A DNA stretch of 64,000 nt from Egicoccus sp. AB-alg6-2 (lineage in GTDB: Bacteria > Actinomycetota > Nitriliruptoria > Nitriliruptorales > Nitriliruptoraceae): NCBI RefSeq assembly GCF_041821025.1, contig NZ_JBGUAY010000008.1, forward strand, positions 1 to 64,000. The letters run 5' to 3'. The position numbers and the translations under genes were made by a program. The notes below the pieces were generated by a model that searched no databases, was not told where the DNA came from, and saw only the letters and a list, made by a program, of their open reading frames with translations. How positions within the stretch are numbered: position 1 is the first letter of the stretch; each line of letters starts with the position of its first letter. This document shows, piece by piece, positions 1-64,000 of this stretch.

Positions 1-39
1 CTTGCGCCGTCGTGCTGGATGGGAAACGAGGAGGCACCG

Positions 40-336
40 GTGAACGTCGCGCAGGCGTGGGTGATCGTGGGCGTCCCCGTGCTCGCGGTGGTCCTGGGGC
101 TGTTCACCGGCCAATCCCAGAAGCGGGCCTGGTTCGGCTTCGGGCTGCTCGCCGCGCTCGTGGTGTTCTTCGTCACGGTCCCCGGTGACGTCATCTCCGC
201 GGCACTGCTCGGCATCCTGCTGGTCGCCTTCGTCGCCACCGGGCGCGGCACGCACCACGACGACGCGGTCGCCGAGCACCACGAGAACCGCAAGCGGCTC
301 ACGACCGTCCGTGAGGGCGGCGACGGCGGTCCCTGA
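40..336 (+). CDS. Small membrane protein, unknown function
   Basis: About 98 residues with two or three hydrophobic segments (roughly residues 4-25, 31-48 and 52-67) and a charged, His-rich tail ending in GGDGGP. I chose the GTG at 40 because GAGGAG lies about 7 bases upstream; an in-frame ATG at 19 would add seven residues and has no visible ribosome site. It sits about 110 bases upstream of miaB on the same strand. No family was recognised, so only an inner-membrane location can be inferred. Confidence 0.6.
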   Translation: MNVAQAWVIVGVPVLAVVLGLFTGQSQKRAWFGFGLLAALVVFFVTVPGDVISAALLGILLVAFVATGRGTHHDDAVAEHHENRKRLTTVREGGDGGP

Positions 337-446
337 ACGCCCCCGGCTCGCTTCGGGCAGCCGCGTAGGGCACCATCCGCGTCCGAGCACGTCGGGGCGA
401 CCAGAAGCCGACGTGCACTCGTTGCCACCTCGACGTCGAGGACGCC

Positions 447-1946
447 GTGCCCCGCAGCTACTTCATCCGCACGTTCGGCTGCCAGATGAACGAGCACGAC
501 TCCGGTCGTGCCGCCGGCATGCTGGAGACGCTCGGATTTCGACGTGCCGGTGACGAGAGCAGCGCTGATCTCGTGCTGCTCAACACCTGCGCCGTGCGCG
601 AGAACGCGGACAACCGCCTCTACGGCACGCTCGGACATCTCAAGGGGCTCAAGGACGAACGCCACCGGGAGGGACGCGACCTGACCATCGTGGTCGGCGG
701 CTGCCTCGCGCAGAAGGACGGCCAGACGGTCGCCGAGAAGGCGCCCTGGGTCGACGTCGTCTACGGCACCCACAACCTGCCGGACCTGCCGCAGCTGCTG
801 GCGCAGGCGGACTCCGCCGCGATTCCCGTCGTCGAGCTCGTCGAGCAGCTCGAGACCTTCCCGTCGGCCCTGCCGGCCAAGCGTTCGGTGCGTCACCACG
901 CCTGGGTCTCCATCGCGGTCGGCTGCAACAACAGCTGCACGTTCTGCATCGTGCCCAGCCTGCGCGGCCCGGAACGCTCCCGCCGGATCGGCGAGATCGT
1001 CGACGAGGTGCAGACCCTCGTCGCCGACGACGTGGTCGAGGTGACGCTGCTGGGTCAGAACGTCAACTCCTACGGTCGCGACCTCGCCGGCGCGTCGCAG
1101 TTCGCGCAGCTGCTCCGCGAACTCGGGGAGGTGGAAGGGCTCGAACGCGTGCGGTTCACCTCGCCGCATCCGCGCGACTTCAGCGACGAGGTCCTGCACG
1201 CGATGGCCGAGACGCCCAACGTCTGCCAGCACCTGCACCTGCCGCTGCAGTCCGGCTCCGACCGGGTCCTGCGTCGCATGCGGCGCTCCTACCGGACCCG
1301 TCGTTATCTGGCCCTGGTCGACAAGACCCGCGCGCTGATGCCCGACGCGGCGCTGACGACCGACATCATCGTCGGCTTCCCCGGCGAGACCGACGAGGAC
1401 TTCCAGGCGACCCTCGACGTCGTGGACGCGGTCGGCTTCGACCAGGCGTTCACGTTCCAGTACTCACCGCGTCCTGGCACGCCGGCTGCGCACATGGCCG
1501 ACGAGTTCGTCCCCGCCGAGGTGGTCCGCGAGCGCTACGGCCGTCTCGAGGCGCTGACCCGCGCCCAGTCGCTCGCCGCACATCAGCGGCTGCTCGGCAC
1601 GACCCAGGAACTGCTGGTCGAGGCGCCGTCGAAGACCGACCCGGCGCGCTGGTCGGGACGCACCCGCGGCAACCACCTGGTCCACTTCACGGCCCCCGCC
1701 ACCGAACCAGGCGACGAGCCGGCGTTCGCACCCGGCGACCTGGTCGCCGTCGAGGTGGCCCAGGCAACCTCGAACTACGCGATCGCCGGTGAAGCCGACC
1801 TCGTCCGGCGCACCGCGGCGGGCCGCGCCGCCGGCGCGGCCATCGCCCGCGGCGAGAGCCACACGATGCCCGCCGACGCCCGGCCGACCCCCGGTGCCGC
1901 GGGCTTGCAGCTGCCGGTGCTGACCAGCACACCGGCTGCCGGGTGA
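447..1946 (+). CDS. miaB: tRNA-2-methylthio-N6-dimethylallyladenosine synthase MiaB
   Basis: Radical-SAM methylthiotransferase that adds a methylthio group to i6A37 of tRNAs reading UNN codons. The N-terminal UPF0004 domain shows the three cluster cysteines Cys12 (FGCQMN), Cys48 (NTCAVR) and Cys86 (GGCLAQ). The radical SAM cluster motif is GCNNSCTFC, Cys160/164/167. A TRAM domain follows from about residue 380. The 499-residue length is typical. The start is GTG at 447. The next gene overlaps its stop by four bases (GTGA), and miaA, which makes the substrate i6A, follows, so this is a tRNA-modification operon. Confidence 0.95.
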   Translation: MPRSYFIRTFGCQMNEHDSGRAAGMLETLGFRRAGDESSADLVLLNTCAVRENADNRLYGTLGHLKGLKDERHREGRDLTIVVGGCLAQKDGQTVAEKAPWVDVVYGTHNLPDLPQLLAQADSAAIPVVELVEQLETFPSALPAKRSVRHHAWVSIAVGCNNSCTFCIVPSLRGPERSRRIGEIVDEVQTLVADDVVEVTLLGQNVNSYGRDLAGASQFAQLLRELGEVEGLERVRFTSPHPRDFSDEVLHAMAETPNVCQHLHLPLQSGSDRVLRRMRRSYRTRRYLALVDKTRALMPDAALTTDIIVGFPGETDEDFQATLDVVDAVGFDQAFTFQYSPRPGTPAAHMADEFVPAEVVRERYGRLEALTRAQSLAAHQRLLGTTQELLVEAPSKTDPARWSGRTRGNHLVHFTAPATEPGDEPAFAPGDLVAVEVAQATSNYAIAGEADLVRRTAAGRAAGAAIARGESHTMPADARPTPGAAGLQLPVLTSTPAAG

Positions 1947-2671
1947 CGATCGCGGCCCGCGTGGCCCTGCCGACCACCTCCGAGCTGTTCACCGGCACCG
2001 GGACCGCGAACGCCCGTGCCCTCCGGGACGCCGTCGACGGCGCGCTCGCATCGCTGCCGGACACGGACTCCTTCGTGCTGCTCGCCGCCGGTGACGAGGG
2101 GCTCGTCCACGACGCCTCGGGAGCGGTGGTCGCCCCCGACGGCGTACCGCCGCTGCGCGCCGAGCTGCACCACGACGAGACCCTGCTCGGCGCACTCGCC
2201 TCGCGGGGGCAGATACCCCGGGTACGCAACGACTGGCTCCACGGCAGCCTGGCCGCTCTCGCCCTGCTGGTGCACGCCGTCCAGCCCCGGGCAGGCGTGC
2301 AGTCGATCACGCTGCCACGGGCGGCCGGGTGGCAGGCCCTCGAGGCGACCGCCGCCGGCATCGTCGGCGCCGCGCGCGCCACCGACCGCCGCATCGTACT
2401 CGTGGCCGCCGGCGACCTCGCGGCGGTCGGGGACGAGCCCACCCGGGCCGCGGCCTGGGACGAGGCCGCCGTTGCGGCCGTGCGGACCGGGGACACCGAG
2501 ACGCTCGCCGGCCTCGGGCCGTCGGCCGCCGCCGCCTGCCAGGCGGCGGGCTGGGCGCCGTTGACCGTCCTGATCAGCGCGTTCGGCGCCAACCGGCCCT
2601 TCACCTCGCTCGACTACCGCGTGGTCGAGGGCACCGGCCGGCTCGTCGCCCACGGCGAGCCGACGGCGTGA
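1943..2671 (+). CDS. Class III extradiol dioxygenase-like protein between miaB and miaA
   Basis: A 242-residue protein starting at the GTG that overlaps the miaB stop, and itself overlapped by miaA through another GTGA. Its position and character match the LigB-superfamily protein found between miaB and miaA in mycobacteria (Rv2728c type). Visible traits are an early VALPTTSELF segment, a HDSGR-free active region, and the C-terminal part LTVLISAFGANRPF. No firm set of iron ligands can be read, so catalytic activity is doubtful. The conserved location suggests a role tied to tRNA modification or simple co-expression; that is inference. Confidence 0.65.
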   Translation: MTIAARVALPTTSELFTGTGTANARALRDAVDGALASLPDTDSFVLLAAGDEGLVHDASGAVVAPDGVPPLRAELHHDETLLGALASRGQIPRVRNDWLHGSLAALALLVHAVQPRAGVQSITLPRAAGWQALEATAAGIVGAARATDRRIVLVAAGDLAAVGDEPTRAAAWDEAAVAAVRTGDTETLAGLGPSAAAACQAAGWAPLTVLISAFGANRPFTSLDYRVVEGTGRLVAHGEPTA

Positions 2672-3591
2672 ACGCGGCCGCTCCCGGCCCTGAGGTCCTG
2701 GCCATCGTCGGTCCCACGGCCAGCGGCAAATCCTCACTGGCGCTCGACGTCGCTCGAGGCCGCAACGTCGCCGGCAGGCTGACCGAACTGGTGGCCATCG
2801 ACGCGTTCACGGTGTATCGAGGCATGGACATCGGCACCGCCAAGCCGTCCATCGCGGAGCGCGCCGAGGTCCCCCACCACGGCATCGACCTGTGCGCTCC
2901 GTCGCAGGAGGTCACCGTCGCCTGGTTCCAGGCCGAGGTCCGCGCCCTGATCGACGGCGTGCTCGACCGCGGGGCGACACCGCTGCTGGTCGGCGGATCG
3001 GGGCTGTACTTCCGGGCCGTCGTCGACGACCTGCGCTTCCCACCCACCGATCCAGCGGTCCGCGCACGCCTGGAGCACACGTGGTGGGAGCGGCCGGCCG
3101 CCGCGCACACCCACCTGCAGCGGCTGGACCCCGTGGCGGCCGCACGCATCGAGCCGGGCAACGTCCGTCGCACCGTGCGGGCACTGGAGGTCATCGAGCT
3201 GACCGGCGAGCCGTTCTCCGCCTTCGCCGACGCCTGGACCCGCTACGCGTCCGTCTTCCCCGGCCTGCGGGTCGCCTACCTCGAGCCCCCGACCCAGCTG
3301 CTCCGTGACCGCATCGAGCAGCGGGCGCGGGCCATGGTCGAGGCGGGGCTGCTCGACGAGGTCGCCACGTTGCGGGCGGCCCCTGCCGGACTGTCCGCCA
3401 CCGCCGCGAAGGCGATCGGGTACGCCGAGGCGGCGGCGGTGCTCGACGGTGAGGCGCCCCCCGACCGGCTCGCGGAGACGATCGCGAAGCGCACCTGGGG
3501 CTATGCGAAACGCCAGCGCAGCTGGTTCCGCGCGGACCCGCGCTGCACGCCGACCGACCCGGCCGCCGTCCTCGCCGACTGGGCTCCGTGA
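2668..3591 (+). CDS. miaA: tRNA dimethylallyltransferase MiaA
   Basis: Transfers dimethylallyl from DMAPP to A37 of tRNA, giving the i6A that MiaB then thiomethylates. The P-loop GPTASGKSSLA lies near residues 15-25. DAFTVYRGMDIGTAKP, the DSxQVYRxMDIGTAKP block of the family, lies near 46-61, with Ala-Phe in place of the usual Ser-Gln. GGSGLYFRA and the late RQRSWFR block are also present. At 307 residues it has the usual length. The GTG start overlaps the stop of the gene before it (GTGA), so translation is probably coupled across the three-gene operon. Confidence 0.95.
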   Translation: MNAAAPGPEVLAIVGPTASGKSSLALDVARGRNVAGRLTELVAIDAFTVYRGMDIGTAKPSIAERAEVPHHGIDLCAPSQEVTVAWFQAEVRALIDGVLDRGATPLLVGGSGLYFRAVVDDLRFPPTDPAVRARLEHTWWERPAAAHTHLQRLDPVAAARIEPGNVRRTVRALEVIELTGEPFSAFADAWTRYASVFPGLRVAYLEPPTQLLRDRIEQRARAMVEAGLLDEVATLRAAPAGLSATAAKAIGYAEAAAVLDGEAPPDRLAETIAKRTWGYAKRQRSWFRADPRCTPTDPAAVLADWAP

Positions 3592-3610
3592 CGCTCGACG
3601 CCGGCCCGGC

Positions 3611-6223
3611 TCAGTCGCCGGGGTCGAGGACCAGGGTGTGCTCGGTGGCAGCGTCGACGGCGTCGGCCGAGAACGGCAGTGGCAGGGTCTCGCCGTCGCG
3701 CCACCGCTCGGCCTGGTCGCGGTAGTGGCGGTGGAACGGGCGGCCGGACTGGCCGGTGAGATGGATCCAGCGGCCGGCGTCGAAGTCGCTGCCGTCGACC
3801 ACGTAGCGCAGCGAGGGGACCCAGTTCACCTCGTAGCCCTCGGCGGCGTTCCAGCCGGTGGCGTTGACGATCGACACCCCGCCCGAGGTCTCCAGCGGCC
3901 CACGGTTGAACAGTCGCTCGATCGGGGCGACACCGGACTCGCCGAAGGTCTGGTGGGTGAGGTGCAGCACGTGCATCTCGCCCCAGCGCCAGTCGGCGGG
4001 GTCGTCGCCGAAGCGCTCGACCGTCTCGGCATGGGCGTCGGTCAGGGCCGCGGCCAGGATGTCGTCGCGGGTCTCGACCTCGTCGGTGGCGAGGTCGTCC
4101 CACCAGGGGGAGTCGGGCTGGTCGGCGAGGTGCCGGACCACCTCCCACCAGCGTGACCCACCGGTCGGCCAGGCCCACTCGGGCAGCTCGTCGTGGAAGG
4201 TGTGCCGCAACAGGTTGGCCCAGAAGGCGTTGAAGATCGCGCCGCCCGAGCTGTCGGCGTCGTCCTGCAGGTCCCAGTCGCGCAGGACCCCCTGCGCCTG
4301 GGCGACCTCGTCGTCGACGTCGAGGTCGAGCAGATAGGGCCGCAGGAACGCGGCATTGGCGTTGTGGTTGTCCAGCATGACCTCGAGCAGGTCGGCCTGT
4401 GTCAGGCCGCTGCGGTCACCGATGAGTTCGTTGATCCGATGAGCGCGGTAGCCGGCGTCGGCGTCCCTGGTCAGAAACGGTGCGACGCCCTCGGGCAGGA
4501 CCGGCTGGTTGGCGGTGATGATGGCGCCGGCCGGCGGGTCGAACGTGAACGGCAGCTCGTCGTGGTCGAGGTAGCGGTCCCAGGTGTGCTCGCCGGTCCA
4601 ACCCGGTACGGGCACGGTGCCGTCGCCCTGCGGGCGCACCGGGATGCGCCCCGGTGCCTGGTAGCCGATGTGGCCGTCGACATCGGCGTACACCAGGTTC
4701 TGGCTCGGCACGTCAAACCGTGCGGCGGCGTCGCGGAACTCGGCGAAGTCGCCGGCGCCCATGATGCCCGCGACGGCGTCCATGGTCGTGCCCGGCTCCA
4801 ACGCCGTCCAGCGCAGGCTGACGGCGAACTCGACGTCCGCGTCCGCGTCCGTCCCCGCGGCACCCTGGGGCCCGGCGGCGATCTCGCGGCCGCCCTCGGC
4901 GATGTCGGAGAACAGCGGACCGTTGCGGGTCGAGCGGATGGTGAGCGCGACGTCGTCCCCACCGGCGACGCGCAGCGTGTCCTCGATCACCTCGAGGTCC
5001 TGCCAGCCGTCCTCGGTCAGGTAGCGGTCACCGTCGAGCTGCTCGACATAGAGGTCGGCGACGTCGGGACCGAGATTGGTCAAGCCCCACGCGATGCGGG
5101 CGTTCTGGCCGATGACGATGCCCGGGACGCCGGCGAAGGAGAAGCCCGCCACCTGCCAGGGGCAGTCGTCGGTCACCTCGGCGCACCGCAAGCCGACCTG
5201 GTACCACAGCGACGGCTGTGACGGACCGAGGTGGGGGTCGTTGGCCAGGAGGGCCCCGCCGGTTGCCGAGCGCTCGGGCGCGATCACCCACGAGTTCGAA
5301 CCGATGCCGTCGCCCGTGCCGTCGCCCAGCGACTGCGGCGCGGCCAGCAGTGCCTCCTGCGCCCGGGCGAGGGCCGTCTCCATCGCGGCCGCTCCGGCGG
5401 CCTGCGCATCCTCGTCGGTGTTCCCGTCGCCGACGTTCGAGGCGTCCGACGCGTCAGACGCGTCGGAGGCGCCCGCGGTGGCGTCGGCAGGCGCGAAGGC
5501 ATCGGCCGCGGCGAGATCCTGTTCGTCGAGGATGGTCTCGTGGCGCCCGTGGGGGAAATCGGGGTACAGCTCCGCCCAGTCGCGTCCCTCGCCGAGGTCG
5601 ACGGTCTGCAGCCGGCCCCGCAGGAGCTCGTCCTCGAGGTTGGAGCGCAGGTCCCAGGCCATCGCCTTGAGCCAGGCGACCGAATCGGCCGGCGTCCAGG
5701 GCTCGGGCTCGTAGCCACGGGCGCCGGCGAGCGGGAGCAGCCCGTGCTCGAGCGACAGGGCGCTGCCCCGTTTGTCGCCGACCCAGGCGTTGACCCCTTC
5801 GGCGTAGGCCTCCAGCATCGCGATCGTCTCGGGAGCGAGCAGTTGGAGTTCCTGTTCGGCGACGCGGCGCCAGCCGAGGGTGCGCACGAACCGATCGGTC
5901 TCGAGCTGCGAGGTCCCGAACAGCTCGGCGATGCGTCCGGCCGTGACGTGCCGACGGAAGTCCATCTCCCAGTACCGGTCCTGCGCGTGCACGAATCCCT
6001 GCGCACGGAACAGGTCCGTGCTGGTCCGCGCGACGATCGTCGGGATGCCGTGGGCGTCGCGGCGGACCTCGACCGGCCCATCCAGCCCGGCGAAGGCGAC
6101 CTCCCCGTCGAGCTGTGGGAAGGATCGCCGCACCATCCAGGTGCCGGTGACGGCGACCGCGATCAGCGACAGCACGATCACCCCCACCAGGCCGAGCAGC
6201 ACCCGCTTGCCCCAACGTCGCAC
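3611..6223 (-). CDS. Penicillin acylase family protein (Ntn-hydrolase), membrane-anchored
   Basis: Ntn-hydrolase of the penicillin/acyl-homoserine-lactone acylase family, 870 residues. It begins with a hydrophobic segment (about 8-28), so the protein is exported or tethered. Next come the alpha-chain block with RDAHGIPTI and AQGFVHAQDRYWEMD, an acidic DASDASDASNVGD spacer near residue 255, and the autoprocessing site GSNSW near residue 309, whose Ser would become the N-terminal nucleophile of the beta chain. GGALLANDPHL follows, as in the family. It lies convergent to miaA with 19 bases between. The substrate cannot be read from sequence; acylated amides or lactones are likely. Confidence 0.85.
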   Translation of the reverse strand: MRRWGKRVLLGLVGVIVLSLIAVAVTGTWMVRRSFPQLDGEVAFAGLDGPVEVRRDAHGIPTIVARTSTDLFRAQGFVHAQDRYWEMDFRRHVTAGRIAELFGTSQLETDRFVRTLGWRRVAEQELQLLAPETIAMLEAYAEGVNAWVGDKRGSALSLEHGLLPLAGARGYEPEPWTPADSVAWLKAMAWDLRSNLEDELLRGRLQTVDLGEGRDWAELYPDFPHGRHETILDEQDLAAADAFAPADATAGASDASDASDASNVGDGNTDEDAQAAGAAAMETALARAQEALLAAPQSLGDGTGDGIGSNSWVIAPERSATGGALLANDPHLGPSQPSLWYQVGLRCAEVTDDCPWQVAGFSFAGVPGIVIGQNARIAWGLTNLGPDVADLYVEQLDGDRYLTEDGWQDLEVIEDTLRVAGGDDVALTIRSTRNGPLFSDIAEGGREIAAGPQGAAGTDADADVEFAVSLRWTALEPGTTMDAVAGIMGAGDFAEFRDAAARFDVPSQNLVYADVDGHIGYQAPGRIPVRPQGDGTVPVPGWTGEHTWDRYLDHDELPFTFDPPAGAIITANQPVLPEGVAPFLTRDADAGYRAHRINELIGDRSGLTQADLLEVMLDNHNANAAFLRPYLLDLDVDDEVAQAQGVLRDWDLQDDADSSGGAIFNAFWANLLRHTFHDELPEWAWPTGGSRWWEVVRHLADQPDSPWWDDLATDEVETRDDILAAALTDAHAETVERFGDDPADWRWGEMHVLHLTHQTFGESGVAPIERLFNRGPLETSGGVSIVNATGWNAAEGYEVNWVPSLRYVVDGSDFDAGRWIHLTGQSGRPFHRHYRDQAERWRDGETLPLPFSADAVDAATEHTLVLDPGD

Positions 6224-6364
6224 CGCACGCCCTCCTCCGGGGCGGGGATGCGTGGTCGGCGCGCCGACGCCAAGGTCCCGCCGGACCGGCAGCGGGCGCA
6301 GTCAAGCAGTGCGGAAGGCCAGGGCAGGGCTGTCGCGGCGAGAACGTGCGCGTACGCTGGCCCG

Positions 6365-7279
6365 ATGCAGTTCACCAAGGCGCATGGGACCGGGAACGAC
6401 TTCGTCGTGCTGAGCGATCCGCACGACGAACTCGACGTGTCCGCCTCGCTGGTGCGGGCGTTGTGCGACCGGCGCAAGGGCGTCGGCGCCGACGGCGTGA
6501 TCCGCATCGGCGGGGTCACCGATCCGGCCGACGGTGACGTGTTCATGGACTACCGCAACGGTGACGGGTCGGTCGTGGAGATGTGCGGCAACGGCGTGCG
6601 CGTCACCGCCAAGCACGCCGTCGACCACGGCCTCGCGACCCCCCGCCCCGACGGCACGATCATGGTCGGCACCCGTTCCGGTCCCCGACCGGTGCGGATC
6701 GTCGCGCGCCACCCCGACGGCAGGGTCGCCGAGGTCGAGGTCGACATGGGACCGCCGGTGTTCAGCGCGCACGAGGTCCCGTTCGAGCCCGAGGCGGCCG
6801 CGGTCGCCGCCGACGGCAGCGACCGCTACACGGTCACGGTCGAGGATCACTCCCTCGACGTCGCCGTGTTGTCCATGGGCAACCCGCACGCGGTCACCCG
6901 GGTGGACGACGTCCGCGCGGCGCCCGTCCTCACGCTGGGCCCGAGCGTCGAGACCCACGCCGCCTTCCCCGCCAAGACCAACGTCGAGTTCGCCCAGGTG
7001 GTCGACCGCGGTCGGGTACGCCTGCGGGTGTGGGAACGCGGGGTCGGCGAGACCGCCGCCTGCGGGACCGGCGCCTGCGCCACCGTGGTCGCGCTGCAGC
7101 GCGACGGCGATGTGGACGAGGAGGTGGCGGTCGAGCTGCCAGGCGGCACACTGACGGTGCGGTGGCGCCCCGGCGGCCCCGTGATGATGACCGGGCCGGC
7201 CGTCGAGGTCGGCCACGGCACGCTCGACGAAGCCTGGCTGCGGATGGCGCAGACCGGCGAGATGGAGACCTCACCCTGA
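6365..7279 (+). CDS. dapF: Diaminopimelate epimerase DapF
   Basis: Converts LL-diaminopimelate to the meso form for lysine and peptidoglycan. The 304-residue protein shows the two catalytic cysteines: Cys74 in MCGNGVR and Cys234 in ACGTGACA, the thiol pair that exchanges the alpha proton. The N-terminal block KAHGTGNDF is typical. Its start at 6365 leaves about 140 bases to the divergent acylase gene. The downstream hflX begins at or immediately after the dapF stop, the usual actinobacterial dapF-hflX arrangement. Confidence 0.95.
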   Translation: MQFTKAHGTGNDFVVLSDPHDELDVSASLVRALCDRRKGVGADGVIRIGGVTDPADGDVFMDYRNGDGSVVEMCGNGVRVTAKHAVDHGLATPRPDGTIMVGTRSGPRPVRIVARHPDGRVAEVEVDMGPPVFSAHEVPFEPEAAAVAADGSDRYTVTVEDHSLDVAVLSMGNPHAVTRVDDVRAAPVLTLGPSVETHAAFPAKTNVEFAQVVDRGRVRLRVWERGVGETAACGTGACATVVALQRDGDVDEEVAVELPGGTLTVRWRPGGPVMMTGPAVEVGHGTLDEAWLRMAQTGEMETSP

Positions 7280-7314
7280 GTTCCGACGACTACTTCCCGC
7301 TCGACGACGACGCG

Positions 7315-8820
7315 GTGCTGGACGACCGTGTCGACGGTTTCGGAATCGACGACGAACCCTCGCCCGAGGACCTGCGCCTGGGTGACGGGACCGTCCTGAC
7401 GGCGGACGAACTCAGCCGCGCCGAGGAGCGTCGCCGCCGCCGCGACGTCATCGAGGAGGGCGCGCCGCGGGAGGGCGTCGACATCATCCGCCGCGTCGAG
7501 GCGGCCGTGATCGTGGGCGTGCAGCTGCCCGGACGCACGACCGCCGACGTCGACGCCTCCCTCGACGAGCTCGCCGCCCTGCTCGACACCGCCGGGGCCG
7601 AGGTGGTCGAGCGGGTGGTCCAGCGCCTCGACAGCCCGCAGTCGTCGACCTACATCGGCGCCGGCAAGGTGGCCGAGCTTCGTGAACTGGTCGCGGCCCA
7701 CGGCGCGGACGCGGTGGTCTTCGACGACGAGCTGACCCCTGCGCAGCAGCGCACGCTCGAGGAGAAGATCAAGCAGAAGGTGCTCGACCGCACGATCGTG
7801 ATCCTCGACATCTTCGCCCAGCACGCGACCTCGCGCGAGGGCAAGGCCCAGGTCGAGCTCGCCCAGCTGAGCTACCTGCTGCCGCGCCTGCGTGGGTGGG
7901 GGACGGCGCTGTCGCGCCAGGCCGGTGGCCGGACGGCGGGCGGTGCCGGTATCGGTGGTCGTGGTCCCGGTGAGACCCAGCTCGAGGTCGACCGCCGGCG
8001 GATCATGCGCCGCATCTCCAAGCTGCGTCGCGACCTCAAGGACTATGCCCGGATCCGCGAGACCAAGTCGGCGGAGCGCGACCGCAACCAGGTCCGTGTC
8101 GCGGCGCTGGTGGGCTACACCAATGCCGGCAAGTCGTCGCTGCTCAACGCGCTCACCGGTGCCGACGTGCTGGTCGAGAACCGTCTGTTCGCCACGCTGG
8201 ACGCCACCGTGCGACGGCTGCCGCTGGACGACGGACGCGACGTCGTCATGACCGACACGGTCGGGTTCGTGCGCAAGCTGCCGCACGGGCTGGTCGAGTC
8301 GTTCAAGTCCACGCTCGAGGAGTCGGCCAGCGCCGACCTGCTGCTGCACGTCGTCGACGCGTCGCATCCCGAGGCAGAGGCGCACATCGTGGCGGTGCAC
8401 GAGGTCCTCGAGGAGATCGGCGCGGACGCCGTCCCCGAACAGATCGTGCTCAACAAGGTGGACCGGGCCGACCCGGCGACCGTCGAGGCGCTCGCCCGCC
8501 GGGTGCAGGTCGAGCTCGACGCCGACCCGGTGTTGGTGTCGGCGCACACGGGCGCGGGCCTCGACGAACTCGTCGAGCGCATCCGTGTGCGGATTCCGGG
8601 GCAACGCCTGCGAATCACGGCGCACATCCCGTACGCGCGGCAAGATCTGGTCGCCTTGGCGCACCGCAGCGGGCAGGTGGTCAAGGAGGCGCACGGGGAC
8701 AAGGGGACCGAGTTGGTGGCGGATCTGGACGCCGACGTGGCGCGCCGGCTGCGGCCCTACCTCGACGTCGACGTGTTCGCCGACGAGATCGAGGCCTGGG
8801 AGCAGGAGGCGGGCAGCTGA
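7315..8820 (+). CDS. hflX: Ribosome-associated GTPase HflX
   Basis: GTPase that binds the 50S subunit and splits stalled ribosomes, mainly under stress. After an acidic N-terminal extension come the glycine-rich domain with GGRTAGGAGIGGRGPGE and the G domain with G1 GYTNAGKSSL, G3 DTVGF and G4 NKVD. The start is uncertain. GTG at 7315 is the first standard start codon in frame near dapF, but a CTG at 7276 overlapping the dapF stop would give a tighter junction and 13 more residues. The stop at 8820 is followed after eight bases by the next gene. Confidence 0.9.
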   Translation: MLDDRVDGFGIDDEPSPEDLRLGDGTVLTADELSRAEERRRRRDVIEEGAPREGVDIIRRVEAAVIVGVQLPGRTTADVDASLDELAALLDTAGAEVVERVVQRLDSPQSSTYIGAGKVAELRELVAAHGADAVVFDDELTPAQQRTLEEKIKQKVLDRTIVILDIFAQHATSREGKAQVELAQLSYLLPRLRGWGTALSRQAGGRTAGGAGIGGRGPGETQLEVDRRRIMRRISKLRRDLKDYARIRETKSAERDRNQVRVAALVGYTNAGKSSLLNALTGADVLVENRLFATLDATVRRLPLDDGRDVVMTDTVGFVRKLPHGLVESFKSTLEESASADLLLHVVDASHPEAEAHIVAVHEVLEEIGADAVPEQIVLNKVDRADPATVEALARRVQVELDADPVLVSAHTGAGLDELVERIRVRIPGQRLRITAHIPYARQDLVALAHRSGQVVKEAHGDKGTELVADLDADVARRLRPYLDVDVFADEIEAWEQEAGS

Positions 8821-8828
8821 CCGAGGAC

Positions 8829-10424
8829 GTGCTCACCCGCGACGGCGGCGTCGAACTGGCGGCACGCCTGCGGGCACTGGCGCTCGCGGGACGCCGGCTC
8901 GGCCGCAGCGAGCACGAGGACGAGGTCTACGACCTCGCGGTCGACGTCGCCGTCCGCAGCCTCTACGCCGACGCGGCGTCGCTGTCGCGGTTCGACCGCG
9001 CCGAGGGCGTGGCGCGCACGCTCCGCAACCACGGTGACCTCGCCGGCTGGGAACAGCCGCGCCCCCTGGACGAGACCTACCGCCTGGAGGGCGTCCGTGG
9101 GCTGGTCGCCGTGCTGCTGCAGGGGCGATCCTGGCTGGGCACGGTCGACGATCCCGAGCTGCCCGACGTCGACCGTGACCTGCTGCGCTCGCTGGACAAG
9201 CACGCGGCGCTGTCGGTCCCGGTGTTCGTCGGCGGCGAGGTCTGGGGCGACCTCTACGTCACCCGCCGGCGCGGCCGCCCGCCGTTCGGCGAGCTCGAGC
9301 TGGTCCTGGCCCAGACCCTGGCCGGCCTGGTCGGTGCGGCGCTGCGTCACCTCAAGGATCGGGCCGTCCTGCACGAGCTCGCCTACCGCGACCGCCTCAC
9401 CGGCCTGGCCAACCGTCGCGCCGTCGACGAGCGGCTGGAAGCGATCTTCGCTGCCGAGACGCTGCGCGCACCCGTGGCGATCGTGCTCGGCGATGTCAAC
9501 GAGCTCAAGCAGGTCAACGACGAGCGCGGCCACAGCGAGGGCGACCGTCTCCTTCGTGACGTCGCCGCCATCCTGACCACCGAGATCTCGCACCATCCCG
9601 GCGGCCTCGCCGCCCGTATCGGCGGCGACGAGTTCTGCCTCGTGCTCGAAGGCGTCGACGAGGAGGAGGTCCGCCGCATCACCCAGCGCGTGCGGGCGGC
9701 CACCGGCGAGCTACCCACCGGCGGCGGTCTCGCCTGCGGGTACGCCATCGTGGACCGCCGGCCCGGCGGGGCACCGACCGCGGCCGCCGCCACCCGTGCA
9801 CTGCTTCGCCTGGCCGATGCGATGCAGTACCGCGAGAAGCGTCAGGCGCGGGCCTTCCGCGACGGACGCGTCGCCGAACTGCCGGTGCTCGCGCCCCGCT
9901 ACGAGACCGGCGCCACGGAGCGTGCGATCGGCCGGCAGGTGGCCGCCGCGGCCCTGCAGGCGATGCAGTCGGCGCCCGACGACGCCGAGCACCGCCTGTC
10001 CGCACTCGCCGCCAGTGTCGCCGCCTCGCTCGGAGCGGCGTCCTGGTGGGTCTCGCGCAGCCAGGGTGACGCGCTCGAGATCTGCCGAGGCGAGTACCTG
10101 CGGCGCGGAGACAGCGGACCGGGCCACCAGCCGGTGGTCGTCGGCGACCGCTATCTGCTGGCCGACTACCCGGCGTCCGCCGACGCCCTCCGTGGCGCGG
10201 CGTTCTACGCCACGATCGAGGACGGCGAGATCAGCGAGCGCCAGTTCCTCGCCGCCAACGGCTACGTGGCCATCCTCGGGACGGGCGTGACCCGCAACGG
10301 CGTCGGCTGGCTGGTCGAGATCTGCGCCGACGCTCTCACGCAGCCGCTCGCGCCCCACGAGGGCCTGATGCTGACGTTGACGCTGCTGGCCGGTGGCAGC
10401 GACCCCGCCGACGCCGTCACCTGA
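8829..10424 (+). CDS. GAF-GGDEF-GAF protein, probable diguanylate cyclase
   Basis: A 531-residue cytosolic protein. Residues about 20-175 look like a GAF sensor. Residues about 185-345 form a GGDEF domain with an intact RIGGDEF active-site motif and DRLTGLANRR at its start, so it can plausibly make cyclic di-GMP. The C-terminal part, about 370-525, resembles a second GAF-like sensor. No EAL domain is present. No membrane segment is seen. It follows hflX at eight bases and is probably co-transcribed with it. No PilZ protein or other c-di-GMP effector was recognised nearby. Confidence 0.8.
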   Translation: MLTRDGGVELAARLRALALAGRRLGRSEHEDEVYDLAVDVAVRSLYADAASLSRFDRAEGVARTLRNHGDLAGWEQPRPLDETYRLEGVRGLVAVLLQGRSWLGTVDDPELPDVDRDLLRSLDKHAALSVPVFVGGEVWGDLYVTRRRGRPPFGELELVLAQTLAGLVGAALRHLKDRAVLHELAYRDRLTGLANRRAVDERLEAIFAAETLRAPVAIVLGDVNELKQVNDERGHSEGDRLLRDVAAILTTEISHHPGGLAARIGGDEFCLVLEGVDEEEVRRITQRVRAATGELPTGGGLACGYAIVDRRPGGAPTAAAATRALLRLADAMQYREKRQARAFRDGRVAELPVLAPRYETGATERAIGRQVAAAALQAMQSAPDDAEHRLSALAASVAASLGAASWWVSRSQGDALEICRGEYLRRGDSGPGHQPVVVGDRYLLADYPASADALRGAAFYATIEDGEISERQFLAANGYVAILGTGVTRNGVGWLVEICADALTQPLAPHEGLMLTLTLLAGGSDPADAVT

Positions 10425-10472
10425 GCGACGCGGGGGCGGGCGGCCGGCCCCGCAGCCGGCTGGGCCTGGCGG

Positions 10473-10841
10473 TCAGCGAGCCGGGAGCAGGACCACGGTC
10501 CAGGCCTCGACCTGCGAGGAGTCGAAGCCGTTCAGCCGGACCAGATCGTCGAGGTGGCGGCGGGTGTCCACGCCTTCGGGGGCGGTCGCGGCGGCCACCT
10601 CCCACAGGCTCTCACCCGGCTGCACGACCACGTGGCCCGCGACCTTGTCGGCCAGTTCCGCCTCGGCCCCGACACGTCCGATCGCCACGGTGAGCGCGAA
10701 CGCGATCAGGACCAGCCCCAACACCGCGACCGCCCGCCGACGCCACAGCACGGCCGTGCTGGGGCGACGCACCACGCGATCCGCGTGACGCGGCGTGACG
10801 CCCTGGCTGCGGGCGACGTCCGTCAGGGTCAGGGTGCTCAT
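10473..10841 (-). CDS. LysM-domain membrane protein divergent from lexA, probable SOS cell-division inhibitor
   Basis: 122 residues: a cytoplasmic N-terminus, one membrane segment (about 36-54), then an extracytoplasmic LysM domain (about 68-120, VVVQPGESLWEVAAA). It is divergent from lexA and the intergenic region carries four SOS boxes. LysM membrane proteins in exactly this place are SOS-induced division inhibitors: YneA in Bacillus and ChiZ (Rv2719c) in Mycobacterium. The same role here is inferred from architecture and position. The ATG at 10841 was chosen over longer forms because those would run through the operators. Confidence 0.75.
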   Translation of the reverse strand: MSTLTLTDVARSQGVTPRHADRVVRRPSTAVLWRRRAVAVLGLVLIAFALTVAIGRVGAEAELADKVAGHVVVQPGESLWEVAAATAPEGVDTRRHLDDLVRLNGFDSSQVEAWTVVLLPAR

Positions 10842-10931
10842 CGTGGGACTCCTCGGGTGCTGGGGCTGCGAGCCGTTCGGCCGTGTGGCGAACCTACGAA
10901 GGTGGTGTGACATGCCCGCCGCCGCGGTGAT

Positions 10932-10945
10932 CGAACGGGTGTTCT
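10932..10945. promoter_or_regulatory. LexA/SOS box 1
   Basis: CGAACGGGTGTTCT matches the Gram-positive/actinobacterial SOS box (CGAAC-N4-GTTCG) with one mismatch in the last base. It is the box closest to the LysM gene, about 90 bases upstream of its start. Confidence 0.8.
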
Positions 10946-10957
10946 GTTCCAGTGAAG

Positions 10958-10971
10958 CGAACGCGTGTTCG
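10958..10971. promoter_or_regulatory. LexA/SOS box 2
   Basis: CGAACGCGTGTTCG is an exact CGAAC-N4-GTTCG box. It starts 26 bases after box 1. Confidence 0.88.
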
Positions 10972-10988
10972 GTGGTCAAGCGGATTTC

Positions 10989-11002
10989 CGAACGGGTGTT
11001 CG
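10989..11002. promoter_or_regulatory. LexA/SOS box 3
   Basis: CGAACGGGTGTTCG is an exact CGAAC-N4-GTTCG box, 31 bases after the start of box 2 and about 90 bases upstream of lexA. Confidence 0.88.
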
Positions 11003-11038
11003 CATCCGGCGCGCGTTCGTGTTACGGTCACCATCGTC

Positions 11039-11052
11039 CGAACGCCCGTTCG
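11039..11052. promoter_or_regulatory. LexA/SOS box 4
   Basis: CGAACGCCCGTTCG is an exact box and the nearest to lexA. It ends 27 bases before the GTG start, a place where bound LexA would block its own transcription. Confidence 0.85.
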
Positions 11053-11079
11053 CTTCGGTGCCTTACGAGGAGTTCGCCC

Positions 11080-11733
11080 GTGACCGAGCAACCGCGCGAC
11101 ATCAGCACCCTCACGGCGCGTCAGCGCGCCATCCTCGAGGTGATCCACGCCCACGTCGACGCCCACGGCTACCCGCCGTCGGTGCGCGAGATCGGCGACG
11201 CGGTCGGGCTGAAGTCGACGTCGTCGGTCCACGCCCAGCTCGAGACGCTCGAGACCAAGGGGTACCTGCGCCGCGATCCGACCAAGCCGCGGGCGTTGGA
11301 GATGGGGCGCGATCCGCAGACCTCGCTCGAGATGCGGCCCGGCAGTTCGCGCAACGTGCCGCTGGTCGGCGAGATCGCGGCCGGTGGCCCCATCCTGGCC
11401 GAGGAACGCGTCGACGCCATGTACGCCCTGCCGAAGGAGCTCGTCGGAGACGGGCAGCTGTTCATGCTCCGGGTGCGTGGTGAGTCGATGATCGACGCCG
11501 GTGTGCTCGACGGCGACCTGGTCGTGGTGCGCGAACAGCCGACGGTCGAGCAGGGCGAGATGTGTGCGGCGCTGATCGACGGCGAGGCGACCGTGAAGTT
11601 CTTCCGGCGTACCCGGGCGGGTGAGGTGTACCTCGATCCCGCCAACGAGGCGTACGAGCCGATCCCGGTCACGCCGGGCCAGGACGCCTCGATCATGGGC
11701 AAGGTCGTCACCGTGATGCGCTCGGTCCGCTGA
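11080..11733 (+). CDS. lexA: SOS repressor LexA
   Basis: 217-residue transcriptional repressor that cleaves itself when RecA is activated by DNA damage. A winged-helix DNA-binding domain (residues about 9-70, YPPSVREIGDAVGLKS) is joined to an S24 peptidase domain. The self-cleavage site is Ala101-Gly102 in EIAAGGP, and the catalytic dyad is Ser136 (GESMID) and Lys173 (TVKFF). The GTG start at 11080 follows ACGAGGAG. Four SOS boxes upstream indicate autoregulation together with the divergent LysM gene. Confidence 0.96.
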   Translation: MTEQPRDISTLTARQRAILEVIHAHVDAHGYPPSVREIGDAVGLKSTSSVHAQLETLETKGYLRRDPTKPRALEMGRDPQTSLEMRPGSSRNVPLVGEIAAGGPILAEERVDAMYALPKELVGDGQLFMLRVRGESMIDAGVLDGDLVVVREQPTVEQGEMCAALIDGEATVKFFRRTRAGEVYLDPANEAYEPIPVTPGQDASIMGKVVTVMRSVR

Positions 11734-11763
11734 CCGGCGCGCCTGGTCCGGAGCCGCGGTCGG

Positions 11764-13023
11764 TCAGGAACGCTCGGCGCGATCGCTGCCGGGGGCGATG
11801 AGCCGGCCGACGTAGATCACCTGCGCCGTCAGGGCGACGAAGCCGGCCGTGGCGAGGTAGAAGCCGGTCGGCAGGGGCAGTGCGGTCGGGATGATCGCGC
11901 CGACGACCCACGCCAGGGCGAACAGCGTCTCGGAGCGGGTGAAGGCCAGGCCGCGCCGCTCCTCGCCGACGCTGCCCTGGAGCAGGCCGTCGAACGCGAG
12001 CTTGGCGGTGCCCCAGGCGAAGCCGGCCGACAGCGCGAGGAAGGCCCCGGTGGCGAGTCCGAACAGCTGCCCGGCGAGGAAGGCGGCCGCGGCCTCGAGC
12101 GCGAGTGCCGCCACGACCATCGGTTCCTCGCGCAGACGCTGCTCGAGGTAGGGCGCGGCCAGCGAGGCCAGGGCGAAGCCGAGCCCACCGGCACCGATCA
12201 GGGCGCCGAAGTCCAGCAGCGCCGCCTCCTGCTCGTGGAAGGCGAACGCGAGCAGCAGCAGCAGGAAGCCGTTGAGCCCCCGCACGACGGCGGTGGTGAG
12301 CTGGGCCGCTCGGACCGAGGCAGGCAGGTGGACGCGCAGCAACATGCGCAGCTCCCGGCGGTCGGGCGCCGCCGCTGGTGGCGTCCGGGGTGCGGGATCG
12401 GGGAGTCGGCGGCCGAGCCAGGCGGTCACGGCCGCCGCCACCGCGGCGAGCACCATCGCGGCCACCGTCCCACCGAGCCACAGTGCGCCGGCACCGACCG
12501 GGGCGACGGCCACGCCGGCCAGGGCCCCGATCCAGGCCAGCCGACCGTTCGCCGCCACGAGCGCATGCGGCGAGTCCAGCGCGATGGGCAACAGCGAATG
12601 GCGCACGATGGCATGGACGCGCGACAGGAGCAGAAGCCCGAAGGCGGCGGGGAACAGCCACCAGCCCCCGGGGCGTACGGCGATCAGCAGCGCGAGCAGG
12701 CACCGCCCGACGGCCGCGCCGACCAGGGCTGCCCGAAGCGCCAACGGCGAGCGGCGCAGGAGGCGACCGAGCACCGGTCCGATGACTGCGAACGGCGCCA
12801 CCGTCAGGACCAGGTAGAGCGCGACGTTGGCACGCGCTTCGGTCGACGGGACGCCGAAGAACAGGGTGCCGGCCAGGCCGATGGCCACCAGCGTGTCGTG
12901 CGAGGTGCTCGCGACCTGCACCAGCGCGAGGTCGCGGAAACCGGTCCCGCCCGTCTCGAACAGGCGGCGGATCCGCTCACGGAGGCCGCCGCCCCGGCCG
13001 CGGCCCCGCACCCCCCGGTTCAC
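11764..13023 (-). CDS. MFS-type multi-pass transporter-like protein
   Basis: 419 residues with about ten to twelve hydrophobic segments in two halves separated by a Pro/Ala-rich cytoplasmic loop near residue 210, and an Arg/Gly-rich N-terminus. This is the general plan of the major facilitator superfamily. No substrate-specific motif was recognised. It lies convergent with lexA, 30 bases apart, and upstream on the minus strand is nrdR, so nrdR and this gene may be in one transcript. Confidence 0.65.
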   Translation of the reverse strand: MNRGVRGRGRGGGLRERIRRLFETGGTGFRDLALVQVASTSHDTLVAIGLAGTLFFGVPSTEARANVALYLVLTVAPFAVIGPVLGRLLRRSPLALRAALVGAAVGRCLLALLIAVRPGGWWLFPAAFGLLLLSRVHAIVRHSLLPIALDSPHALVAANGRLAWIGALAGVAVAPVGAGALWLGGTVAAMVLAAVAAAVTAWLGRRLPDPAPRTPPAAAPDRRELRMLLRVHLPASVRAAQLTTAVVRGLNGFLLLLLAFAFHEQEAALLDFGALIGAGGLGFALASLAAPYLEQRLREEPMVVAALALEAAAAFLAGQLFGLATGAFLALSAGFAWGTAKLAFDGLLQGSVGEERRGLAFTRSETLFALAWVVGAIIPTALPLPTGFYLATAGFVALTAQVIYVGRLIAPGSDRAERS

Positions 13024-13132
13024 GACGCCGGCCGACGCGTCGGGATCGGCGACACGACGCGGCTCCTTCCGGGCACGGGCGGCCGACTCTAATCGCCGCC
13101 GCTGTGCCCGCGGGTGGCCGGCACGGCGCGGA

Positions 13133-13609
13133 TCAGACCCGGTCCGGCGCCTTCGGCGGTGCGTCCTTGCGCAACGTGAGCAGCGCCTCCTCGAAGTCCT
13201 CGGGCCCCTGGAAGTCCTTGTAGACCGAGGCGAAGCGGACGTAGGCGACGTCGTCGAGCTCGTGCAGCTGGGCCAGGACCTTGAGGCCGACCTGCTCGGA
13301 GGTCACGGCGCGGGCGCCCCCGGCGCGCAGGGACTGTTCGACCCGGGCGGCGGCCCGCTCGAGGTCCTCCTGCGACACGCGCCCCTTGGCGGCACGGGCC
13401 ATGCCGTCGAGGACCTTCTGGCGCGAGAAGGGGGTCACGGCACCGGAACGCTTGTGCACGTTCAGTTCCGGCAGCTCGACGCGTTCGAACGTGGTGAACC
13501 GGGTCCCGCACACCCGGCATTCGCGACGACGCCGGATGGCGGCGCCGTCGGGCGTCGGACGCGAGTCGACGACCTTGTCGTCATCGACGCCGCATTCGGG
13601 ACAGCGCAC
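13133..13609 (-). CDS. nrdR: Transcriptional repressor NrdR
   Basis: Nucleotide-sensing repressor of ribonucleotide reductase genes. The N-terminal zinc ribbon has Cys3/Cys6 (CPEC) and Cys31/Cys34 (CRVC), followed by RRRREC and the ATP-cone domain (about 49-139). The length, 158 residues, fits the family. The GTG at 13609 gives the usual start just before the first CPxC; a start at 13681 would add 24 atypical residues. The likely target, nrdJ, is 10 kb away and carries two matching operator boxes. Confidence 0.93.
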   Translation of the reverse strand: MRCPECGVDDDKVVDSRPTPDGAAIRRRRECRVCGTRFTTFERVELPELNVHKRSGAVTPFSRQKVLDGMARAAKGRVSQEDLERAAARVEQSLRAGGARAVTSEQVGLKVLAQLHELDDVAYVRFASVYKDFQGPEDFEEALLTLRKDAPPKAPDRV

Positions 13610-13737
13610 GGGAAGGTCGTTTCCTGCTCGGGTAGCGGGACGGTACGGCCTGTCGCGGTCGTGGCCGAGCATCCGCGTCACGCCGGGCGCACGCGGAGGC
13701 CCGTGGCCGGTCGCGCGCCGTTGACTAGGGTCGCGTC

Positions 13738-14616
13738 ATGAGCGATCCACTCCGCCCCGAAGACGACACCCCGGTGCCGGTCGGGCCACCCGCCCTCGGC
13801 ATGACGCTGGCCCCGCAGGCGGAGCTCGTCGACGGCTGGCTGGCCCGTGACCTCGAGGTACCGACGGGGCTGGACGGCCCGGCCGGGATCCTGCAGGGTG
13901 GCTTCGCCGCCGGCCTGGCCATCGACGCCGCCCGCGCCGCGGACCGCTTCGGCGCCCCGCTGACCAGCGTCGACGCGAAGCTGTTCGCGCCGACGCCCCT
14001 CGGGAAGACGCTGCAGGTGCGGGTGCGGCCCACCGAGACCACGGCGACCTACGAGGTCGAGACCCGCGACGGCGACCAGGTGCTGGTCGCCGCGACGGTC
14101 GAGTTGGCCGGCCACGACGACGCGCCGCGTGTGTACGACCTGATCGAGCTCGCCCACGTACCGGTACCGCCGGGCCGTTCCGAGTCGCCGTTCCCGCACT
14201 GCTTCGTGTGCGGCGCCGATCCCCAGCACCCGCACGGCCAGCGGCTGCTGCCCGCCTGGGCCGGCGAGGGACAGATCAGCATCCCGTGGGTGTGCGACGA
14301 GGAGCTCGCTGACGAGCAGGGATTCATCGACCCGCTGTTGGTCGCGGCGGTGCTGGACTGCCCGACCGTGTGGTCCGCCTGGCACGCGGTCGAGGCCAAC
14401 GGCTGGGAGGGCGCGCTGCTGGCCCACTACCACGTGCGCTTCTTCGGCGACGCGCCCGCGATGGATCCCCTGCGCACGGTCGCCCGCTTCGACGGCGTCG
14501 ACGGCCGCGAGGTCCGGGCCCGCGGGGCGCTCATCGACGAGGACGGCGTCGTCTATGCCATGTCCTCGGCGCTGCACATCGGCGTCGCACGGCTTCCTGC
14601 GCCGCCGGCGGCATGA
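13738..14616 (+). CDS. Double hotdog-fold protein, thioesterase-like
   Basis: 292 residues with two hotdog-like halves. The first contains GPAGILQGGFAAGLAIDAAR, the substrate-helix pattern of the acyl-CoA thioesterase/PaaI class, and the second begins near FPHCFVCGADP. The FxHCFVCG motif is common in actinobacterial hypothetical proteins of this class. The ATG at 13738 stands about 130 bases from divergent nrdR. The downstream peptidase overlaps its stop (ATGA). A fatty-acyl or aromatic-acyl thioesterase role is plausible, but the substrate is unknown. Confidence 0.6.
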   Translation: MSDPLRPEDDTPVPVGPPALGMTLAPQAELVDGWLARDLEVPTGLDGPAGILQGGFAAGLAIDAARAADRFGAPLTSVDAKLFAPTPLGKTLQVRVRPTETTATYEVETRDGDQVLVAATVELAGHDDAPRVYDLIELAHVPVPPGRSESPFPHCFVCGADPQHPHGQRLLPAWAGEGQISIPWVCDEELADEQGFIDPLLVAAVLDCPTVWSAWHAVEANGWEGALLAHYHVRFFGDAPAMDPLRTVARFDGVDGREVRARGALIDEDGVVYAMSSALHIGVARLPAPPAA

Positions 14617-15740
14617 CCACGGACCTGCGCGCCGCCATGCGGGACCGGCAGGCCGGCATGCTCGACGACCTCGCCGTCCTGGTCGGCACCGAGTCGCCCT
14701 CGGACGACCTGGTCGCCACCGCACGCTGCGCGCAGGTCGTCGCCGACCTCGGCCGCCGCCTGCTCGGCGCGTCTCCGCAGACGCTCACTGCGCAGGGCCG
14801 CACCCACCTGGCATGGCGGTTCGGGACCCCGAGGGTGCTGCTGCTCGGCCATTTCGACACGGTCTGGCCCATCGGCACGCTCGCCCGCTGGCCCTTCGAG
14901 GTGCGCGACGGCATGGCGACCGGACCGGGCGTGTTCGACATGAAGGCGGGCATCGTGGCCGGCTTCCACGCGCTCGCGGCGCTGGACGACCTCGACGGCG
15001 TCGCCGTCCTGCTGACCTCCGACGAGGAGATCGGCTCGGACACCTCGCGAGCGATCATCGAGGACACCGCGCGCGGGCTCGACGCCGTGCTCGTCCTCGA
15101 ACCCAGCGCCGCCGGTGCGGTGAAGGTGGGACGCAAGGGCGCATCGAACTACGAGCTCGCGATCCGGGGACGCGCGGCCCATGCCGGGCTCGAGCCGGAG
15201 AACGGCATCAACGCGCTGGTCGAACTGGCCCACCAGGTGCTCGCACTGCAACGGTTGGCCCGCCCCCACGAGGGCACCACGGTGACCCCGACGGTCGCTT
15301 CCGCCGGTACGGGCACCAACGTCGTGCCCGAGCTCGCGCGGGTCGCCGTCGACGTGCGGGTCGCCACCGTCGCGGAGCAGGCCCGCGTCGACGCCGCCAT
15401 CCGGACCACCGCAGCCGTGCTGCCCGGGGCCCGGCTGAGCGTCGGGGGCGGACCGAACCGCCCTCCGCTGGCCGAGGAGATGAGTCGGCCGCTGTACGAG
15501 CGTCTCGTCCGCGTCGCCACGACGCTCGGACTGGACCCGCCCGGTGCGGCGCACGTCGGCGGCGCCTCCGACGGCAACTTCACCGCCGCGCTCGGCGTGC
15601 CGACGCTCGATGGCCTCGGGGCCGTCGGCGACGGTGCCCACGCCGAGGGCGAACACGTCGAGGTGGCGTCGCTGCCCGAGCGGGCCGCGGTGGTCGCGGC
15701 CCTGACCGACGAGTTGCGGCGCGGTGGCAGCCGGCGGTGA
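14613..15740 (+). CDS. M20-family metallopeptidase, glutamate carboxypeptidase-like
   Basis: 375-residue zinc amidohydrolase of the M20/ArgE/CPG2 family. Metal-site blocks are LLLGHFDTVWP (His and Asp), GPGVFDMKAG (bridging Asp), SDEEIGS (catalytic Glu and metal Glu) and LEPS. The dimerisation domain starts at about residue 170 with GRAAHAGLEPENGINA. The final metal His lies in DGAHAEGEHVE. It probably hydrolyses a C-terminal amino acid or an N-acyl group from a small substrate. The start codon overlaps the stop of the upstream hotdog gene. Confidence 0.85.
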   Translation: MTTDLRAAMRDRQAGMLDDLAVLVGTESPSDDLVATARCAQVVADLGRRLLGASPQTLTAQGRTHLAWRFGTPRVLLLGHFDTVWPIGTLARWPFEVRDGMATGPGVFDMKAGIVAGFHALAALDDLDGVAVLLTSDEEIGSDTSRAIIEDTARGLDAVLVLEPSAAGAVKVGRKGASNYELAIRGRAAHAGLEPENGINALVELAHQVLALQRLARPHEGTTVTPTVASAGTGTNVVPELARVAVDVRVATVAEQARVDAAIRTTAAVLPGARLSVGGGPNRPPLAEEMSRPLYERLVRVATTLGLDPPGAAHVGGASDGNFTAALGVPTLDGLGAVGDGAHAEGEHVEVASLPERAAVVAALTDELRRGGSRR

Positions 15741-16575
15741 GGCGTTGAGCCGCGAAGACGTCGCGGTGCTGCGGTGTCCGCACTGCGGCCAGGCGCTCGC
15801 CCGGGACGAACGCGTGTGGCGGTGCCTGTCCGGGCACAGTTTCGACGTCGCCAGGCAGGGCTACGTGAACCTGCTCGCCGGCGCGAAGACACCCGGCGGT
15901 GACACGGTTCCGATGGTCGAGGCCCGCGAACGGGTGCTGTCGGCGGGGCATCTCGACGTGGTGACCGCGTCGCTGACGGCCGCCTGCGACGACCTTCCCG
16001 CCGGGATCCTGGTCGACGTCGGCGCCGGCACCGCACATCACCTCGTCCGGTTGCGTCGGGCGTTGGGGGAGCGACGTGCCGTCGCGATCGACGTCTCGGT
16101 GCCTGCGGCCAGGCGTGCGGCGCGCGCCGACCCCGAGGCCACGACCGTCGTTGTCGCCGACGTGTGGCGCCCCTGGCCCCTGATGGACAGCGTCGCCGCG
16201 GCCGTGCTGGTCGTGTTCGCTCCGCGCAACGCCGCCGAGGCCGCGCGCGTGCTCGTGCCGCGTGGCCGGCTGGTCGTGGTGACGCCCGCGGATGAGCACC
16301 TCGCCGAACTGCGGGAACGGCTCGGCCTGCTGGCCATCGAACCGGGCAAGGACGAGCGGCTCCGCGCCGAACTGGCCCCTCACCTCGACCACCTCGACAC
16401 CCGTGAGATCCGCACACAGGTCCACGTCGACCGGGCCGACGCGGCCGCGTTGGCCACCATGGGCCCGACCGGGCACCACCTCGACGCCGCGCAACTGCAG
16501 GAGCGGGCCGCCGCGCTCGCGGCGACGACGACCGTGACGGTCGCCGTGCGCGTGCATCGTTTCGTGCGCCGGTGA
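15724..16575 (+). CDS. RlmA-type 23S rRNA (guanine-N1)-methyltransferase
   Basis: 283 residues. The N-terminal zinc finger CPHCG...WRCLSGHSFD (about 19-40), followed by RQGYVNLL, is the signature of RlmA-type enzymes that methylate N1 of G745/G748 in 23S rRNA. The SAM-binding motif LVDVGAGTAHH lies near residue 97. The last part, GPTGHHL, matches the family's terminal block. It overlaps the peptidase gene by 17 bases. An internal TTG at 15745 is another possible start. Actinobacterial relatives include macrolide-resistance-associated RlmA(II), so the exact guanosine is uncertain. Confidence 0.8.
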   Translation: MAAGGEALSREDVAVLRCPHCGQALARDERVWRCLSGHSFDVARQGYVNLLAGAKTPGGDTVPMVEARERVLSAGHLDVVTASLTAACDDLPAGILVDVGAGTAHHLVRLRRALGERRAVAIDVSVPAARRAARADPEATTVVVADVWRPWPLMDSVAAAVLVVFAPRNAAEAARVLVPRGRLVVVTPADEHLAELRERLGLLAIEPGKDERLRAELAPHLDHLDTREIRTQVHVDRADAAALATMGPTGHHLDAAQLQERAAALAATTTVTVAVRVHRFVRR

Positions 16576-16595
16576 CGCCGGTGCCCGGCGCCCCC

Positions 16596-17480
16596 TCAGG
16601 TGTCGCGGCGCTCCACCAGGACCCGTCGGCCGTGCGCGCCGGTGTCGTCGGACCACTCGTCGACGACCTCGAGGCGGCCGTCCCCACGTCGCTGGAGGCG
16701 TGCCCGCCCGCGGCCGACGACCTCGACCCCGCCGGTGTGGCGTTCCTCGGTGTGCACGAACCGGTAGCGGAACACGTCGTCGACCAGGATCCCGGCCAGC
16801 TCGCCGTCGGTCATCCGGTGTGCGTGGTAACGCGCGATCGCCCGACGTCCCTCCTGCAGGAACTTGAACTCGAGCCCGTGACCTCGGGGCCCCTCGATGG
16901 TCTGGTCGACCTCGAACCACAGCCCGTGCAGGTCGTAACCGCGCCCGGCGAGCCGGTGACGGCCGCCCTCCCAGTCCCCACGTGTGAGCGCGTAGCCCCA
17001 CTCGTTGGCGGCCGGACCGTCGGGCGTGGCGCGGTAGGAGTCGCGGTAGCGGGCCTCCATCCGGAAGCCGGCGGCGTTGAAGGCGCGCTGCATCGGCACG
17101 TTGTGCTCGTGGGCACGGCCGTGCAGCCGCAAGAGGTGGGGATTGGCCTGGAAATGGTGGTCGGCGAGCTGGCGCAGCACCTCACGACCGACGCCCTTGC
17201 CGCGCAACTGCGGGGCGATGCGGATCGACATCCGCGCGTCCTCGCCGTCGAGGCCGGTGACGAGGGTGAAGCCGCCGGGTGTGCCGTCGACCACGATCGC
17301 CCAGCCCCAGCGGTCGTCGGACGCCCACACGCCCTCGTCCAGTTCGGCCGCGAGCTTCTCGACGTCCCAGCCGTAGCCGCGCGCGAGCGCCGACGCGGTC
17401 GCGCGATCCACCTCGACGATCCACTCGGCGTCGTCGGAGACGAGCACGCGGAGATGGACCTCCGGTCGGTCGGCAGCCAC
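16596..17480 (-). CDS. GNAT-family N-acetyltransferase
   Basis: 294 residues. The acetyl-CoA-binding motif A is seen in RIAPQLRGKGVGREVLRQL (about 93-111), and AHEHNVPMQRAFNAAGFR completes a GNAT fold in the first half. The second half (about 170-294) is an additional domain without a recognised family. The gene is convergent with the rRNA methyltransferase gene (20-base gap) and divergent from the amidase. The acceptor substrate is unknown. Confidence 0.75.
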   Translation of the reverse strand: MAADRPEVHLRVLVSDDAEWIVEVDRATASALARGYGWDVEKLAAELDEGVWASDDRWGWAIVVDGTPGGFTLVTGLDGEDARMSIRIAPQLRGKGVGREVLRQLADHHFQANPHLLRLHGRAHEHNVPMQRAFNAAGFRMEARYRDSYRATPDGPAANEWGYALTRGDWEGGRHRLAGRGYDLHGLWFEVDQTIEGPRGHGLEFKFLQEGRRAIARYHAHRMTDGELAGILVDDVFRYRFVHTEERHTGGVEVVGRGRARLQRRGDGRLEVVDEWSDDTGAHGRRVLVERRDT

Positions 17481-17625
17481 GAAACGCCCCTCGTCGTCGA
17501 CCCGGCACCGCCGTGCACTGACGGTGCAGAACGTACACGTACCACGTCGCGCGAGCCGATGGGAGGACGCTTACGGTGGGTGCCCCCAGGCGCACGACGC
17601 GTCACGCCGACCCGCTGGACGAGCC

Positions 17626-19017
17626 ATGCCGACCGAAGACCCGGGCCGCGCGCACGTCGGCGCCACGGCCATCGAGATGGCGGCGGCCATCCACGATGGG
17701 AGGGTCCGCGCCCGGGACCTGGTCGCCGCGCACCTCGATCACCTGGCCGACGTCGAACCGCAGCTGGGCGCGTTCGTGTCGGTCCGTCGAGACCTTGCGC
17801 TCGATGAGGCCGACGCGCTCGACGCCCGCGCCGACCTCGACGACCTTCCGCTGGCCGGCGTCCCCGTCGCCATCAAGGACGTCGCGCACCTCGCCGGTGA
17901 GCCGAGCCGCTTCGGCTCGCGAGCGTCCTCGGCCGAGCCGGCGCCAGAGGACGAAGCGGTGGTGGCCCGCATCCGGGCGGCCGGCGGGATCCCGATCGGC
18001 AAGACCCGGGTTCCGGAGCTGTCGCTGTGGGGCACCTCCGACGACCGTGACGGCACCGCGGTCAGCCCGTGGGACCCGTCGCGGACCGCGGGCGGTTCTT
18101 CGGGTGGGTCGGCGGCGGCGGTCGCCGCCGGTGTGGTTCCGCTGGCGCTGGGCTCCGACACGTTCGGCTCGGTGCGCATCCCGGCGGCCGCCTGTGGCGT
18201 GTTCGGTCTCAAGCCGGGGCGGCCCCTTGCACCAGTCGAGGTGGCCGGCGAGCGTCACGGCTTCGGCATGAGTCGGTACGGGCCCCTGGCGACCACCGTG
18301 GCCGACGCTGCCCTGCTCTTCGACGTCGTGGCGGGCACCGACCACCTCCGGGTTCCGACCACCGAGGCGCGCCCGCTGCACGTCGCCGTGTCCTGGGCTC
18401 CGCCCGCGCCCGGTGTGGTCATCGGCCGTCAGTGGATCGAGGCGGCGATCGAGGCCGGGCGGCTGTTGCGCTCCGTCGGCCACGCCGTCGGCCACGCCGA
18501 CCCGGCGTACGAGCCCGGTACGGTCCCCGCCGTCCTGAGCCGGTGGGCCGGCGCCGCCGCCCGCGACGTCGAGCTGTTGCGGCTCGAGGAGGCGGCGCTG
18601 CAATCGCGAACCCGAACTCACGTCGCGCTCGGCCGGATGCTTCTCGAGCGCGACGCCGTCAAGGACGCGCAGGCCGAGCGCTGGCAGGATCGTCTCGCGG
18701 AGCTGTTCGACACCTACGACGTGCTCGTGCTCCCCACGCTCGCCCGTGACCCGCTGTCGGCTCGGACCTGGCACACGGCAGGCTGGGCGATGAACGCCGT
18801 CGCCAACCTCACGGCGTACCCGCTCACGGCGGCCTTCAACCTCGCCGACGTGCCGGCGGCGGCGGTGCCGCTGTGGCACCACAACGGTCGGCCGCTGTCG
18901 GTGCAGGTCGTCGCCGCCAACGGCCGTGAGGACCTGGTCCTGGCCGTGGCGGCCGAACTGCAGCGGTTGCGTCCCTGGACGCGCCACGCGCCCGGGTGGG
19001 GCGTGCCGGCCTCGTAG
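17626..19017 (+). CDS. Amidase signature family hydrolase
   Basis: 463 residues of the amidase-signature class. The Ser-Ser-Lys triad is visible: Lys84 in VAIKD, the cis-Ser in GGSSGGS (about 157-162), and the nucleophile Ser182 in GSDTFGSVRIPA. The usual Gly-Gly before the nucleophile is Phe-Gly here. The C-terminal NLADVPAAAVPL and LSVQVVAANGRED blocks are typical. There is no GatB or GatC nearby and no signal peptide, so this is more likely a free-standing amide hydrolase than GatA. The ATG at 17626 follows about 145 bases of divergent promoter space. Confidence 0.85.
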   Translation: MPTEDPGRAHVGATAIEMAAAIHDGRVRARDLVAAHLDHLADVEPQLGAFVSVRRDLALDEADALDARADLDDLPLAGVPVAIKDVAHLAGEPSRFGSRASSAEPAPEDEAVVARIRAAGGIPIGKTRVPELSLWGTSDDRDGTAVSPWDPSRTAGGSSGGSAAAVAAGVVPLALGSDTFGSVRIPAAACGVFGLKPGRPLAPVEVAGERHGFGMSRYGPLATTVADAALLFDVVAGTDHLRVPTTEARPLHVAVSWAPPAPGVVIGRQWIEAAIEAGRLLRSVGHAVGHADPAYEPGTVPAVLSRWAGAAARDVELLRLEEAALQSRTRTHVALGRMLLERDAVKDAQAERWQDRLAELFDTYDVLVLPTLARDPLSARTWHTAGWAMNAVANLTAYPLTAAFNLADVPAAAVPLWHHNGRPLSVQVVAANGREDLVLAVAAELQRLRPWTRHAPGWGVPAS

Positions 19018-19068
19018 TCGAGGTGGCCGCCCCCGCCGGGCGCGTGGGTGCTGCGATGGCGCCGGAGG

Positions 19069-20238
19069 TCAGCCGAAGCGGACCGTCGACGGGGTGGCGG
19101 ACGCCTCGGTCCACGCCGACTCGCTTCCGGCGAGCCGGTACAGGAACGCGGCGGTCTGCTGACGGGTGACGGGGTAGTGGCCGGCGAACCGGTCGGCGGT
19201 CAGACCGCCGGTGATGTCGTGGTGACGCAGCCACGACACGGCGGCGGCGTCACGGTCGCGCACGTCGACGAAGGGATGCTGCGGTGCACCGGTCGGTTGG
19301 CCGGCCAGTGCGTACAGCATGCGGGCCATCTGGGTCCGCGACAGAACCTCGTTGGGTGCGAACCGGCCGTCACCGACGCCGCCGATGATGCCCTCCGCGA
19401 CGGCCCACCGCAGGGCGGGGTTGTAGTGCGCGTCTGCGGGGACGTCACGGAAGCCGTGCGCGACGTTGGAGGTGGGCTGGTCCATCAGGCGCCACACGAA
19501 AGCGACCATCTGCGAACGGGTCACCTCCTGGCCGGGACGGAAGTTGCCGTCGCTGAAGCCGGTGGTGATGTTGACGTCGGAGGCCCAGGAGATCTCCTTG
19601 ACGAAGCGGTGCTTCGAGCCGACGTCCTTGAACGGACCCGGGGCGGCCGCGACGCGCGCCTCGCCGATGTCAGGGGCGGTCCAGAACGAGGTCTTCCGCT
19701 GGGCGCCGTCCCACGTGAAGCTGAAGTGGATGTGGTCGGTGTGGGGGCTGGCACCGGTGTAGGCGCGCCAGCCGTCGTTGGGCCGGTAGGCGTTCCAGAC
19801 CTGGCGGTTCCAGATGATGTACATGATGCCGAAGCGGCGGGCCATGGCGTGCTTGTTGCCGTGCTCGTCGGTCGCGAGCAGCCAGCCGAGCAGTTCGTCG
19901 GCCTTGCGACGGTCGGTGGCGTTGTTGGCGTTGAGCATCCAGTCGTAGGCGCGGCCCTCCTTGTGCTCGCTCTTGCCGCCGGAGGAGCAGCTGCGCAGGA
20001 TGCCGCCGCCGTTGGCGCCGTAGGCCTTCTGCAGCAAGGCTCGGAAGTCTCGGACGCCTGGCTGCTCAGTCGACAGGCAGCGGGTCTGGCCCTCGTAGCG
20101 GGCGTAGGCGTCGATGGCGGGTCCGAAGTCGCGGACCTGCGGGGGTGCAGCGAATGCGGGTGCAGCGATGGTTGCCAGCAGGCCGGCCATCAGTCCGACG
20201 ACGAGGAAGCGCTGGCGCAGGGTGGAGGTACGTGGCAA
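19069..20238 (-). CDS. Secreted M15-like peptidase with three SLH domains
   Basis: 389 residues. A signal peptide (about 1-30, ending AFA-APP) is followed by a domain with SEHKEGRAYDW and PHTDHIHFSF, the zinc His/Asp pattern seen in M15 D-Ala-D-Ala carboxypeptidase-like proteins. Residues about 205-389 hold three S-layer homology repeats, each starting FKDV/FRDV/FVDV and including a TRSQM-type block. It should be exported and anchored to secondary cell-wall polymer, where it may trim peptidoglycan. An unusually long, hairpin-rich leader lies upstream. Confidence 0.85.
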   Translation of the reverse strand: MPRTSTLRQRFLVVGLMAGLLATIAAPAFAAPPQVRDFGPAIDAYARYEGQTRCLSTEQPGVRDFRALLQKAYGANGGGILRSCSSGGKSEHKEGRAYDWMLNANNATDRRKADELLGWLLATDEHGNKHAMARRFGIMYIIWNRQVWNAYRPNDGWRAYTGASPHTDHIHFSFTWDGAQRKTSFWTAPDIGEARVAAAPGPFKDVGSKHRFVKEISWASDVNITTGFSDGNFRPGQEVTRSQMVAFVWRLMDQPTSNVAHGFRDVPADAHYNPALRWAVAEGIIGGVGDGRFAPNEVLSRTQMARMLYALAGQPTGAPQHPFVDVRDRDAAAVSWLRHHDITGGLTADRFAGHYPVTRQQTAAFLYRLAGSESAWTEASATPSTVRFG

Positions 20239-20675
20239 GGGGATCCCCTTGGTCGGCAGCAGAGGACGGCATCGCCGATGGGGGCCGATGCCACACCACG
20301 TCCGGGGACCTCGAGCTGGTCCCCGCGAGGTGGTACGCGCGGGCTCTCCGCACGCTCACTCCCGGCCGTTCGTGCACCGGCCGGGGAGCGGAAGTCGGGA
20401 CGGACAGTGGCCATCCCTCAGGGTTACGGTCGGGGAGTAGAGCCGACACCTGTAGTGGAAGGCAGGCTTTGCCGGTTCTCCGGGCGGGTTGCGCATGCCG
20501 GGAACTCAGCCGCGAACTGGGCCGTTCACGGCCCTGAAGGCGCCGCACGCGCACTTGCCCTGGCCGGCTCGGCTAGTTCCGCTGCCGGGGGTGTCAACGC
20601 TCTGCCATCACCGTCCCGACCGAGGCTGACGTCGCCTCCCGTGCCCCTTCATGGCCCGTCGCGACGGGTCCAGGG
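20239..20675 (-). other. 437-base non-coding leader of the SLH-protein gene, with two strong hairpins
   Basis: No convincing reading frame is found here. On the strand leading to the SLH gene there are two long hairpins. One is at 20297-20335, with core GGGGACC/GGTCCCC and a 7-base loop plus outer ACCAC/GTGGT pairing. The other is at 20359-20388, pairing CTCCCGGCCG with CCGGCCGGGGAG around an 8-base loop. These suggest a structured 5' untranslated region. No known riboswitch class could be assigned with confidence. Confidence 0.4.
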
Positions 20676-21914
20676 CTACAGCTGGTCGGTCGGAACCGGA
20701 TCGTCGACCGGCCCCATCGGGTCGTCGTCGGCCCGCGGTTCGATGACGGCGTCCGCTTCGGCGCGCAGGCGCAGTTCGTTGCCGACCGCGGACAGGACCG
20801 CGGCGATCGGGACGGCGAGGAAGGCCCCGACCACGCCGGTCAGGGCCGCGCCCGCGGTCAGCGCCGACAGGATCACGACCGGATGCAGCGACACGGCGCG
20901 GCGCATGATGACCGGCTGAAGGACGTTGGACTCCAGCTGCTGGACCGCGACCACCACCAGCAGCACCAGCAACGCCTGCTGCATCCCGCCCGCGGCCAGG
21001 GCGACCAGCACGGCCAGCAGTCCCGTCACGAAGGCGCCGATGACGGGGATGAAGCCGCCGAGGAACACCAGCACGGCGATCGGCAGCACCAGCGGCACCC
21101 GCAGGACGGCCAGGCCGATGCCGATGCCGATGGCGTCGATCAGCGCGACCGCGGCGGTTCCGCGCACGAACCCCGCGAGCGCGGCCCATGCCCGACGCCC
21201 CGTGGCACGCACGGTGTCACGGTGGTCCTCGGGGCTGCGGGCCAGCATCCAGGCCACGATCTGCTCGCCGTCCTTGACGAAGAAGAACAGCAGGACCAGC
21301 GCCAGCAGCAGGGCGGCGATGGCCTGGACGACGCTGGCCGCACCGCTGAGGACCTGCCCGGCGACCGCGCCGCCACGCTCCTGGACCGCCTGGGTCATCT
21401 GGCTCAGATAGCCGTCGATCTCGGCCCGATCCCAGTCGAAATTGGTCTCGAGGAGGCCGAACAGGGTGTTGACGGCTTCGAGGACGGTCGGGCGCAACTC
21501 CTGTACCTGGGTCACGAACGCGGGAGTGAGCGCGGCGATGAGCCCACCGATGGCGAGCAGGCCGCCACCGACGACCAGCAGCGCCGCGGGTGCGCGTGGC
21601 ATGCCGCGGGCCTCGAGCGCCCGCGCCGGAGGTACGCACAGCGTCGCCAGGATGAGGGCGATGATGATCGGCAGCGTCACCAGCGACAGGCGGGTGAGAA
21701 CGAACAGCACCGCCACCGCGCCGATGAGCAGCACGAGCAGCCGCCAGCCCCAGGCGGCGGCCGTGGTCAACCACGATGGCACCCGTTGGTGCTCGGCCGG
21801 TAGCACGCGGCGGCGTTCGGGCGCGGCCGATGCCGGTGTGCTGGCGACCGGCTCGGCGTCGCTGTTCACGGGGCCCGTTCTCGCGGCAGCTGGGATGCGC
21901 AGGATAAGCGGCAT
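20676..21914 (-). CDS. AI-2E family transporter
   Basis: About 412 residues with roughly eight membrane segments arranged as in the AI-2E/YdiK/PerM family: an N-terminal pair of helices, a soluble stretch (VQELRPTVLEAVNTLF), then a cluster of C-terminal helices with the typical PLVLPIAVLVFLGGFIPVIGA and NVLQPVIMRRAV patterns. The family includes autoinducer-2 exporters and Na+/H+ antiporters, so the substrate is not known. The start could be ATG 21914 or GTG 21869; neither has a strong ribosome site. Confidence 0.85.
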   Translation of the reverse strand: MPLILRIPAAARTGPVNSDAEPVASTPASAAPERRRVLPAEHQRVPSWLTTAAAWGWRLLVLLIGAVAVLFVLTRLSLVTLPIIIALILATLCVPPARALEARGMPRAPAALLVVGGGLLAIGGLIAALTPAFVTQVQELRPTVLEAVNTLFGLLETNFDWDRAEIDGYLSQMTQAVQERGGAVAGQVLSGAASVVQAIAALLLALVLLFFFVKDGEQIVAWMLARSPEDHRDTVRATGRRAWAALAGFVRGTAAVALIDAIGIGIGLAVLRVPLVLPIAVLVFLGGFIPVIGAFVTGLLAVLVALAAGGMQQALLVLLVVVAVQQLESNVLQPVIMRRAVSLHPVVILSALTAGAALTGVVGAFLAVPIAAVLSAVGNELRLRAEADAVIEPRADDDPMGPVDDPVPTDQL

Positions 21915-22032
21915 GTGCGGGGTGCGACCGAATCCCGAACGGCGGGCTGGTCGGTTGACCGACCGGGATCCGAGGGGCATATTCCGCGCCGCAAGGCGCG
22001 CGGCGGCGCCACTGGACCGAGGCTCGGGCGCG

Positions 22033-23334
22033 ATGACGGACAGGTCGGTGCGACCCGAGACGACCGTGCGCGGCGGCGGCGCGGCTCAGGGGAGTGCCGA
22101 AAACCTTGTCCGAGCGGACGGCGACGGCGGCGACCGCGGCATGCTCGAGGCCGCCATCTCACGATTGCGGGCCGACAACGAGGGTCTGCGGACCTCCCTG
22201 CGGCACCGGGCGGTGATCGAGCAGGCCAAGGGCGTGCTGATGGCCCGTACGGGCTGCTCGCCGGACCAGGCGTTCGAGCGCCTGGTCCGCCATTCCCAGC
22301 AGAGCCAACAGAAGCTGGTGCGGGTCGCCGCCGCCGTGGTCGGCGCCACCGTCACCGCCACCGAGCCGGTCGCCGCCGACGCCGACTTCGACCTCGGCGC
22401 CCTGTTCGGCACGGCCGGCAGCGACGACGACGGCCCGGCCCGACGCGCCGACCGTCGCCTGGCGGGTGTCGCGCTCGAGGCTGCGCACGACCTCGAGGAG
22501 TTGGCGCAGATCCTCGCGCACGAAGCGGCGGGCGACCTCGCCCCCGACGCCGTCCTGCTGGCGGCCATCGAGCCGGACGGTGCGCTCCGCCTCGTCGCCG
22601 GCACCGGCTACGACCGGCAGACGATGTCGGCCTGGCAGCGGATCCCACCGTCTCTCGACATCCCGCTGGTGGCGGCTGCGCGCTCGCACACCCCGGTGTT
22701 GCTGGACGACTTCGACGCCCGGAGCGAGCGCTACCCGGCGACCCGACAGATCCCGCGGGTCTACGAGGCACAGGCCAGCGTGCCGTTGCAGGCCGGTGGT
22801 CGCACCGTCGGCGTCATCGGCATGTCGTGGCGGGCGCGACGCCGCTTCGACGAGGCGGACCAGCGGCGCCTGGTCGAGATCGCCCGTCAGACCGTGGCGC
22901 CGTTCCTGCGCCTGCTCGTGCTCGACGACGAGGAACTGCCCCACGTCGCGGTCGAGGTGATGCGCACGCGGTGGTTCAAGGCGGCCCTCGATGCCGTGAT
23001 CGTGCCGCTGTTCCTGCTGACCCCGTTGCGTGACCCCGACGGGACCGTGCGCGACTTCGAGGTCATCTTCGTCAACCGGGCGGCGTTGGCCGCCGACGAC
23101 ACCGACGCCAGCCGGATCGTCGGCCGCACCGTGCTGACGCTGTACCCCCGCACGGCCGGTCGGCACCTCTTCGGGGTGTTCTGCGATGCGCTCGAGTCGG
23201 GGACGGCCGCGCACTTCGACCGCATCCCGGCGCTCGAGCTGGTCGACGGCACCGCCGACGACAGCGTGGTCGAGCTGTCGGTGGCGCCCATCGGGGACGG
23301 CCTGCTGGTCAGTTGGCGGCGCCGAACCGAGTGA
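22033..23334 (+). CDS. ANTAR-GAF-PAS regulator, putative RNA-binding antiterminator
   Basis: 433 residues. Residues about 40-100 contain the ANTAR pattern, with RHRAVIEQAKGVLMARTGCSPDQAFERLVRHSQ. ANTAR domains bind paired hairpins in nascent RNA and prevent termination. A GAF domain follows (about 145-290) and then a PAS-like domain (about 310-430, DAVIVPLFLLTP through VNRAALAADD). Having the RNA-binding module first is unusual, since most ANTAR proteins carry it at the C-terminus. It lies between the AI-2E gene (divergent) and nrdJ. The signal sensed is unknown. Confidence 0.75.
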   Translation: MTDRSVRPETTVRGGGAAQGSAENLVRADGDGGDRGMLEAAISRLRADNEGLRTSLRHRAVIEQAKGVLMARTGCSPDQAFERLVRHSQQSQQKLVRVAAAVVGATVTATEPVAADADFDLGALFGTAGSDDDGPARRADRRLAGVALEAAHDLEELAQILAHEAAGDLAPDAVLLAAIEPDGALRLVAGTGYDRQTMSAWQRIPPSLDIPLVAAARSHTPVLLDDFDARSERYPATRQIPRVYEAQASVPLQAGGRTVGVIGMSWRARRRFDEADQRRLVEIARQTVAPFLRLLVLDDEELPHVAVEVMRTRWFKAALDAVIVPLFLLTPLRDPDGTVRDFEVIFVNRAALAADDTDASRIVGRTVLTLYPRTAGRHLFGVFCDALESGTAAHFDRIPALELVDGTADDSVVELSVAPIGDGLLVSWRRRTE

Positions 23335-23520
23335 GGGCGGGGCGCGAATCACGGCGCGCTTCAGGCTCCGCTAGCGCGTCGCGCCCGCCTCGTCCGGCCT
23401 CACCGACACCCCGCGCGTCCTGCGCGCTGTGCAACGACGGCAAGCGGTGGACGGGGCTGTGGACAACCCGGGTCCCGGTTGTGTGAAACCTTGGGACTGC
23501 ACCGCGCACTTGCTGTGGGA

Positions 23521-23536
23521 ACACCACATGTTGTGG
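23521..23536. promoter_or_regulatory. NrdR box 1 upstream of nrdJ
   Basis: ACACCACATGTTGTGG fits the 16-bp NrdR operator (acaCwAtATaTwGTGt) at nearly all conserved positions and contains the inverted repeat ACCACA/TGTGGT. nrdR itself is in this window. Confidence 0.75.
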
Positions 23537-23553
23537 TCCCCAGCCGGTCTTTG

Positions 23554-23569
23554 CCACTAGTGGTTGTGT
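23554..23569. promoter_or_regulatory. NrdR box 2 upstream of nrdJ
   Basis: CCACTAGTGGTTGTGT matches the NrdR operator less strictly (about 11 of 16) and shares the terminal GTGT. Its centre is 33 bases from that of box 1, i.e. about three helical turns, the spacing expected of paired NrdR boxes. Confidence 0.6.
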
Positions 23570-23748
23570 ATCGCGGGTTCGAGACCTCGGACCGGTTGCT
23601 TGCGTACGGTCACCTCGGACGCAACAGTGGGAGTCCTGGTCACACGCGTGTAGTTCCATCGACACGACACGCGGGCAAGGCCGGCGGACAGACCACGACG
23701 TCGTACCCTCGGGGAAGCTGGGGGCGGGAAAAACAAGGAGCGCGCCTG

Positions 23749-26562
<2,814 letters not shown>

Positions 26563-26588
26563 GCTGACCAGGAAGAACCGATGAACAC

Positions 26589-26620
26589 CGTGAGGGCCGC
26601 CCAAGAGGGCGGCCCTCACG
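26589..26620 (+). terminator. Perfect 14-bp hairpin after nrdJ
   Basis: CGTGAGGGCCGCCC pairs exactly with GGGCGGCCCTCACG around the loop AAGA. It starts 27 bases after the nrdJ stop. There is no T-run and the ribosome site of the next small gene begins only about 11 bases later, so it may act as an RNA-stability or attenuation element instead of a complete terminator. Confidence 0.6.
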
Positions 26621-26631
26621 CCGTCGCAACG

Positions 26632-26643
26632 AAGGAGGTGATC
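26632..26643 (+). promoter_or_regulatory. Twelve-base Shine-Dalgarno sequence
   Basis: AAGGAGGTGATC matches the full anti-Shine-Dalgarno region. The GGAGG core is eight bases from the ATG at 26647. It fixes the start of the 56-residue protein. Confidence 0.85.
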
Positions 26644-26646
26644 AGC

Positions 26647-26817
26647 ATGGCGAAGAATGGCCCCAAAGGTGGCGGTCGCATCGGCGCGGTGAAGAACCGC
26701 ACGCAGTTCGAGAATCCGGCGACTGGCACCTACACAAAGCGCAATGCCACGACCGGTCAGTTCATGAACAACAAGGCCGATTCCAACCCGTTCAAGGGCA
26801 TCCGTCGCGAGAAGTGA
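26647..26817 (+). CDS. Small basic protein of 56 residues
   Basis: A short, Lys/Arg/Asn-rich, hydrophilic protein: MAKNGPKGGGR at the start, KNRTQFENPATGTYTKR in the middle and FKGIRREK at the end. It has no hydrophobic segment or cysteine. I recall similar small conserved proteins of this pattern in many bacteria but know of no assigned function. The ribosome site is exceptional: AAGGAGGTGATC (26632-26643) complements the 16S 3' end over 12 bases. This implies strong translation. It lies between nrdJ and the homing endonuclease gene. Confidence 0.75.
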   Translation: MAKNGPKGGGRIGAVKNRTQFENPATGTYTKRNATTGQFMNNKADSNPFKGIRREK

Positions 26818-26876
26818 TCCACAACCAGCATGCCGCCGCCTGACTCGATGTCACAGCGCGGCGGCATGCTGTTGCG

Positions 26877-28061
26877 ATGGATGTTCGCCTCGACGAGCTG
26901 CTCGGCCAGAGCGGCATCTGCGCCCGCGGTGTGGTCCACGGCGGCGACGGTGAGATCAGACTCCGCTCGGGCCACCGTCTCAGTGGGTTGACCGCCGCCG
27001 AGATCCTCGTCGCTGACGATGCGGGCCCCCGATGGACCTCCCTCGACGCCCTTGAGCCGGGGGGCTACGTGGCCGTCCGGTACGGCGGCTGGCTTTGGCC
27101 GACCGAGGCGCCCAGACTGGACGGCTTCGCCCCCTCGCCTGCATACGGTCGCCAGAAGTCGATTCAGATCCCCGATCGGCTGGATGACGACCTTGCCCTG
27201 CTGCTGGGCATGTACGTCGCTGAGGGCTCGAGCGTCGCCAGCAACTGGACGGTTAGCATCACAAATGCCGACAGCGGCGTGCGCGAACTCACCGCCCGAC
27301 TGATCCGCGAGAAGTTCGGGACCGAGCCGTTCATCCAGATCGGCTATGGCCGCTGTGGGTCGACGAGGCTCGCCTCGAAGCGGTTCATCGAATGGCTGGA
27401 TTTCGTCGGTGCCGGTCGCACTGCCTACAAGAAGCGCATTCCAAGAGCTGTGCTGGCGGCTCCCCGCTCGAGCGTGCTGGCGTTCATCCAGGGGCTCGGG
27501 CTTGACGGGTACTCGACGCAGGTGGGGTACTCGCCGCGGTGGGCAATCTGCGTCGCCTCGTCAGGTCTCCTCGATGACCTTCAGATTCTGCTGACTCGTC
27601 TCAGCATCGTCCACTCTCGCATCGAGAAGCTCAACAAGGACAACGGCAAGACCTACGGCGAAGTCTTCGTCAGCGGCGGCTCGGCCCTCGAACTTTTGCG
27701 CCTCGCGCCATTCCTGGAGGTCAAGAAGGTCGCGTCGGCGAGCCGCCTCATGCAATTGCATCCGCGAGGCGGCGCAGCCGACCAGGTGCCCGGCATCAAC
27801 GGCCGTGACCTCTACTACGCCATACCCCGAGGCAAGTTCGGGCGGCACGGGTACGGCCACCGGTCGAAGTTCACGCATCTACTCGACACACGGAGTGTCC
27901 GCGTCAGCCGCCGATCGCTGGAGCGTGTCGCATTGATCCCGGGCGTCGCCATGCCTGCGTGGGGTGAGACTGTGCTCACCGCTCACTTGCACTTCTCTCC
28001 CCTCCGCCTCCTCAGGCAGCCGGGTCCGTGGCGAATCGACGAGCGCGAGGACCATTCGTGA
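26877..28061 (+). CDS. Free-standing Hint-like LAGLIDADG (DOD-type) homing endonuclease
   Basis: 394 residues. Residues about 20-70 (IRLRSGHRLSGLTAAEILVADD...LEPGGYVAV) resemble the later part of an intein Hint domain. Two LAGLIDADG helices follow: LALLLGMYVAEGS (about 106-118) and VLAFIQGLGLDGY (about 200-212), each ending in the acidic catalytic position. No N-terminal splicing Cys/Ser block and no C-terminal His-Asn are visible, so it cannot splice as read. It stands directly behind nrdJ, a gene class often holding inteins. Base use is a little less GC-rich than the neighbours, in line with transfer. Confidence 0.75.
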   Translation: MDVRLDELLGQSGICARGVVHGGDGEIRLRSGHRLSGLTAAEILVADDAGPRWTSLDALEPGGYVAVRYGGWLWPTEAPRLDGFAPSPAYGRQKSIQIPDRLDDDLALLLGMYVAEGSSVASNWTVSITNADSGVRELTARLIREKFGTEPFIQIGYGRCGSTRLASKRFIEWLDFVGAGRTAYKKRIPRAVLAAPRSSVLAFIQGLGLDGYSTQVGYSPRWAICVASSGLLDDLQILLTRLSIVHSRIEKLNKDNGKTYGEVFVSGGSALELLRLAPFLEVKKVASASRLMQLHPRGGAADQVPGINGRDLYYAIPRGKFGRHGYGHRSKFTHLLDTRSVRVSRRSLERVALIPGVAMPAWGETVLTAHLHFSPLRLLRQPGPWRIDEREDHS

Positions 28062-28092
28062 ATACGCCACAGTGCGAGACCCACGTTGCAAT

Positions 28093-28130
28093 CCCGCTGC
28101 GGGCGCTACCGCGGAAGCGCCCGCAGCGGG
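28093..28130. repeat. Perfect 15-bp inverted repeat (hairpin)
   Basis: CCCGCTGCGGGCGCT (28093-28107) pairs exactly with AGCGCCCGCAGCGGG (28116-28130) around the 8-base loop ACCGCGGA. It starts 31 bases after the endonuclease stop. Without a T-run it is a candidate for a terminator or a mobile-element boundary structure. Confidence 0.6.
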
Positions 28131-28248
28131 CCGGACCCGCCCATCCTGACGTCTCGGCTTCCGGTTCCAATGGGGCGAGTCGCCGGCCACAGCGGCTGTC
28201 ACTACGTGGTGTGATAATCGGCCTTTCGCCGACATTGAGGTACGACGG

Positions 28249-28545
28249 ATGACTGGGCGACGGGCACTTCTCCGCTCGGAGGTGACGGGGCACTGGGAGG
28301 CCCTCGAGGTTGTGAATGATGCGGACGCGCTGCTTCATCACCGAGCACCGGATCCGTACCTTCTTGTCGAGTCCGGCCGCTCGGGACCGAGCCGCAAGTA
28401 CTTATCGCTACACCCGAGCCCTGAGGCGGCCGCCGAATATCACTTGGGGCAGGAGTACGCGGACGACTGGAAGGTCGACTATCTGGTTCATCTCGACTCG
28501 GGGGAGCGTCTATCGCCCGAGTTGGCGATCGGGTGGTCGCCGTGA
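28249..28545 (+). CDS. Hypothetical 98-residue protein upstream of the PLD-helicase
   Basis: ATG at 28249; a soluble, acidic-to-neutral protein with VTGHWEALEVVNDADALL, YLLVESGRSGPSRKYLS and EYHLGQEYADDWKVDYLVHL. No membrane segment and no recognised domain. It ends 61 bases before the PLD-helicase gene on the same strand and may be co-transcribed with it. It could be an accessory subunit, but that is only positional inference. A chance frame is possible given the high GC, though the amino acid composition looks protein-like. Confidence 0.45.
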   Translation: MTGRRALLRSEVTGHWEALEVVNDADALLHHRAPDPYLLVESGRSGPSRKYLSLHPSPEAAAEYHLGQEYADDWKVDYLVHLDSGERLSPELAIGWSP

Positions 28546-28606
28546 TCTAGAGGCGCAGCCGTGCTCGGAGCACCATCCGGGTGCGCGTCAACTACGGTCC
28601 CCGAGC

Positions 28607-31600
28607 ATGGAAAGCCAGGGGTTGCCGCCGGGGCGGTACGACGCGGTGCTCGATCGGCGCCTGGCTGCGGCAATCGCTTCGCTTCCGGACGCCTCGGCGG
28701 AGACGGCGCAACTCGATGACGCGGAGCAGTCGTACCGGCTCGCGCACCACGTAGCCACGGTCATCACGCAGAGGCTTGCGGGGCTTGAGCCGGACCAGCG
28801 GCTCGCGGCGGTCGATCGGCTCGTGCGGCACCTCGACGCGCCTGACGCGGGCATCGAGTCGCCCGTCCGACTGTTGCGCTCCATCGCCGCGCCGGACGGC
28901 CGTCATCGCGCGGCGCCCGGCGTGCCTCTCGGCCAGCACGATCTGCTCGTCAATGCGCGCGGCGAGCCCGGGCTGGCCGCCGAGCTCAAGCGTGAGTTGG
29001 CCAGCGCCGACCGGATCGACCTGATCGTCGCGTTTGTGCGCTGGTATGGGGTTCGGCTGCTCGTCGATGAACTGCGTGAAGCGATCGCGCGGGGCGTGCA
29101 GGTCCGGTTGCTGACCACGACCTACACCGGCTCGACTGAGGCCGAGGCGCTGCGGCGCCTGCGCGACCTCGGTGTCGACATCCGCGTGTCCTACGACACC
29201 CAGGTCACCCGCCTGCACGCCAAGGCATGGATCTTGCACCGCGACACCGGCTTCAGCACCGCCTTCGTCGGCTCGTCCAACCTCACCCACAGCGCCATGG
29301 TCGACGGCCGCGAATGGAATGTTCGGCTGTCACGCGCCGCCACGCCGGCGCTCTACGACAAGGTCGCGACCGCGTTCGACGCCCAGTGGGAATCCGGTGA
29401 CTACGAGCCCTTTGACCGGCAGCGGTTCGAGCGAGCCGTCGCCGTCACCCGACGCGTCGACGAGGCGTCGGCGCTGTCGGGGCTCGAACTGCGCGCCTGG
29501 CCCTACCAGGACGAGATCCTCGACGCGCTGACCGTCGAACGCGAGGTCCACGGCTCGCGCCGTAACCTCGTGGTCGCCCCAACCGGCACCGGCAAAACCG
29601 TCGTCGCCGCCCTCGACTACCTGCGCCTGCGACGCCAGGAGAACCGCGACCTCAGCCTGCTGTTCGTTGCCCACCGCGAGCAGATCCTGCGTCAGTCCCG
29701 CCGCACCTTCCGGGAGGCACTCGGCGACGGCTCGTTCGGGGAACTGCTCGTCGGCGGGCACCGGCCCACCGACGGCCGCCACGTCTTTGCCTCCATCCAG
29801 ACCCTGTCGTCGCCGGCGTCGCGGGACGTGATAGCCGACGATTTCGACATCGTCATCGTCGACGAGTTCCACCATGCTGAGGCACGCACCTACGAACGGC
29901 TGCTCGACCGGCTGACGTCGAGGTGGCTGCTCGCCCTGACCGCGACGCCGGAGCGCACCGACGGCCTCGACGTGCGCCGCTGGACCGACGGACGCACCGC
30001 CTTCGACATGCGGCTGTGGCACGCGCTCGACCGCGAACTGCTCGCCCCGTTCCAGTACTTCGGCATCGCCGACGTCGCCGACCTGCAGCAGGTCCGCTGG
30101 ACCGCCGGCCAGTACGACCGCGGCGACCTCGGCCGGCTCTACACCGGCAACGACGCCCGCGACCGCCTGGTCGTCCGCCAGGTGCAGCGCATCGTCGCCG
30201 ACCCGACCAGCATGCGCGCCCTCGGGTTCTGCGCGACCGTCGAGCACGCCCACCACATGGCCAAACTGTTCAACCGCCAGGGCTGGCCCGCCGTCGCGAT
30301 CGACGCGACCACCGACCAGGCCCAACGCGAGGCCCACATCCGTGCGCTCGAAGCGGGGGAGATCACCACTATCTTCACCCGCGACGTCTTCAACGAGGGC
30401 GTCGACATCCCCAGCGTCGACACCATCCTGCTGCTGCGCCCGACCGAGTCGGTCACCGTCTACCTGCAGCAGATCGGTCGCGGGCTGCGCCGCCATCCCG
30501 ACAAGCCGGTGTGCACCGTGCTCGACTTCGTCGGTCAGCACCGCAGGGAGTACCGCTACGACCTGCGGCTGCGGGCGCTGACCGGGTTGCCTCGCCGTCA
30601 GCTCGCGCAGGCCGCCGAGGACGGCTTTCCCTACCTGCCGTCGGGCTGCCACCTCGAGCTCGACCGCCAGTCCCGCGAGTGGGTCGTCGACAACCTCAAG
30701 CAGGCCGTGCTTGCCAACCGCCGCTCGCTGATCCGTGAACTGCAGAGCCTGGCCGCCCGCGAACCGGTCCGTCGGGCCCCACCGCTGGCCGACTTCCTCG
30801 TCGAGACAGGCGTCGAACTCGAGGACGTCGCGAAGGCCGGGGGATGGGCGCTGCTGCGCCGTGGCGCCAACCTCGACGATCGCCCGGTCGGACCCGACGA
30901 GGACGTCCTGCGCAAAGGCGTGCGGCGTCTGCTCCACCTTGACGACGCCGAACGGATCGACCGACTGTACAACTGGCTGTCCGCTGACCGGCCACCCGTC
31001 TTGGCCGCCGAGGTGGATCGTCGGCGGGCATGGATGTTCCTCGTGACCCTATGGTCGTTGCGCGGCGCGCCGGACGAACTCGACGCGGCCTGGCGGGGCG
31101 TCTGGGAGGCGCCGGCGCTGCGAGAGGAACTGCTCGCGACCCTGCCGCTGCTGCGCGAGCGGATCAGCCGCCCCTCGATCGCGCTGCCTGACGGCGACGT
31201 GCCGTTGCGCCTGCACGCGAGCTTCACGCGTGACGAGATCCTCGCTGGCTTCGGGCGGCTGACGCCGGGGGAGCGTTATAGCCACCAGGCCGGTCCGTGG
31301 TGGCACGAGCCGGCGAAGACCGAGGTGCTGTTCATCACGTTGCAGAAGACCGAGGCCGAGTACTCGCCGACGACGCTGTATCGCGACTACGCACTCAGCC
31401 GCGAGCTGTTCCACTGGGAGTCGCAGAACATGACGCGCCTCGATTCGGCGTCCGGCCGTCGCTACGTCGAGCAGCGCAGCAACGGCGTGCGCATCCTGCT
31501 TGCAGTCCGCGCCTCGAAGCAAGACGCCTGGGGCACCACACGCCCCTACGTGCTGCTCGGGCCAGCCGACTACGTCCGCCATGAGGGCGAGCGCCCCATC

Positions 31601-31672
31601 GCCCTCACGTGGCGGCTGGCCAACCCGATTCCGGCCGACCTCTACGAAGTTTTCAAGGTCGCCGCCGCCTGA
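28607..31672 (+). CDS. PLD-nuclease / SF2 helicase / DUF3427 fusion protein, putative defence protein
   Basis: 1021 residues. An N-terminal phospholipase-D-like nuclease domain (about 105-245) has LHAKAWIL with His204 and Lys206 followed by FVGSSNLTHSAM. A superfamily 2 helicase follows with Walker A APTGTGKT (about 324-331), the Walker B motif DEFH (419-422), SATP-type ALTATPERTDG and motif VI QQIGRGLRR. From about 690 to the end is the DUF3427 region (SFTRDEILAGFG...LFHWESQNMT...PYVLLGPADYV). Such three-part proteins are often found in defence islands, acting on foreign nucleic acid; the role here is inference. No methyltransferase partner is seen. Confidence 0.85.
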   Translation: MESQGLPPGRYDAVLDRRLAAAIASLPDASAETAQLDDAEQSYRLAHHVATVITQRLAGLEPDQRLAAVDRLVRHLDAPDAGIESPVRLLRSIAAPDGRHRAAPGVPLGQHDLLVNARGEPGLAAELKRELASADRIDLIVAFVRWYGVRLLVDELREAIARGVQVRLLTTTYTGSTEAEALRRLRDLGVDIRVSYDTQVTRLHAKAWILHRDTGFSTAFVGSSNLTHSAMVDGREWNVRLSRAATPALYDKVATAFDAQWESGDYEPFDRQRFERAVAVTRRVDEASALSGLELRAWPYQDEILDALTVEREVHGSRRNLVVAPTGTGKTVVAALDYLRLRRQENRDLSLLFVAHREQILRQSRRTFREALGDGSFGELLVGGHRPTDGRHVFASIQTLSSPASRDVIADDFDIVIVDEFHHAEARTYERLLDRLTSRWLLALTATPERTDGLDVRRWTDGRTAFDMRLWHALDRELLAPFQYFGIADVADLQQVRWTAGQYDRGDLGRLYTGNDARDRLVVRQVQRIVADPTSMRALGFCATVEHAHHMAKLFNRQGWPAVAIDATTDQAQREAHIRALEAGEITTIFTRDVFNEGVDIPSVDTILLLRPTESVTVYLQQIGRGLRRHPDKPVCTVLDFVGQHRREYRYDLRLRALTGLPRRQLAQAAEDGFPYLPSGCHLELDRQSREWVVDNLKQAVLANRRSLIRELQSLAAREPVRRAPPLADFLVETGVELEDVAKAGGWALLRRGANLDDRPVGPDEDVLRKGVRRLLHLDDAERIDRLYNWLSADRPPVLAAEVDRRRAWMFLVTLWSLRGAPDELDAAWRGVWEAPALREELLATLPLLRERISRPSIALPDGDVPLRLHASFTRDEILAGFGRLTPGERYSHQAGPWWHEPAKTEVLFITLQKTEAEYSPTTLYRDYALSRELFHWESQNMTRLDSASGRRYVEQRSNGVRILLAVRASKQDAWGTTRPYVLLGPADYVRHEGERPIALTWRLANPIPADLYEVFKVAAA

Positions 31673-31796
31673 CCAGCAGCCACATCGCGACACGCCTACG
31701 CAACGGATGCTGAACTCCAAGCCGTACGCGTCGATGACCGCTGCTTGCATCGTTCGTCCTTCGTTCGGAGCGCTACGTGGACCCGAAGTGGTGCCG

Positions 31797-34637
31797 TCAC
31801 CCGGTCGTGCGCAGTGCCGTCGCAGGTTCGATCGCGGCGGCGCGGGCCGCTGGCCATGCGGTGGCCGCGAGGGCGGCGGTCAGAGGCAGGGCGATGATGA
31901 CCAGAAGCGCTGCCCACGGGATCTGGAAGACGAGCTGCCCGTCGCCGAACGCTTCTGCGCCGGCCATCAGCTGCCGTGTCGTGAGCAGTCCGAGTACGAC
32001 CCCGATGGCCGTGCCTTGCACGGCGATCATCCCCGCCTCGACGAGCAGCGCAGCACGGACCGTCCGTGACGGGAAGCCCATCGCGCGCAGCATGCCGATG
32101 GCCTGCCGCCGCTCGCGGACGGCACGGACCATGACGACGGCGAGGCCGGAGATGCCGACGAGGAGCCCCAGCCCGAGGAAGCCCTGCACGAGCGCCATGA
32201 AGCCGAGCTGCTGACGCACTGCCGCGGTCACGAGCGTCGAGAAGCTCACCGCCTCGGCGCCGCTGGAGAGGAACGCCGCGTCCAGCGCGGCGGCGACGGC
32301 CTCCGCGTCCGCGCCCTCGACGGCGAGGTAGCTGCGGGAGTCCACACCGCGGTCGCCAAGCACCTCGTTGGCCACGTCGCGGCCGACGAGCGCCCCGTTG
32401 TCGAGCCAGTCGAGGTCTGCGAGCGCGGCGATCCGCAGCTCGCGCTGCTGCCCGTCGGCCCCGATGACGGTGACGGTGTCGCCCACGCCGAGCGCTGCGG
32501 TGCCCATCGTGGTGACGAGGAACCCCTCGGGAACGATCGCGAGCGTCGGGTCGTCGAGCACCGCGCGAAACGCCTCGCTGTCGGTGGCGTAGGCGGGGTC
32601 GCGGCGAAACAGCGCAGGTGTTCCCCGTTCGAGGAGTCCGTCATCGATGCCGGTGAGCGTCGCCGGCAGCGCGCCGGGCAGGTGTGGGGCCTCGAAGGAG
32701 GCGGCGCCGCGCGTCAGCGTGGCGACGGCCGCGACATCCGCGCGCACGAGCAGGTCATCGGCCGCCACCGGGTCGGCCGGACTGCTGTCGAGCAGCACGT
32801 CCCAGCCGGCGGCGACGTCGCTGACCATGTCGTCGATCGTGCGCTCGAACGTCGCGGTGACGGCGGAGATGATGGTCACGGTGAACAGGACGAGGGAGAA
32901 CATCGCGAGCAGCATCCCGGTACGGAACCGGCGCGCCAACGGGTAGGCCATGCCGAGCCGCGCAGCGAGGCCACGACGGCCGCCGCCGAGCCGGTCGAGG
33001 AGCACGCGCCACAGGCCGTCCAGGGCGACGGCCATCGCCACGGCACCGGCGGTGAGGACGACGCCCTGTGTGACGAAGGCCGCATCGTCGAGACCGCCCA
33101 TGATGTCGGGGAACAGCGGCATCGCGCCGAGTCCCCAACCGAGGACGGTCCCGGCGACGAGCAACCGGGCGGCCCGCTCGGGGAGCGCCCGCCGCAACAG
33201 TGGACCCGCCGAGAACGCTGCCACGGGGACGCCGAGCAGGAGGGCGACGGGGTCCTCACCCAGGTAGCCGGCGAGGCCGGCGGCGCCGCCGAACAGCACG
33301 CCGAGGCCGCCGAGCACGAGCGTGGACCGGCGTAGCCGGACCGCCCGCGGCTCGGGCAGCTCGCGGATTGCACGGATCACGTTGAGCCGGGCGATGCGCA
33401 CGCCGGTCAGCCACACCGTGGTCAGGGAGATGACGAGCCCGGCGAGGGCGCCGAGTGCGAGGCTCGTCGGCTCGACCACCAGCGGCAGGTCCAGGCTGCG
33501 TCCCGGCGGCGTGAACAGCCCGCCCGCGGACAGCGCCACGAGCCACCCGACCCCCACGCCGGCAAGCGAGCCCAGCACGGCGGCGGGCAGGGCGTAGAGC
33601 GCGCCCTCGAGAGCGAACGTGCGCGACAACCGCCGACGCGTGAAGCCGAGCGCGCGAAGCATCCCGAGCTCCGACCGGCGTTCCTCGGCGAGCATGACGA
33701 ACAGGTTGACGAGCAGCAGGATCCCGGCGAGGACGCTGAACGCGCCAACGGTGGCGAACAGTTCCGTGATTGCGGCGCCGTCGCGGCGGGCGGCATCGAC
33801 GATCGCGGCCTTCTCCGCGGTGACCTCGACAGGGTCGCCCGGCAGCCCCGCGACGGCGGCACGTACCTGCGCGGCGGCGTCGTCGGTGGCGTCCCTCGTG
33901 TCGAGGATCCCGCCGGCCAGGGAGACGAGCAGGTGCTCACGCGGCGGCTCGGCGCCGGCGGCGACGTCGACCGCGAGACGGGCGATCGTGCCAGGTAGCA
34001 CGACCGCACCGCCGTAGCCGGCCAGGCCGACCTCGTCCACGACGTCGGCGACGGTCAGCTCGATCGTCGTCCCGTAGGCGTGGACGCGCACTGCGTCCCC
34101 TGCAGTGACGTCGAGCCGGTCGGCCACGGCGGCGTTGATCAGCAACGTTTGACTGTCGAGCGCAGGCGCGTCGGCGAGACCCGTGATGGACGGTTCGCTG
34201 CCGAAGCCGCGGGCCGCATCCGGGTCGACCTCGAGGAGACGGACCCGCGGCGCGGCCGCGCTCCCGTCTTCGGCCGCGACCGTCGCTGTGGCGGTGACGG
34301 CCGGCAGGAGGTCCTCGACCGCGGGGATGGCGGCCTGGTCGATCGCGGTGCGGACCGCTACAGCGTTGGTGCCTACGGGCACCGTGACGGTGAGGTCGAT
34401 GGGGCCGTGCTGGGTCCGGGCGACGTCGGTGAGGGAATGCTCGAGGACGTCGCCGACGACCAGCGCCGAGGTGATGATCGCGGTGCCGAGCAAGGCTCCA
34501 CCGACGACGAGCAGCGCCTCGGAGCGCCGGCGGCGGATGTTGCGGATGGCCAGCGCGAGGAGCGTGCGGTGGCGCGCGGCAGCGAACACGAGCGGCGCCA
34601 GCAGCAGCGCAGCCAGGGCGGCGAGGACGACGGTCAT
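31797..34637 (-). CDS. ABC transporter permease, FtsX/MacB type
   Basis: 946 residues with two FtsX-like permease modules: an N-terminal membrane segment and extracytoplasmic domain, a four-helix core near 250-400, a second set of helices with a large extracytoplasmic domain, and last helices ending near [23 protein letters not shown], the usual end of this family. Its start overlaps the stop of the ATP-binding gene by four bases (ATGA). Such permeases move lipids, lipoproteins or antimicrobial peptides by mechanical action. A two-component system lies divergent upstream. Confidence 0.88.
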
Positions 34638-35404
34638 GCGCCCACCTCCGCGGTCACGGTGCCGCTGGCCTCGGGCGTGCCGTCGAAGACGACGCGGCCA
34701 TCGCGGACCTGGATGAGGCGTTGCCCCGTCCTGCCCAGCGTCTCGTCGTGGGTGACGACCACCAGCGCCTGCCCGGCCGCGTTGACCTCGTGGAGCAGCT
34801 CGACGACCCCGGCGGCGGTGTGGCTGTCGAGAGCGCCGGTCGGCTCGTCGGCCCACACGAGGGCGGGCTCGGCGACCAGCGCGCGAGCGACGGTGACACG
34901 CTGCTGCTCACCGCCGGAGAGCTCACCAGGACGGTGGTCACCGCGGTCGGCCAGCCCGACCCGGGCGAGCATGGCGGCCGCCCGCTTGCGGGCCTGCGTC
35001 GTCGACGCGCCGGTGAGGAGCAGGGGCAGCTCGACGTTCTCGGCAGCGGACAGCACGGGGATGAGGTTGAACGCTTGGAAGATGAACCCCATGTGTCGTG
35101 CGCGGTGGCGGGTGCGGTCGGTGTCGGACATCGCGAACAGGTCGATGCCGTCGATGCTCACGGTGCCGGCATCGATGTCATCGAGGCCCGACAGGCAGTT
35201 GAGCAGCGTCGTCTTCCCGTTGCCGGAGGGGCCCATGACCATCACGAGCTCGCCAGGGTGCACGTCGAGGTCGATACCCCGCAGCGCGTGCACCTCCTGG
35301 GCGCCGGTCCGGTACGTCTTCGTCACCCCACGGGCGGACAGGATGGGGGCGGGCGAGAAGATCCCATCGGTGGCTCGGGCCGCGTCGGGCCGGGTGGTAC
35401 GCAT
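34634..35404 (-). CDS. ABC transporter ATP-binding protein, LolD/MacB type
   Basis: 256 residues with Walker [10 protein letters not shown], the signature LSGGEQQR, Walker [14 protein letters not shown] and the H-loop VVTHDE. The GALD after Walker B is typical of the MacB/LolD/FtsE group that pairs with FtsX-type permeases. Start ATG at 35404 follows GAGAAGGACG. It is the first gene of a two-gene operon with the permease and is divergent from the kinase/regulator pair at 35585, an arrangement common where a two-component system controls an exporter. Confidence 0.92.
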
Positions 35405-35584
35405 CGTGTCGTCCTTCTCGTCGGGTGATGTCGCGGCGGGTGGCGACGGCATGCACCGACGTTGACGGAACGGCAAGACGCCCACCTCGGTCCCGGGGCT
35501 CGACTTGCACCGGCCGCTCGAAGGGCGCCGAGCTCATGCTTTCGGCTGACGCGCCAGCACGCGGCTGCTCCGTAGGCTGTCGCG

Positions 35585-36774
35585 ATGATGAACACGGTGC
35601 GATCGCTGCTGACAGAGCCTCGGCCTGATCAGCCGCCGGTGCCGCGGTGGCGGGACTGGGCGCTGGTCGCGGGGCTGCTCGTCTCGTCGGTGATCGAGGT
35701 CGCTGTACGCGACGGCGTCGCCTGGGGACCGGCGAGGGTGTCCTTCGTGGCGTTGCTGGCCGTCTGCTTGTTCCTGCGGCGGGCGCGACCGCTGGGTGTG
35801 GTGATGGTGATGTGGAGTGCGGTCGGGCTGCTGGCAGCGGCCGCCCTGCTGGGCGTCGACACGACCGCCTACGAGTTGAACTCCTACGTGTGGATCCTCG
35901 TCCTGCCCTACGCGCTGGTCCGCTGGGGTTCGGGCGTCGAGGTCGCCACTGGGATGGCGGTCGTGCTGACAGCCGGGGTGCTGGGGTTCGCCAGTGAGCC
36001 CCCGACGGCCGAGGACGCGATCGGCGGGTCGGTCGCGCTCGCCTTTCCTGCGGTGCTCGGGGCGTCGACCAGGTTCCGCGCGATGGCGCACCGCAGGGAG
36101 CTCGACGAGGTGAAGATGCGGGAGCGTGAGCAGATCGCCCGGGACCTGCACGACACGATCGCGCACCACGTGGCGGCCATCACCATCCAGGCGCAGGCCG
36201 GGCGGGCGGTGGCGGCGAGCGCGCCAGCCCGGGCGGTCGAGGCGCTGGCGGTGATCGAGGAGGAGGCGTCGCGGACGCTCGAGGAGATGCGGTCGATGGT
36301 CGGCGTGCTTCGAGATCGCGAGGGGCGGGAGGACCAGCACAGGCCCGACGTCCGTCACGCTCCCACGGCGCCGCGGCCGGGGGTGGCCGAGATCCCCGCG
36401 CTCGCGCCTGTGGGCGGGGACTGGCCACGCGTCGAGGTTGCACTGCGCGGCGACCTCGATGACCTGAGCCCCACGGTGGACGCGGCGGTGTACCGGCTCG
36501 CGCAAGAGTCGATCACCAACGCGGTGCGCCACGCCCGCCACGCGACCCGTGTCGAGGTCGTCGTTGAGGGCGACGCGGACGCGGTGAGCCTCACGGTCCG
36601 CGACGATGGGGAAGCGCGAGCGGGAGACCGCGCAGTTCGGCCCGGGTACGGACTGGTCGGGATGACCGAGCGCGCGAGCTTGCTCGGCGGGACGTTGTCG
36701 GCCGGGCCGGGCCGGGTGCGGACGGCGGCTGGACGGTGCGGGCGGTGCTGCCGCGGGCAGGTGGGCGCACATGA
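35585..36774 (+). CDS. Sensor histidine kinase (HisKA_3/NarL type), single-base frame break near its end
   Basis: An N-terminal membrane part with about four to five helices (residues about 20-160) is followed by a dimerisation domain REQIARDLHDTIAHHVAA, with the phospho-accepting His in DLHDT, and the HATPase domain LAQESITNAVRHA...GYGLVGMTERASLLGG. The frame leaves the family pattern after LSAGPG. Reading the other frame from 36712 gives PGADGGWTVRAVLPRAGGRT and a TGA at 36772-36774 that overlaps the regulator start as ATGA. One base therefore seems missing between about 36704 and 36716. Partner of the regulator at 36771. Confidence 0.8.
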
Positions 36775-37427
36775 CCATCCGCGTCCTCGTCGCCGACGAT
36801 CAGGACATCGTGCGCAGCGGGCTCACCATGCTCCTCGACGCCCAACCGGACATCGCGGTGATCGGGCAGGCCCGCGACGGCCAGGAAGCGGTACGCCTCG
36901 CGAGGCAGCTGCGGCCCGACGTGTGCCTGTTCGACATCCGCATGCCGGAGCTCGACGGGATCGAGGCGACGCGGCAGCTCGCCGGCCCGGACATTGACGA
37001 CCCGCTCGCGGTCGTGGTCATCACGACGTTCGACCTCGACGAGTACGTCCACGGCGCCCTCAAAGCTGGCGCCCGCGGTTTCCTGCTCAAGGACGCCGGC
37101 CCCGATCTGCTGGCGCAGGCCGTGCACGCGGCAGCAAAGGGCGATGCACTCATCGCGCCGAGCGTGACGGCGCGGCTGCTCTCGACCTTCTCGCGTGTCG
37201 AGCCGCAGCGACCGCCCCCGCAGCCGATCGAGCCACTGACCGCTCGCGAGGAGGAGGTCCTCCTGGCCGTGGCACGGGGCTGGACGAACGTGGAGATCGC
37301 CGACGGGCTCTTCATCAGCCTGTCCACCGCGAAGACCCACATCGCGAGCCTCATGCGCAAGCTCGGTGCGCGCAACCGCGTCGAGATCGCCATGTGGGCC
37401 TACGAGACCGACCGCATCCGCGGGTGA
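36771..37427 (+). CDS. NarL/FixJ-family response regulator
   Basis: 218 residues. The receiver domain has the acidic pair ADD near residue 8-10, phospho-Asp in CLFDIRMPELDG and the Lys in LLKDAG. A LuxR-type helix-turn-helix closes the protein (LTAREEEVLLAVARGWTNVEIADGLFISLSTAKTHIASLMRKL). It overlaps the corrected end of the kinase gene by four bases, so they form one operon. The likely target is the divergent ABC exporter. Confidence 0.93.
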   Translation: MTIRVLVADDQDIVRSGLTMLLDAQPDIAVIGQARDGQEAVRLARQLRPDVCLFDIRMPELDGIEATRQLAGPDIDDPLAVVVITTFDLDEYVHGALKAGARGFLLKDAGPDLLAQAVHAAAKGDALIAPSVTARLLSTFSRVEPQRPPPQPIEPLTAREEEVLLAVARGWTNVEIADGLFISLSTAKTHIASLMRKLGARNRVEIAMWAYETDRIRG

Positions 37428-37602
37428 CGCCGACCGCAAGGGCGGTCTCTCGGTCCGTCAGCCGGAAGGATGAGCTGCGTACCGGCCGTCCGGCTCGCCA
37501 GGTCGAGCCCGTGGACCGATGTGCCGGTTGCGCTCCACCGGCCATCGTGAACCTCAGCGATCACCGCTCGAGCCTGCTGCTCGACGACATGGAGCAACCA
37601 CG

Positions 37603-38076
37603 ATGAGCACATCACCGCAGCAACGCGAAGCCCAGCTCGACGACTTTCCGGTCCCCGTGCCGTTGAGGCTCGCGGCGGCCTGGACCAGCTTGATGTTCCT
37701 CTACATCTACGTCGATTACCTCCACCTGTACACGCCCGGCGTCATCGACGACATCCAGGCTGGCGTCGTCTGGGAGTTCGACATCAGCCAAACCTTCGTG
37801 ACCGGTGCGCTCGCGCTCATGGCGATCCCGGCCGTCATGATCCTGCTTTCCACGACGCTGCCCGCCCGTGCGAACCGCGCCGCGAACCTGGTCGTGGCGT
37901 CGCTCTTCCTCCCCGTAACCATCTTCAACCTGGCCGGCGAGTCCTGGACCTTCTTCTACGGTCTCGGCGTCGTACTTGAAGTGATCCTCCTCGCCGGGAT
38001 CATCCGCTGCGCCTACCGCTGGCCCCGAACCACTCGAGTCGCAGTTCGGACGGCACACGTCGAGGTGTGGGGGTGA
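37603..38076 (+). CDS. DUF6326-like four-helix membrane protein
   Basis: 157 residues with four hydrophobic segments after a short polar N-terminus. The stretch LRLAAAWTSLMFLYIYVDYLHLYTPG matches the pattern of the DUF6326 family of small membrane proteins. No function is known. The stop overlaps the GTG of the next gene (GTGA at 38073), so the pair is translationally coupled. Confidence 0.65.
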   Translation: MSTSPQQREAQLDDFPVPVPLRLAAAWTSLMFLYIYVDYLHLYTPGVIDDIQAGVVWEFDISQTFVTGALALMAIPAVMILLSTTLPARANRAANLVVASLFLPVTIFNLAGESWTFFYGLGVVLEVILLAGIIRCAYRWPRTTRVAVRTAHVEVWG

Positions 38077-39605
38077 CCGCCCACCACCTCTCGTGCCGCA
38101 GGCCGGTGATCGCGTTCGCGCTCACCGGCCTGCTGGTGCTGCAGCCCGCCGCGGCGACGGCCGCCGCAGCGGACACCACGGCGATCCGTACCGGCGAGTC
38201 GGTAGGCATCGACCGCTGGGTCGAGGAGCGCGTGGGAGCACGGGATCTCCCGGGTGTCGCCGTTGCGGTCGTCCGCGGCGGCCAGGTCGTCCACCTTGCC
38301 GGGTACGGCGTCGCCGACGACACCGGCCGCCCGGTCACGCCTGACACGCCGTTCCTGCTCGGTTCGGCGTCCAAACCCTTCACCGCCGCGGTGGTCGGCC
38401 AGCTCGTCGAGGAAGGCGTCCTGTCGTGGGACGAGCCGGTGTGGCCGCACCTGGCACATCTCGTCGACCGGGCGCCGGACGGCTTCGAGACGGTGACGGT
38501 CGAACAGCTCATCACCCACACCGCTGGGCTGGGCATGTACGTCGGCGTCGCTGGTGAGGTGACCCTCCACGATGGCCCCAACGCCCTCGGACTGCGCGTC
38601 GCTGAGCTGCTGGCCCACCCTCTCGCCCACCCACCGGGTGACACGTTCGCGTACAGCAACGCCGGCTTCACGCTCCTCGCCGCCGTCGTGGAGCAGGTCG
38701 CGAGTGACCGCTTCGCGGACCAGCTCCAGGACCGCATCTTCGGCCAGCTGGGCATGAGCGGCTCGTTCGCGACCGCGGACGATCACCGGGCAGCCGACTT
38801 GGCGACCGGTCATCGCCTCTGGTTCGGCCGCTGGCGCCCGGCGGCGCTGCCCTACGACGACGCCGGGGTAGCCATGGGCTACGTCGCCTCCACAGCTCGC
38901 GACCTCGCCCGGTTCATGGAGGCACACCTCGAGAGCCATCCCGCGATCCCCGCCACCGCCGCCCAGATCGCCGCGGGCCCCGTGGAGCCGACCGGGTGGA
39001 CCACCACGTTGGACGCCGGCTACGGGCGCGGCTGGTTCGTCGACGAGTTCGCCGGCACGACCGTCGTCAGCCACACCGGGTCACTGGGCCACTTCACCGG
39101 CCACCTGCTGCTCGCCCCGGAAGCCGACAGCCTCGGCATCGCCGTGCTGTCCAACGCCAGCGCCTTCGTCGCCGGCGGCCCCGGCGACCCGGGCCACGAC
39201 GCCCAGTACGACCTCGGCTTCGGGCTCCTACGCATCCTGCTCGGCGAGCAACCCCAGCCCGTCAACCCGACACCGCTCATGACCCTCGCCCTCCCGGTCG
39301 GGGGATGGGCCATCGTGGCGCTGCTGCCGACCTGCATCCTGCGCTCCGCGTTCCGGTCACGTCACAGAACCGGCGCCGAATCCGGAACTGCGACACGCCG
39401 CGTCCGCGTCCGTCAACTGCTGCCCGGAGCCTTCGCCATCATCGGCGGCGCCGCACTCCTCACCGCGCCACTTGGCATGGTTCGCCACTTCCACCCCGAC
39501 ATCGGATGGGCCCTCACCAGCCTCGCGTGGCTCGCGCTCGCCCTGGGCGCCGTTCGCTTCGCCCTGCCGCTGCTCAGCAAGATGGGCAGGTCGAGCGGCA
39601 ACTGA
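38073..39605 (+). CDS. Serine hydrolase, beta-lactamase class C / PBP4 family
   Basis: About 510 residues. A signal sequence (to about residue 35) is followed by a serine beta-lactamase/D-Ala-D-Ala peptidase-like domain. The nucleophile motif is GSASKPFTA (S-x-x-K), the second motif is YSNAGF, and HTGSLGHFTG takes the place of KTG. The C-terminal third has about three membrane helices. The GTG at 38073 overlaps the previous stop and is preferred; a GTG at 38067 is also in frame. The family covers esterases and peptidases as well as beta-lactamases, so antibiotic hydrolysis should not be assumed. Confidence 0.82.
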   Translation: MTAHHLSCRRPVIAFALTGLLVLQPAAATAAAADTTAIRTGESVGIDRWVEERVGARDLPGVAVAVVRGGQVVHLAGYGVADDTGRPVTPDTPFLLGSASKPFTAAVVGQLVEEGVLSWDEPVWPHLAHLVDRAPDGFETVTVEQLITHTAGLGMYVGVAGEVTLHDGPNALGLRVAELLAHPLAHPPGDTFAYSNAGFTLLAAVVEQVASDRFADQLQDRIFGQLGMSGSFATADDHRAADLATGHRLWFGRWRPAALPYDDAGVAMGYVASTARDLARFMEAHLESHPAIPATAAQIAAGPVEPTGWTTTLDAGYGRGWFVDEFAGTTVVSHTGSLGHFTGHLLLAPEADSLGIAVLSNASAFVAGGPGDPGHDAQYDLGFGLLRILLGEQPQPVNPTPLMTLALPVGGWAIVALLPTCILRSAFRSRHRTGAESGTATRRVRVRQLLPGAFAIIGGAALLTAPLGMVRHFHPDIGWALTSLAWLALALGAVRFALPLLSKMGRSSGN

Positions 39606-39872
39606 TCGTGTACCGCCCGACCGAAATTCAAAGCACCGGCGGACACCTCCACCGCTGGCCAGGACACTGCGGGCGTGTTCTCCTGGTCTCAGCTGTGAGG
39701 CGTCCGGGAGAAGCGAGCTCACGACATCACGGTGGCTCCGGGGAGCAGTGCTCCTGGCGGTGTGCATCACTTGCGCATGCGACGGTCATGGGGGATGCCG
39801 ATGATGGCCCCGGCGTAGGTGTTCTACAGTGTCTGCGGGCCGGCGCCAGTTGGCATGACGTAGGGGGATGAA

Positions 39873-41084
39873 GTGGTGAAGAGCAGTTCTGGCGTTGCTC
39901 CGGTGGGTGAGGAGCAGCGGCTTGCTGCGGTACGCCGCTATGACATCCTCGATACGCCGCCGGATGGCGCGTTCGACCGGGTGACGGCGCTCGCTGCGCG
40001 GGTGTGTCAGGTGCCGATCAGCACGATCACGATCGTCGATGAGGATCGCATCTGGTTCAAGTCGGCCTTGGGTCTCGATGGCGTCAGCCAGATCGATCGT
40101 GAGCCCGGGCTTTGCGCGTCGGCGATCATGCAGCAGACGCCGTACCTGGTCAGCGATGCGGCGATCGATCCGCGGACCCTGGACAACCCGCTGGTGTGTG
40201 GCGAGCTGGGTCTGCGGTTCTACGCGGCGGTGCCGCTTCGCACCGGCGACGGTCACAACCTGGGGACGCTCAACGTCATCGACTGCGAACCCCGCGATCT
40301 GCCTGACGAGCAGTTGGCGATGCTCGAGGACCTCGCCGCGATCGTGATGGACGAGCTGGAGTTGCGGCTGTCCGCAAAGCGGGACGTCGAGCTCGAGTCG
40401 TTGCGTGCTGCGGCGGCATTCCGGGACACGGTCGTAGCTGGCATCTCGCACGAGATGCGCACGCCGCTTGCCGTGCTCAACGGGCTGGTGGATCTCTTCG
40501 GCGCCGATTCGCAGGATGGCGCGGCCGATGAGCTGCGTGAGGTGTTTCGCCGGCAGGTCCGCTATCTGAACCACCAGGTGGAGCAGTTCCTCGACTACAC
40601 ACACCTCGAACATGGCGAGCTGCCCGGTCTTCAGATCGAGCCGAGCCCGCTCGCGCCGGTTGTGGAAGAGGCAGCCGACCTGCACCGCGACCGGGGCAGG
40701 GTGGAGGTCGAGGTGGTTGACGACCCGCCCCCGGTGCTCATCGACGCCCGCCAGACGCTGCATGTGCTTTCCGAGCTGGTCAGCAATGCGGTGCGGTTCG
40801 GCCCCAGCGACGAGCCGGTACGCATCCGCATCACGGGCGATAGCGACGAGGGGACCGTTCGGGTCGAGGTCGCCGACCGCGGTCCGGGCATCCCGGCGCA
40901 GGCCCTGCCGCACCTGTTCGAGCGCTACTACCGGTCGCCGGACAGCACCGGCACCGGTCTGGGCCTGTTCGTTGCCAACGCGCTTGCCGACGCGCAAGGC
41001 GCCCGGATCGAGGCGGCATCCACACCAGGAGACGGCAGCCGCTTCACGCTGGTGCTGCCCGCCGCAGACGGCGACCGACGATGA
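39873..41084 (+). CDS. GAF-domain sensor histidine kinase
   Basis: 403 residues, no membrane segment. A GAF domain (about 15-170) begins RLAAVRRYDILDTPPDGAFDRVT and is of the type found before HisKA kinases and diguanylate cyclases. The HisKA domain carries the phospho-His in ISHEMRTPLAV (about 191-201). The HATPase has SELVSNAVRFG, DRGPGIP and GTGLGLF. The start is GTG at 39873 or 39876. Its stop overlaps the next gene, a stand-alone receiver (ATGA). Confidence 0.9.
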   Translation: MVKSSSGVAPVGEEQRLAAVRRYDILDTPPDGAFDRVTALAARVCQVPISTITIVDEDRIWFKSALGLDGVSQIDREPGLCASAIMQQTPYLVSDAAIDPRTLDNPLVCGELGLRFYAAVPLRTGDGHNLGTLNVIDCEPRDLPDEQLAMLEDLAAIVMDELELRLSAKRDVELESLRAAAAFRDTVVAGISHEMRTPLAVLNGLVDLFGADSQDGAADELREVFRRQVRYLNHQVEQFLDYTHLEHGELPGLQIEPSPLAPVVEEAADLHRDRGRVEVEVVDDPPPVLIDARQTLHVLSELVSNAVRFGPSDEPVRIRITGDSDEGTVRVEVADRGPGIPAQALPHLFERYYRSPDSTGTGLGLFVANALADAQGARIEAASTPGDGSRFTLVLPAADGDRR

Positions 41085-41428
41085 CGCGGCGCGTGCTGCT
41101 GGCCGACGACGAAGCCGGCATCCGCACCGTCGTCGGGCTGCAGCTGCAACGGCGAGGCTGGGAGGTCCTCACCGTGTCCGATGGAGAAGCCGCGCTCGCG
41201 GCCGCTCGCACCGGCGACTACGACGTCTTGGTGCTCGACCAACGGATGCCGGGCCTGACCGGACTGGAAGTAGCCCAGGCGTTGGCCACCGAAGTGCCGG
41301 TCATCGTCTACTCCGCCTACCTCGACGACGAGCTGCACCGGCAGGCCCGAGAACTCGGCTGCCACACGTCAACGAAGACCGACATCACCGCACTCCTCGA
41401 CCGCATCGAGCAACTGACGGCCACGTGA
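41081..41428 (+). CDS. Single-domain response regulator
   Basis: 115 residues containing only a receiver domain: LLADDEAG (acidic pocket), phospho-Asp in VLVLDQRMPGL, VIVYSAY (switch Ser) and TSTKTD (conserved Lys). There is no output domain, so it probably acts by protein-protein contact or as a phosphate sink. It overlaps the GAF kinase by four bases and is presumably its direct partner. Confidence 0.88.
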   Translation: MTRRVLLADDEAGIRTVVGLQLQRRGWEVLTVSDGEAALAAARTGDYDVLVLDQRMPGLTGLEVAQALATEVPVIVYSAYLDDELHRQARELGCHTSTKTDITALLDRIEQLTAT

Positions 41429-41722
41429 ACGGAACGCAGCGTGGCCCTTCCAGCCTCCTGGTCGGCCGAGGGGGCCGGCGCGCCCTCCGGCGCAGCCGGA
41501 GAAGCTGGAGGAACGGTTTGGGGGCATGAGCAGAGAACCGCTGCCGCCGGGTGGATGACGTCGATGACACGGCGTTACGTTGTGTCCGGGTCGATCCCGG
41601 CTGGTCGCCGCTTCAGCTTCGTTCCCGACTCGGAGCGTTCGGAGTCAGCGTTCGCTGCATCGCGGTCTGGCGAGACTGCTGCACCTTCCGGCCGCCCGAG
41701 AGCGCTGGCGATCTACGACCGA
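41429..41722. other. Convergent intergenic region, no gene seen
   Basis: About 294 bases between the receiver gene and the convergent MmcQ/YjbR gene. No reading frame with protein-like composition was found, and I see no clear terminator hairpin. Confidence 0.4.
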
Positions 41723-42130
41723 TCAGGAGGCGGCCAGGTCCCGGACGAGCGTCTTCGGGGCGACGAGACGGTATGCGTCGACGAGGAGGGAGGCGACCTC
41801 GCTCCAGTCGGGATCGACATCGACCCGAAGACCGATCCATCCGCGGTGACCGACATACGGCGGTCGGAAGAAGCGCTCTGGCTCCGCCGCGACGAGTTCC
41901 TGCTGAACACCTGAAGGTGCAGGACAGATCACCGCCAGCCGCCCATCGCCGTGATGGTCGTCGGTGAGGTAGCAGACGGTCCGTTTTTTGCGCACGAAGA
42001 AGGTCACTGCCCCGTGGCTGAGACGTTCGGTCACCTCGGGGAACGTCGAGCAGATTCGCCGAACACGCTCGGTTGCCGACTCGACGTCCGCGTCGGTGTA
42101 CGTCAATCGGTCGCTTGGTGTGGGCTCCAT
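41723..42130 (-). CDS. MmcQ/YjbR family DNA-binding-like protein
   Basis: 135 residues matching the MmcQ/YjbR fold: VRRICSTFPEVTERLSHGAVTFFVRKK near the start, then YLTDDHHGDGRLAVICPAP, VGHRGWIGLRVD and the C-terminal VDAYRLVAPKTLVRDL. The family adopts a double-wing DNA-binding-like fold but its function is not established. Start ATG at 42130. Confidence 0.85.
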   Translation of the reverse strand: MEPTPSDRLTYTDADVESATERVRRICSTFPEVTERLSHGAVTFFVRKKRTVCYLTDDHHGDGRLAVICPAPSGVQQELVAAEPERFFRPPYVGHRGWIGLRVDVDPDWSEVASLLVDAYRLVAPKTLVRDLAAS

Positions 42131-42483
42131 GGGGGAACTGTCCCACAGGAGGACGACGCGCGCTAACGCCAGGCCGACGCGCGTGGCGACGGCTTACGTA
42201 CGGTTCCCCATAGAACGCGATCATCCTGACCCCGACACGAAGTCGGGGCTGCCGCGTGCTTGTCGCGGCAGCCGTTGATGGGTCCGCGAGGTCACCCGGC
42301 TCGACCATCGATCACCTGGCTTCGGCGCGATGCCGCAGCGTTGTCCCATACTGCACGCGTCGACCCGCGGCGGGGCCGTGTCGTAGGTGTCATCATCGTC
42401 CATGAGCCGGTCGGGGCCCGACCCCGGGTGCGCGGCCGGCGTGGCGGTCCCGTTCGGCTCGGGAGCGCCCGGAAGGCAGTCAG
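42131..42483. other. 353-base intergenic region with one hairpin
   Basis: No gene is apparent. GGCTGCCGCG (42247-42256) pairs exactly with CGCGGCAGCC (42264-42273) around the loop TGCTTGT. There is no T-run. The region must hold the promoters for the two divergent flanking genes. Confidence 0.45.
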
Positions 42484-44433
42484 GTGAAGACGATCGGCCA
42501 TGACGCGGGTGCGCAGTTGGCACTGGCGGAACGAGCCCTGGAGACGGGCGAGGTCGATCATGCGAGGGAGCACCTGTCCGCTGCGGTCCGGGAGTTCACC
42601 GCGGTCGGCGACCGACGGCAGGCCGCGCTGGCCTGCGCCCGGCTGGGCGACCTGTTCGCCCATGCGATCGGGAACCTGACCGCCGCCCGCTCCTGGTTCG
42701 GCAGGGCGATCCAGCTGGTCGAGACCGAGCCGCCGTGCATCGAGCAGGGTTGGGTGGCCGTCGCGGCGTTGGGTTGCGACGTCGATGATCCGACCGTGCT
42801 GCTCGCGCGGTCGGAGCTTGCCCTGGATCGTGCGCGGCAATTCGGCGACGTGAACCTCGAGATGCTCGCCCTGGCGAACGCCGGACTGGCGCACGTCCAG
42901 GCGGGGCGGCTGGTCGAGGGCAGGGAACAGCTCGACGAGGCCATGGCACTGGCCAGCGGGCCCGCCGACGACGTGGAGGCGGCCGGGAAGTCGGTCTGTT
43001 CGTTCCTGACCGCCTGCTACTACACCGCCGACTTCCACCGGGCAGGCACCTGGGCCGACATCCTGCGCGGCCGTGGCCTGATCGGCACGACCGCGGGCGT
43101 CCCGGTGTTCCTCGGCAACCACTGCGACAGCGTCCACGCCACCGCGCTGAGCGAGCTGGGCCGGTGGGTCGAGGCCGAGGCGGTGCTGGTCCGCGCGATC
43201 GACGCCTTCGAGGCGTGCATGAGCGTGCCGAGCTGGCACCCCGCCATCGCGCTCGCCGAACTGCGCATGCGCCAGGGACGGCTCGCGGATGCCGAGATGC
43301 TGCTGCTCGGGAAGGACGGCCACCTGCAGGCGCTGCTGCCGGCCGCCCGCCTCCATCAGATCCGTGGCGACCACGACCTCGCCCGGGCCACTGCGACGCG
43401 GGGGCTCCGAGCGATCGGCGACGACCGATTGCGGGCCGCCGAACTGCTGGCCGTGCTCGTGGACACCGAGCTCGACGCCGGGGACGCCGACGCGGCGGCC
43501 CGCGCCTGCGACGAACTGGCCGCGCGCGCCGATCAGCTCGACGTCCCGGGACTGCAGGCCAGGATCGCTGCATCGCGGGCGCGTGTGCTCGCCGCAAGGA
43601 ACGAGGTCGCCGCCGCGATCGGGACGGTCGAGGGCGCGCTCGACCGGCTCCCGCCCACCGGGATGCCGGTGCTCCGTGCCACCCTGCTCCTCGACCTCGT
43701 CCAGCACCACGACCGGGCGGGCAACCGGGCAGCGGCCACGGTGGAGGCCCGCAGCGCGGTCGCGACGCTGAGCGGCCTGGACGTGGTGCTGCCGGCTGCC
43801 ACCGTTGCTCTGCTCGAACGGGTCGGGGTCACGGCGCCTGGCATCCGCCCCGCTGCGCTCACGGCCACCCTGCGACGCGACGAGCGCGGCTGGGTCGCCG
43901 AGTGCGCCACCACGCGGTCGCGCCTGCGGGACACCAAGGGTCTGCGCTACCTCGCCGAACTTCTGCGCCAGCCGGGCATCGAACGGCACGCGCTCGATCT
44001 GGTGGACCGCGTGGAGGGCATGGCGGTCGACGGCACGGCGGCCGAGCGCCGTCGCCTGGGCGATGCTGGCGAGCTGCTGGACGCGACGGCTCGCAGCGCC
44101 TACCGCCACCGGATCGAGGCGCTGAGAGGCGAGATCGATGACGCTCTCGCCACCGGTGCGGAGGAGCGCGCCCAGGCCCGTCAGACCGAGCTCGATGTCC
44201 TGGTGGATCAGTTGGCGCAGGCCTTCGGGCTGGGCGGTCGAGCCCGACGGGCGTCGTCGGCGGCCGAACGGGCCCGCCTCAACGTCACTCGGGCACTCCG
44301 GTCCGCGACGGCGGCATTGGGTGAGGCCCTTCCGGAGGCGGGGACCGTCCTCGACCGCCGCCTACGCACCGGCCTGTACTGCGCCTACGAACCCGGCGAC
44401 GGCGACGAGGTGCGGTGGATCGTTCAGTCCTGA
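42484..44433 (+). CDS. TPR-repeat protein with the C-terminal domain of large AAA/TPR regulators
   Basis: 649 residues, cytosolic. Residues about 10-440 are helical repeats of tetratricopeptide type (for example ACARLGDLFAHAIGNLTAARSWFGRAIQL and LARARATATRG-like segments). Residues about 455-640 (WVAECATTRSRLRDTKGLRYLAELLRQPG...RTGLYCAYEP) match the C-terminal domain I associate with actinobacterial AAA-ATPase/TPR transcriptional regulators. The NTPase domain that usually comes first and an HTH are both absent. GTG start at 42484. The metallo-hydrolase gene follows after about 100 bases. Confidence 0.65.
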   Translation: MKTIGHDAGAQLALAERALETGEVDHAREHLSAAVREFTAVGDRRQAALACARLGDLFAHAIGNLTAARSWFGRAIQLVETEPPCIEQGWVAVAALGCDVDDPTVLLARSELALDRARQFGDVNLEMLALANAGLAHVQAGRLVEGREQLDEAMALASGPADDVEAAGKSVCSFLTACYYTADFHRAGTWADILRGRGLIGTTAGVPVFLGNHCDSVHATALSELGRWVEAEAVLVRAIDAFEACMSVPSWHPAIALAELRMRQGRLADAEMLLLGKDGHLQALLPAARLHQIRGDHDLARATATRGLRAIGDDRLRAAELLAVLVDTELDAGDADAAARACDELAARADQLDVPGLQARIAASRARVLAARNEVAAAIGTVEGALDRLPPTGMPVLRATLLLDLVQHHDRAGNRAAATVEARSAVATLSGLDVVLPAATVALLERVGVTAPGIRPAALTATLRRDERGWVAECATTRSRLRDTKGLRYLAELLRQPGIERHALDLVDRVEGMAVDGTAAERRRLGDAGELLDATARSAYRHRIEALRGEIDDALATGAEERAQARQTELDVLVDQLAQAFGLGGRARRASSAAERARLNVTRALRSATAALGEALPEAGTVLDRRLRTGLYCAYEPGDGDEVRWIVQS

Positions 44434-44536
44434 GTGAACGATGGCGCCCGTACGTGAACGCCCTGGGGGTGGAGCCGATCCACGACCAGGAGGCCTTCGC
44501 GATGAGTCCGAGCCGTACGACCGCGACGGGAGGGCG

Positions 44537-45361
44537 ATGATGGACGCCCCCTACGAGGCCGCCCCCGGTATCCACGTGCTGCCGTCACAGGTGCCGCTGC
44601 CGGGCGTGGGGGTCCTGCCGGTCAACGCCTACCTGATCCTGTCCGCCGAACCGGTCCTGGTCGATGGCGGGATGGGCGCGGACAGCGACGAGTTCCTCGA
44701 CGCGCTCTCCTCCATCATCGACCCGACGGCGCTGCGCTGGGTGTGGTTGACCCACGACGATGCCGACCACACCGGGAGCATCCAGCGTGTGCTCGAACTG
44801 GCGCCCCGGGCCCGCCTCGTTGCCCATGCGTTCAGCGCCTTGCGCATGACGTCGTGGTGGCCGGTGCCGCTGGACCGTGTCCATGCCATCAGGGTGGGCG
44901 ACCGGCTCCCGGTCGGCGACCGCACGCTGCGGGCAGTGGCACCTCCGCTCTACGACAGCCCGATGTCGGTCGGGTTGCTCGACGAGGCCACCGGTGCGCT
45001 GTTCTCCGTGGACTCGTTCGGCGCGCTGCTTCCCCAGGCGACCCAGAACGCCGCCGACGTCCCCGAGGAAGCGCTGACCGGCGGCATGCAAGCATGGGCC
45101 GCCGCCGACTCGCCGTGGGCGCACCTGCTCGACCGCGAACGGTTCGGGCAGGTCCTCGAGGGAGTGCGCCGCCTCCAGCCCAGCCGCATCCTCTCCTCGC
45201 ACCTGCCGGCAGCCAATGGGACCTCGATGGACCGGTTCCTCGAGGTGCTGGCATCGGTGCCTGACGCCGAACCGGCCGTCCCCCCGAACGACGCGGAGTT
45301 CGCCCAGATGGTCGCAGCGATCACCGAGGTGCAACCGCCCCAGCCGGTGGGTGCGATGTAG
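44537..45361 (+). CDS. Metallo-beta-lactamase-fold hydrolase with a variant metal motif
   Basis: 274 residues. The MBL fold is indicated by LVDGGMG (about 41-47), a metal-binding loop THDDADHTG (72-80) and late SSHLP. The standard motif is HxHxDH; here it reads His73-x-Asp75-x-Asp77-His78, so one His ligand is replaced by Asp. Such a site could still bind iron or zinc, as in related acidic-ligand variants, but zinc beta-lactamase activity is unlikely. Two adjacent ATGs (44537 and 44540) are possible starts, preceded by GGGAGGGCG. Confidence 0.8.
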   Translation: MMDAPYEAAPGIHVLPSQVPLPGVGVLPVNAYLILSAEPVLVDGGMGADSDEFLDALSSIIDPTALRWVWLTHDDADHTGSIQRVLELAPRARLVAHAFSALRMTSWWPVPLDRVHAIRVGDRLPVGDRTLRAVAPPLYDSPMSVGLLDEATGALFSVDSFGALLPQATQNAADVPEEALTGGMQAWAAADSPWAHLLDRERFGQVLEGVRRLQPSRILSSHLPAANGTSMDRFLEVLASVPDAEPAVPPNDAEFAQMVAAITEVQPPQPVGAM

Positions 45362-45412
45362 GACTGGGCGCGCGCAGGATCGCTGGCGGAGCGTGCTGGA
45401 GGGGCTGGTCCG

Positions 45413-45964
45413 TCACGTCGCGTTGGCCGCGAGACCGTCGAGGTAGTCGTCGAGGTGGCGATGGGCGATCACTCGCTCCTCGGCAGGATCGAGTCCGATC
45501 GCAAGCGGTCGACAGAAGCGGATCGAGGCGATGGCGATGTCGCTTGCGCTGACCCCGTTCCCCACCGCTCCATCTCGTCGGGCAGCATCGGTCAGCCGCT
45601 CGAGCACATCCGCAGCGGCTGAGCGTCGTTCGGGCCAGTCCGAGTGGTCGAGCAGGGGATAGACGAGGTTGACGACGCCGAGTCCGGTGTCGATGGCGCC
45701 GTGCAAGTAGCGGCGCAACGCCTCGCCGCCGGTGGTCGACTCCGCGAGCGCCGCTTCACCGAGCTGGATCGTTCGGTCGAGGACGTCGAGGACCACCCCA
45801 CGCAGCAGCGCCTGCTGGTCCGGGAAGTGTCGATACAGCGTGCCGATGCCGACGCCTGCCCGCTGAGCGACGGCGTCCCTGGACGGCTCGCCGCCGATGT
45901 CCAGGATCAACTCGACGGCCGCATCCAGGAGCCGTCGACGATTCCGGACTGCATCGGCACGCAT
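45413..45964 (-). CDS. TetR-family transcriptional regulator
   Basis: 183 residues. The N-terminal helix-turn-helix is RNRRRLLDAAVELILDIG...SRDAVAQRAGVGIGTLYRHFPDQQALL, typical of TetR. The C-terminal half is the ligand and dimer domain. It is divergent from arr with 65 bases between starts, and a perfect 12-bp palindrome lies in that gap, so repression of itself and of arr is likely. The ligand is unknown. Confidence 0.9.
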   Translation of the reverse strand: MRADAVRNRRRLLDAAVELILDIGGEPSRDAVAQRAGVGIGTLYRHFPDQQALLRGVVLDVLDRTIQLGEAALAESTTGGEALRRYLHGAIDTGLGVVNLVYPLLDHSDWPERRSAAADVLERLTDAARRDGAVGNGVSASDIAIASIRFCRPLAIGLDPAEERVIAHRHLDDYLDGLAANAT

Positions 45965-46002
45965 CGGCGCTCCTTCCGGTCGGTGGTCGCGTCCGTTGAA
46001 AC

Positions 46003-46014
46003 GGAATATATTCC
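46003..46014. promoter_or_regulatory. Perfect 12-bp palindrome, candidate TetR operator
   Basis: GGAATATATTCC is an exact palindrome in the 65-base gap between the divergent tetR-type gene and arr. It is the only AT-rich stretch there and overlaps plausible promoter elements. Assignment to this TetR protein is inferred from position. Confidence 0.6.
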
Positions 46015-46029
46015 TCCGAATCGTGAAGC

Positions 46030-46554
46030 ATGGGGTGTAGATTGGGTGAGCGGGAACCGGCCACGACGTCCATCACCGAAAACATCGCGGATTCGAGGGG
46101 CGCGGCCGACGCCCCCGTGACGTTCGAGAGCTGCGGACACGTCGAAGGTCCGTTCTTCCACGGCACGACAGCGAGCTTCGGGATCGGCGACGAGGTCGTC
46201 GCGGGGCATCCTTCCAACTACCACGAGGGTCGAGCCTCCAACCACGTCTACTTCGCCGCGCTCCTCGATTCAGCCATCTGGGGAGCGGAGCTGGCCGCGG
46301 CGCTCACGGGCGGCGACGGGCGAGGCCGCGTCTACGTCGTCGAACCGACCGGCCGGTTCGAAGGCGACCCCAACGTCACCAACAAGCGGTTCCCCGGCAA
46401 CGTCACGCGCTCCTACCGAACCCGACACCCGATGGTCGTCGTCGGCGAAGTGCAGGACTGGAAGGGCCATGCACCAGACGCGCTGCAGGGCATGCTCGAC
46501 CACATCGCCCGGCTCCGTGCCCAGGGTCTGGACGTGATCGAGGACGAGGTTTGA
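46030..46554 (+). CDS. arr: NAD+-rifampin ADP-ribosyltransferase (Arr)
   Basis: Arr enzymes ADP-ribosylate the C23 hydroxyl of rifamycins and so inactivate them. The catalytic/NAD motif PFFHGT (His44) and the block DPNVTNKRFPGNVTRSYR (113-130) are characteristic. The length beyond residue 30 matches the roughly 140-residue family; the first 30 residues from ATG 46030 are extra, and a GTG at 46117 would give a more standard start. A divergent TetR gene and an intergenic palindrome suggest regulated expression. Actinobacteria commonly carry chromosomal arr. Confidence 0.9.
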   Translation: MGCRLGEREPATTSITENIADSRGAADAPVTFESCGHVEGPFFHGTTASFGIGDEVVAGHPSNYHEGRASNHVYFAALLDSAIWGAELAAALTGGDGRGRVYVVEPTGRFEGDPNVTNKRFPGNVTRSYRTRHPMVVVGEVQDWKGHAPDALQGMLDHIARLRAQGLDVIEDEV

Positions 46555-46627
46555 AGCGCGCTGCGCTCCCAACACGCGGAAGAGTCAAGCGCGCCTCATT
46601 CGCCCACGCGTCGTGCCGGACCGGGCG

Positions 46628-47074
46628 TTACCCACGCTGGTCGACCGGTTGAGCGTCGTCGCGGCCCGCGAGGCGCGTACCCGACCCGCGCGCCGTGCGT
46701 CGGGCTCCGAGCAGGCTCATCCCGGCCGAGAGCCCGACCCCGGCTGCCACCAGCGGCGATTCGAAGGGCTCCCATCCGCGTGGACCAAGGCGGTGGCGGA
46801 CGAGTCGCTCAGCCAGGTAGCCACTCGTCATCAGCGAACCCAGCAGCCGCAGCCCCCTCGCCGCCCATGCACTCCCGCGCGTCGCCACGACGGCCGTGAG
46901 GACCACCTGTGCGACGAGCATGGTGACGGGGGCTGAGAACGCCGTTCCTGTGAGAATCGAGTCGCGCGCAACCCTGTCAGACGCACCCTTGCTGATGCCG
47001 ACGTCATACGCATGACCGCGTCTGATCGCCACGGCCATCCCCATCAGCCCGCACGCGAGCTGAGCGAGCGACAC
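46628..47074 (-). CDS. Small membrane protein, unknown function
   Basis: 148 residues with about three hydrophobic stretches (roughly 3-17, 43-68 and 108-125) and a basic, Gly/Arg-rich C-terminus. The start is ATG at 47074. It is convergent with arr, 73 bases apart. No family recognised. Confidence 0.5.
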   Translation of the reverse strand: MSLAQLACGLMGMAVAIRRGHAYDVGISKGASDRVARDSILTGTAFSAPVTMLVAQVVLTAVVATRGSAWAARGLRLLGSLMTSGYLAERLVRHRLGPRGWEPFESPLVAAGVGLSAGMSLLGARRTARGSGTRLAGRDDAQPVDQRG

Positions 47075-47427
47075 CCCGACGAGCGCCTGCTCCGAACGGC
47101 GCCTTGTTCTTGTCGCTCCCCATGGGTCGCCCCTTCGAGAGAACCCGTCCAGGTGCCGGGGCCCCCGTCAGCCACCTACCGATTATGGCGGAATCTTGTC
47201 GAACCGGGGCGTACTACCTCGAGGGCACTGGCCACCACGCGAACAGCTCCGGGTTGGAGGCGTGCAGCCTGACGACCTGAGCCAAACGACAGGAACGAAC
47301 CCTCGTCCAGGTCGAGGAAGTGGGGCCCTCCTCGCGGTCGGCCAGCGTCGAGTAGTCGATCTGCCGCTGCGCCGCAGCCTGAAGCGGACCGAGGCTCCGC
47401 AGGGAGGGATCGAACTACAGTGCACAA
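47075..47427. other. 353-base intergenic region, nothing identified
   Basis: Frames here have composition typical of shadow reading. No paired operator boxes or terminator were recognised. It should contain the promoter of the response regulator gene at 47428. Confidence 0.35.
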
Positions 47428-48093
47428 ATGCCGATCCGTCTCGTGCTGGCCGAGGACAGCGATTTCGTTCGCGAGGGCGTCGCGCTGCTGATCGACACGC
47501 AGCCTGACCTCGAGCTGGTGGCGGTGTGTCGGGACTTCGACGAGCTGTCGACCGCGGTCGAGCGGACCGAGCCCGCGGTGGTACTGACCGATGTGCGGAT
47601 GCCGCCGACGTTCACCGACGAGGGCGTCCGGGCCGCACGGTGGCTGCGCGAGCAGCGTCCCGAGGTCGGTGTCGTGCTGTTCACCCACTACGCCGACCCC
47701 GAGTACGCGATAGGGCTGTTCGAGGCTGGGTCGGAGCGTCGGGGCTATCTGCTCAAGGAGCGCGTGGGCGACATCGAAGAGCTCTCAGAGGCGATCCGAC
47801 GGGTCGCGGCCGGGGGCACGGTCGTGGATCCACGGATCGTGGAGGTGCTCGTATCGGCACGCCGTCGTAGCAAGGGTGAAGGCCTGGAGTTGCTCACCCC
47901 GAGAGAGCAGGAGGTGTTGGCCGAGCTCGCGAAGGGCCGGACCAATGCCGCCATCTCGGAGTCGCTGGTGCTGTCCCAGGGGGCGGTGGAGAAGCACATC
48001 AGCTCGATCTTCGCCAAGCTCGGTCTCGCCGAGCAGGACAAGGTGCATCGGCGGGTCCGGGCGGTCCTGATGTACCTGGGTCAGGACGGTTGA
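47428..48093 (+). CDS. NarL/FixJ-family response regulator
   Basis: 221 residues. Receiver domain with AEDSDFVREG, phospho-Asp in VVLTDVRMPP and LLKERV, followed by the LuxR-type HTH (LTPREQEVLAELAKGRTNAAISESLVLSQGAVEKHISSIFAKLGL). The kinase gene next to it is on the opposite strand and the two reading frames overlap at their 3' ends by 13 bases, an uncommon layout for a cognate pair. Confidence 0.92.
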   Translation: MPIRLVLAEDSDFVREGVALLIDTQPDLELVAVCRDFDELSTAVERTEPAVVLTDVRMPPTFTDEGVRAARWLREQRPEVGVVLFTHYADPEYAIGLFEAGSERRGYLLKERVGDIEELSEAIRRVAAGGTVVDPRIVEVLVSARRRSKGEGLELLTPREQEVLAELAKGRTNAAISESLVLSQGAVEKHISSIFAKLGLAEQDKVHRRVRAVLMYLGQDG

Positions 48094-50156
48094 CCAGCCG
48101 GTAGTGGAAGACGGCCGCTGACCCGGGTCCCGTGACCCGGCCGGCTGTCGACCGAGAGTCGTCCGCCGAGTGCGCCCACGCGGTCGCGCATCGACAGCAA
48201 GCCAACGCTGTCCTGGACGGCCGTGGCATCGAAGCCGCACCCGTCGTCGCAGATGGCGAAGGTCACCGCCTGGCCCGTGCGGTGCAACCGGATGTCGCAA
48301 GACGTGGCCGCCGCATGCTTGATGGTGTTCGTGACCGCTTCGAGGCAGGTGAAGTAGAGCGCGGTCTCCACCGCGACGGGAAGCCGCCCGAGCTCGGCCG
48401 CGTCGACGTGCACCTCGAGCGGCGCGTCGCGGGCCTGCTCGGCGAGCGCGGCGCGCAACCCTCGTTCGATGAGCAGGGGCGGGTGTACGCCGCGTGCGAG
48501 CTCGCGCAGCGATCCGATGGTCGCGTCCGCGTCATGGCCGAGGGCCTTGAGGATTGCGCTTGCTCGTTCGTGGTCCCCGGCGTCGAGCCGGGCACGCGCG
48601 GCGGCGGTCTTCGCCTTGAGACCGAGCAGCTGTTGCTGCACACCGTCGTGGAGGTCGCGCTCGAGCCGTCGGCGCTCCTGGTCGTGGGCGGTGACCAGCC
48701 GCTGCCGTGACGCCTCGAGTGCGGCCAGACTGTCCTGCAGCTCGGCAGCGAGCCGGGCGTTGCGCAGAACGACGCCGGCCTGGGCGGCCAGCGACGAGGC
48801 GAGCTCGGCGTCACGGGCGGTGACGTGGTCGCCCCGGAGCTTGGTGATGGCGAGCAGGCCGAGCAGTTCGTCGCCGTCGTGGACCGGTTCGACGAGATCG
48901 GCATCCGGGACGGTCTCGGCCAGCTCGACCGCCACGGCTGGCGGGGTCGAATCCTCCGTCGGTGGCCAGCTCGCCGCGACCCTCAGCTCGGTGCCGACCC
49001 GCAGCCAGGCGTCTGCCCGGTTCGCTCCGGTGCCCTGGCCGAGCAACTCCGCGACCACGGTCAACAGCTCAGCTGCCGGGACCGGGTCGTGGAGCCGCTG
49101 TGCGAAGCGAGCCAACACCTCGTACGGGCTGGCCCGGCGTCCGTACACGAGCCGGTCCGCGGCGGTGCGCACCCGAGCATGGATCGGCTGGAATGCCAGG
49201 GCCGCGACCGCGGTCGCGGCGATGACGAGTAGTGGCTCGTCACGCTGGGCGCGAACCAGGGTGCCGATCCCGACCACGACGGCGAGGTACACCAGCGTGA
49301 GGAAGGCGGCCAGCACGGTCACCACCACGGCCCGGGAGATGACCAGGTCGATGTCCAGCAGCTGATTCCGCAGGATGCCGACACCCGCAGCGACCGCGAC
49401 GGTGGGCCAGGCGATCGTGAACCCGAGCCATCCGAGTCCCGCCGTTCCGAGCGCGACGTAGACCGCGATCGCCATCGCCGTCGCGAGGCAGAACCAGCGC
49501 AGCTGGTCGCGCGCCTGGCCGGAAGCGCGCCGGAGCCGCACCAGCAGTGACCCAGCTGCAGGAACCAGCGCGAGCACCGCGACCGACAGGGCCAGTTCGT
49601 CGATCGTGGTGAGCGCGCCGCTGGCGGCCCCCCAGGCGAGCGGGTTGTCGAACACCACACCCTCGGTGAACGGCGTCGGCAGGAGCAGGTGGGTGATGGT
49701 GGTCACGGCGGTCGCGGTCACCATGACCGCCACCAGGACCCGCCACCGATGTGACGGCAACCGGCCATCGGGGAACAGCAGCAGCGCCACCCCGAGGAGC
49801 GCATAGGCCGGCACCCACACCCAGTTCAGGATCCAACCGGCAAGTCCTGCCCCAGGCAGCGGCCCGCCCGGCCGGTCCGCGAGCGCGTAGCCGGCACACG
49901 CCAACGTCAGCCCGAACAGCAGCCCCTGGGCGGCGAACAACCAGCCGACCGGGTGCCGCGGACGCCGTCTCGCGACCACCGCCCCGACGCTGGCGAACGC
50001 CACCGCCGCGCTCAGACTCCCGAGGCTGAACGACCGCACGAATGTCCCGGGCTGCTGCCCACCGGTCAGCGCAGCCCACACCCCGACCAGGGCCAGCAGC
50101 ACGCTCGCCGCCCAGATCGCTGCCGCCCCGTGTCGTGCCGCCCTGACCGTCGCCAC
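48081..50156 (-). CDS. Membrane sensor histidine kinase (HisKA_3), with GAF domain
   Basis: 691 residues. About eight to ten membrane helices fill the first 340 residues, then a GAF-like domain (about 370-515), the dimerisation domain HDQERRRLERDLHDGVQQQLLG with the phospho-His in DLHDG, and an HATPase domain with EAVTNTIKHA and DDGCGFD. The GTG at 50156 is chosen because GCAGGGGG precedes it and the first membrane helix begins soon after. Probable partner of the regulator at 47428. Confidence 0.88.
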   Translation of the reverse strand: MATVRAARHGAAAIWAASVLLALVGVWAALTGGQQPGTFVRSFSLGSLSAAVAFASVGAVVARRRPRHPVGWLFAAQGLLFGLTLACAGYALADRPGGPLPGAGLAGWILNWVWVPAYALLGVALLLFPDGRLPSHRWRVLVAVMVTATAVTTITHLLLPTPFTEGVVFDNPLAWGAASGALTTIDELALSVAVLALVPAAGSLLVRLRRASGQARDQLRWFCLATAMAIAVYVALGTAGLGWLGFTIAWPTVAVAAGVGILRNQLLDIDLVISRAVVVTVLAAFLTLVYLAVVVGIGTLVRAQRDEPLLVIAATAVAALAFQPIHARVRTAADRLVYGRRASPYEVLARFAQRLHDPVPAAELLTVVAELLGQGTGANRADAWLRVGTELRVAASWPPTEDSTPPAVAVELAETVPDADLVEPVHDGDELLGLLAITKLRGDHVTARDAELASSLAAQAGVVLRNARLAAELQDSLAALEASRQRLVTAHDQERRRLERDLHDGVQQQLLGLKAKTAAARARLDAGDHERASAILKALGHDADATIGSLRELARGVHPPLLIERGLRAALAEQARDAPLEVHVDAAELGRLPVAVETALYFTCLEAVTNTIKHAAATSCDIRLHRTGQAVTFAICDDGCGFDATAVQDSVGLLSMRDRVGALGGRLSVDSRPGHGTRVSGRLPLPAGQPS

Positions 50157-50344
50157 GCCACCCCCTGCCCGGTCCTCCCGCTCGACGACCGTTGCACGGA
50201 TGTTCCACCACCCGCGAGCGGCCGTCGAGCAGCAAGCCCCACCGGCATGCGGGGGTTGTCCCCACCCCAACACGGAGGACGGCCGGCTGACCGTCACCCG
50301 CGCGGACGAGGACGATGGGCGAGTCCGCTACCAAAGGAGCCGCC

Positions 50345-50737
50345 GTGGCCAGCCAGCCCATCACATCGACGACCAGCCGCTCGACCTCCCTGACCTGGAA
50401 TGCCGTCCTGGTCGGCATCGCCGCGACGACCGCGGTCGGCTACGTCGTCTACGCCGCGACCATGCACGAGTTCCCACCCGCAGGGTTCGTCTACGGCGGC
50501 CTGCTCGCCATAGCGGCCGGGTGGGTCGGCCGCAGCGGGAGCCGCATGGCCGTCGGCTTCGCCGGCCTCCTGCACGCCTTCGAACTGTTCAACGTGCTGT
50601 TCGTCTACGGCAACCCGCAGATGATCATCAATCCGGCCGCCTGGCAGGACTTCCTCGTCGGTGTCTTCTTCGTCGTGGCCAATGCCGCCGGCACCCTCGC
50701 CGCGGTGGCGGCCTGGCGCGAGCGGCGGGCAGGATGA
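50345..50737 (+). CDS. Four-helix membrane protein paired with a cupredoxin
   Basis: 130 residues with four membrane segments (about 19-40, 44-62, 70-88 and 102-122). The GTG at 50345 is favoured because AAAGGAG lies about six bases upstream; an ATG at 50315 is also in frame. The stop overlaps the next start (ATGA), so the pair is co-translated. No family was recognised; a copper- or electron-transfer-linked role is suggested only by the cupredoxin partner. Confidence 0.6.
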   Translation: MASQPITSTTSRSTSLTWNAVLVGIAATTAVGYVVYAATMHEFPPAGFVYGGLLAIAAGWVGRSGSRMAVGFAGLLHAFELFNVLFVYGNPQMIINPAAWQDFLVGVFFVVANAAGTLAAVAAWRERRAG

Positions 50738-51102
50738 ACTGGGTCGAGGCCGGCCCCGGCCGGCTGATCGCGGTCACCATCGCCGTGCTCGCGGCCGCTG
50801 TCAGCATCGGCGCGATCGCCGCGCTGACCGGTCACGACGACACCGCCCACCCCGGCGACATCGCCGTGACGATCCGCGACTTCGCCTTCCATCCGCCTGC
50901 CCTGGAGATGCCTGCGGGCGAGGTCGGACTCATCGCCCACAATGCGGACGCCGCTCTCCACGACTTCACCATCGACGACATCGTCTCCCTCGACGTCCCC
51001 GGGACGCGCATCCGCCGTGTCTCGTTCACCCTTCCGCCCGGCGCCTACACCTACTGGTGCACCCTGCACCCGACCATGACCGGCAGGCTCGACGCCACCT
51101 AG
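50734..51102 (+). CDS. Membrane-anchored cupredoxin-like protein
   Basis: 122 residues. One N-terminal membrane segment (about 10-32) is followed by a cupredoxin domain. Type 1 copper ligands can be read: His76 in ALHDF and Cys109, His112 and Met115 in WCTLHPTM. This is the ligand order of plastocyanin-like proteins. It overlaps the preceding membrane protein gene by four bases. An extracytoplasmic electron carrier or copper-binding function is likely; the partner enzyme is not in view. Confidence 0.8.
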   Translation: MNWVEAGPGRLIAVTIAVLAAAVSIGAIAALTGHDDTAHPGDIAVTIRDFAFHPPALEMPAGEVGLIAHNADAALHDFTIDDIVSLDVPGTRIRRVSFTLPPGAYTYWCTLHPTMTGRLDAT

Positions 51103-51240
51103 CACTCCCGGTTGGTTTCCCTTCGCTTCGCTACGGGGTCGTCGGCGTGACGGTGACGCCGGTGCCTGGAGCTGCAGCGCGGCGGCCGCGGGTGATCGGC
51201 CGGCCATGGCTCGCAGATATCGGCCGGATAGGTTGCTCGC

Positions 51241-53445
51241 GTGCCAGATTGCCACTTCCGCTTCGGGCGTGATCTCGTCATCGCGCTTGTTCTCGTGATG
51301 ATTTTCGCGCTCTCGTGGCCGTCGGCGGCGCTGGCGCAACAGGTCCCGACCATCGATGGCCGCCTCACCGACGCTGCCGACCTGATCGACGACGCCGACG
51401 AGGATGCGGTCTCCGATGCACTCGCGCGGGTGGACGACGAGGTACGGCTCCACGTCCTGACACTCGACACGACCGGCGGGACCGAGGTCTCCTCGTTCGC
51501 GCGGGAAGTAGCGGAAACGAATGGGCTCAGTGGCCGTGACGCATTGCTACTCGTCGCGATCGATGACCGTACGTATTACCTGTGGGTCGCGGACGGCGTC
51601 ACGGAGGTCAGCGACGCCGATCTCGAGGCGATATCCACCGGGATCGTCGAACCCAGACTCGGCGCCGGCGAGTTCGCGCTGGCCGCGATCGAGGCCGCGA
51701 ACGCGCTGGCTGACGCCGGTGGTGCGGCGCCTGGCGTAACTCCGGACACGACACCTGGCGCTCCCGCTCCCGCCCCCACCGCGACCGGGGAACGGGCGAC
51801 CGGTGGCGGATTCTCGGCGTGGGCCCTGCTCGTCCCGACCCTCGGCCTGGGGACGTGGGCACTCGCCTCGTGGTGGCGGGAACGCCGCAGCAGGCGCCGC
51901 TCCGCCGAGGAACGCGACCGACAGCTGGGTGAGCTGGCACGGCGGGCAAACGCACGGCTCCTTGCAAGCGACGAGGCGCTGCGCGAGGCGACGACCGAGC
52001 TCGGGTTCGCGGAGGCACGCTTCCACGCCGACGACGTGACCCCATTCGCTGCCGCTCTGAACATCGCGCGGGAGGAGCTTCACGACGCGTTCGCCATCCG
52101 CCAGCGCCTCGACGAGGACCCGCCCCACGACACCGCCCAGCGGGCCGCCGCCCTCGAGTCGATCATCGAGCACACGACCAGGCTCGACCGTTTGCTCACA
52201 TCGGAGCACGAGCGGCTCGAGGAGCTCCGGGACATCGAACAGCGGGCACCGGAACTGCTCGCGGCGGCGCGCAGTCAGCGTGAGTCGCTGGCGGGGCGGC
52301 TCGTGGTCGCTGGCCCGTTGCACGACCGGTTGCTGGTCGCGTCACCGACCGCGCGTGACGCCGTCGACGGCAACCTGGCCGAAGCCCAGAAGCACCTCGA
52401 CGGCGCCGAGGTGCTCATCGGGACGGGCCTGCAGGCGGCCGAGCAGGGCCGCGCCTCGCAGGCAGCGCGCATACTTCGCGACGTCGAAAGTTCGCTCGCT
52501 GCGGCCGACCGGCTCATCGTCGCCGTAGAGCGGGCCGCCGCCGAACTCGACGAGGCCGAGCAGACGATCGACGAGGTGGTACGCACCGCCGAGGCTGGTC
52601 TCGAGGCCGCCCGTCACGCCCTCGCCGACGCGCCACAGGTGGCCGTCAGGTCGCCGGACCAGGACTCCTCCGACCACCGGTTGTCCGCACCGGCGGTGGC
52701 CTCCACGCCCACGGGGAGCCCACTCGCCAGCGCCTCCGACCCGCCTCCTCCGCCAAGCCCGAACCAGATCCTCTCCAACGGGCACCGGCGACTCACGGAA
52801 GCGAGGGCCAACCGCGAGGACGACGTCCTTCGCGCCTACGAGCTTGCGCGCGGAGCCGAGTCGGCCGCGAACGAGGTCCTGGCGATCGCCCGACGGGCGC
52901 ACCAACGGCAGGATGAAGCGGTCGCCGCGGCCACCGCGGCGCTCCAGGCCGCCACGGCCATCCATGCCCGCGCCGACGACTTCCTCGCCACACGCCGACG
53001 TGGGATCGGTCGGGAGGCCCGCACGCGGTTGCAGGAGGCGGACCGGCACCTCGCCCGGGCGCGGGCGCTGCTCACCGAACAGCCAGCGGTCGCGGTCCGG
53101 CATGCGCGTGAGGCCGAGCGACTCGCGAGCGAGGCGTACCAACTCGCCCAGGAGGACTTCCACGGCTACGACGACCTCCGCGGCCCGTTCGGTCGTGGCC
53201 CCTTCGGCGGTGGGGGAGGTGGCGTCATCGTGATCGGCGGGATTCCCATCCCGCTCGGCGGTGGTCGGCGCGGCGGTAGCGGCTTCGGCGGGTCGGTCTG
53301 GGGCTCCCCGGGAGGTCGACGCTCGAGCGGCGGGTTCGGTGGCGGCTTCGGCAGCGGTGGACGCGGCATCGGTGGCGGCTTCGGTGGTGGTCGAGGGATG
53401 GGTGGCGGCTTCGGCGGAGGACGCGGTCGCGGCGGAAGTTTCTGA
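51241..53445 (+). CDS. TPM-domain protein with coiled coil and Gly-rich tail (YgcG/TPM type)
   Basis: 734 residues. Signal peptide (about 10-33, ending ALAQQ) followed by a TPM domain (about 37-155: VPTIDGRLTDAADLIDDAD...LLLVAIDDRTYYLWV). One membrane helix (about 195-212) precedes a long, Ala/Glu/Arg-rich region of predicted coiled coil (about 225-620). The end, from about 640, is almost pure Gly/Phe/Arg repeats (GGGFGGGRG type). GTG start at 51241. The next gene, pspA, follows after 51 bases. Proteins with TPM and coiled coils are found beside PspA in several actinobacteria, implying a shared envelope-stress function. Confidence 0.85.
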   Translation: MPDCHFRFGRDLVIALVLVMIFALSWPSAALAQQVPTIDGRLTDAADLIDDADEDAVSDALARVDDEVRLHVLTLDTTGGTEVSSFAREVAETNGLSGRDALLLVAIDDRTYYLWVADGVTEVSDADLEAISTGIVEPRLGAGEFALAAIEAANALADAGGAAPGVTPDTTPGAPAPAPTATGERATGGGFSAWALLVPTLGLGTWALASWWRERRSRRRSAEERDRQLGELARRANARLLASDEALREATTELGFAEARFHADDVTPFAAALNIAREELHDAFAIRQRLDEDPPHDTAQRAAALESIIEHTTRLDRLLTSEHERLEELRDIEQRAPELLAAARSQRESLAGRLVVAGPLHDRLLVASPTARDAVDGNLAEAQKHLDGAEVLIGTGLQAAEQGRASQAARILRDVESSLAAADRLIVAVERAAAELDEAEQTIDEVVRTAEAGLEAARHALADAPQVAVRSPDQDSSDHRLSAPAVASTPTGSPLASASDPPPPPSPNQILSNGHRRLTEARANREDDVLRAYELARGAESAANEVLAIARRAHQRQDEAVAAATAALQAATAIHARADDFLATRRRGIGREARTRLQEADRHLARARALLTEQPAVAVRHAREAERLASEAYQLAQEDFHGYDDLRGPFGRGPFGGGGGGVIVIGGIPIPLGGGRRGGSGFGGSVWGSPGGRRSSGGFGGGFGSGGRGIGGGFGGGRGMGGGFGGGRGRGGSF

Positions 53446-53496
53446 TCCTGTACGACTCCGGCGTCGCACGGCGTCGGCCTGACCAAGGAGAACGAC

Positions 53497-54204
53497 GTGG
53501 CACGCACGATCCTGGGAAGGCTCGGACAGCTGCTCCGAGCAAACGTCAACGCGCTGGTCGACGGCGCCGAGGATCCCGAGCGGATGCTCGATCAACTGGT
53601 GCGCGACTTCACGGCCAGCATCACCGAGGCCGAGGCGGCGGTCGCGCAGTCGATCGGCAACTTGCGGATGGTCGAGGACGATCGCGACGAAGCCCGCGAC
53701 GCGTCCCAGGAGTGGGGCCGCAAGGCCGCTGCGGCGGCGTCCCGTTCCGATCAACTCCGATCGGACGACCCGGGTGAGGCGGACCGTTTCGAGGAGCTGG
53801 CCAAGGTGGCGCTCCGCCGACAGATCCACTTCGAGCAGCAGGTCGAAACCTTCGAGAAGCAGATCGCTCAGCAGACGGAGATGAATGACAAGCTCAAGGA
53901 GGGGCTCGAGAAGATCCGTCAGAAGCGCGAAGAACTGGTTCGCCGTCGTGACGAGCTCGTGAGCCGCTCGAAGCTGGCCGAGGCGCAGACTCGCGTGCAG
54001 GATGCGGTCCGCAGCGTGTCGGTCCTCGACCCGTCCAGCGAGTTGGGCCGGTTCGAAGAGCGGATCCGCCGCGAGGAGGCACGCGTTCGCGGCATGGAAG
54101 AGATCACCGCCTCGTCTCTCGACGCCCAGTTCGACGAGCTGGACTCCCTCGGCGACGAGCTCGACGTCGAAGAGCGCCTTCGGGCCCTCCGTCAGGGCAG
54201 CTGA
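53497..54204 (+). CDS. pspA: PspA/IM30 family protein
   Basis: 235 residues, almost wholly alpha-helical coiled coil. The start LGRLGQLLRANVNALVDGAEDPERMLDQLVRDF is the PspA signature with the amphipathic membrane-binding helix. PspA/IM30 proteins form ESCRT-III-like assemblies that protect leaking membranes. GTG start after AAGGAGAACGAC. Following the TPM gene closely, it is presumably in its operon. A bidirectional terminator hairpin follows. Confidence 0.92.
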   Translation: MARTILGRLGQLLRANVNALVDGAEDPERMLDQLVRDFTASITEAEAAVAQSIGNLRMVEDDRDEARDASQEWGRKAAAAASRSDQLRSDDPGEADRFEELAKVALRRQIHFEQQVETFEKQIAQQTEMNDKLKEGLEKIRQKREELVRRRDELVSRSKLAEAQTRVQDAVRSVSVLDPSSELGRFEERIRREEARVRGMEEITASSLDAQFDELDSLGDELDVEERLRALRQGS

Positions 54205-54307
54205 GGCTCGAGTCGCGCCTCCCTGACGACCGGTGGACCCGGCCGTCGCTCAGGCTGCGGTACGCACGGAGCCGACGCGCCTCACGGGCGACCCGATCAT
54301 CGCGACG

Positions 54308-54339
54308 GGCCGCCCTCGGCTGGTTCGCCGAGGGCGGCC
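54308..54339. terminator. Hairpin between convergent pspA and GerMN genes
   Basis: GGCCGCCCTCGGC (54308-54320) pairs exactly with GCCGAGGGCGGCC (54327-54339) around the loop TGGTTC. It lies between two converging genes and could end transcription from both, although no T-run is present. Confidence 0.65.
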
Positions 54340-54372
54340 GCGTCCGTGGAGCGGGCAGCGCGAAGCTGCAGG

Positions 54373-55410
54373 TCAGGGCAGCAGCGTCAGGGGGGTCTCA
54401 CGCAAGGCCTGGACGGAGCCGTCCTTCGCCGAATACTCGTAGACGGTCAGGACCGCCTCGGTCGGAGCATCGACGCTCACGTCGAGCGTGATGTCGAACG
54501 AGCCCCAGCCCATGCCGTTGTCCGTCATCGCGTAACCCTCGTCCAGCACGGTGCCGTCGACGGTCTCGAGCCGGTACTGGAAGGTCGCCTCGAAGACGGC
54601 GCCCATGCCGGTCAACCGCAGCGGCGTCTGCGCCTTGGCGCCGGCAGCCGGCGTGTCGACGAACACGGTGGGAAGCAGGTCCACGAAGTCCGCGCGGGAG
54701 GCCGGTTCGTCGATCGTGATCCCCTCGCCGGAGAAGACCCGGACCGGTTGCCCGTCGAGGTGGAACTGCACCTCGTCGACGGTCGGGAACTGGGTGACGG
54801 TGTAGATGACCTGGGCGAGCCGCGAGAACATCGACAACGAACCGCCGCCGGACTCGAACTCGCGGGAGAGGTCCACGGTCGCCAGCCCGTCGGCGATGTT
54901 GACGCCCAGCACCAGGGTCTCGCCCGGCACGGATGTCGAAAGGCCCTCGATCAGCGCCTTGTCGGCGGAGGAAGGTCCGTCGATGAGTTCGCGGAGCGTT
55001 GCCAGGGCGATCCCCTGGGTGGACGGGATCTCGCGCTGCACGGAGACCAGGAAGGGGTCTGCCCGTCCCGGTGTCCCCCCTCCGGGAGCGACGAAGTACA
55101 GCCGTACGGGGGTCACGCGCTGGTTGTCGGTCGCCTCGCCCTGGTCGTCGTCGTCCGACGTGTCGGTGGTGCCGCCGGTCCGGTCGTCGGTGTCCGTGGC
55201 GTCGTCGGGCGTCGGGGTGGGTTCCAGGCCGGTGTCGCCCTGGTCCGTGGTGTCGGCGTCGGTGGGGACATCGTCGTCGCTGTCCGTGGGCGCGTCCTGG
55301 CCGACGTCGTCGGTCGCGACGGGGCCGGCATCGACCACACCGTTTCCGCATGCAGCCAACAGCAGCGACAGGACGGCGACGACAAGCAGCGGGAGTCGGA
55401 CGAGTTTCAT
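54373..55410 (-). CDS. GerMN-domain lipoprotein downstream of an MtrAB-like pair
   Basis: 345 residues. The signal peptide ends in the lipobox LLAAC (Cys about 22), followed by a long Asp/Thr-rich linker (about 28-110), a GerMN domain (about 117-235) and a C-terminal immunoglobulin-like Gmad2 domain (about 245-345). ATG at 55410 follows GCAGGAGG. In the MtrAB-LpqB system the lipoprotein LpqB also carries a GerMN domain and modulates the kinase. This protein is shorter and lacks the LpqB propeller, so it is an analogue and not a clear orthologue. Confidence 0.82.
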   Translation of the reverse strand: MKLVRLPLLVVAVLSLLLAACGNGVVDAGPVATDDVGQDAPTDSDDDVPTDADTTDQGDTGLEPTPTPDDATDTDDRTGGTTDTSDDDDQGEATDNQRVTPVRLYFVAPGGGTPGRADPFLVSVQREIPSTQGIALATLRELIDGPSSADKALIEGLSTSVPGETLVLGVNIADGLATVDLSREFESGGGSLSMFSRLAQVIYTVTQFPTVDEVQFHLDGQPVRVFSGEGITIDEPASRADFVDLLPTVFVDTPAAGAKAQTPLRLTGMGAVFEATFQYRLETVDGTVLDEGYAMTDNGMGWGSFDITLDVSVDAPTEAVLTVYEYSAKDGSVQALRETPLTLLP

Positions 55411-55520
55411 GGTTGCGCCTCCTGCGGTGTCGCGGTCGGCAGCGGTTGCACTGCCTCGGTGCCGGAAGAGCACCTGTCCCTAGCGTCGGTCCGCCGCGTC
55501 ACGGGCACGTCCGTGCCGTG

Positions 55521-56894
55521 TCACAGATCCGTAACGACCTCGACGGGCAGCCGGAGCTCGATCACCAGGCCGCCCCCGTCGCGGTTGTGTGCGGTCACCG
55601 ACGCACCGAGCACCCGGGCGTGCTCGCGCACGATCGCGAGCCCCAACCCGCTCCCGCCCGATCCGCGGGAGGTGTCCGCCTTGGTGAAGCGGTCGAAGAT
55701 GCGCTCGAGTTCGTCCTCGGGCACGCCGGGCCCCGTGTCCGCCACCGCGACGTGGAGCAACGTCCCCTCCAGCCAGGCGGACACCGTCACCTGCGCCCCA
55801 TCGGCGTGGGTGGCGGCATTGTCGACCAGGTTGGAGACGATCCGCTCCAGGCGTCGTCGATCGGTACGCACCACGCAGCCGGCCGGCACCTGCACCGTTG
55901 CCTCGGGGAGCCGTCTGGTGACCACCGCATCGAGGAATTTCGTGACGTCCACGTCGTACAGCTCGACCTCGGCGGTCGCCGCGCGTTCGCCGGGGGTCTG
56001 AGTCGCATCCAGGCGTGAGAGCTCGAGCAGTTCCTCGACCAGGTCGCGGAGCCGTCGCACGTCGGCGTCCAGGAGTTCGACGACGCGGCGGCTGTCGGGG
56101 GGGAGTCGCTCGAGCTGGGCCGACAGCTCGGCGGCCTCGTGGACCAGCGCGGTCACCGGTGTGCGCAACTCGTGCGAGACGTCGGCCACGAACCGTCGCT
56201 CGCGTGTCCGGGCCGCCGTCAGCTCCGCCACCGTGTCGGCCAGCGACCCGGCGAGCCGACCACCGCGCCACCCGGCGATCGCGCCCAGCACCATCAGCAG
56301 CAACGAGGCTCCGGTGAGCACCAGCCTGAGCTGCGACAGCGCGTTCTCCGTGTCGCTGACGTCGGTCAGGAAGTAGAAGTCCGGTCCGGCGGGCGGGCGG
56401 CGGGCGGCGGCGACGAGGTGCGGGATCCCGTCGATCTCGATCCGCTCCGCGGCCACGCTGCCGGCCTCGACCAGTGCGCGAAGTTCGGCGGAGACCACCT
56501 CCGGCGCGTTCACCACGTCGAGGCCGGACACGAAGTCGTCGCCAGCGGCGGTGCCGAGGTCGACGTAGACATCGAGGTCGCGACGCTGGAAGTCGTCGGC
56601 CAGCCCGGACGCCTCGATGTCGCCGGGACGCACGTTCTCCGGCAGCCGCTCGGTGGCCAAGACGCCGACGTTGAACCGTGCCTCCTCGACGGCCCGCTCG
56701 AGCACCTCCGAGCGCAACGACCGTGACACCGCGACGAATGCGAGCATCGACAGCGCCAGCGAGGTGATCGCGACCACGGCGGTGACCGTCAGGACCAGCC
56801 GGCGGCGAACCCTGCGGCCGGCACGATGGCGCACCCGGTCGTGGTTTCGCGCCGCCGGCACGGTGGCAGGTCGCGCCGTGTCGCCACGGGTCAT
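55521..56894 (-). CDS. mtrB: MtrB-like sensor histidine kinase
   Basis: 457 residues. Two membrane helices (about 35-58 and 185-205) flank an extracytoplasmic sensor region. The HisKA domain has the phospho-His in FVADVSHELRTPVTALVHEA, and the HATPase has IVSNLVDNAATHA, DTGPGVP and GGSGLGLAI. FVADVSHELRTPVTALVHEAAEL resembles MtrB, the kinase controlling cell wall and division genes in actinobacteria. Its ATG overlaps the regulator's stop by four bases, and a lipoprotein gene follows. Confidence 0.85.
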   Translation of the reverse strand: MTRGDTARPATVPAARNHDRVRHRAGRRVRRRLVLTVTAVVAITSLALSMLAFVAVSRSLRSEVLERAVEEARFNVGVLATERLPENVRPGDIEASGLADDFQRRDLDVYVDLGTAAGDDFVSGLDVVNAPEVVSAELRALVEAGSVAAERIEIDGIPHLVAAARRPPAGPDFYFLTDVSDTENALSQLRLVLTGASLLLMVLGAIAGWRGGRLAGSLADTVAELTAARTRERRFVADVSHELRTPVTALVHEAAELSAQLERLPPDSRRVVELLDADVRRLRDLVEELLELSRLDATQTPGERAATAEVELYDVDVTKFLDAVVTRRLPEATVQVPAGCVVRTDRRRLERIVSNLVDNAATHADGAQVTVSAWLEGTLLHVAVADTGPGVPEDELERIFDRFTKADTSRGSGGSGLGLAIVREHARVLGASVTAHNRDGGGLVIELRLPVEVVTDL

Positions 56895-57574
56895 CGGCGA
56901 GCTGCCCGGTAGCCGACGCCGCGGACCGTCTCTATGAGGTGCGGGTGAGACGGCTGCGCCTCGATCTTGGCGCGTAGACGCTGAATGGTGGCATCCACCA
57001 GCCTGGAGTCACCGAGGTAGTCGTAGCCCCACACCAGTTCGAGCAGCTGCTCGCGTGAGAGGACGTTGCCCGCGTGGCGGGCGAGTTCGGCGAGCAGCCG
57101 GAACTCGGTCGGGGTGAGCTCGATCCGCTCCTGGCCCCGGGCGACGGTGTGGGCAGCCACGTCGATCCGCACGTCGCCGACCTTCAGGACGTCGTCGCTG
57201 CGGTCACCGCCACTCGCTCGCCGCAGGGACGCGCGAACGCGGGCGACCAGCTCCGCCATTTCGAAGGGTTTGGTCACGTAGTCGTCAGCGCCGGACTCGA
57301 GCCCGACTACGACGTCGAGCGTGTCGGAGCGGGCGGTGAGCATCACGACGGGGACTGCCGACGCCCCGCGGATCGCCTTGCAGACCTCAAGCCCGTCCAT
57401 CCCGGGCAGCATCACGTCGAGCACGACGGCGTCGGGCCGGTCCGCCCGGAACCGGGCGAGCCCCTCGTCGCCGGTCGCGGCGGTCAGGACCTCGAAACCG
57501 GCATTGCGCAGCCCGCGTTCGGTCAGCTCACGGATCGAGGCATCGTCCTCGACCACCAGGATTCGCGCGTCCAT
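56891..57574 (-). CDS. mtrA: MtrA-like OmpR-family response regulator
   Basis: 227 residues. Receiver domain with VVEDDAS, phospho-Asp in AVVLDVMLPGMDG and the Lys in VTKPFE, then an OmpR/PhoB winged helix ending LIETVRGVGYRA. The segments VMLTARSDTLDVVVGLESGADDY and LVWGYDYLGDSRLVDATIQRLRAKIE are close to MtrA, the essential cell-cycle regulator of mycobacteria. It is the first gene of a regulator-kinase-lipoprotein operon. Confidence 0.87.
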   Translation of the reverse strand: MDARILVVEDDASIRELTERGLRNAGFEVLTAATGDEGLARFRADRPDAVVLDVMLPGMDGLEVCKAIRGASAVPVVMLTARSDTLDVVVGLESGADDYVTKPFEMAELVARVRASLRRASGGDRSDDVLKVGDVRIDVAAHTVARGQERIELTPTEFRLLAELARHAGNVLSREQLLELVWGYDYLGDSRLVDATIQRLRAKIEAQPSHPHLIETVRGVGYRAARR

Positions 57575-57719
57575 CCCTGCGGTGCCCGTCCTCGGTGTTC
57601 ACGGTGCCGGACCGACGATCCGGCCCGCGAGGTCGGCGACCTCACGCGACAGTGTCGCCGGTAGGCGCCCGTTCGTGTGGTACGCCTCTCGTTCACGGTC
57701 AGCGAACGGGAGTCCGGGC

Positions 57720-58109
57720 ATGGTGGCACGCGTCTCGCACACGACGTTGAACGGTCTCGACGCCTACGAGCTGTCGGAGTGGTGGAAGCGCGTCCTCGAC
57801 TACACCGACGTGCCCGGTGATCCGAACGCGCCAGGTCACGAGGAGTGCATGATCGTGGACCGTCGAACGGGACACCGCCTGCTCTTCATCGAGGTCGAGG
57901 AGCTGCAGGATCCGGTCGGCCGGATCCATCTCGACCTCGCGCCGACGGATGTGACCCGGGACGAGGAGATCGAGCGGGTGCTCGACCTGGGCGCGCGAGA
58001 GGTCGCCGACCGACGACGGCCGGACGGCTCGGGCTGGATGGTGCTCGAGGATCCGGCGGGGAACCAGTTCTGCATCGTTCGCAGCGACGCGGAGCGCGAG
58101 GGCCGCTAG
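57720..58109 (+). CDS. VOC-superfamily protein, glyoxalase-like
   Basis: 129 residues of the vicinal-oxygen-chelate fold: HTTLNGLDAYELSEWWKRVLDY at the start, RIHLDLAPTD in the middle and VLEDPAGNQFCIVRSD at the end. This is the glyoxalase-like domain often found as a stand-alone actinobacterial protein. Metal ligands are not certain, so enzyme activity or ligand binding cannot be separated. The start is ATG 57720; an inverted repeat CGTTC-N9-GAACG (57690-57708) precedes it. Confidence 0.75.
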   Translation: MVARVSHTTLNGLDAYELSEWWKRVLDYTDVPGDPNAPGHEECMIVDRRTGHRLLFIEVEELQDPVGRIHLDLAPTDVTRDEEIERVLDLGAREVADRRRPDGSGWMVLEDPAGNQFCIVRSDAEREGR

Positions 58110-58191
58110 CCGCCGTTGGGAACTCGTGCCAGCCGCCCTGGTTGGGGACGTTCCCGGCGTCTAGGGTGGCTGCAGACGGTTGGGATGGCGG

Positions 58192-59842
58192 ATGGGCGAC
58201 ACGCGTCCAGCGGCCCGCGAGGCCTACCGAAGGTGTGACTGGCAGGCGGCGCGGGACGGGTTCGTTGCTGCCGCCTCGAGCGACGAGCTGTCGGCCGATG
58301 ACGCCTTCGCCCTCGCCGATGCGGCCTGGTGGCTGGGACGGGTGGACGAATCGCTGTCCGCCGGCGAGCAGGCCTACCGCCGATATCTCGCAGGGGACCG
58401 GCCGGATCAGGCGGCCATGGCCGCGATCCACATCGCCGTCGACCTGCTGCTTCGAGGCGACGAGGTGGTGGGCTCGGGATGGATCCAACGGGCGCAACGT
58501 CTGCTCGAGGATCGGCCGGACAGCGCCGAACACGGCTACCTGACCTACCTGCTCGAGGTCGAGGCGGCGCTGGGGGGACCTGCGTTCGACGAGGTCCACG
58601 CAAGCGCCGCCAGGCTCGTCGAGCTCGGTCGTCGCCACGGAGACGTCAATCTCGTCGCTCTGGGGATCCTCGGGCAAGGGCGTGCACTCGTGAAACAGGC
58701 GCACGTCGACGAGGGCCTGGCCCTGCTCGACGAGGCGATGCTGGCCGTGCTCACCCGAGCAACTCAGCCCGGCGTGGGCGGGGAACATCTACTGCCACCT
58801 CATGTCCGCGTGCCACGAGCTGGGCGACGTCCGTCGCGCCGTGGCGTGGACACAGGCAACGGCGAGCTGGCTGGAGAAACTGCCGGCGGCCGTGCTGTTC
58901 ACGGGTATCTGCCGGGTCCACCGGTCCCAGGTGTTGCAGGCGACCGGTGGTTGGGACGAGGCCGAGCTCGAGGCGGCCAAGGTCTGCGAGGACCTCGAGC
59001 ACATCCACGTGGCCAGTGCCGCTGAAGCGCACTACCAGGCGGGCGAATTGCGGCGATTGCGAGGTGATCTCGCCGGTGCCGAGCTGGCGTACGAGGAAGC
59101 TCGTGCACGTGGCCGGGATCCCCATCCCGGTCTCGCGCTGCTGCAGCTGGCACGGGGCGAGGTCGAGGTCGCGGTCGCGGCCATCACGACCGCGGTCGCC
59201 AGCGTCGAGGATCCGTTGGCGCGGGTGCGTCTGCGCGCCGCACAGGTCGAGATCGCGCTCGCGGCCGGGGACCGTGACGTCGCCGACGCAGCGTGCGCCG
59301 AGATCGCCGACCTCGCCGGCCGCTACCGCAGCGGCGGCTTCGTCGCCCTCCAACAGATGATCCACGCCGCCTGCCTGCTCGCCAACGGGCGCCCGGAGGA
59401 GGCGTTGCCGTCCGTGCGCTCCGCCTCCCGCTCCTGGCGCCGGCTCGGAATGCCCTACGAGGCCGCCCGCACCGGCGTGCTCGCGGCCCACGCATGCGCG
59501 GCCCTCGGCGACCTCGATGGTGCGCAGCGCGAACTGGAGATGGCAGGGGCCGTCTTCGCACGTCTCGGTGCCGCCGGCGACGCCGCGACGGTTGCCAACC
59601 TGCGGACCAGCATGCGCACCCCGGCCCCGGCGCCCGACGGACTCACCGCACGTGAACTGGAGGTGTTGGCGGAGGTCGCATCCGGCCGTACCAACCGAGA
59701 CATCGCCCGGCGGCTGTACATCAGCGAGAAGACGGTGGCGCGCCACCTGTCCAACATCTTCGTGAAGCTCGACTGCTCCTCACGGACCGCCGCAGCGGCC
59801 TACGCCTACGAGCGCGGCCTCACGCCGCGTGCAGATGGGTAG
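58192..59842 (+). pseudogene. LuxR-family TPR regulator with a one-base frame break
   Basis: Two frames together form one protein of about 550 residues. From ATG 58192 the first frame reads through TPR-like repeats to LLDEAMLAVLT. The second frame then continues SPAWAGNIYCHLMSACHELGDVRRAV through more repeats to a C-terminal LuxR HTH (LTARELEVLAEVASGRTNRDIARRLYISEKTVARHLSNIFVKL). Removing one C from CCC at 58754-58756 gives LTEQLSPAWAG and restores a continuous family-like sequence. Either real disruption or sequencing error. A methyltransferase gene follows; this pairing is common in actinobacteria. Confidence 0.8.
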
Positions 59843-59943
59843 AACGACCCACGCAGCCAGGTCGAAGTTGGGTGGATCCTCCGAAGCCTGTCGGCGCGTC
59901 CACTCGTAGCGTGTTGTCACACGACTGAGTCGAGGAGACGACG

Positions 59944-61008
59944 ATGACGGCCACCGCACCCCCCGACGCCGACCGGCTGCAGGCATTCGTCGACCGCTTC
60001 GCCGCTGACCAGGCGGCAACGATGCACGCGGCGACGATCGTCGTCGGTGATCGGCTCGGGCTGTACCGCGCGCTCGGCGAGCTCGGGCCATGTATCCCCT
60101 CGCAGCTGGCGGCGGTGTCTGGCTGCCATCCGCGCCTGGTGCAGGAGTGGCTCGGCGCCCAGGTCGCCAGTGCCTACTGCGAATACGATTCGGCCTCGGG
60201 ACACTACTGGCTGACGCCGGAGCAGCGCGCCTGCCTCGCGGACCCGGCCAACCCGATCCACCTCGTCGGCGGAGCGATCGCGGCGAGTTCGACCCACCAC
60301 GACGTGGACCTGGTCGTGCGGGCGTTCGCTGGTGACGGTGGCATCGGGTGGGACGAACACCACTCGGACCTGCACGTCGGTACCCAGCGCTTCTTCGCGC
60401 CGGTCTACCGCGGCAACCTGGTCCAACGCTGGATCCCCGCACTCGACGGCGTCCACGACCGGCTCACCGCTGGTGGCAAGGTCGCGGATGTCGGCTGTGG
60501 GCACGGGGCCGCGCTCATCCTGTTGGCCGAGGCGTACCCGGCCTCGACCTTCGCCGGGTTCGACTACCACCCGGCCTCCATCGACGCCGCCAGGAAGGCG
60601 GCCGCCGAGGCGGGCGTCAGCGACCGGGTGACCTTCGAGGTGGCCGGTGCCGACGACTTCGCCGGGGACGGCTACGACCTCATCTGCGTCTTCAACGCGC
60701 TGCACGAGTGGGGGGACCCGGTCCGGGGTGCGCGGCACATCCGTGAGGCGCTCGCCTCCGACGGTACGTGGATGTTCACCGAGCCGCGCACCGACGACGA
60801 GTTGATCGAGAGCGTGCGCGCCAGGACGTTCTACTCCGTGTCCACCTTCGTCTGCACGCCGAGTGCGCTGTCCCAGGAAGGGAAGCTCGCCCTGGGTGCC
60901 CAAGCCGGCGAGGCCGCGCTCGCGCGTGTCGCGGAAGCGGCGGGTTACACCCGCTTCTGGCGCGCGACCGAGACCCCGGCGTTCATGGTGCTCGCCGCCC
61001 GCCCGTGA
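59944..61008 (+). CDS. Class I SAM-dependent methyltransferase with N-terminal winged-helix-like domain
   Basis: 354 residues. A helical N-terminal domain (about 10-105, ATIVVGDRLGLYRALGELG...LTPEQRACLADP) resembles the dimerisation/winged helix region of O-methyltransferase-type enzymes. The SAM-binding domain has VADVGCGHGAALILLAE (about 180-196) and FDYHP. The gene lies 101 bases downstream of the LuxR regulator, which probably controls it. The substrate is unknown. Confidence 0.8.
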   Translation: MTATAPPDADRLQAFVDRFAADQAATMHAATIVVGDRLGLYRALGELGPCIPSQLAAVSGCHPRLVQEWLGAQVASAYCEYDSASGHYWLTPEQRACLADPANPIHLVGGAIAASSTHHDVDLVVRAFAGDGGIGWDEHHSDLHVGTQRFFAPVYRGNLVQRWIPALDGVHDRLTAGGKVADVGCGHGAALILLAEAYPASTFAGFDYHPASIDAARKAAAEAGVSDRVTFEVAGADDFAGDGYDLICVFNALHEWGDPVRGARHIREALASDGTWMFTEPRTDDELIESVRARTFYSVSTFVCTPSALSQEGKLALGAQAGEAALARVAEAAGYTRFWRATETPAFMVLAARP

Positions 61009-61041
61009 TCGCGCCGCCGGCGCTGCTTGGGCTCGACACGC

Positions 61042-61428
61042 TCAGGCGCGGAATGCCGTACGGTGCCAGCAGAGGCAGAACGGGTGGCCGGCCGGGTCGG
61101 CGTAGACCTGCCAGCCCTCCTCGGCGTCGAGGTCGTCGGCCGCCTGCAGCAACCGCGCTCCCAGCCCCATCACCTCGTCGTGTGCCGTCTGGAAGTCGTC
61201 GACCCACAGGTCGACGTGGACCTGCTGCGGTGGCGACCCGTCGGGCCAGCGCGGCGGGACGTGGTCGGGCGCGAGTTGCACACCGATGCGCGGCACGCCG
61301 TCCGCGTCCAGCACCATGTGCCAGTCGTCGTCCACGTCCACGGTCCCGCCGTAGACGGCGGCCCAGAACGAGCTCTCGGGCTCGAGTTCCGCCGCGTCGA
61401 ACGCGACGACCTGAAAGCGGATGTCCAC
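61042..61428 (-). CDS. VOC-superfamily protein
   Basis: 128 residues, start ATG 61428. MDIRFQVVAFDAAELEPESSFWAAVYGG, HVDLWVDDFQTAHDEVMGLGARLLQ and VYADPAGHPFCLC give the beta-alpha-beta repeats of a glyoxalase-like VOC protein. It is immediately downstream of the RlmM-like gene on the same strand (18-base gap) and may share its transcript. Confidence 0.78.
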   Translation of the reverse strand: MDIRFQVVAFDAAELEPESSFWAAVYGGTVDVDDDWHMVLDADGVPRIGVQLAPDHVPPRWPDGSPPQQVHVDLWVDDFQTAHDEVMGLGARLLQAADDLDAEEGWQVYADPAGHPFCLCWHRTAFRA

Positions 61429-61446
61429 GATGTCCTCCCGGTCCCG

Positions 61447-62376
61447 TCAGCGCCGGCTCGACGCGTCGTCGACGTCGAGGATGGCACAGGTCAACTCGTG
61501 CTTGTTCTGGTCGAGGTGGAACAGCTGGGCGTTCGGTAGTGCAGCGAACTGTGCCGCCACGGCGTGGTCGGTCGCGCCCTGGAACTTCACCGTGCAGACG
61601 AGGTTGCGCACCCCGCCGGCGTCGAGCCAGCGCGTCACCAGCTCGAGCAGCCGGTCCGGGTAGGCGATGATGTCGCTGCACCACCAGTCGAGCGGTCCGA
61701 ACGCGGTCGGCTCCAGCGCGAACGCCGAGCCCTGCGACCAGGTCACGTTCGGTAGCGCGGTGACGTCGTCCGCGAGCGGTGCCTTGTCCACGGCAACGAC
61801 GTCCGCGCCGGTCCGTGCCAGCAACCAGGTCCAGCCGCCGGGCGCGGCACCGAGGTCGAGGCAGCGGTCACCCGGTGCGGGCTGGCGCCGCAGCCGCGCG
61901 AAGGTCTCCCACAGCTTCAGGTAGGCGCGACTCGGTGGTCCGCGCCGGTCCTCCACGAACTGCGGGACGCCGTTGGGAAACGGCACGGCGCAGTCGGCCG
62001 CCGCCAGGACGAGGTCGCGGTTCAACAGCGTCCATGAGCCGAGCGGTGCGTCGGGCGCCACCTCACCGAGCTCGAGAGGCCGGGCCGAGACATGGGGGAG
62101 CTTGTCGGCGATCAGCTCGGCACGTCCCCGGAGCGTCGGCGCGTACACGGTCCAGTTGCGTTGCCGTTGACGCAACTCGCGGGCCGCATGTCCGATGGAA
62201 CGGATCTCGATCCGCTCGGCGTCCCACCAGGTGTTGGCCGCCCATGCGGCGTGCACCGGCGGGCTCTCGCTGATCCGCAGCCGGCCGTGCATCTCGTTCA
62301 CGGCGACGCCCGCGAGGCGGAGCTCCTCGTCGAGTTCTGCCTCGAAGTCCTCGGCGGCGAGATAGGCCGTCGTCAC
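61447..62376 (-). CDS. RlmM/FtsJ-like RNA 2'-O-methyltransferase
   Basis: 309 residues. An N-terminal substrate-binding region precedes an FtsJ/RrmJ Rossmann domain. The SAM motif is CLDLGAAPGGWTWLLA (about 172-187), and the K-D-K-E tetrad can be assigned to Lys in AYLKLWE, Asp in WWCSDII, Lys in CTVKFQG and Glu in NKHELTC. This is the layout of RlmM, the C2498 2'-O-methyltransferase of 23S rRNA, best known in Gram-negative bacteria. The exact nucleotide here is unknown. Confidence 0.82.
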   Translation of the reverse strand: MTTAYLAAEDFEAELDEELRLAGVAVNEMHGRLRISESPPVHAAWAANTWWDAERIEIRSIGHAARELRQRQRNWTVYAPTLRGRAELIADKLPHVSARPLELGEVAPDAPLGSWTLLNRDLVLAAADCAVPFPNGVPQFVEDRRGPPSRAYLKLWETFARLRRQPAPGDRCLDLGAAPGGWTWLLARTGADVVAVDKAPLADDVTALPNVTWSQGSAFALEPTAFGPLDWWCSDIIAYPDRLLELVTRWLDAGGVRNLVCTVKFQGATDHAVAAQFAALPNAQLFHLDQNKHELTCAILDVDDASSRR

Positions 62377-62406
62377 GGTGCTCCCGTCGTCGTATGCCAG
62401 CGCCTC

Positions 62407-62753
62407 ATGGAAGCAGAACGGCGGCGACCGACGGCGGGGTTCGCCGAGGCGGTCGAGGCGATCTACCCGCTCGCGTACACGCTGAAGTTCGCGAGCAAGA
62501 ACGACCTCGGGCGTGACTATGTCGTCCCACCGCTCGAAGGCCTGTGGTCAGCCGACGACATGGACGCGTTCACCGTGTCGCGCGACAAGTCGCGGTGGGG
62601 CTGGACGCTGTTGCTGATGGTCCCGAGTGGATCGGCCCCGAGCTGTTCGCCGCCGCGCTCGAGCAGATCGGGGCCAAGGACCCGCCGCCGCGGCTCGGCG
62701 ACGTCCGCCTCGAACCACTGGCCGAGGGGCGGTGCGTGCAGGCGGGCGCGTAG
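62407..62753 (+). pseudogene. Relic of a GyrI-like small-molecule-binding-domain gene
   Basis: The first frame reads GFAEAVEAIYPLAYTLKFASKND...PPLEGLWSADDMDAF...KSRWGWTLLLMVP, the typical middle of a COG4832/GyrI-like protein. A second frame continues EWIGPELFAAALEQIGAKDPPPRL...EPLAEGRCVQ. Adding one C to the CCC at 62622-62624 joins them. The N-terminal about 30 residues and the C-terminal about 100 residues of the family are missing, so the gene is not functional even if the frame break is an error. Confidence 0.75.
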
Positions 62754-62765
62754 ACCGGCCCCGGG

Positions 62766-63470
62766 TCAGGCCGTCGCGGCGACGGGCTGGGTACGTGGCG
62801 CGGCCGGGTCGACGGCTCCTCGAAGCATCGCCGACGCCGCCGGTGCGAGGCCGGTGACCAGCAGCACGGTCCAGATCGCCGATGTCGCGGGTGTGGAACC
62901 GGCGACGACGAACAGGACAGTCCCCGCGACGAGGCACAGCGTGGCCCACAGCGGGATCACACGCGCCCGGCGGAGTCCGACCGCCTGCGGGATGGTGGCA
63001 AGCAGTCCGACGAGGTACAGCGGCACGAACAGCGCCATGATGAACGCATTCGACTCGGCCGCGAGCGTGAGTTCTGCGGCGGTCGTCAGGTCGTCGTGCG
63101 CAGCGAACACCTGCGACATGGCGAAGTGGCCGACGAGGTGGACCACCTGTCCGAGCGCGAACAGCATCGCCAGCACGGCCCCGGTCCACGCCCAACGCGG
63201 TGCACGGGCGACCGAGATCCGCCAGATGGCGAGCAGCGCGGGGATCGTGAGGAGCATCGCCACGTAGAACAGGTAGGAGGCCACCACGAAGGTCGCCCGG
63301 TTGGCGTTGATCATCGCCAGGCTGGCGGTGGCTTCCTCGATGCCGTACTCCCCGACGATGCCCGCCTCCGTCGGCGGGTCGGCCACCATGCGAACCTGGT
63401 CGCCGATGCCGAACAGCAGCGGCGCGAGCACGATGCTGGCGCCTCCAACGATGCGTACGGTCCGTCCCAT
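62766..63470 (-). CDS. Six-helix membrane protein, DUF4386-like
   Basis: 234 residues with about six hydrophobic segments. Starts MGRTVRIVGGASIVLAPLLFG after a clear GGAGGACC ribosome site that fixes ATG 63470. The mixture of early GGAS helix, YLFYVAMLLTIPALLAIW and FVPLYLVGLLATIPQAVGL resembles DUF4386-like actinobacterial membrane proteins; this assignment is moderate. Function unknown. It runs convergent with the GyrI-like relic (13-base gap). Confidence 0.6.
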   Translation of the reverse strand: MGRTVRIVGGASIVLAPLLFGIGDQVRMVADPPTEAGIVGEYGIEEATASLAMINANRATFVVASYLFYVAMLLTIPALLAIWRISVARAPRWAWTGAVLAMLFALGQVVHLVGHFAMSQVFAAHDDLTTAAELTLAAESNAFIMALFVPLYLVGLLATIPQAVGLRRARVIPLWATLCLVAGTVLFVVAGSTPATSAIWTVLLVTGLAPAASAMLRGAVDPAAPRTQPVAATA

Positions 63471-63640
63471 CTGGTCCTCCGATGCCGGCGACGGCCCGCC
63501 CGCCGCTGAGGACTCGAGCATGCGCCCGACGCGTCGACGCCGCGTCCGCCGACCCGCACCGATCGCGCTCGCTTCTCGGTGGACCGCGGGTCATCCTCGA
63601 GACGGACGCGTCGGACCGGGCACCTCGTTATCGTCGGTTC

Positions 63641-64000
63641 ATGAACCTGCCCTTGGGACGTGACGAGGCCGTGTTGGCGCTGGCCTGCGGCGTCTGGGCC
63701 GGCTACTTCCTCGCGATGGAGGTTCCCGGATCGGTCCCCGCCGCGGCGTTGGTCGCCGCCGGCGCGTCGGCCTACCGGCGGCGACCGGTGCTCGCAGCGT
63801 TGGCACTGGCCGCCCTATCCATCGCGCTCCAGGGAATCGTGGGCCTGTCGGGTGAGAATCCCGGATTGCTGGCCGCCTGGTTCGTCGCGGTGTACGGCCT
63901 CGGCCGCCACACCGTGCCGGGACGCGCCATCGCCCCGCTGACAGCGCTCGTCGTCGCGGTCGCGGTCGCCGATCCCACCGCGCCGACGATCCTGTTCGGC
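63641..64000 (+). CDS. Membrane protein, 3' end beyond the window; possibly a sensor kinase N-terminus
   Basis: 120 codons are in view from ATG 63641 with no stop before the window ends. There are about four short hydrophobic segments (about 10-27, 28-42, 50-66 and 73-115). This is the pattern of the membrane part of actinobacterial NarL-type sensor kinases, but no kinase domain is visible, so this is a guess. Partial gene. Confidence 0.5.
   Translation, partial: MNLPLGRDEAVLALACGVWAGYFLAMEVPGSVPAAALVAAGASAYRRRPVLAALALAALSIALQGIVGLSGENPGLLAAWFVAVYGLGRHTVPGRAIAPLTALVVAVAVADPTAPTILFG

Follow-up and report, generated by a model that had tools for sequence, protein, structure and literature searches.

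At the split-intein loci (fractured genes) that Dassa and colleagues reportedly described in 2009, a separate endonuclease gene is said to lie between the split-intein halves. Free-standing endonucleases of phage T4 cut hundreds to thousands of base pairs from their own genes and rely on co-conversion (PMC2988022). Among them SegF and SegG, the examples of intronless homing, are encoded in intergenic positions beside a conserved, presumed target gene, with the cut site about 1 kb away (PMC2988022). In the collaborative homing of cyanophage S-PM2, the free-standing F-CphI lies beside the gene whose intervening-sequence insertion site is its target (PMC6083498). A further point of comparison is provided by inteins inserted at GAISK^TVN in NrdJ, the class II ribonucleotide reductase (L004, L005, G040 and the viral L078).

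The locus considered here lies in the window, the whole stretch of 64,000 nucleotides that was analysed, where an open reading frame at 26877-28061 (plus strand, 394 amino acids) stands behind nrdJ. The encoded protein is like the NrdJ inteins in its residues 26-383, LAGLIDADG core, C-terminal domain and associated host gene. Unlike them, it lies outside an nrdJ whose intein site is empty, has its own start and stop, and lacks Cys1, the block-B His and the C-terminal His-Asn. As at split-intein loci, the endonuclease gene is apart from a splicing domain, whereas the nrdJ of the window holds no intein halves. SegF and SegG resemble it in gene position and in the distance to the presumed cut site, but they are GIY-YIG or HNH phage enzymes with demonstrated activity, whereas the protein of the window is a chromosomal, intein-derived LAGLIDADG enzyme predicted from sequence. 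F-CphI, likewise placed beside its presumed counterpart of a target gene, carries an Endo VII motif and has its site hidden by an intron, whereas here an empty site is altered by substitution. By analogy, the gene would be an intein-derived, chromosomal counterpart of T4 intronless homing, with the site mutated instead of masked. In the incomplete body of literature that we covered, we found no description of a free-standing endonuclease that derives from an intein and lies next to the gene that once hosted it, and we therefore make no claim of priority.

The frame runs for 394 codons without a stop, and its GC content by codon position (GC1/2/3 of 0.66/0.50/0.81) is that of a coding gene. The earlier note had read both LAGLIDADG helices in it and had named a profile search that found no such domain as a possible refutation; the search recovered LAGLIDADG_3 (PF14528) as the sole Pfam match, at 28.4 bits against a cut-off of 22.5. 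The two motifs, LLGMYVAEG (27201-27227) and FIQGLGLDGY (27483-27512), both on the plus strand, keep the catalytic acids E116 and D210 in the alignments, the arrangement that defines an intein-type LAGLIDADG homing endonuclease. NCBIfam matches are to intein-bearing proteins, in their endonuclease part. Among solved structures the TliVMA intein and PI-PkoII are the best sequence matches, and TliVMA is matched both by sequence (E=3.7e-9) and by fold (4.5e-16). In the AlphaFold model (11 homologues) the LAGLIDADG core is confident and the helical C-terminal domain less certain, and Foldseek places the TliVMA intein, PI-PfuI, PI-SceI, I-Tsp061I and I-DmoI among the fold matches, with WhiA lower in the list. 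The product is best read as a two-motif, splicing-dead, intein-derived LAGLIDADG homing endonuclease.

WhiA has a LAGLIDADG fold without nuclease activity, and its structures among the fold matches, together with the position of the gene next to nrdJ on the same strand, would suit a domesticated DNA-binding protein such as an nrdJ regulator. A WhiA-like protein should have lost the catalytic acids and be conserved in its lineage; here both acids are kept, and the gene is sporadic and absent from the congeners G001-G003, whereas a regulator of nrdJ would be expected to stay with it. We consider domestication very improbable.

The closest relatives of the protein are full inteins from Actinomycetota and one viral contig, with 38-48% identity over residues ~26-383 (26952-28025, plus strand); those in public genomes are 43-48% identical and the viral one 38%. 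In every relative examined the intein separates the K from the T in the GAISK^T(V/I)N of NrdJ; for G357 the N-terminal junction alone was read, and the ends of G478 are left out of the count. Where both ends were read, inteins at this site are 430-442 amino acids long. The comparison with inteins that the earlier note had called for led to NrdJ itself. In the NrdJ of the viral contig (L078 1-4989), which carries two inteins, the homologous one occupies the actinobacterial GAISK^TVN site. A scan of viral contigs with the single protein gave no match and with an alignment as query gave one intein, and tblastn against phages and plasmids found no relative. NrdJ in this part of the Actinomycetota holds inteins at several different sites (L004, L030, L037, L066 and other nrdJ loci), with up to three in one gene in L004. 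The genome of the window also encodes two complete RecA inteins and one DnaB intein with normal splice ends (L026 3087-7064 on contig C3; L027 2748-5639 on contig C1).

A second free copy is found in G010, another genus of the same family. This homologue lies outside nrdJ, has a similarly short N-terminus, has also lost the block-B His, and is truncated by an IS3-type element whose 43-bp inverted ends are imperfect, which leaves the copy in the window as the one intact free-standing copy known. Two overlapping samples, each of about 395 Actinomycetota genomes, together with the class of the window and two other groups (roughly 500 actinobacterial genomes), contained no further free copy. When RecA and DnaB inteins serve as outgroup, the tree unites the two free copies (97/96) within the NrdJ inteins, and support for this clade is 78/86 without the outgroup. 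Their joint placement should be read with care, given their long branches (1.43 for the gene in the window and 1.23, against about 0.3) and the distant outgroup. Since the relatives are nrdJ inteins, all at one site, and the tree nests the gene among them, the earlier suggestion of an escaped intein is well supported; the gene almost certainly descends from an NrdJ intein inserted at GAISK^TVN. That it now moves independently, as the note also suggested, is conjecture, since just two free copies were found and the one in G010 is broken. Values of pN/pS between the free gene and inteins are raised above those among inteins, a weak result with synonymous sites saturated, and pN/pS was set aside as evidence that selection acts on the free gene. 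Together with the long branches, they suggest relaxed selection.

The splicing parts of the ancestral intein are missing. In the alignment the frame starts about 30-50 residues inside the intein, leaving the Cys1 region without counterpart, and stops where blocks F and G belong. The conserved T-x-N-H of block B, TENH in the NrdJ inteins, reads TAAE, with the His lost. The Pfam Intein_splicing model matched 10/10 tested inteins and neither the gene of the window nor the free copy of G010, in agreement with the earlier observation that no splicing residues stand at either end. A splicing element is thereby rejected, with the N-terminal Cys/Ser, the block-B T-x-x-H and the C-terminal His-Asn followed by Cys/Ser/Thr all missing, and an in-frame intein is ruled out by the separate start and stop and the uninterrupted nrdJ. 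The earlier note had also seen the second half of a Hint fold. Sequence around block B does persist, but no folded Hint half does: because T-x-N-H became TAAE and the pLDDT of residues 1-67 is mostly 28-57, we regard this part as a remnant. Nothing convincing as a frameshifted intein end or extein remnant was seen around the gene in any frame. Of the 121 aligned intein-invariant positions 85 are kept, and of those in the C-terminal domain 21 of 24.

The gene starts 314 bp 3' of nrdJ (23749-26562, plus strand), which is intact, as the earlier note had it, free of inteins and present in a single copy in the genome (NCBIfam PRK06556, 1450.8 bits). A strong hairpin follows each gene of this segment: a terminator-like one behind nrdJ (26589-26620), one at 26826-26871 behind a 56-aa ORF (26647-26817) that lies between nrdJ and the endonuclease gene, and a terminator-like one behind the endonuclease gene (28093-28130), all on the plus strand. 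Only 5 nt separate the second of these from the start codon of the endonuclease, and the gene shows no clear ribosome site, so that its expression is doubtful. The GC3 of the endonuclease gene (0.81) and the 56-aa ORF (0.80) against 0.95 for nrdJ is in line with a later arrival of the two.

These observations bear on the main rival explanation, in which the gene would be a relic in decay: a piece of an intein that rearrangement left, or deposited as a copy, 3' of nrdJ, unexpressed or inactive by now but with its frame still open. The lost splicing parts, the branch of 1.43, the raised pN/pS, the hairpin with no clear expression signals and the broken state of the only other copy all favour it. 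Decay is harder to reconcile with 394 open codons and both catalytic acids in a protein that differs from every intein by more than 50%, and the probability that a random frame equal in composition and length has no stop is about 1e-4, as estimated from base composition. The persistence of 21 of 24 invariant residues in the C-terminal domain and the existence of two related free copies in the same state also argue against it. We regard a relic as a serious possibility, though on balance we doubt it.

Comparison with G001, G002, G003 and G010 places the gene in a variable region that extends from nrdJ to an FtsJ-like methyltransferase gene (26563-61446). In all three congeners (G001-G003), DNA similarity ends within a few bases of the nrdJ stop codon and the endonuclease gene is absent, which answers the earlier call to compare the nrdJ-downstream region in relatives. 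In G002 and G003 similarity returns at the conserved FtsJ-like methyltransferase gene (61447-62376 in the window), besides a shared restriction-type gene. The region measures about 35 kb in the window, 20 kb in G002, 12 kb in G003 and about 41 kb in G010, and it holds the endonuclease in both carrier genomes, 0.3 kb from nrdJ in the window and 26 kb from it in G010. As a free-standing homing gene should be, the gene is optional, placed between conserved genes and missing in close relatives. The 56-aa ORF (MAKNGPKGGGRIGAVK...) is about 58-66% identical to small, often unannotated plasmid ORFs (Klebsiella, Hymenobacter, Streptococcus and others). Because it is found in 0/40 relatives, its co-inheritance with the endonuclease was rejected and we take it as a separate accessory gene. 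The variable region of G003 includes a DNA methyltransferase and a Vsr-like nuclease, and that of G002 several IS elements.

Next to the endonuclease gene, 28316-31672 encodes a protein with PLD-nuclease, DEAD helicase and DUF3427 domains that PADLOC matches to a type IV methyl-directed restriction enzyme (E 4.7e-261), and whose homologues occur in the nrdJ-downstream region of G002 and G003. An active endonuclease with its main role elsewhere might, like this neighbour, serve host or island defence by cutting the nrdJ of incoming phages or other elements, a role that would suit the presence of the same intein family in a viral NrdJ. PADLOC, however, finds no match for the endonuclease itself, neither G002 nor G003 conserves it together with the restriction gene, and neighbourhood alone is weak evidence in a variable region. 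We judge a defence role unlikely.

The earlier note had also raised a site in or next to nrdJ as the target. The empty insertion site GAISK^TCNLP lies at 25744-25772 on the plus strand, as aligned with NrdJ inteins and relatives, with the insertion point at 25758/25759 followed by the codons ACC TGC AAC (T-C-N). The second of these (25762-25764) encodes Cys where relatives have GTN for Val. Relatives in the class whose site is empty have Val as the middle residue, in one case Ile, and none but the window and G001, its sister species, has Cys; in a pattern search of 396 genomes of the phylum, T-V-N occurs in 154 and T-C-N in one, the genome of the window. The change from GTN to TGC takes two amino-acid-changing steps in one codon. 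The NrdJ of the window departs from its relatives at 4 of the 541 columns conserved at 90% or more, by this V-to-C at +2 and by A to S, V to A and I to V, which are mild; strictly invariant columns omit the V-to-C position, since one relative has Ile. By chance, one of four departures would land within three codons of the insertion point in about 4% of cases, by a test chosen post hoc.

The occurrence of this rare substitution exactly at the site adds an argument for recognition of a site in or next to nrdJ, which is plausible, and the substitution may spare the host chromosome from cleavage by the enzyme it encodes. It is not unique to the gene-bearing genome, an idea that was dropped once G001 proved to carry T-C-N as well. 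Because no endonuclease gene was detected in G001, whose assembly is 77% complete, the substitution may be older than the gene or unrelated to it. G010, with the broken copy, keeps the sensitive-type T-V-N.

A mechanism that we call "inteinless homing", by analogy with intronless homing, could account for this arrangement. The ancestor, an intein at GAISK^TVN in nrdJ, lost its self-splicing ends, and the gene now lies 1.1 kb downstream of the site. The enzyme would still recognise and cut the intein-free, TVN-type nrdJ of other, gene-free lineages, and repair of the break from the donor chromosome would co-convert the 3' part of nrdJ with the linked endonuclease, over the 1.1 kb up to and including the gene. 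The donor would be protected by the V-to-C change (GTN to TGC) at +2 and not by an intein filling the site. The sequences show the origin from the NrdJ intein, the missing splicing parts, the kept catalytic core and the altered site; we infer cutting, target identity, resistance and co-conversion.

In support of inteinless homing, the catalytic acids are kept, the LAGLIDADG model is confident with intein endonucleases as its best fold matches, and the free copy of G010 lies in the same nrdJ-downstream variable region and groups with that of the window (97/96). The rarity of T-C-N and its place exactly at the site also speak for it, as does the T-V-N of G010, whose copy is broken. Against it, the 26 kb between nrdJ and the gene in G010 exceed what ordinary co-conversion starting at the nrdJ site would span, a single intact copy is known, the V-to-C argument is post hoc, and G001 has T-C-N with no detected gene; the signs of relaxed selection and the hairpin before the start codon also weigh against it. 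On this evidence, an intein-derived, splicing-dead endonuclease with inteinless homing next to nrdJ is the best explanation overall, and we give it an even chance. The full mechanism, with cutting of TVN sites, donor-templated repair and V-to-C self-resistance, falls somewhat short of that and is put forward tentatively. The T-C-N site and the linked gene would fit a self-resistant module, and we suggest, with slightly greater reserve, that such a chromosomal module uses the old intein site as target, is protected by the linked V-to-C in nrdJ and spreads resistant allele and endonuclease by gene conversion.

An intein and a free-standing homing gene are commonly regarded as distinct end states. 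On this bacterial chromosome the first seems to have become the second, and in relatives the ancestral intein family persists at the original site. The altered nrdJ site predicts that the enzyme would cut TVN-type sites and spare TCN-type sites, a prediction that bears on how a homing enzyme may survive when no intervening sequence masks its target.
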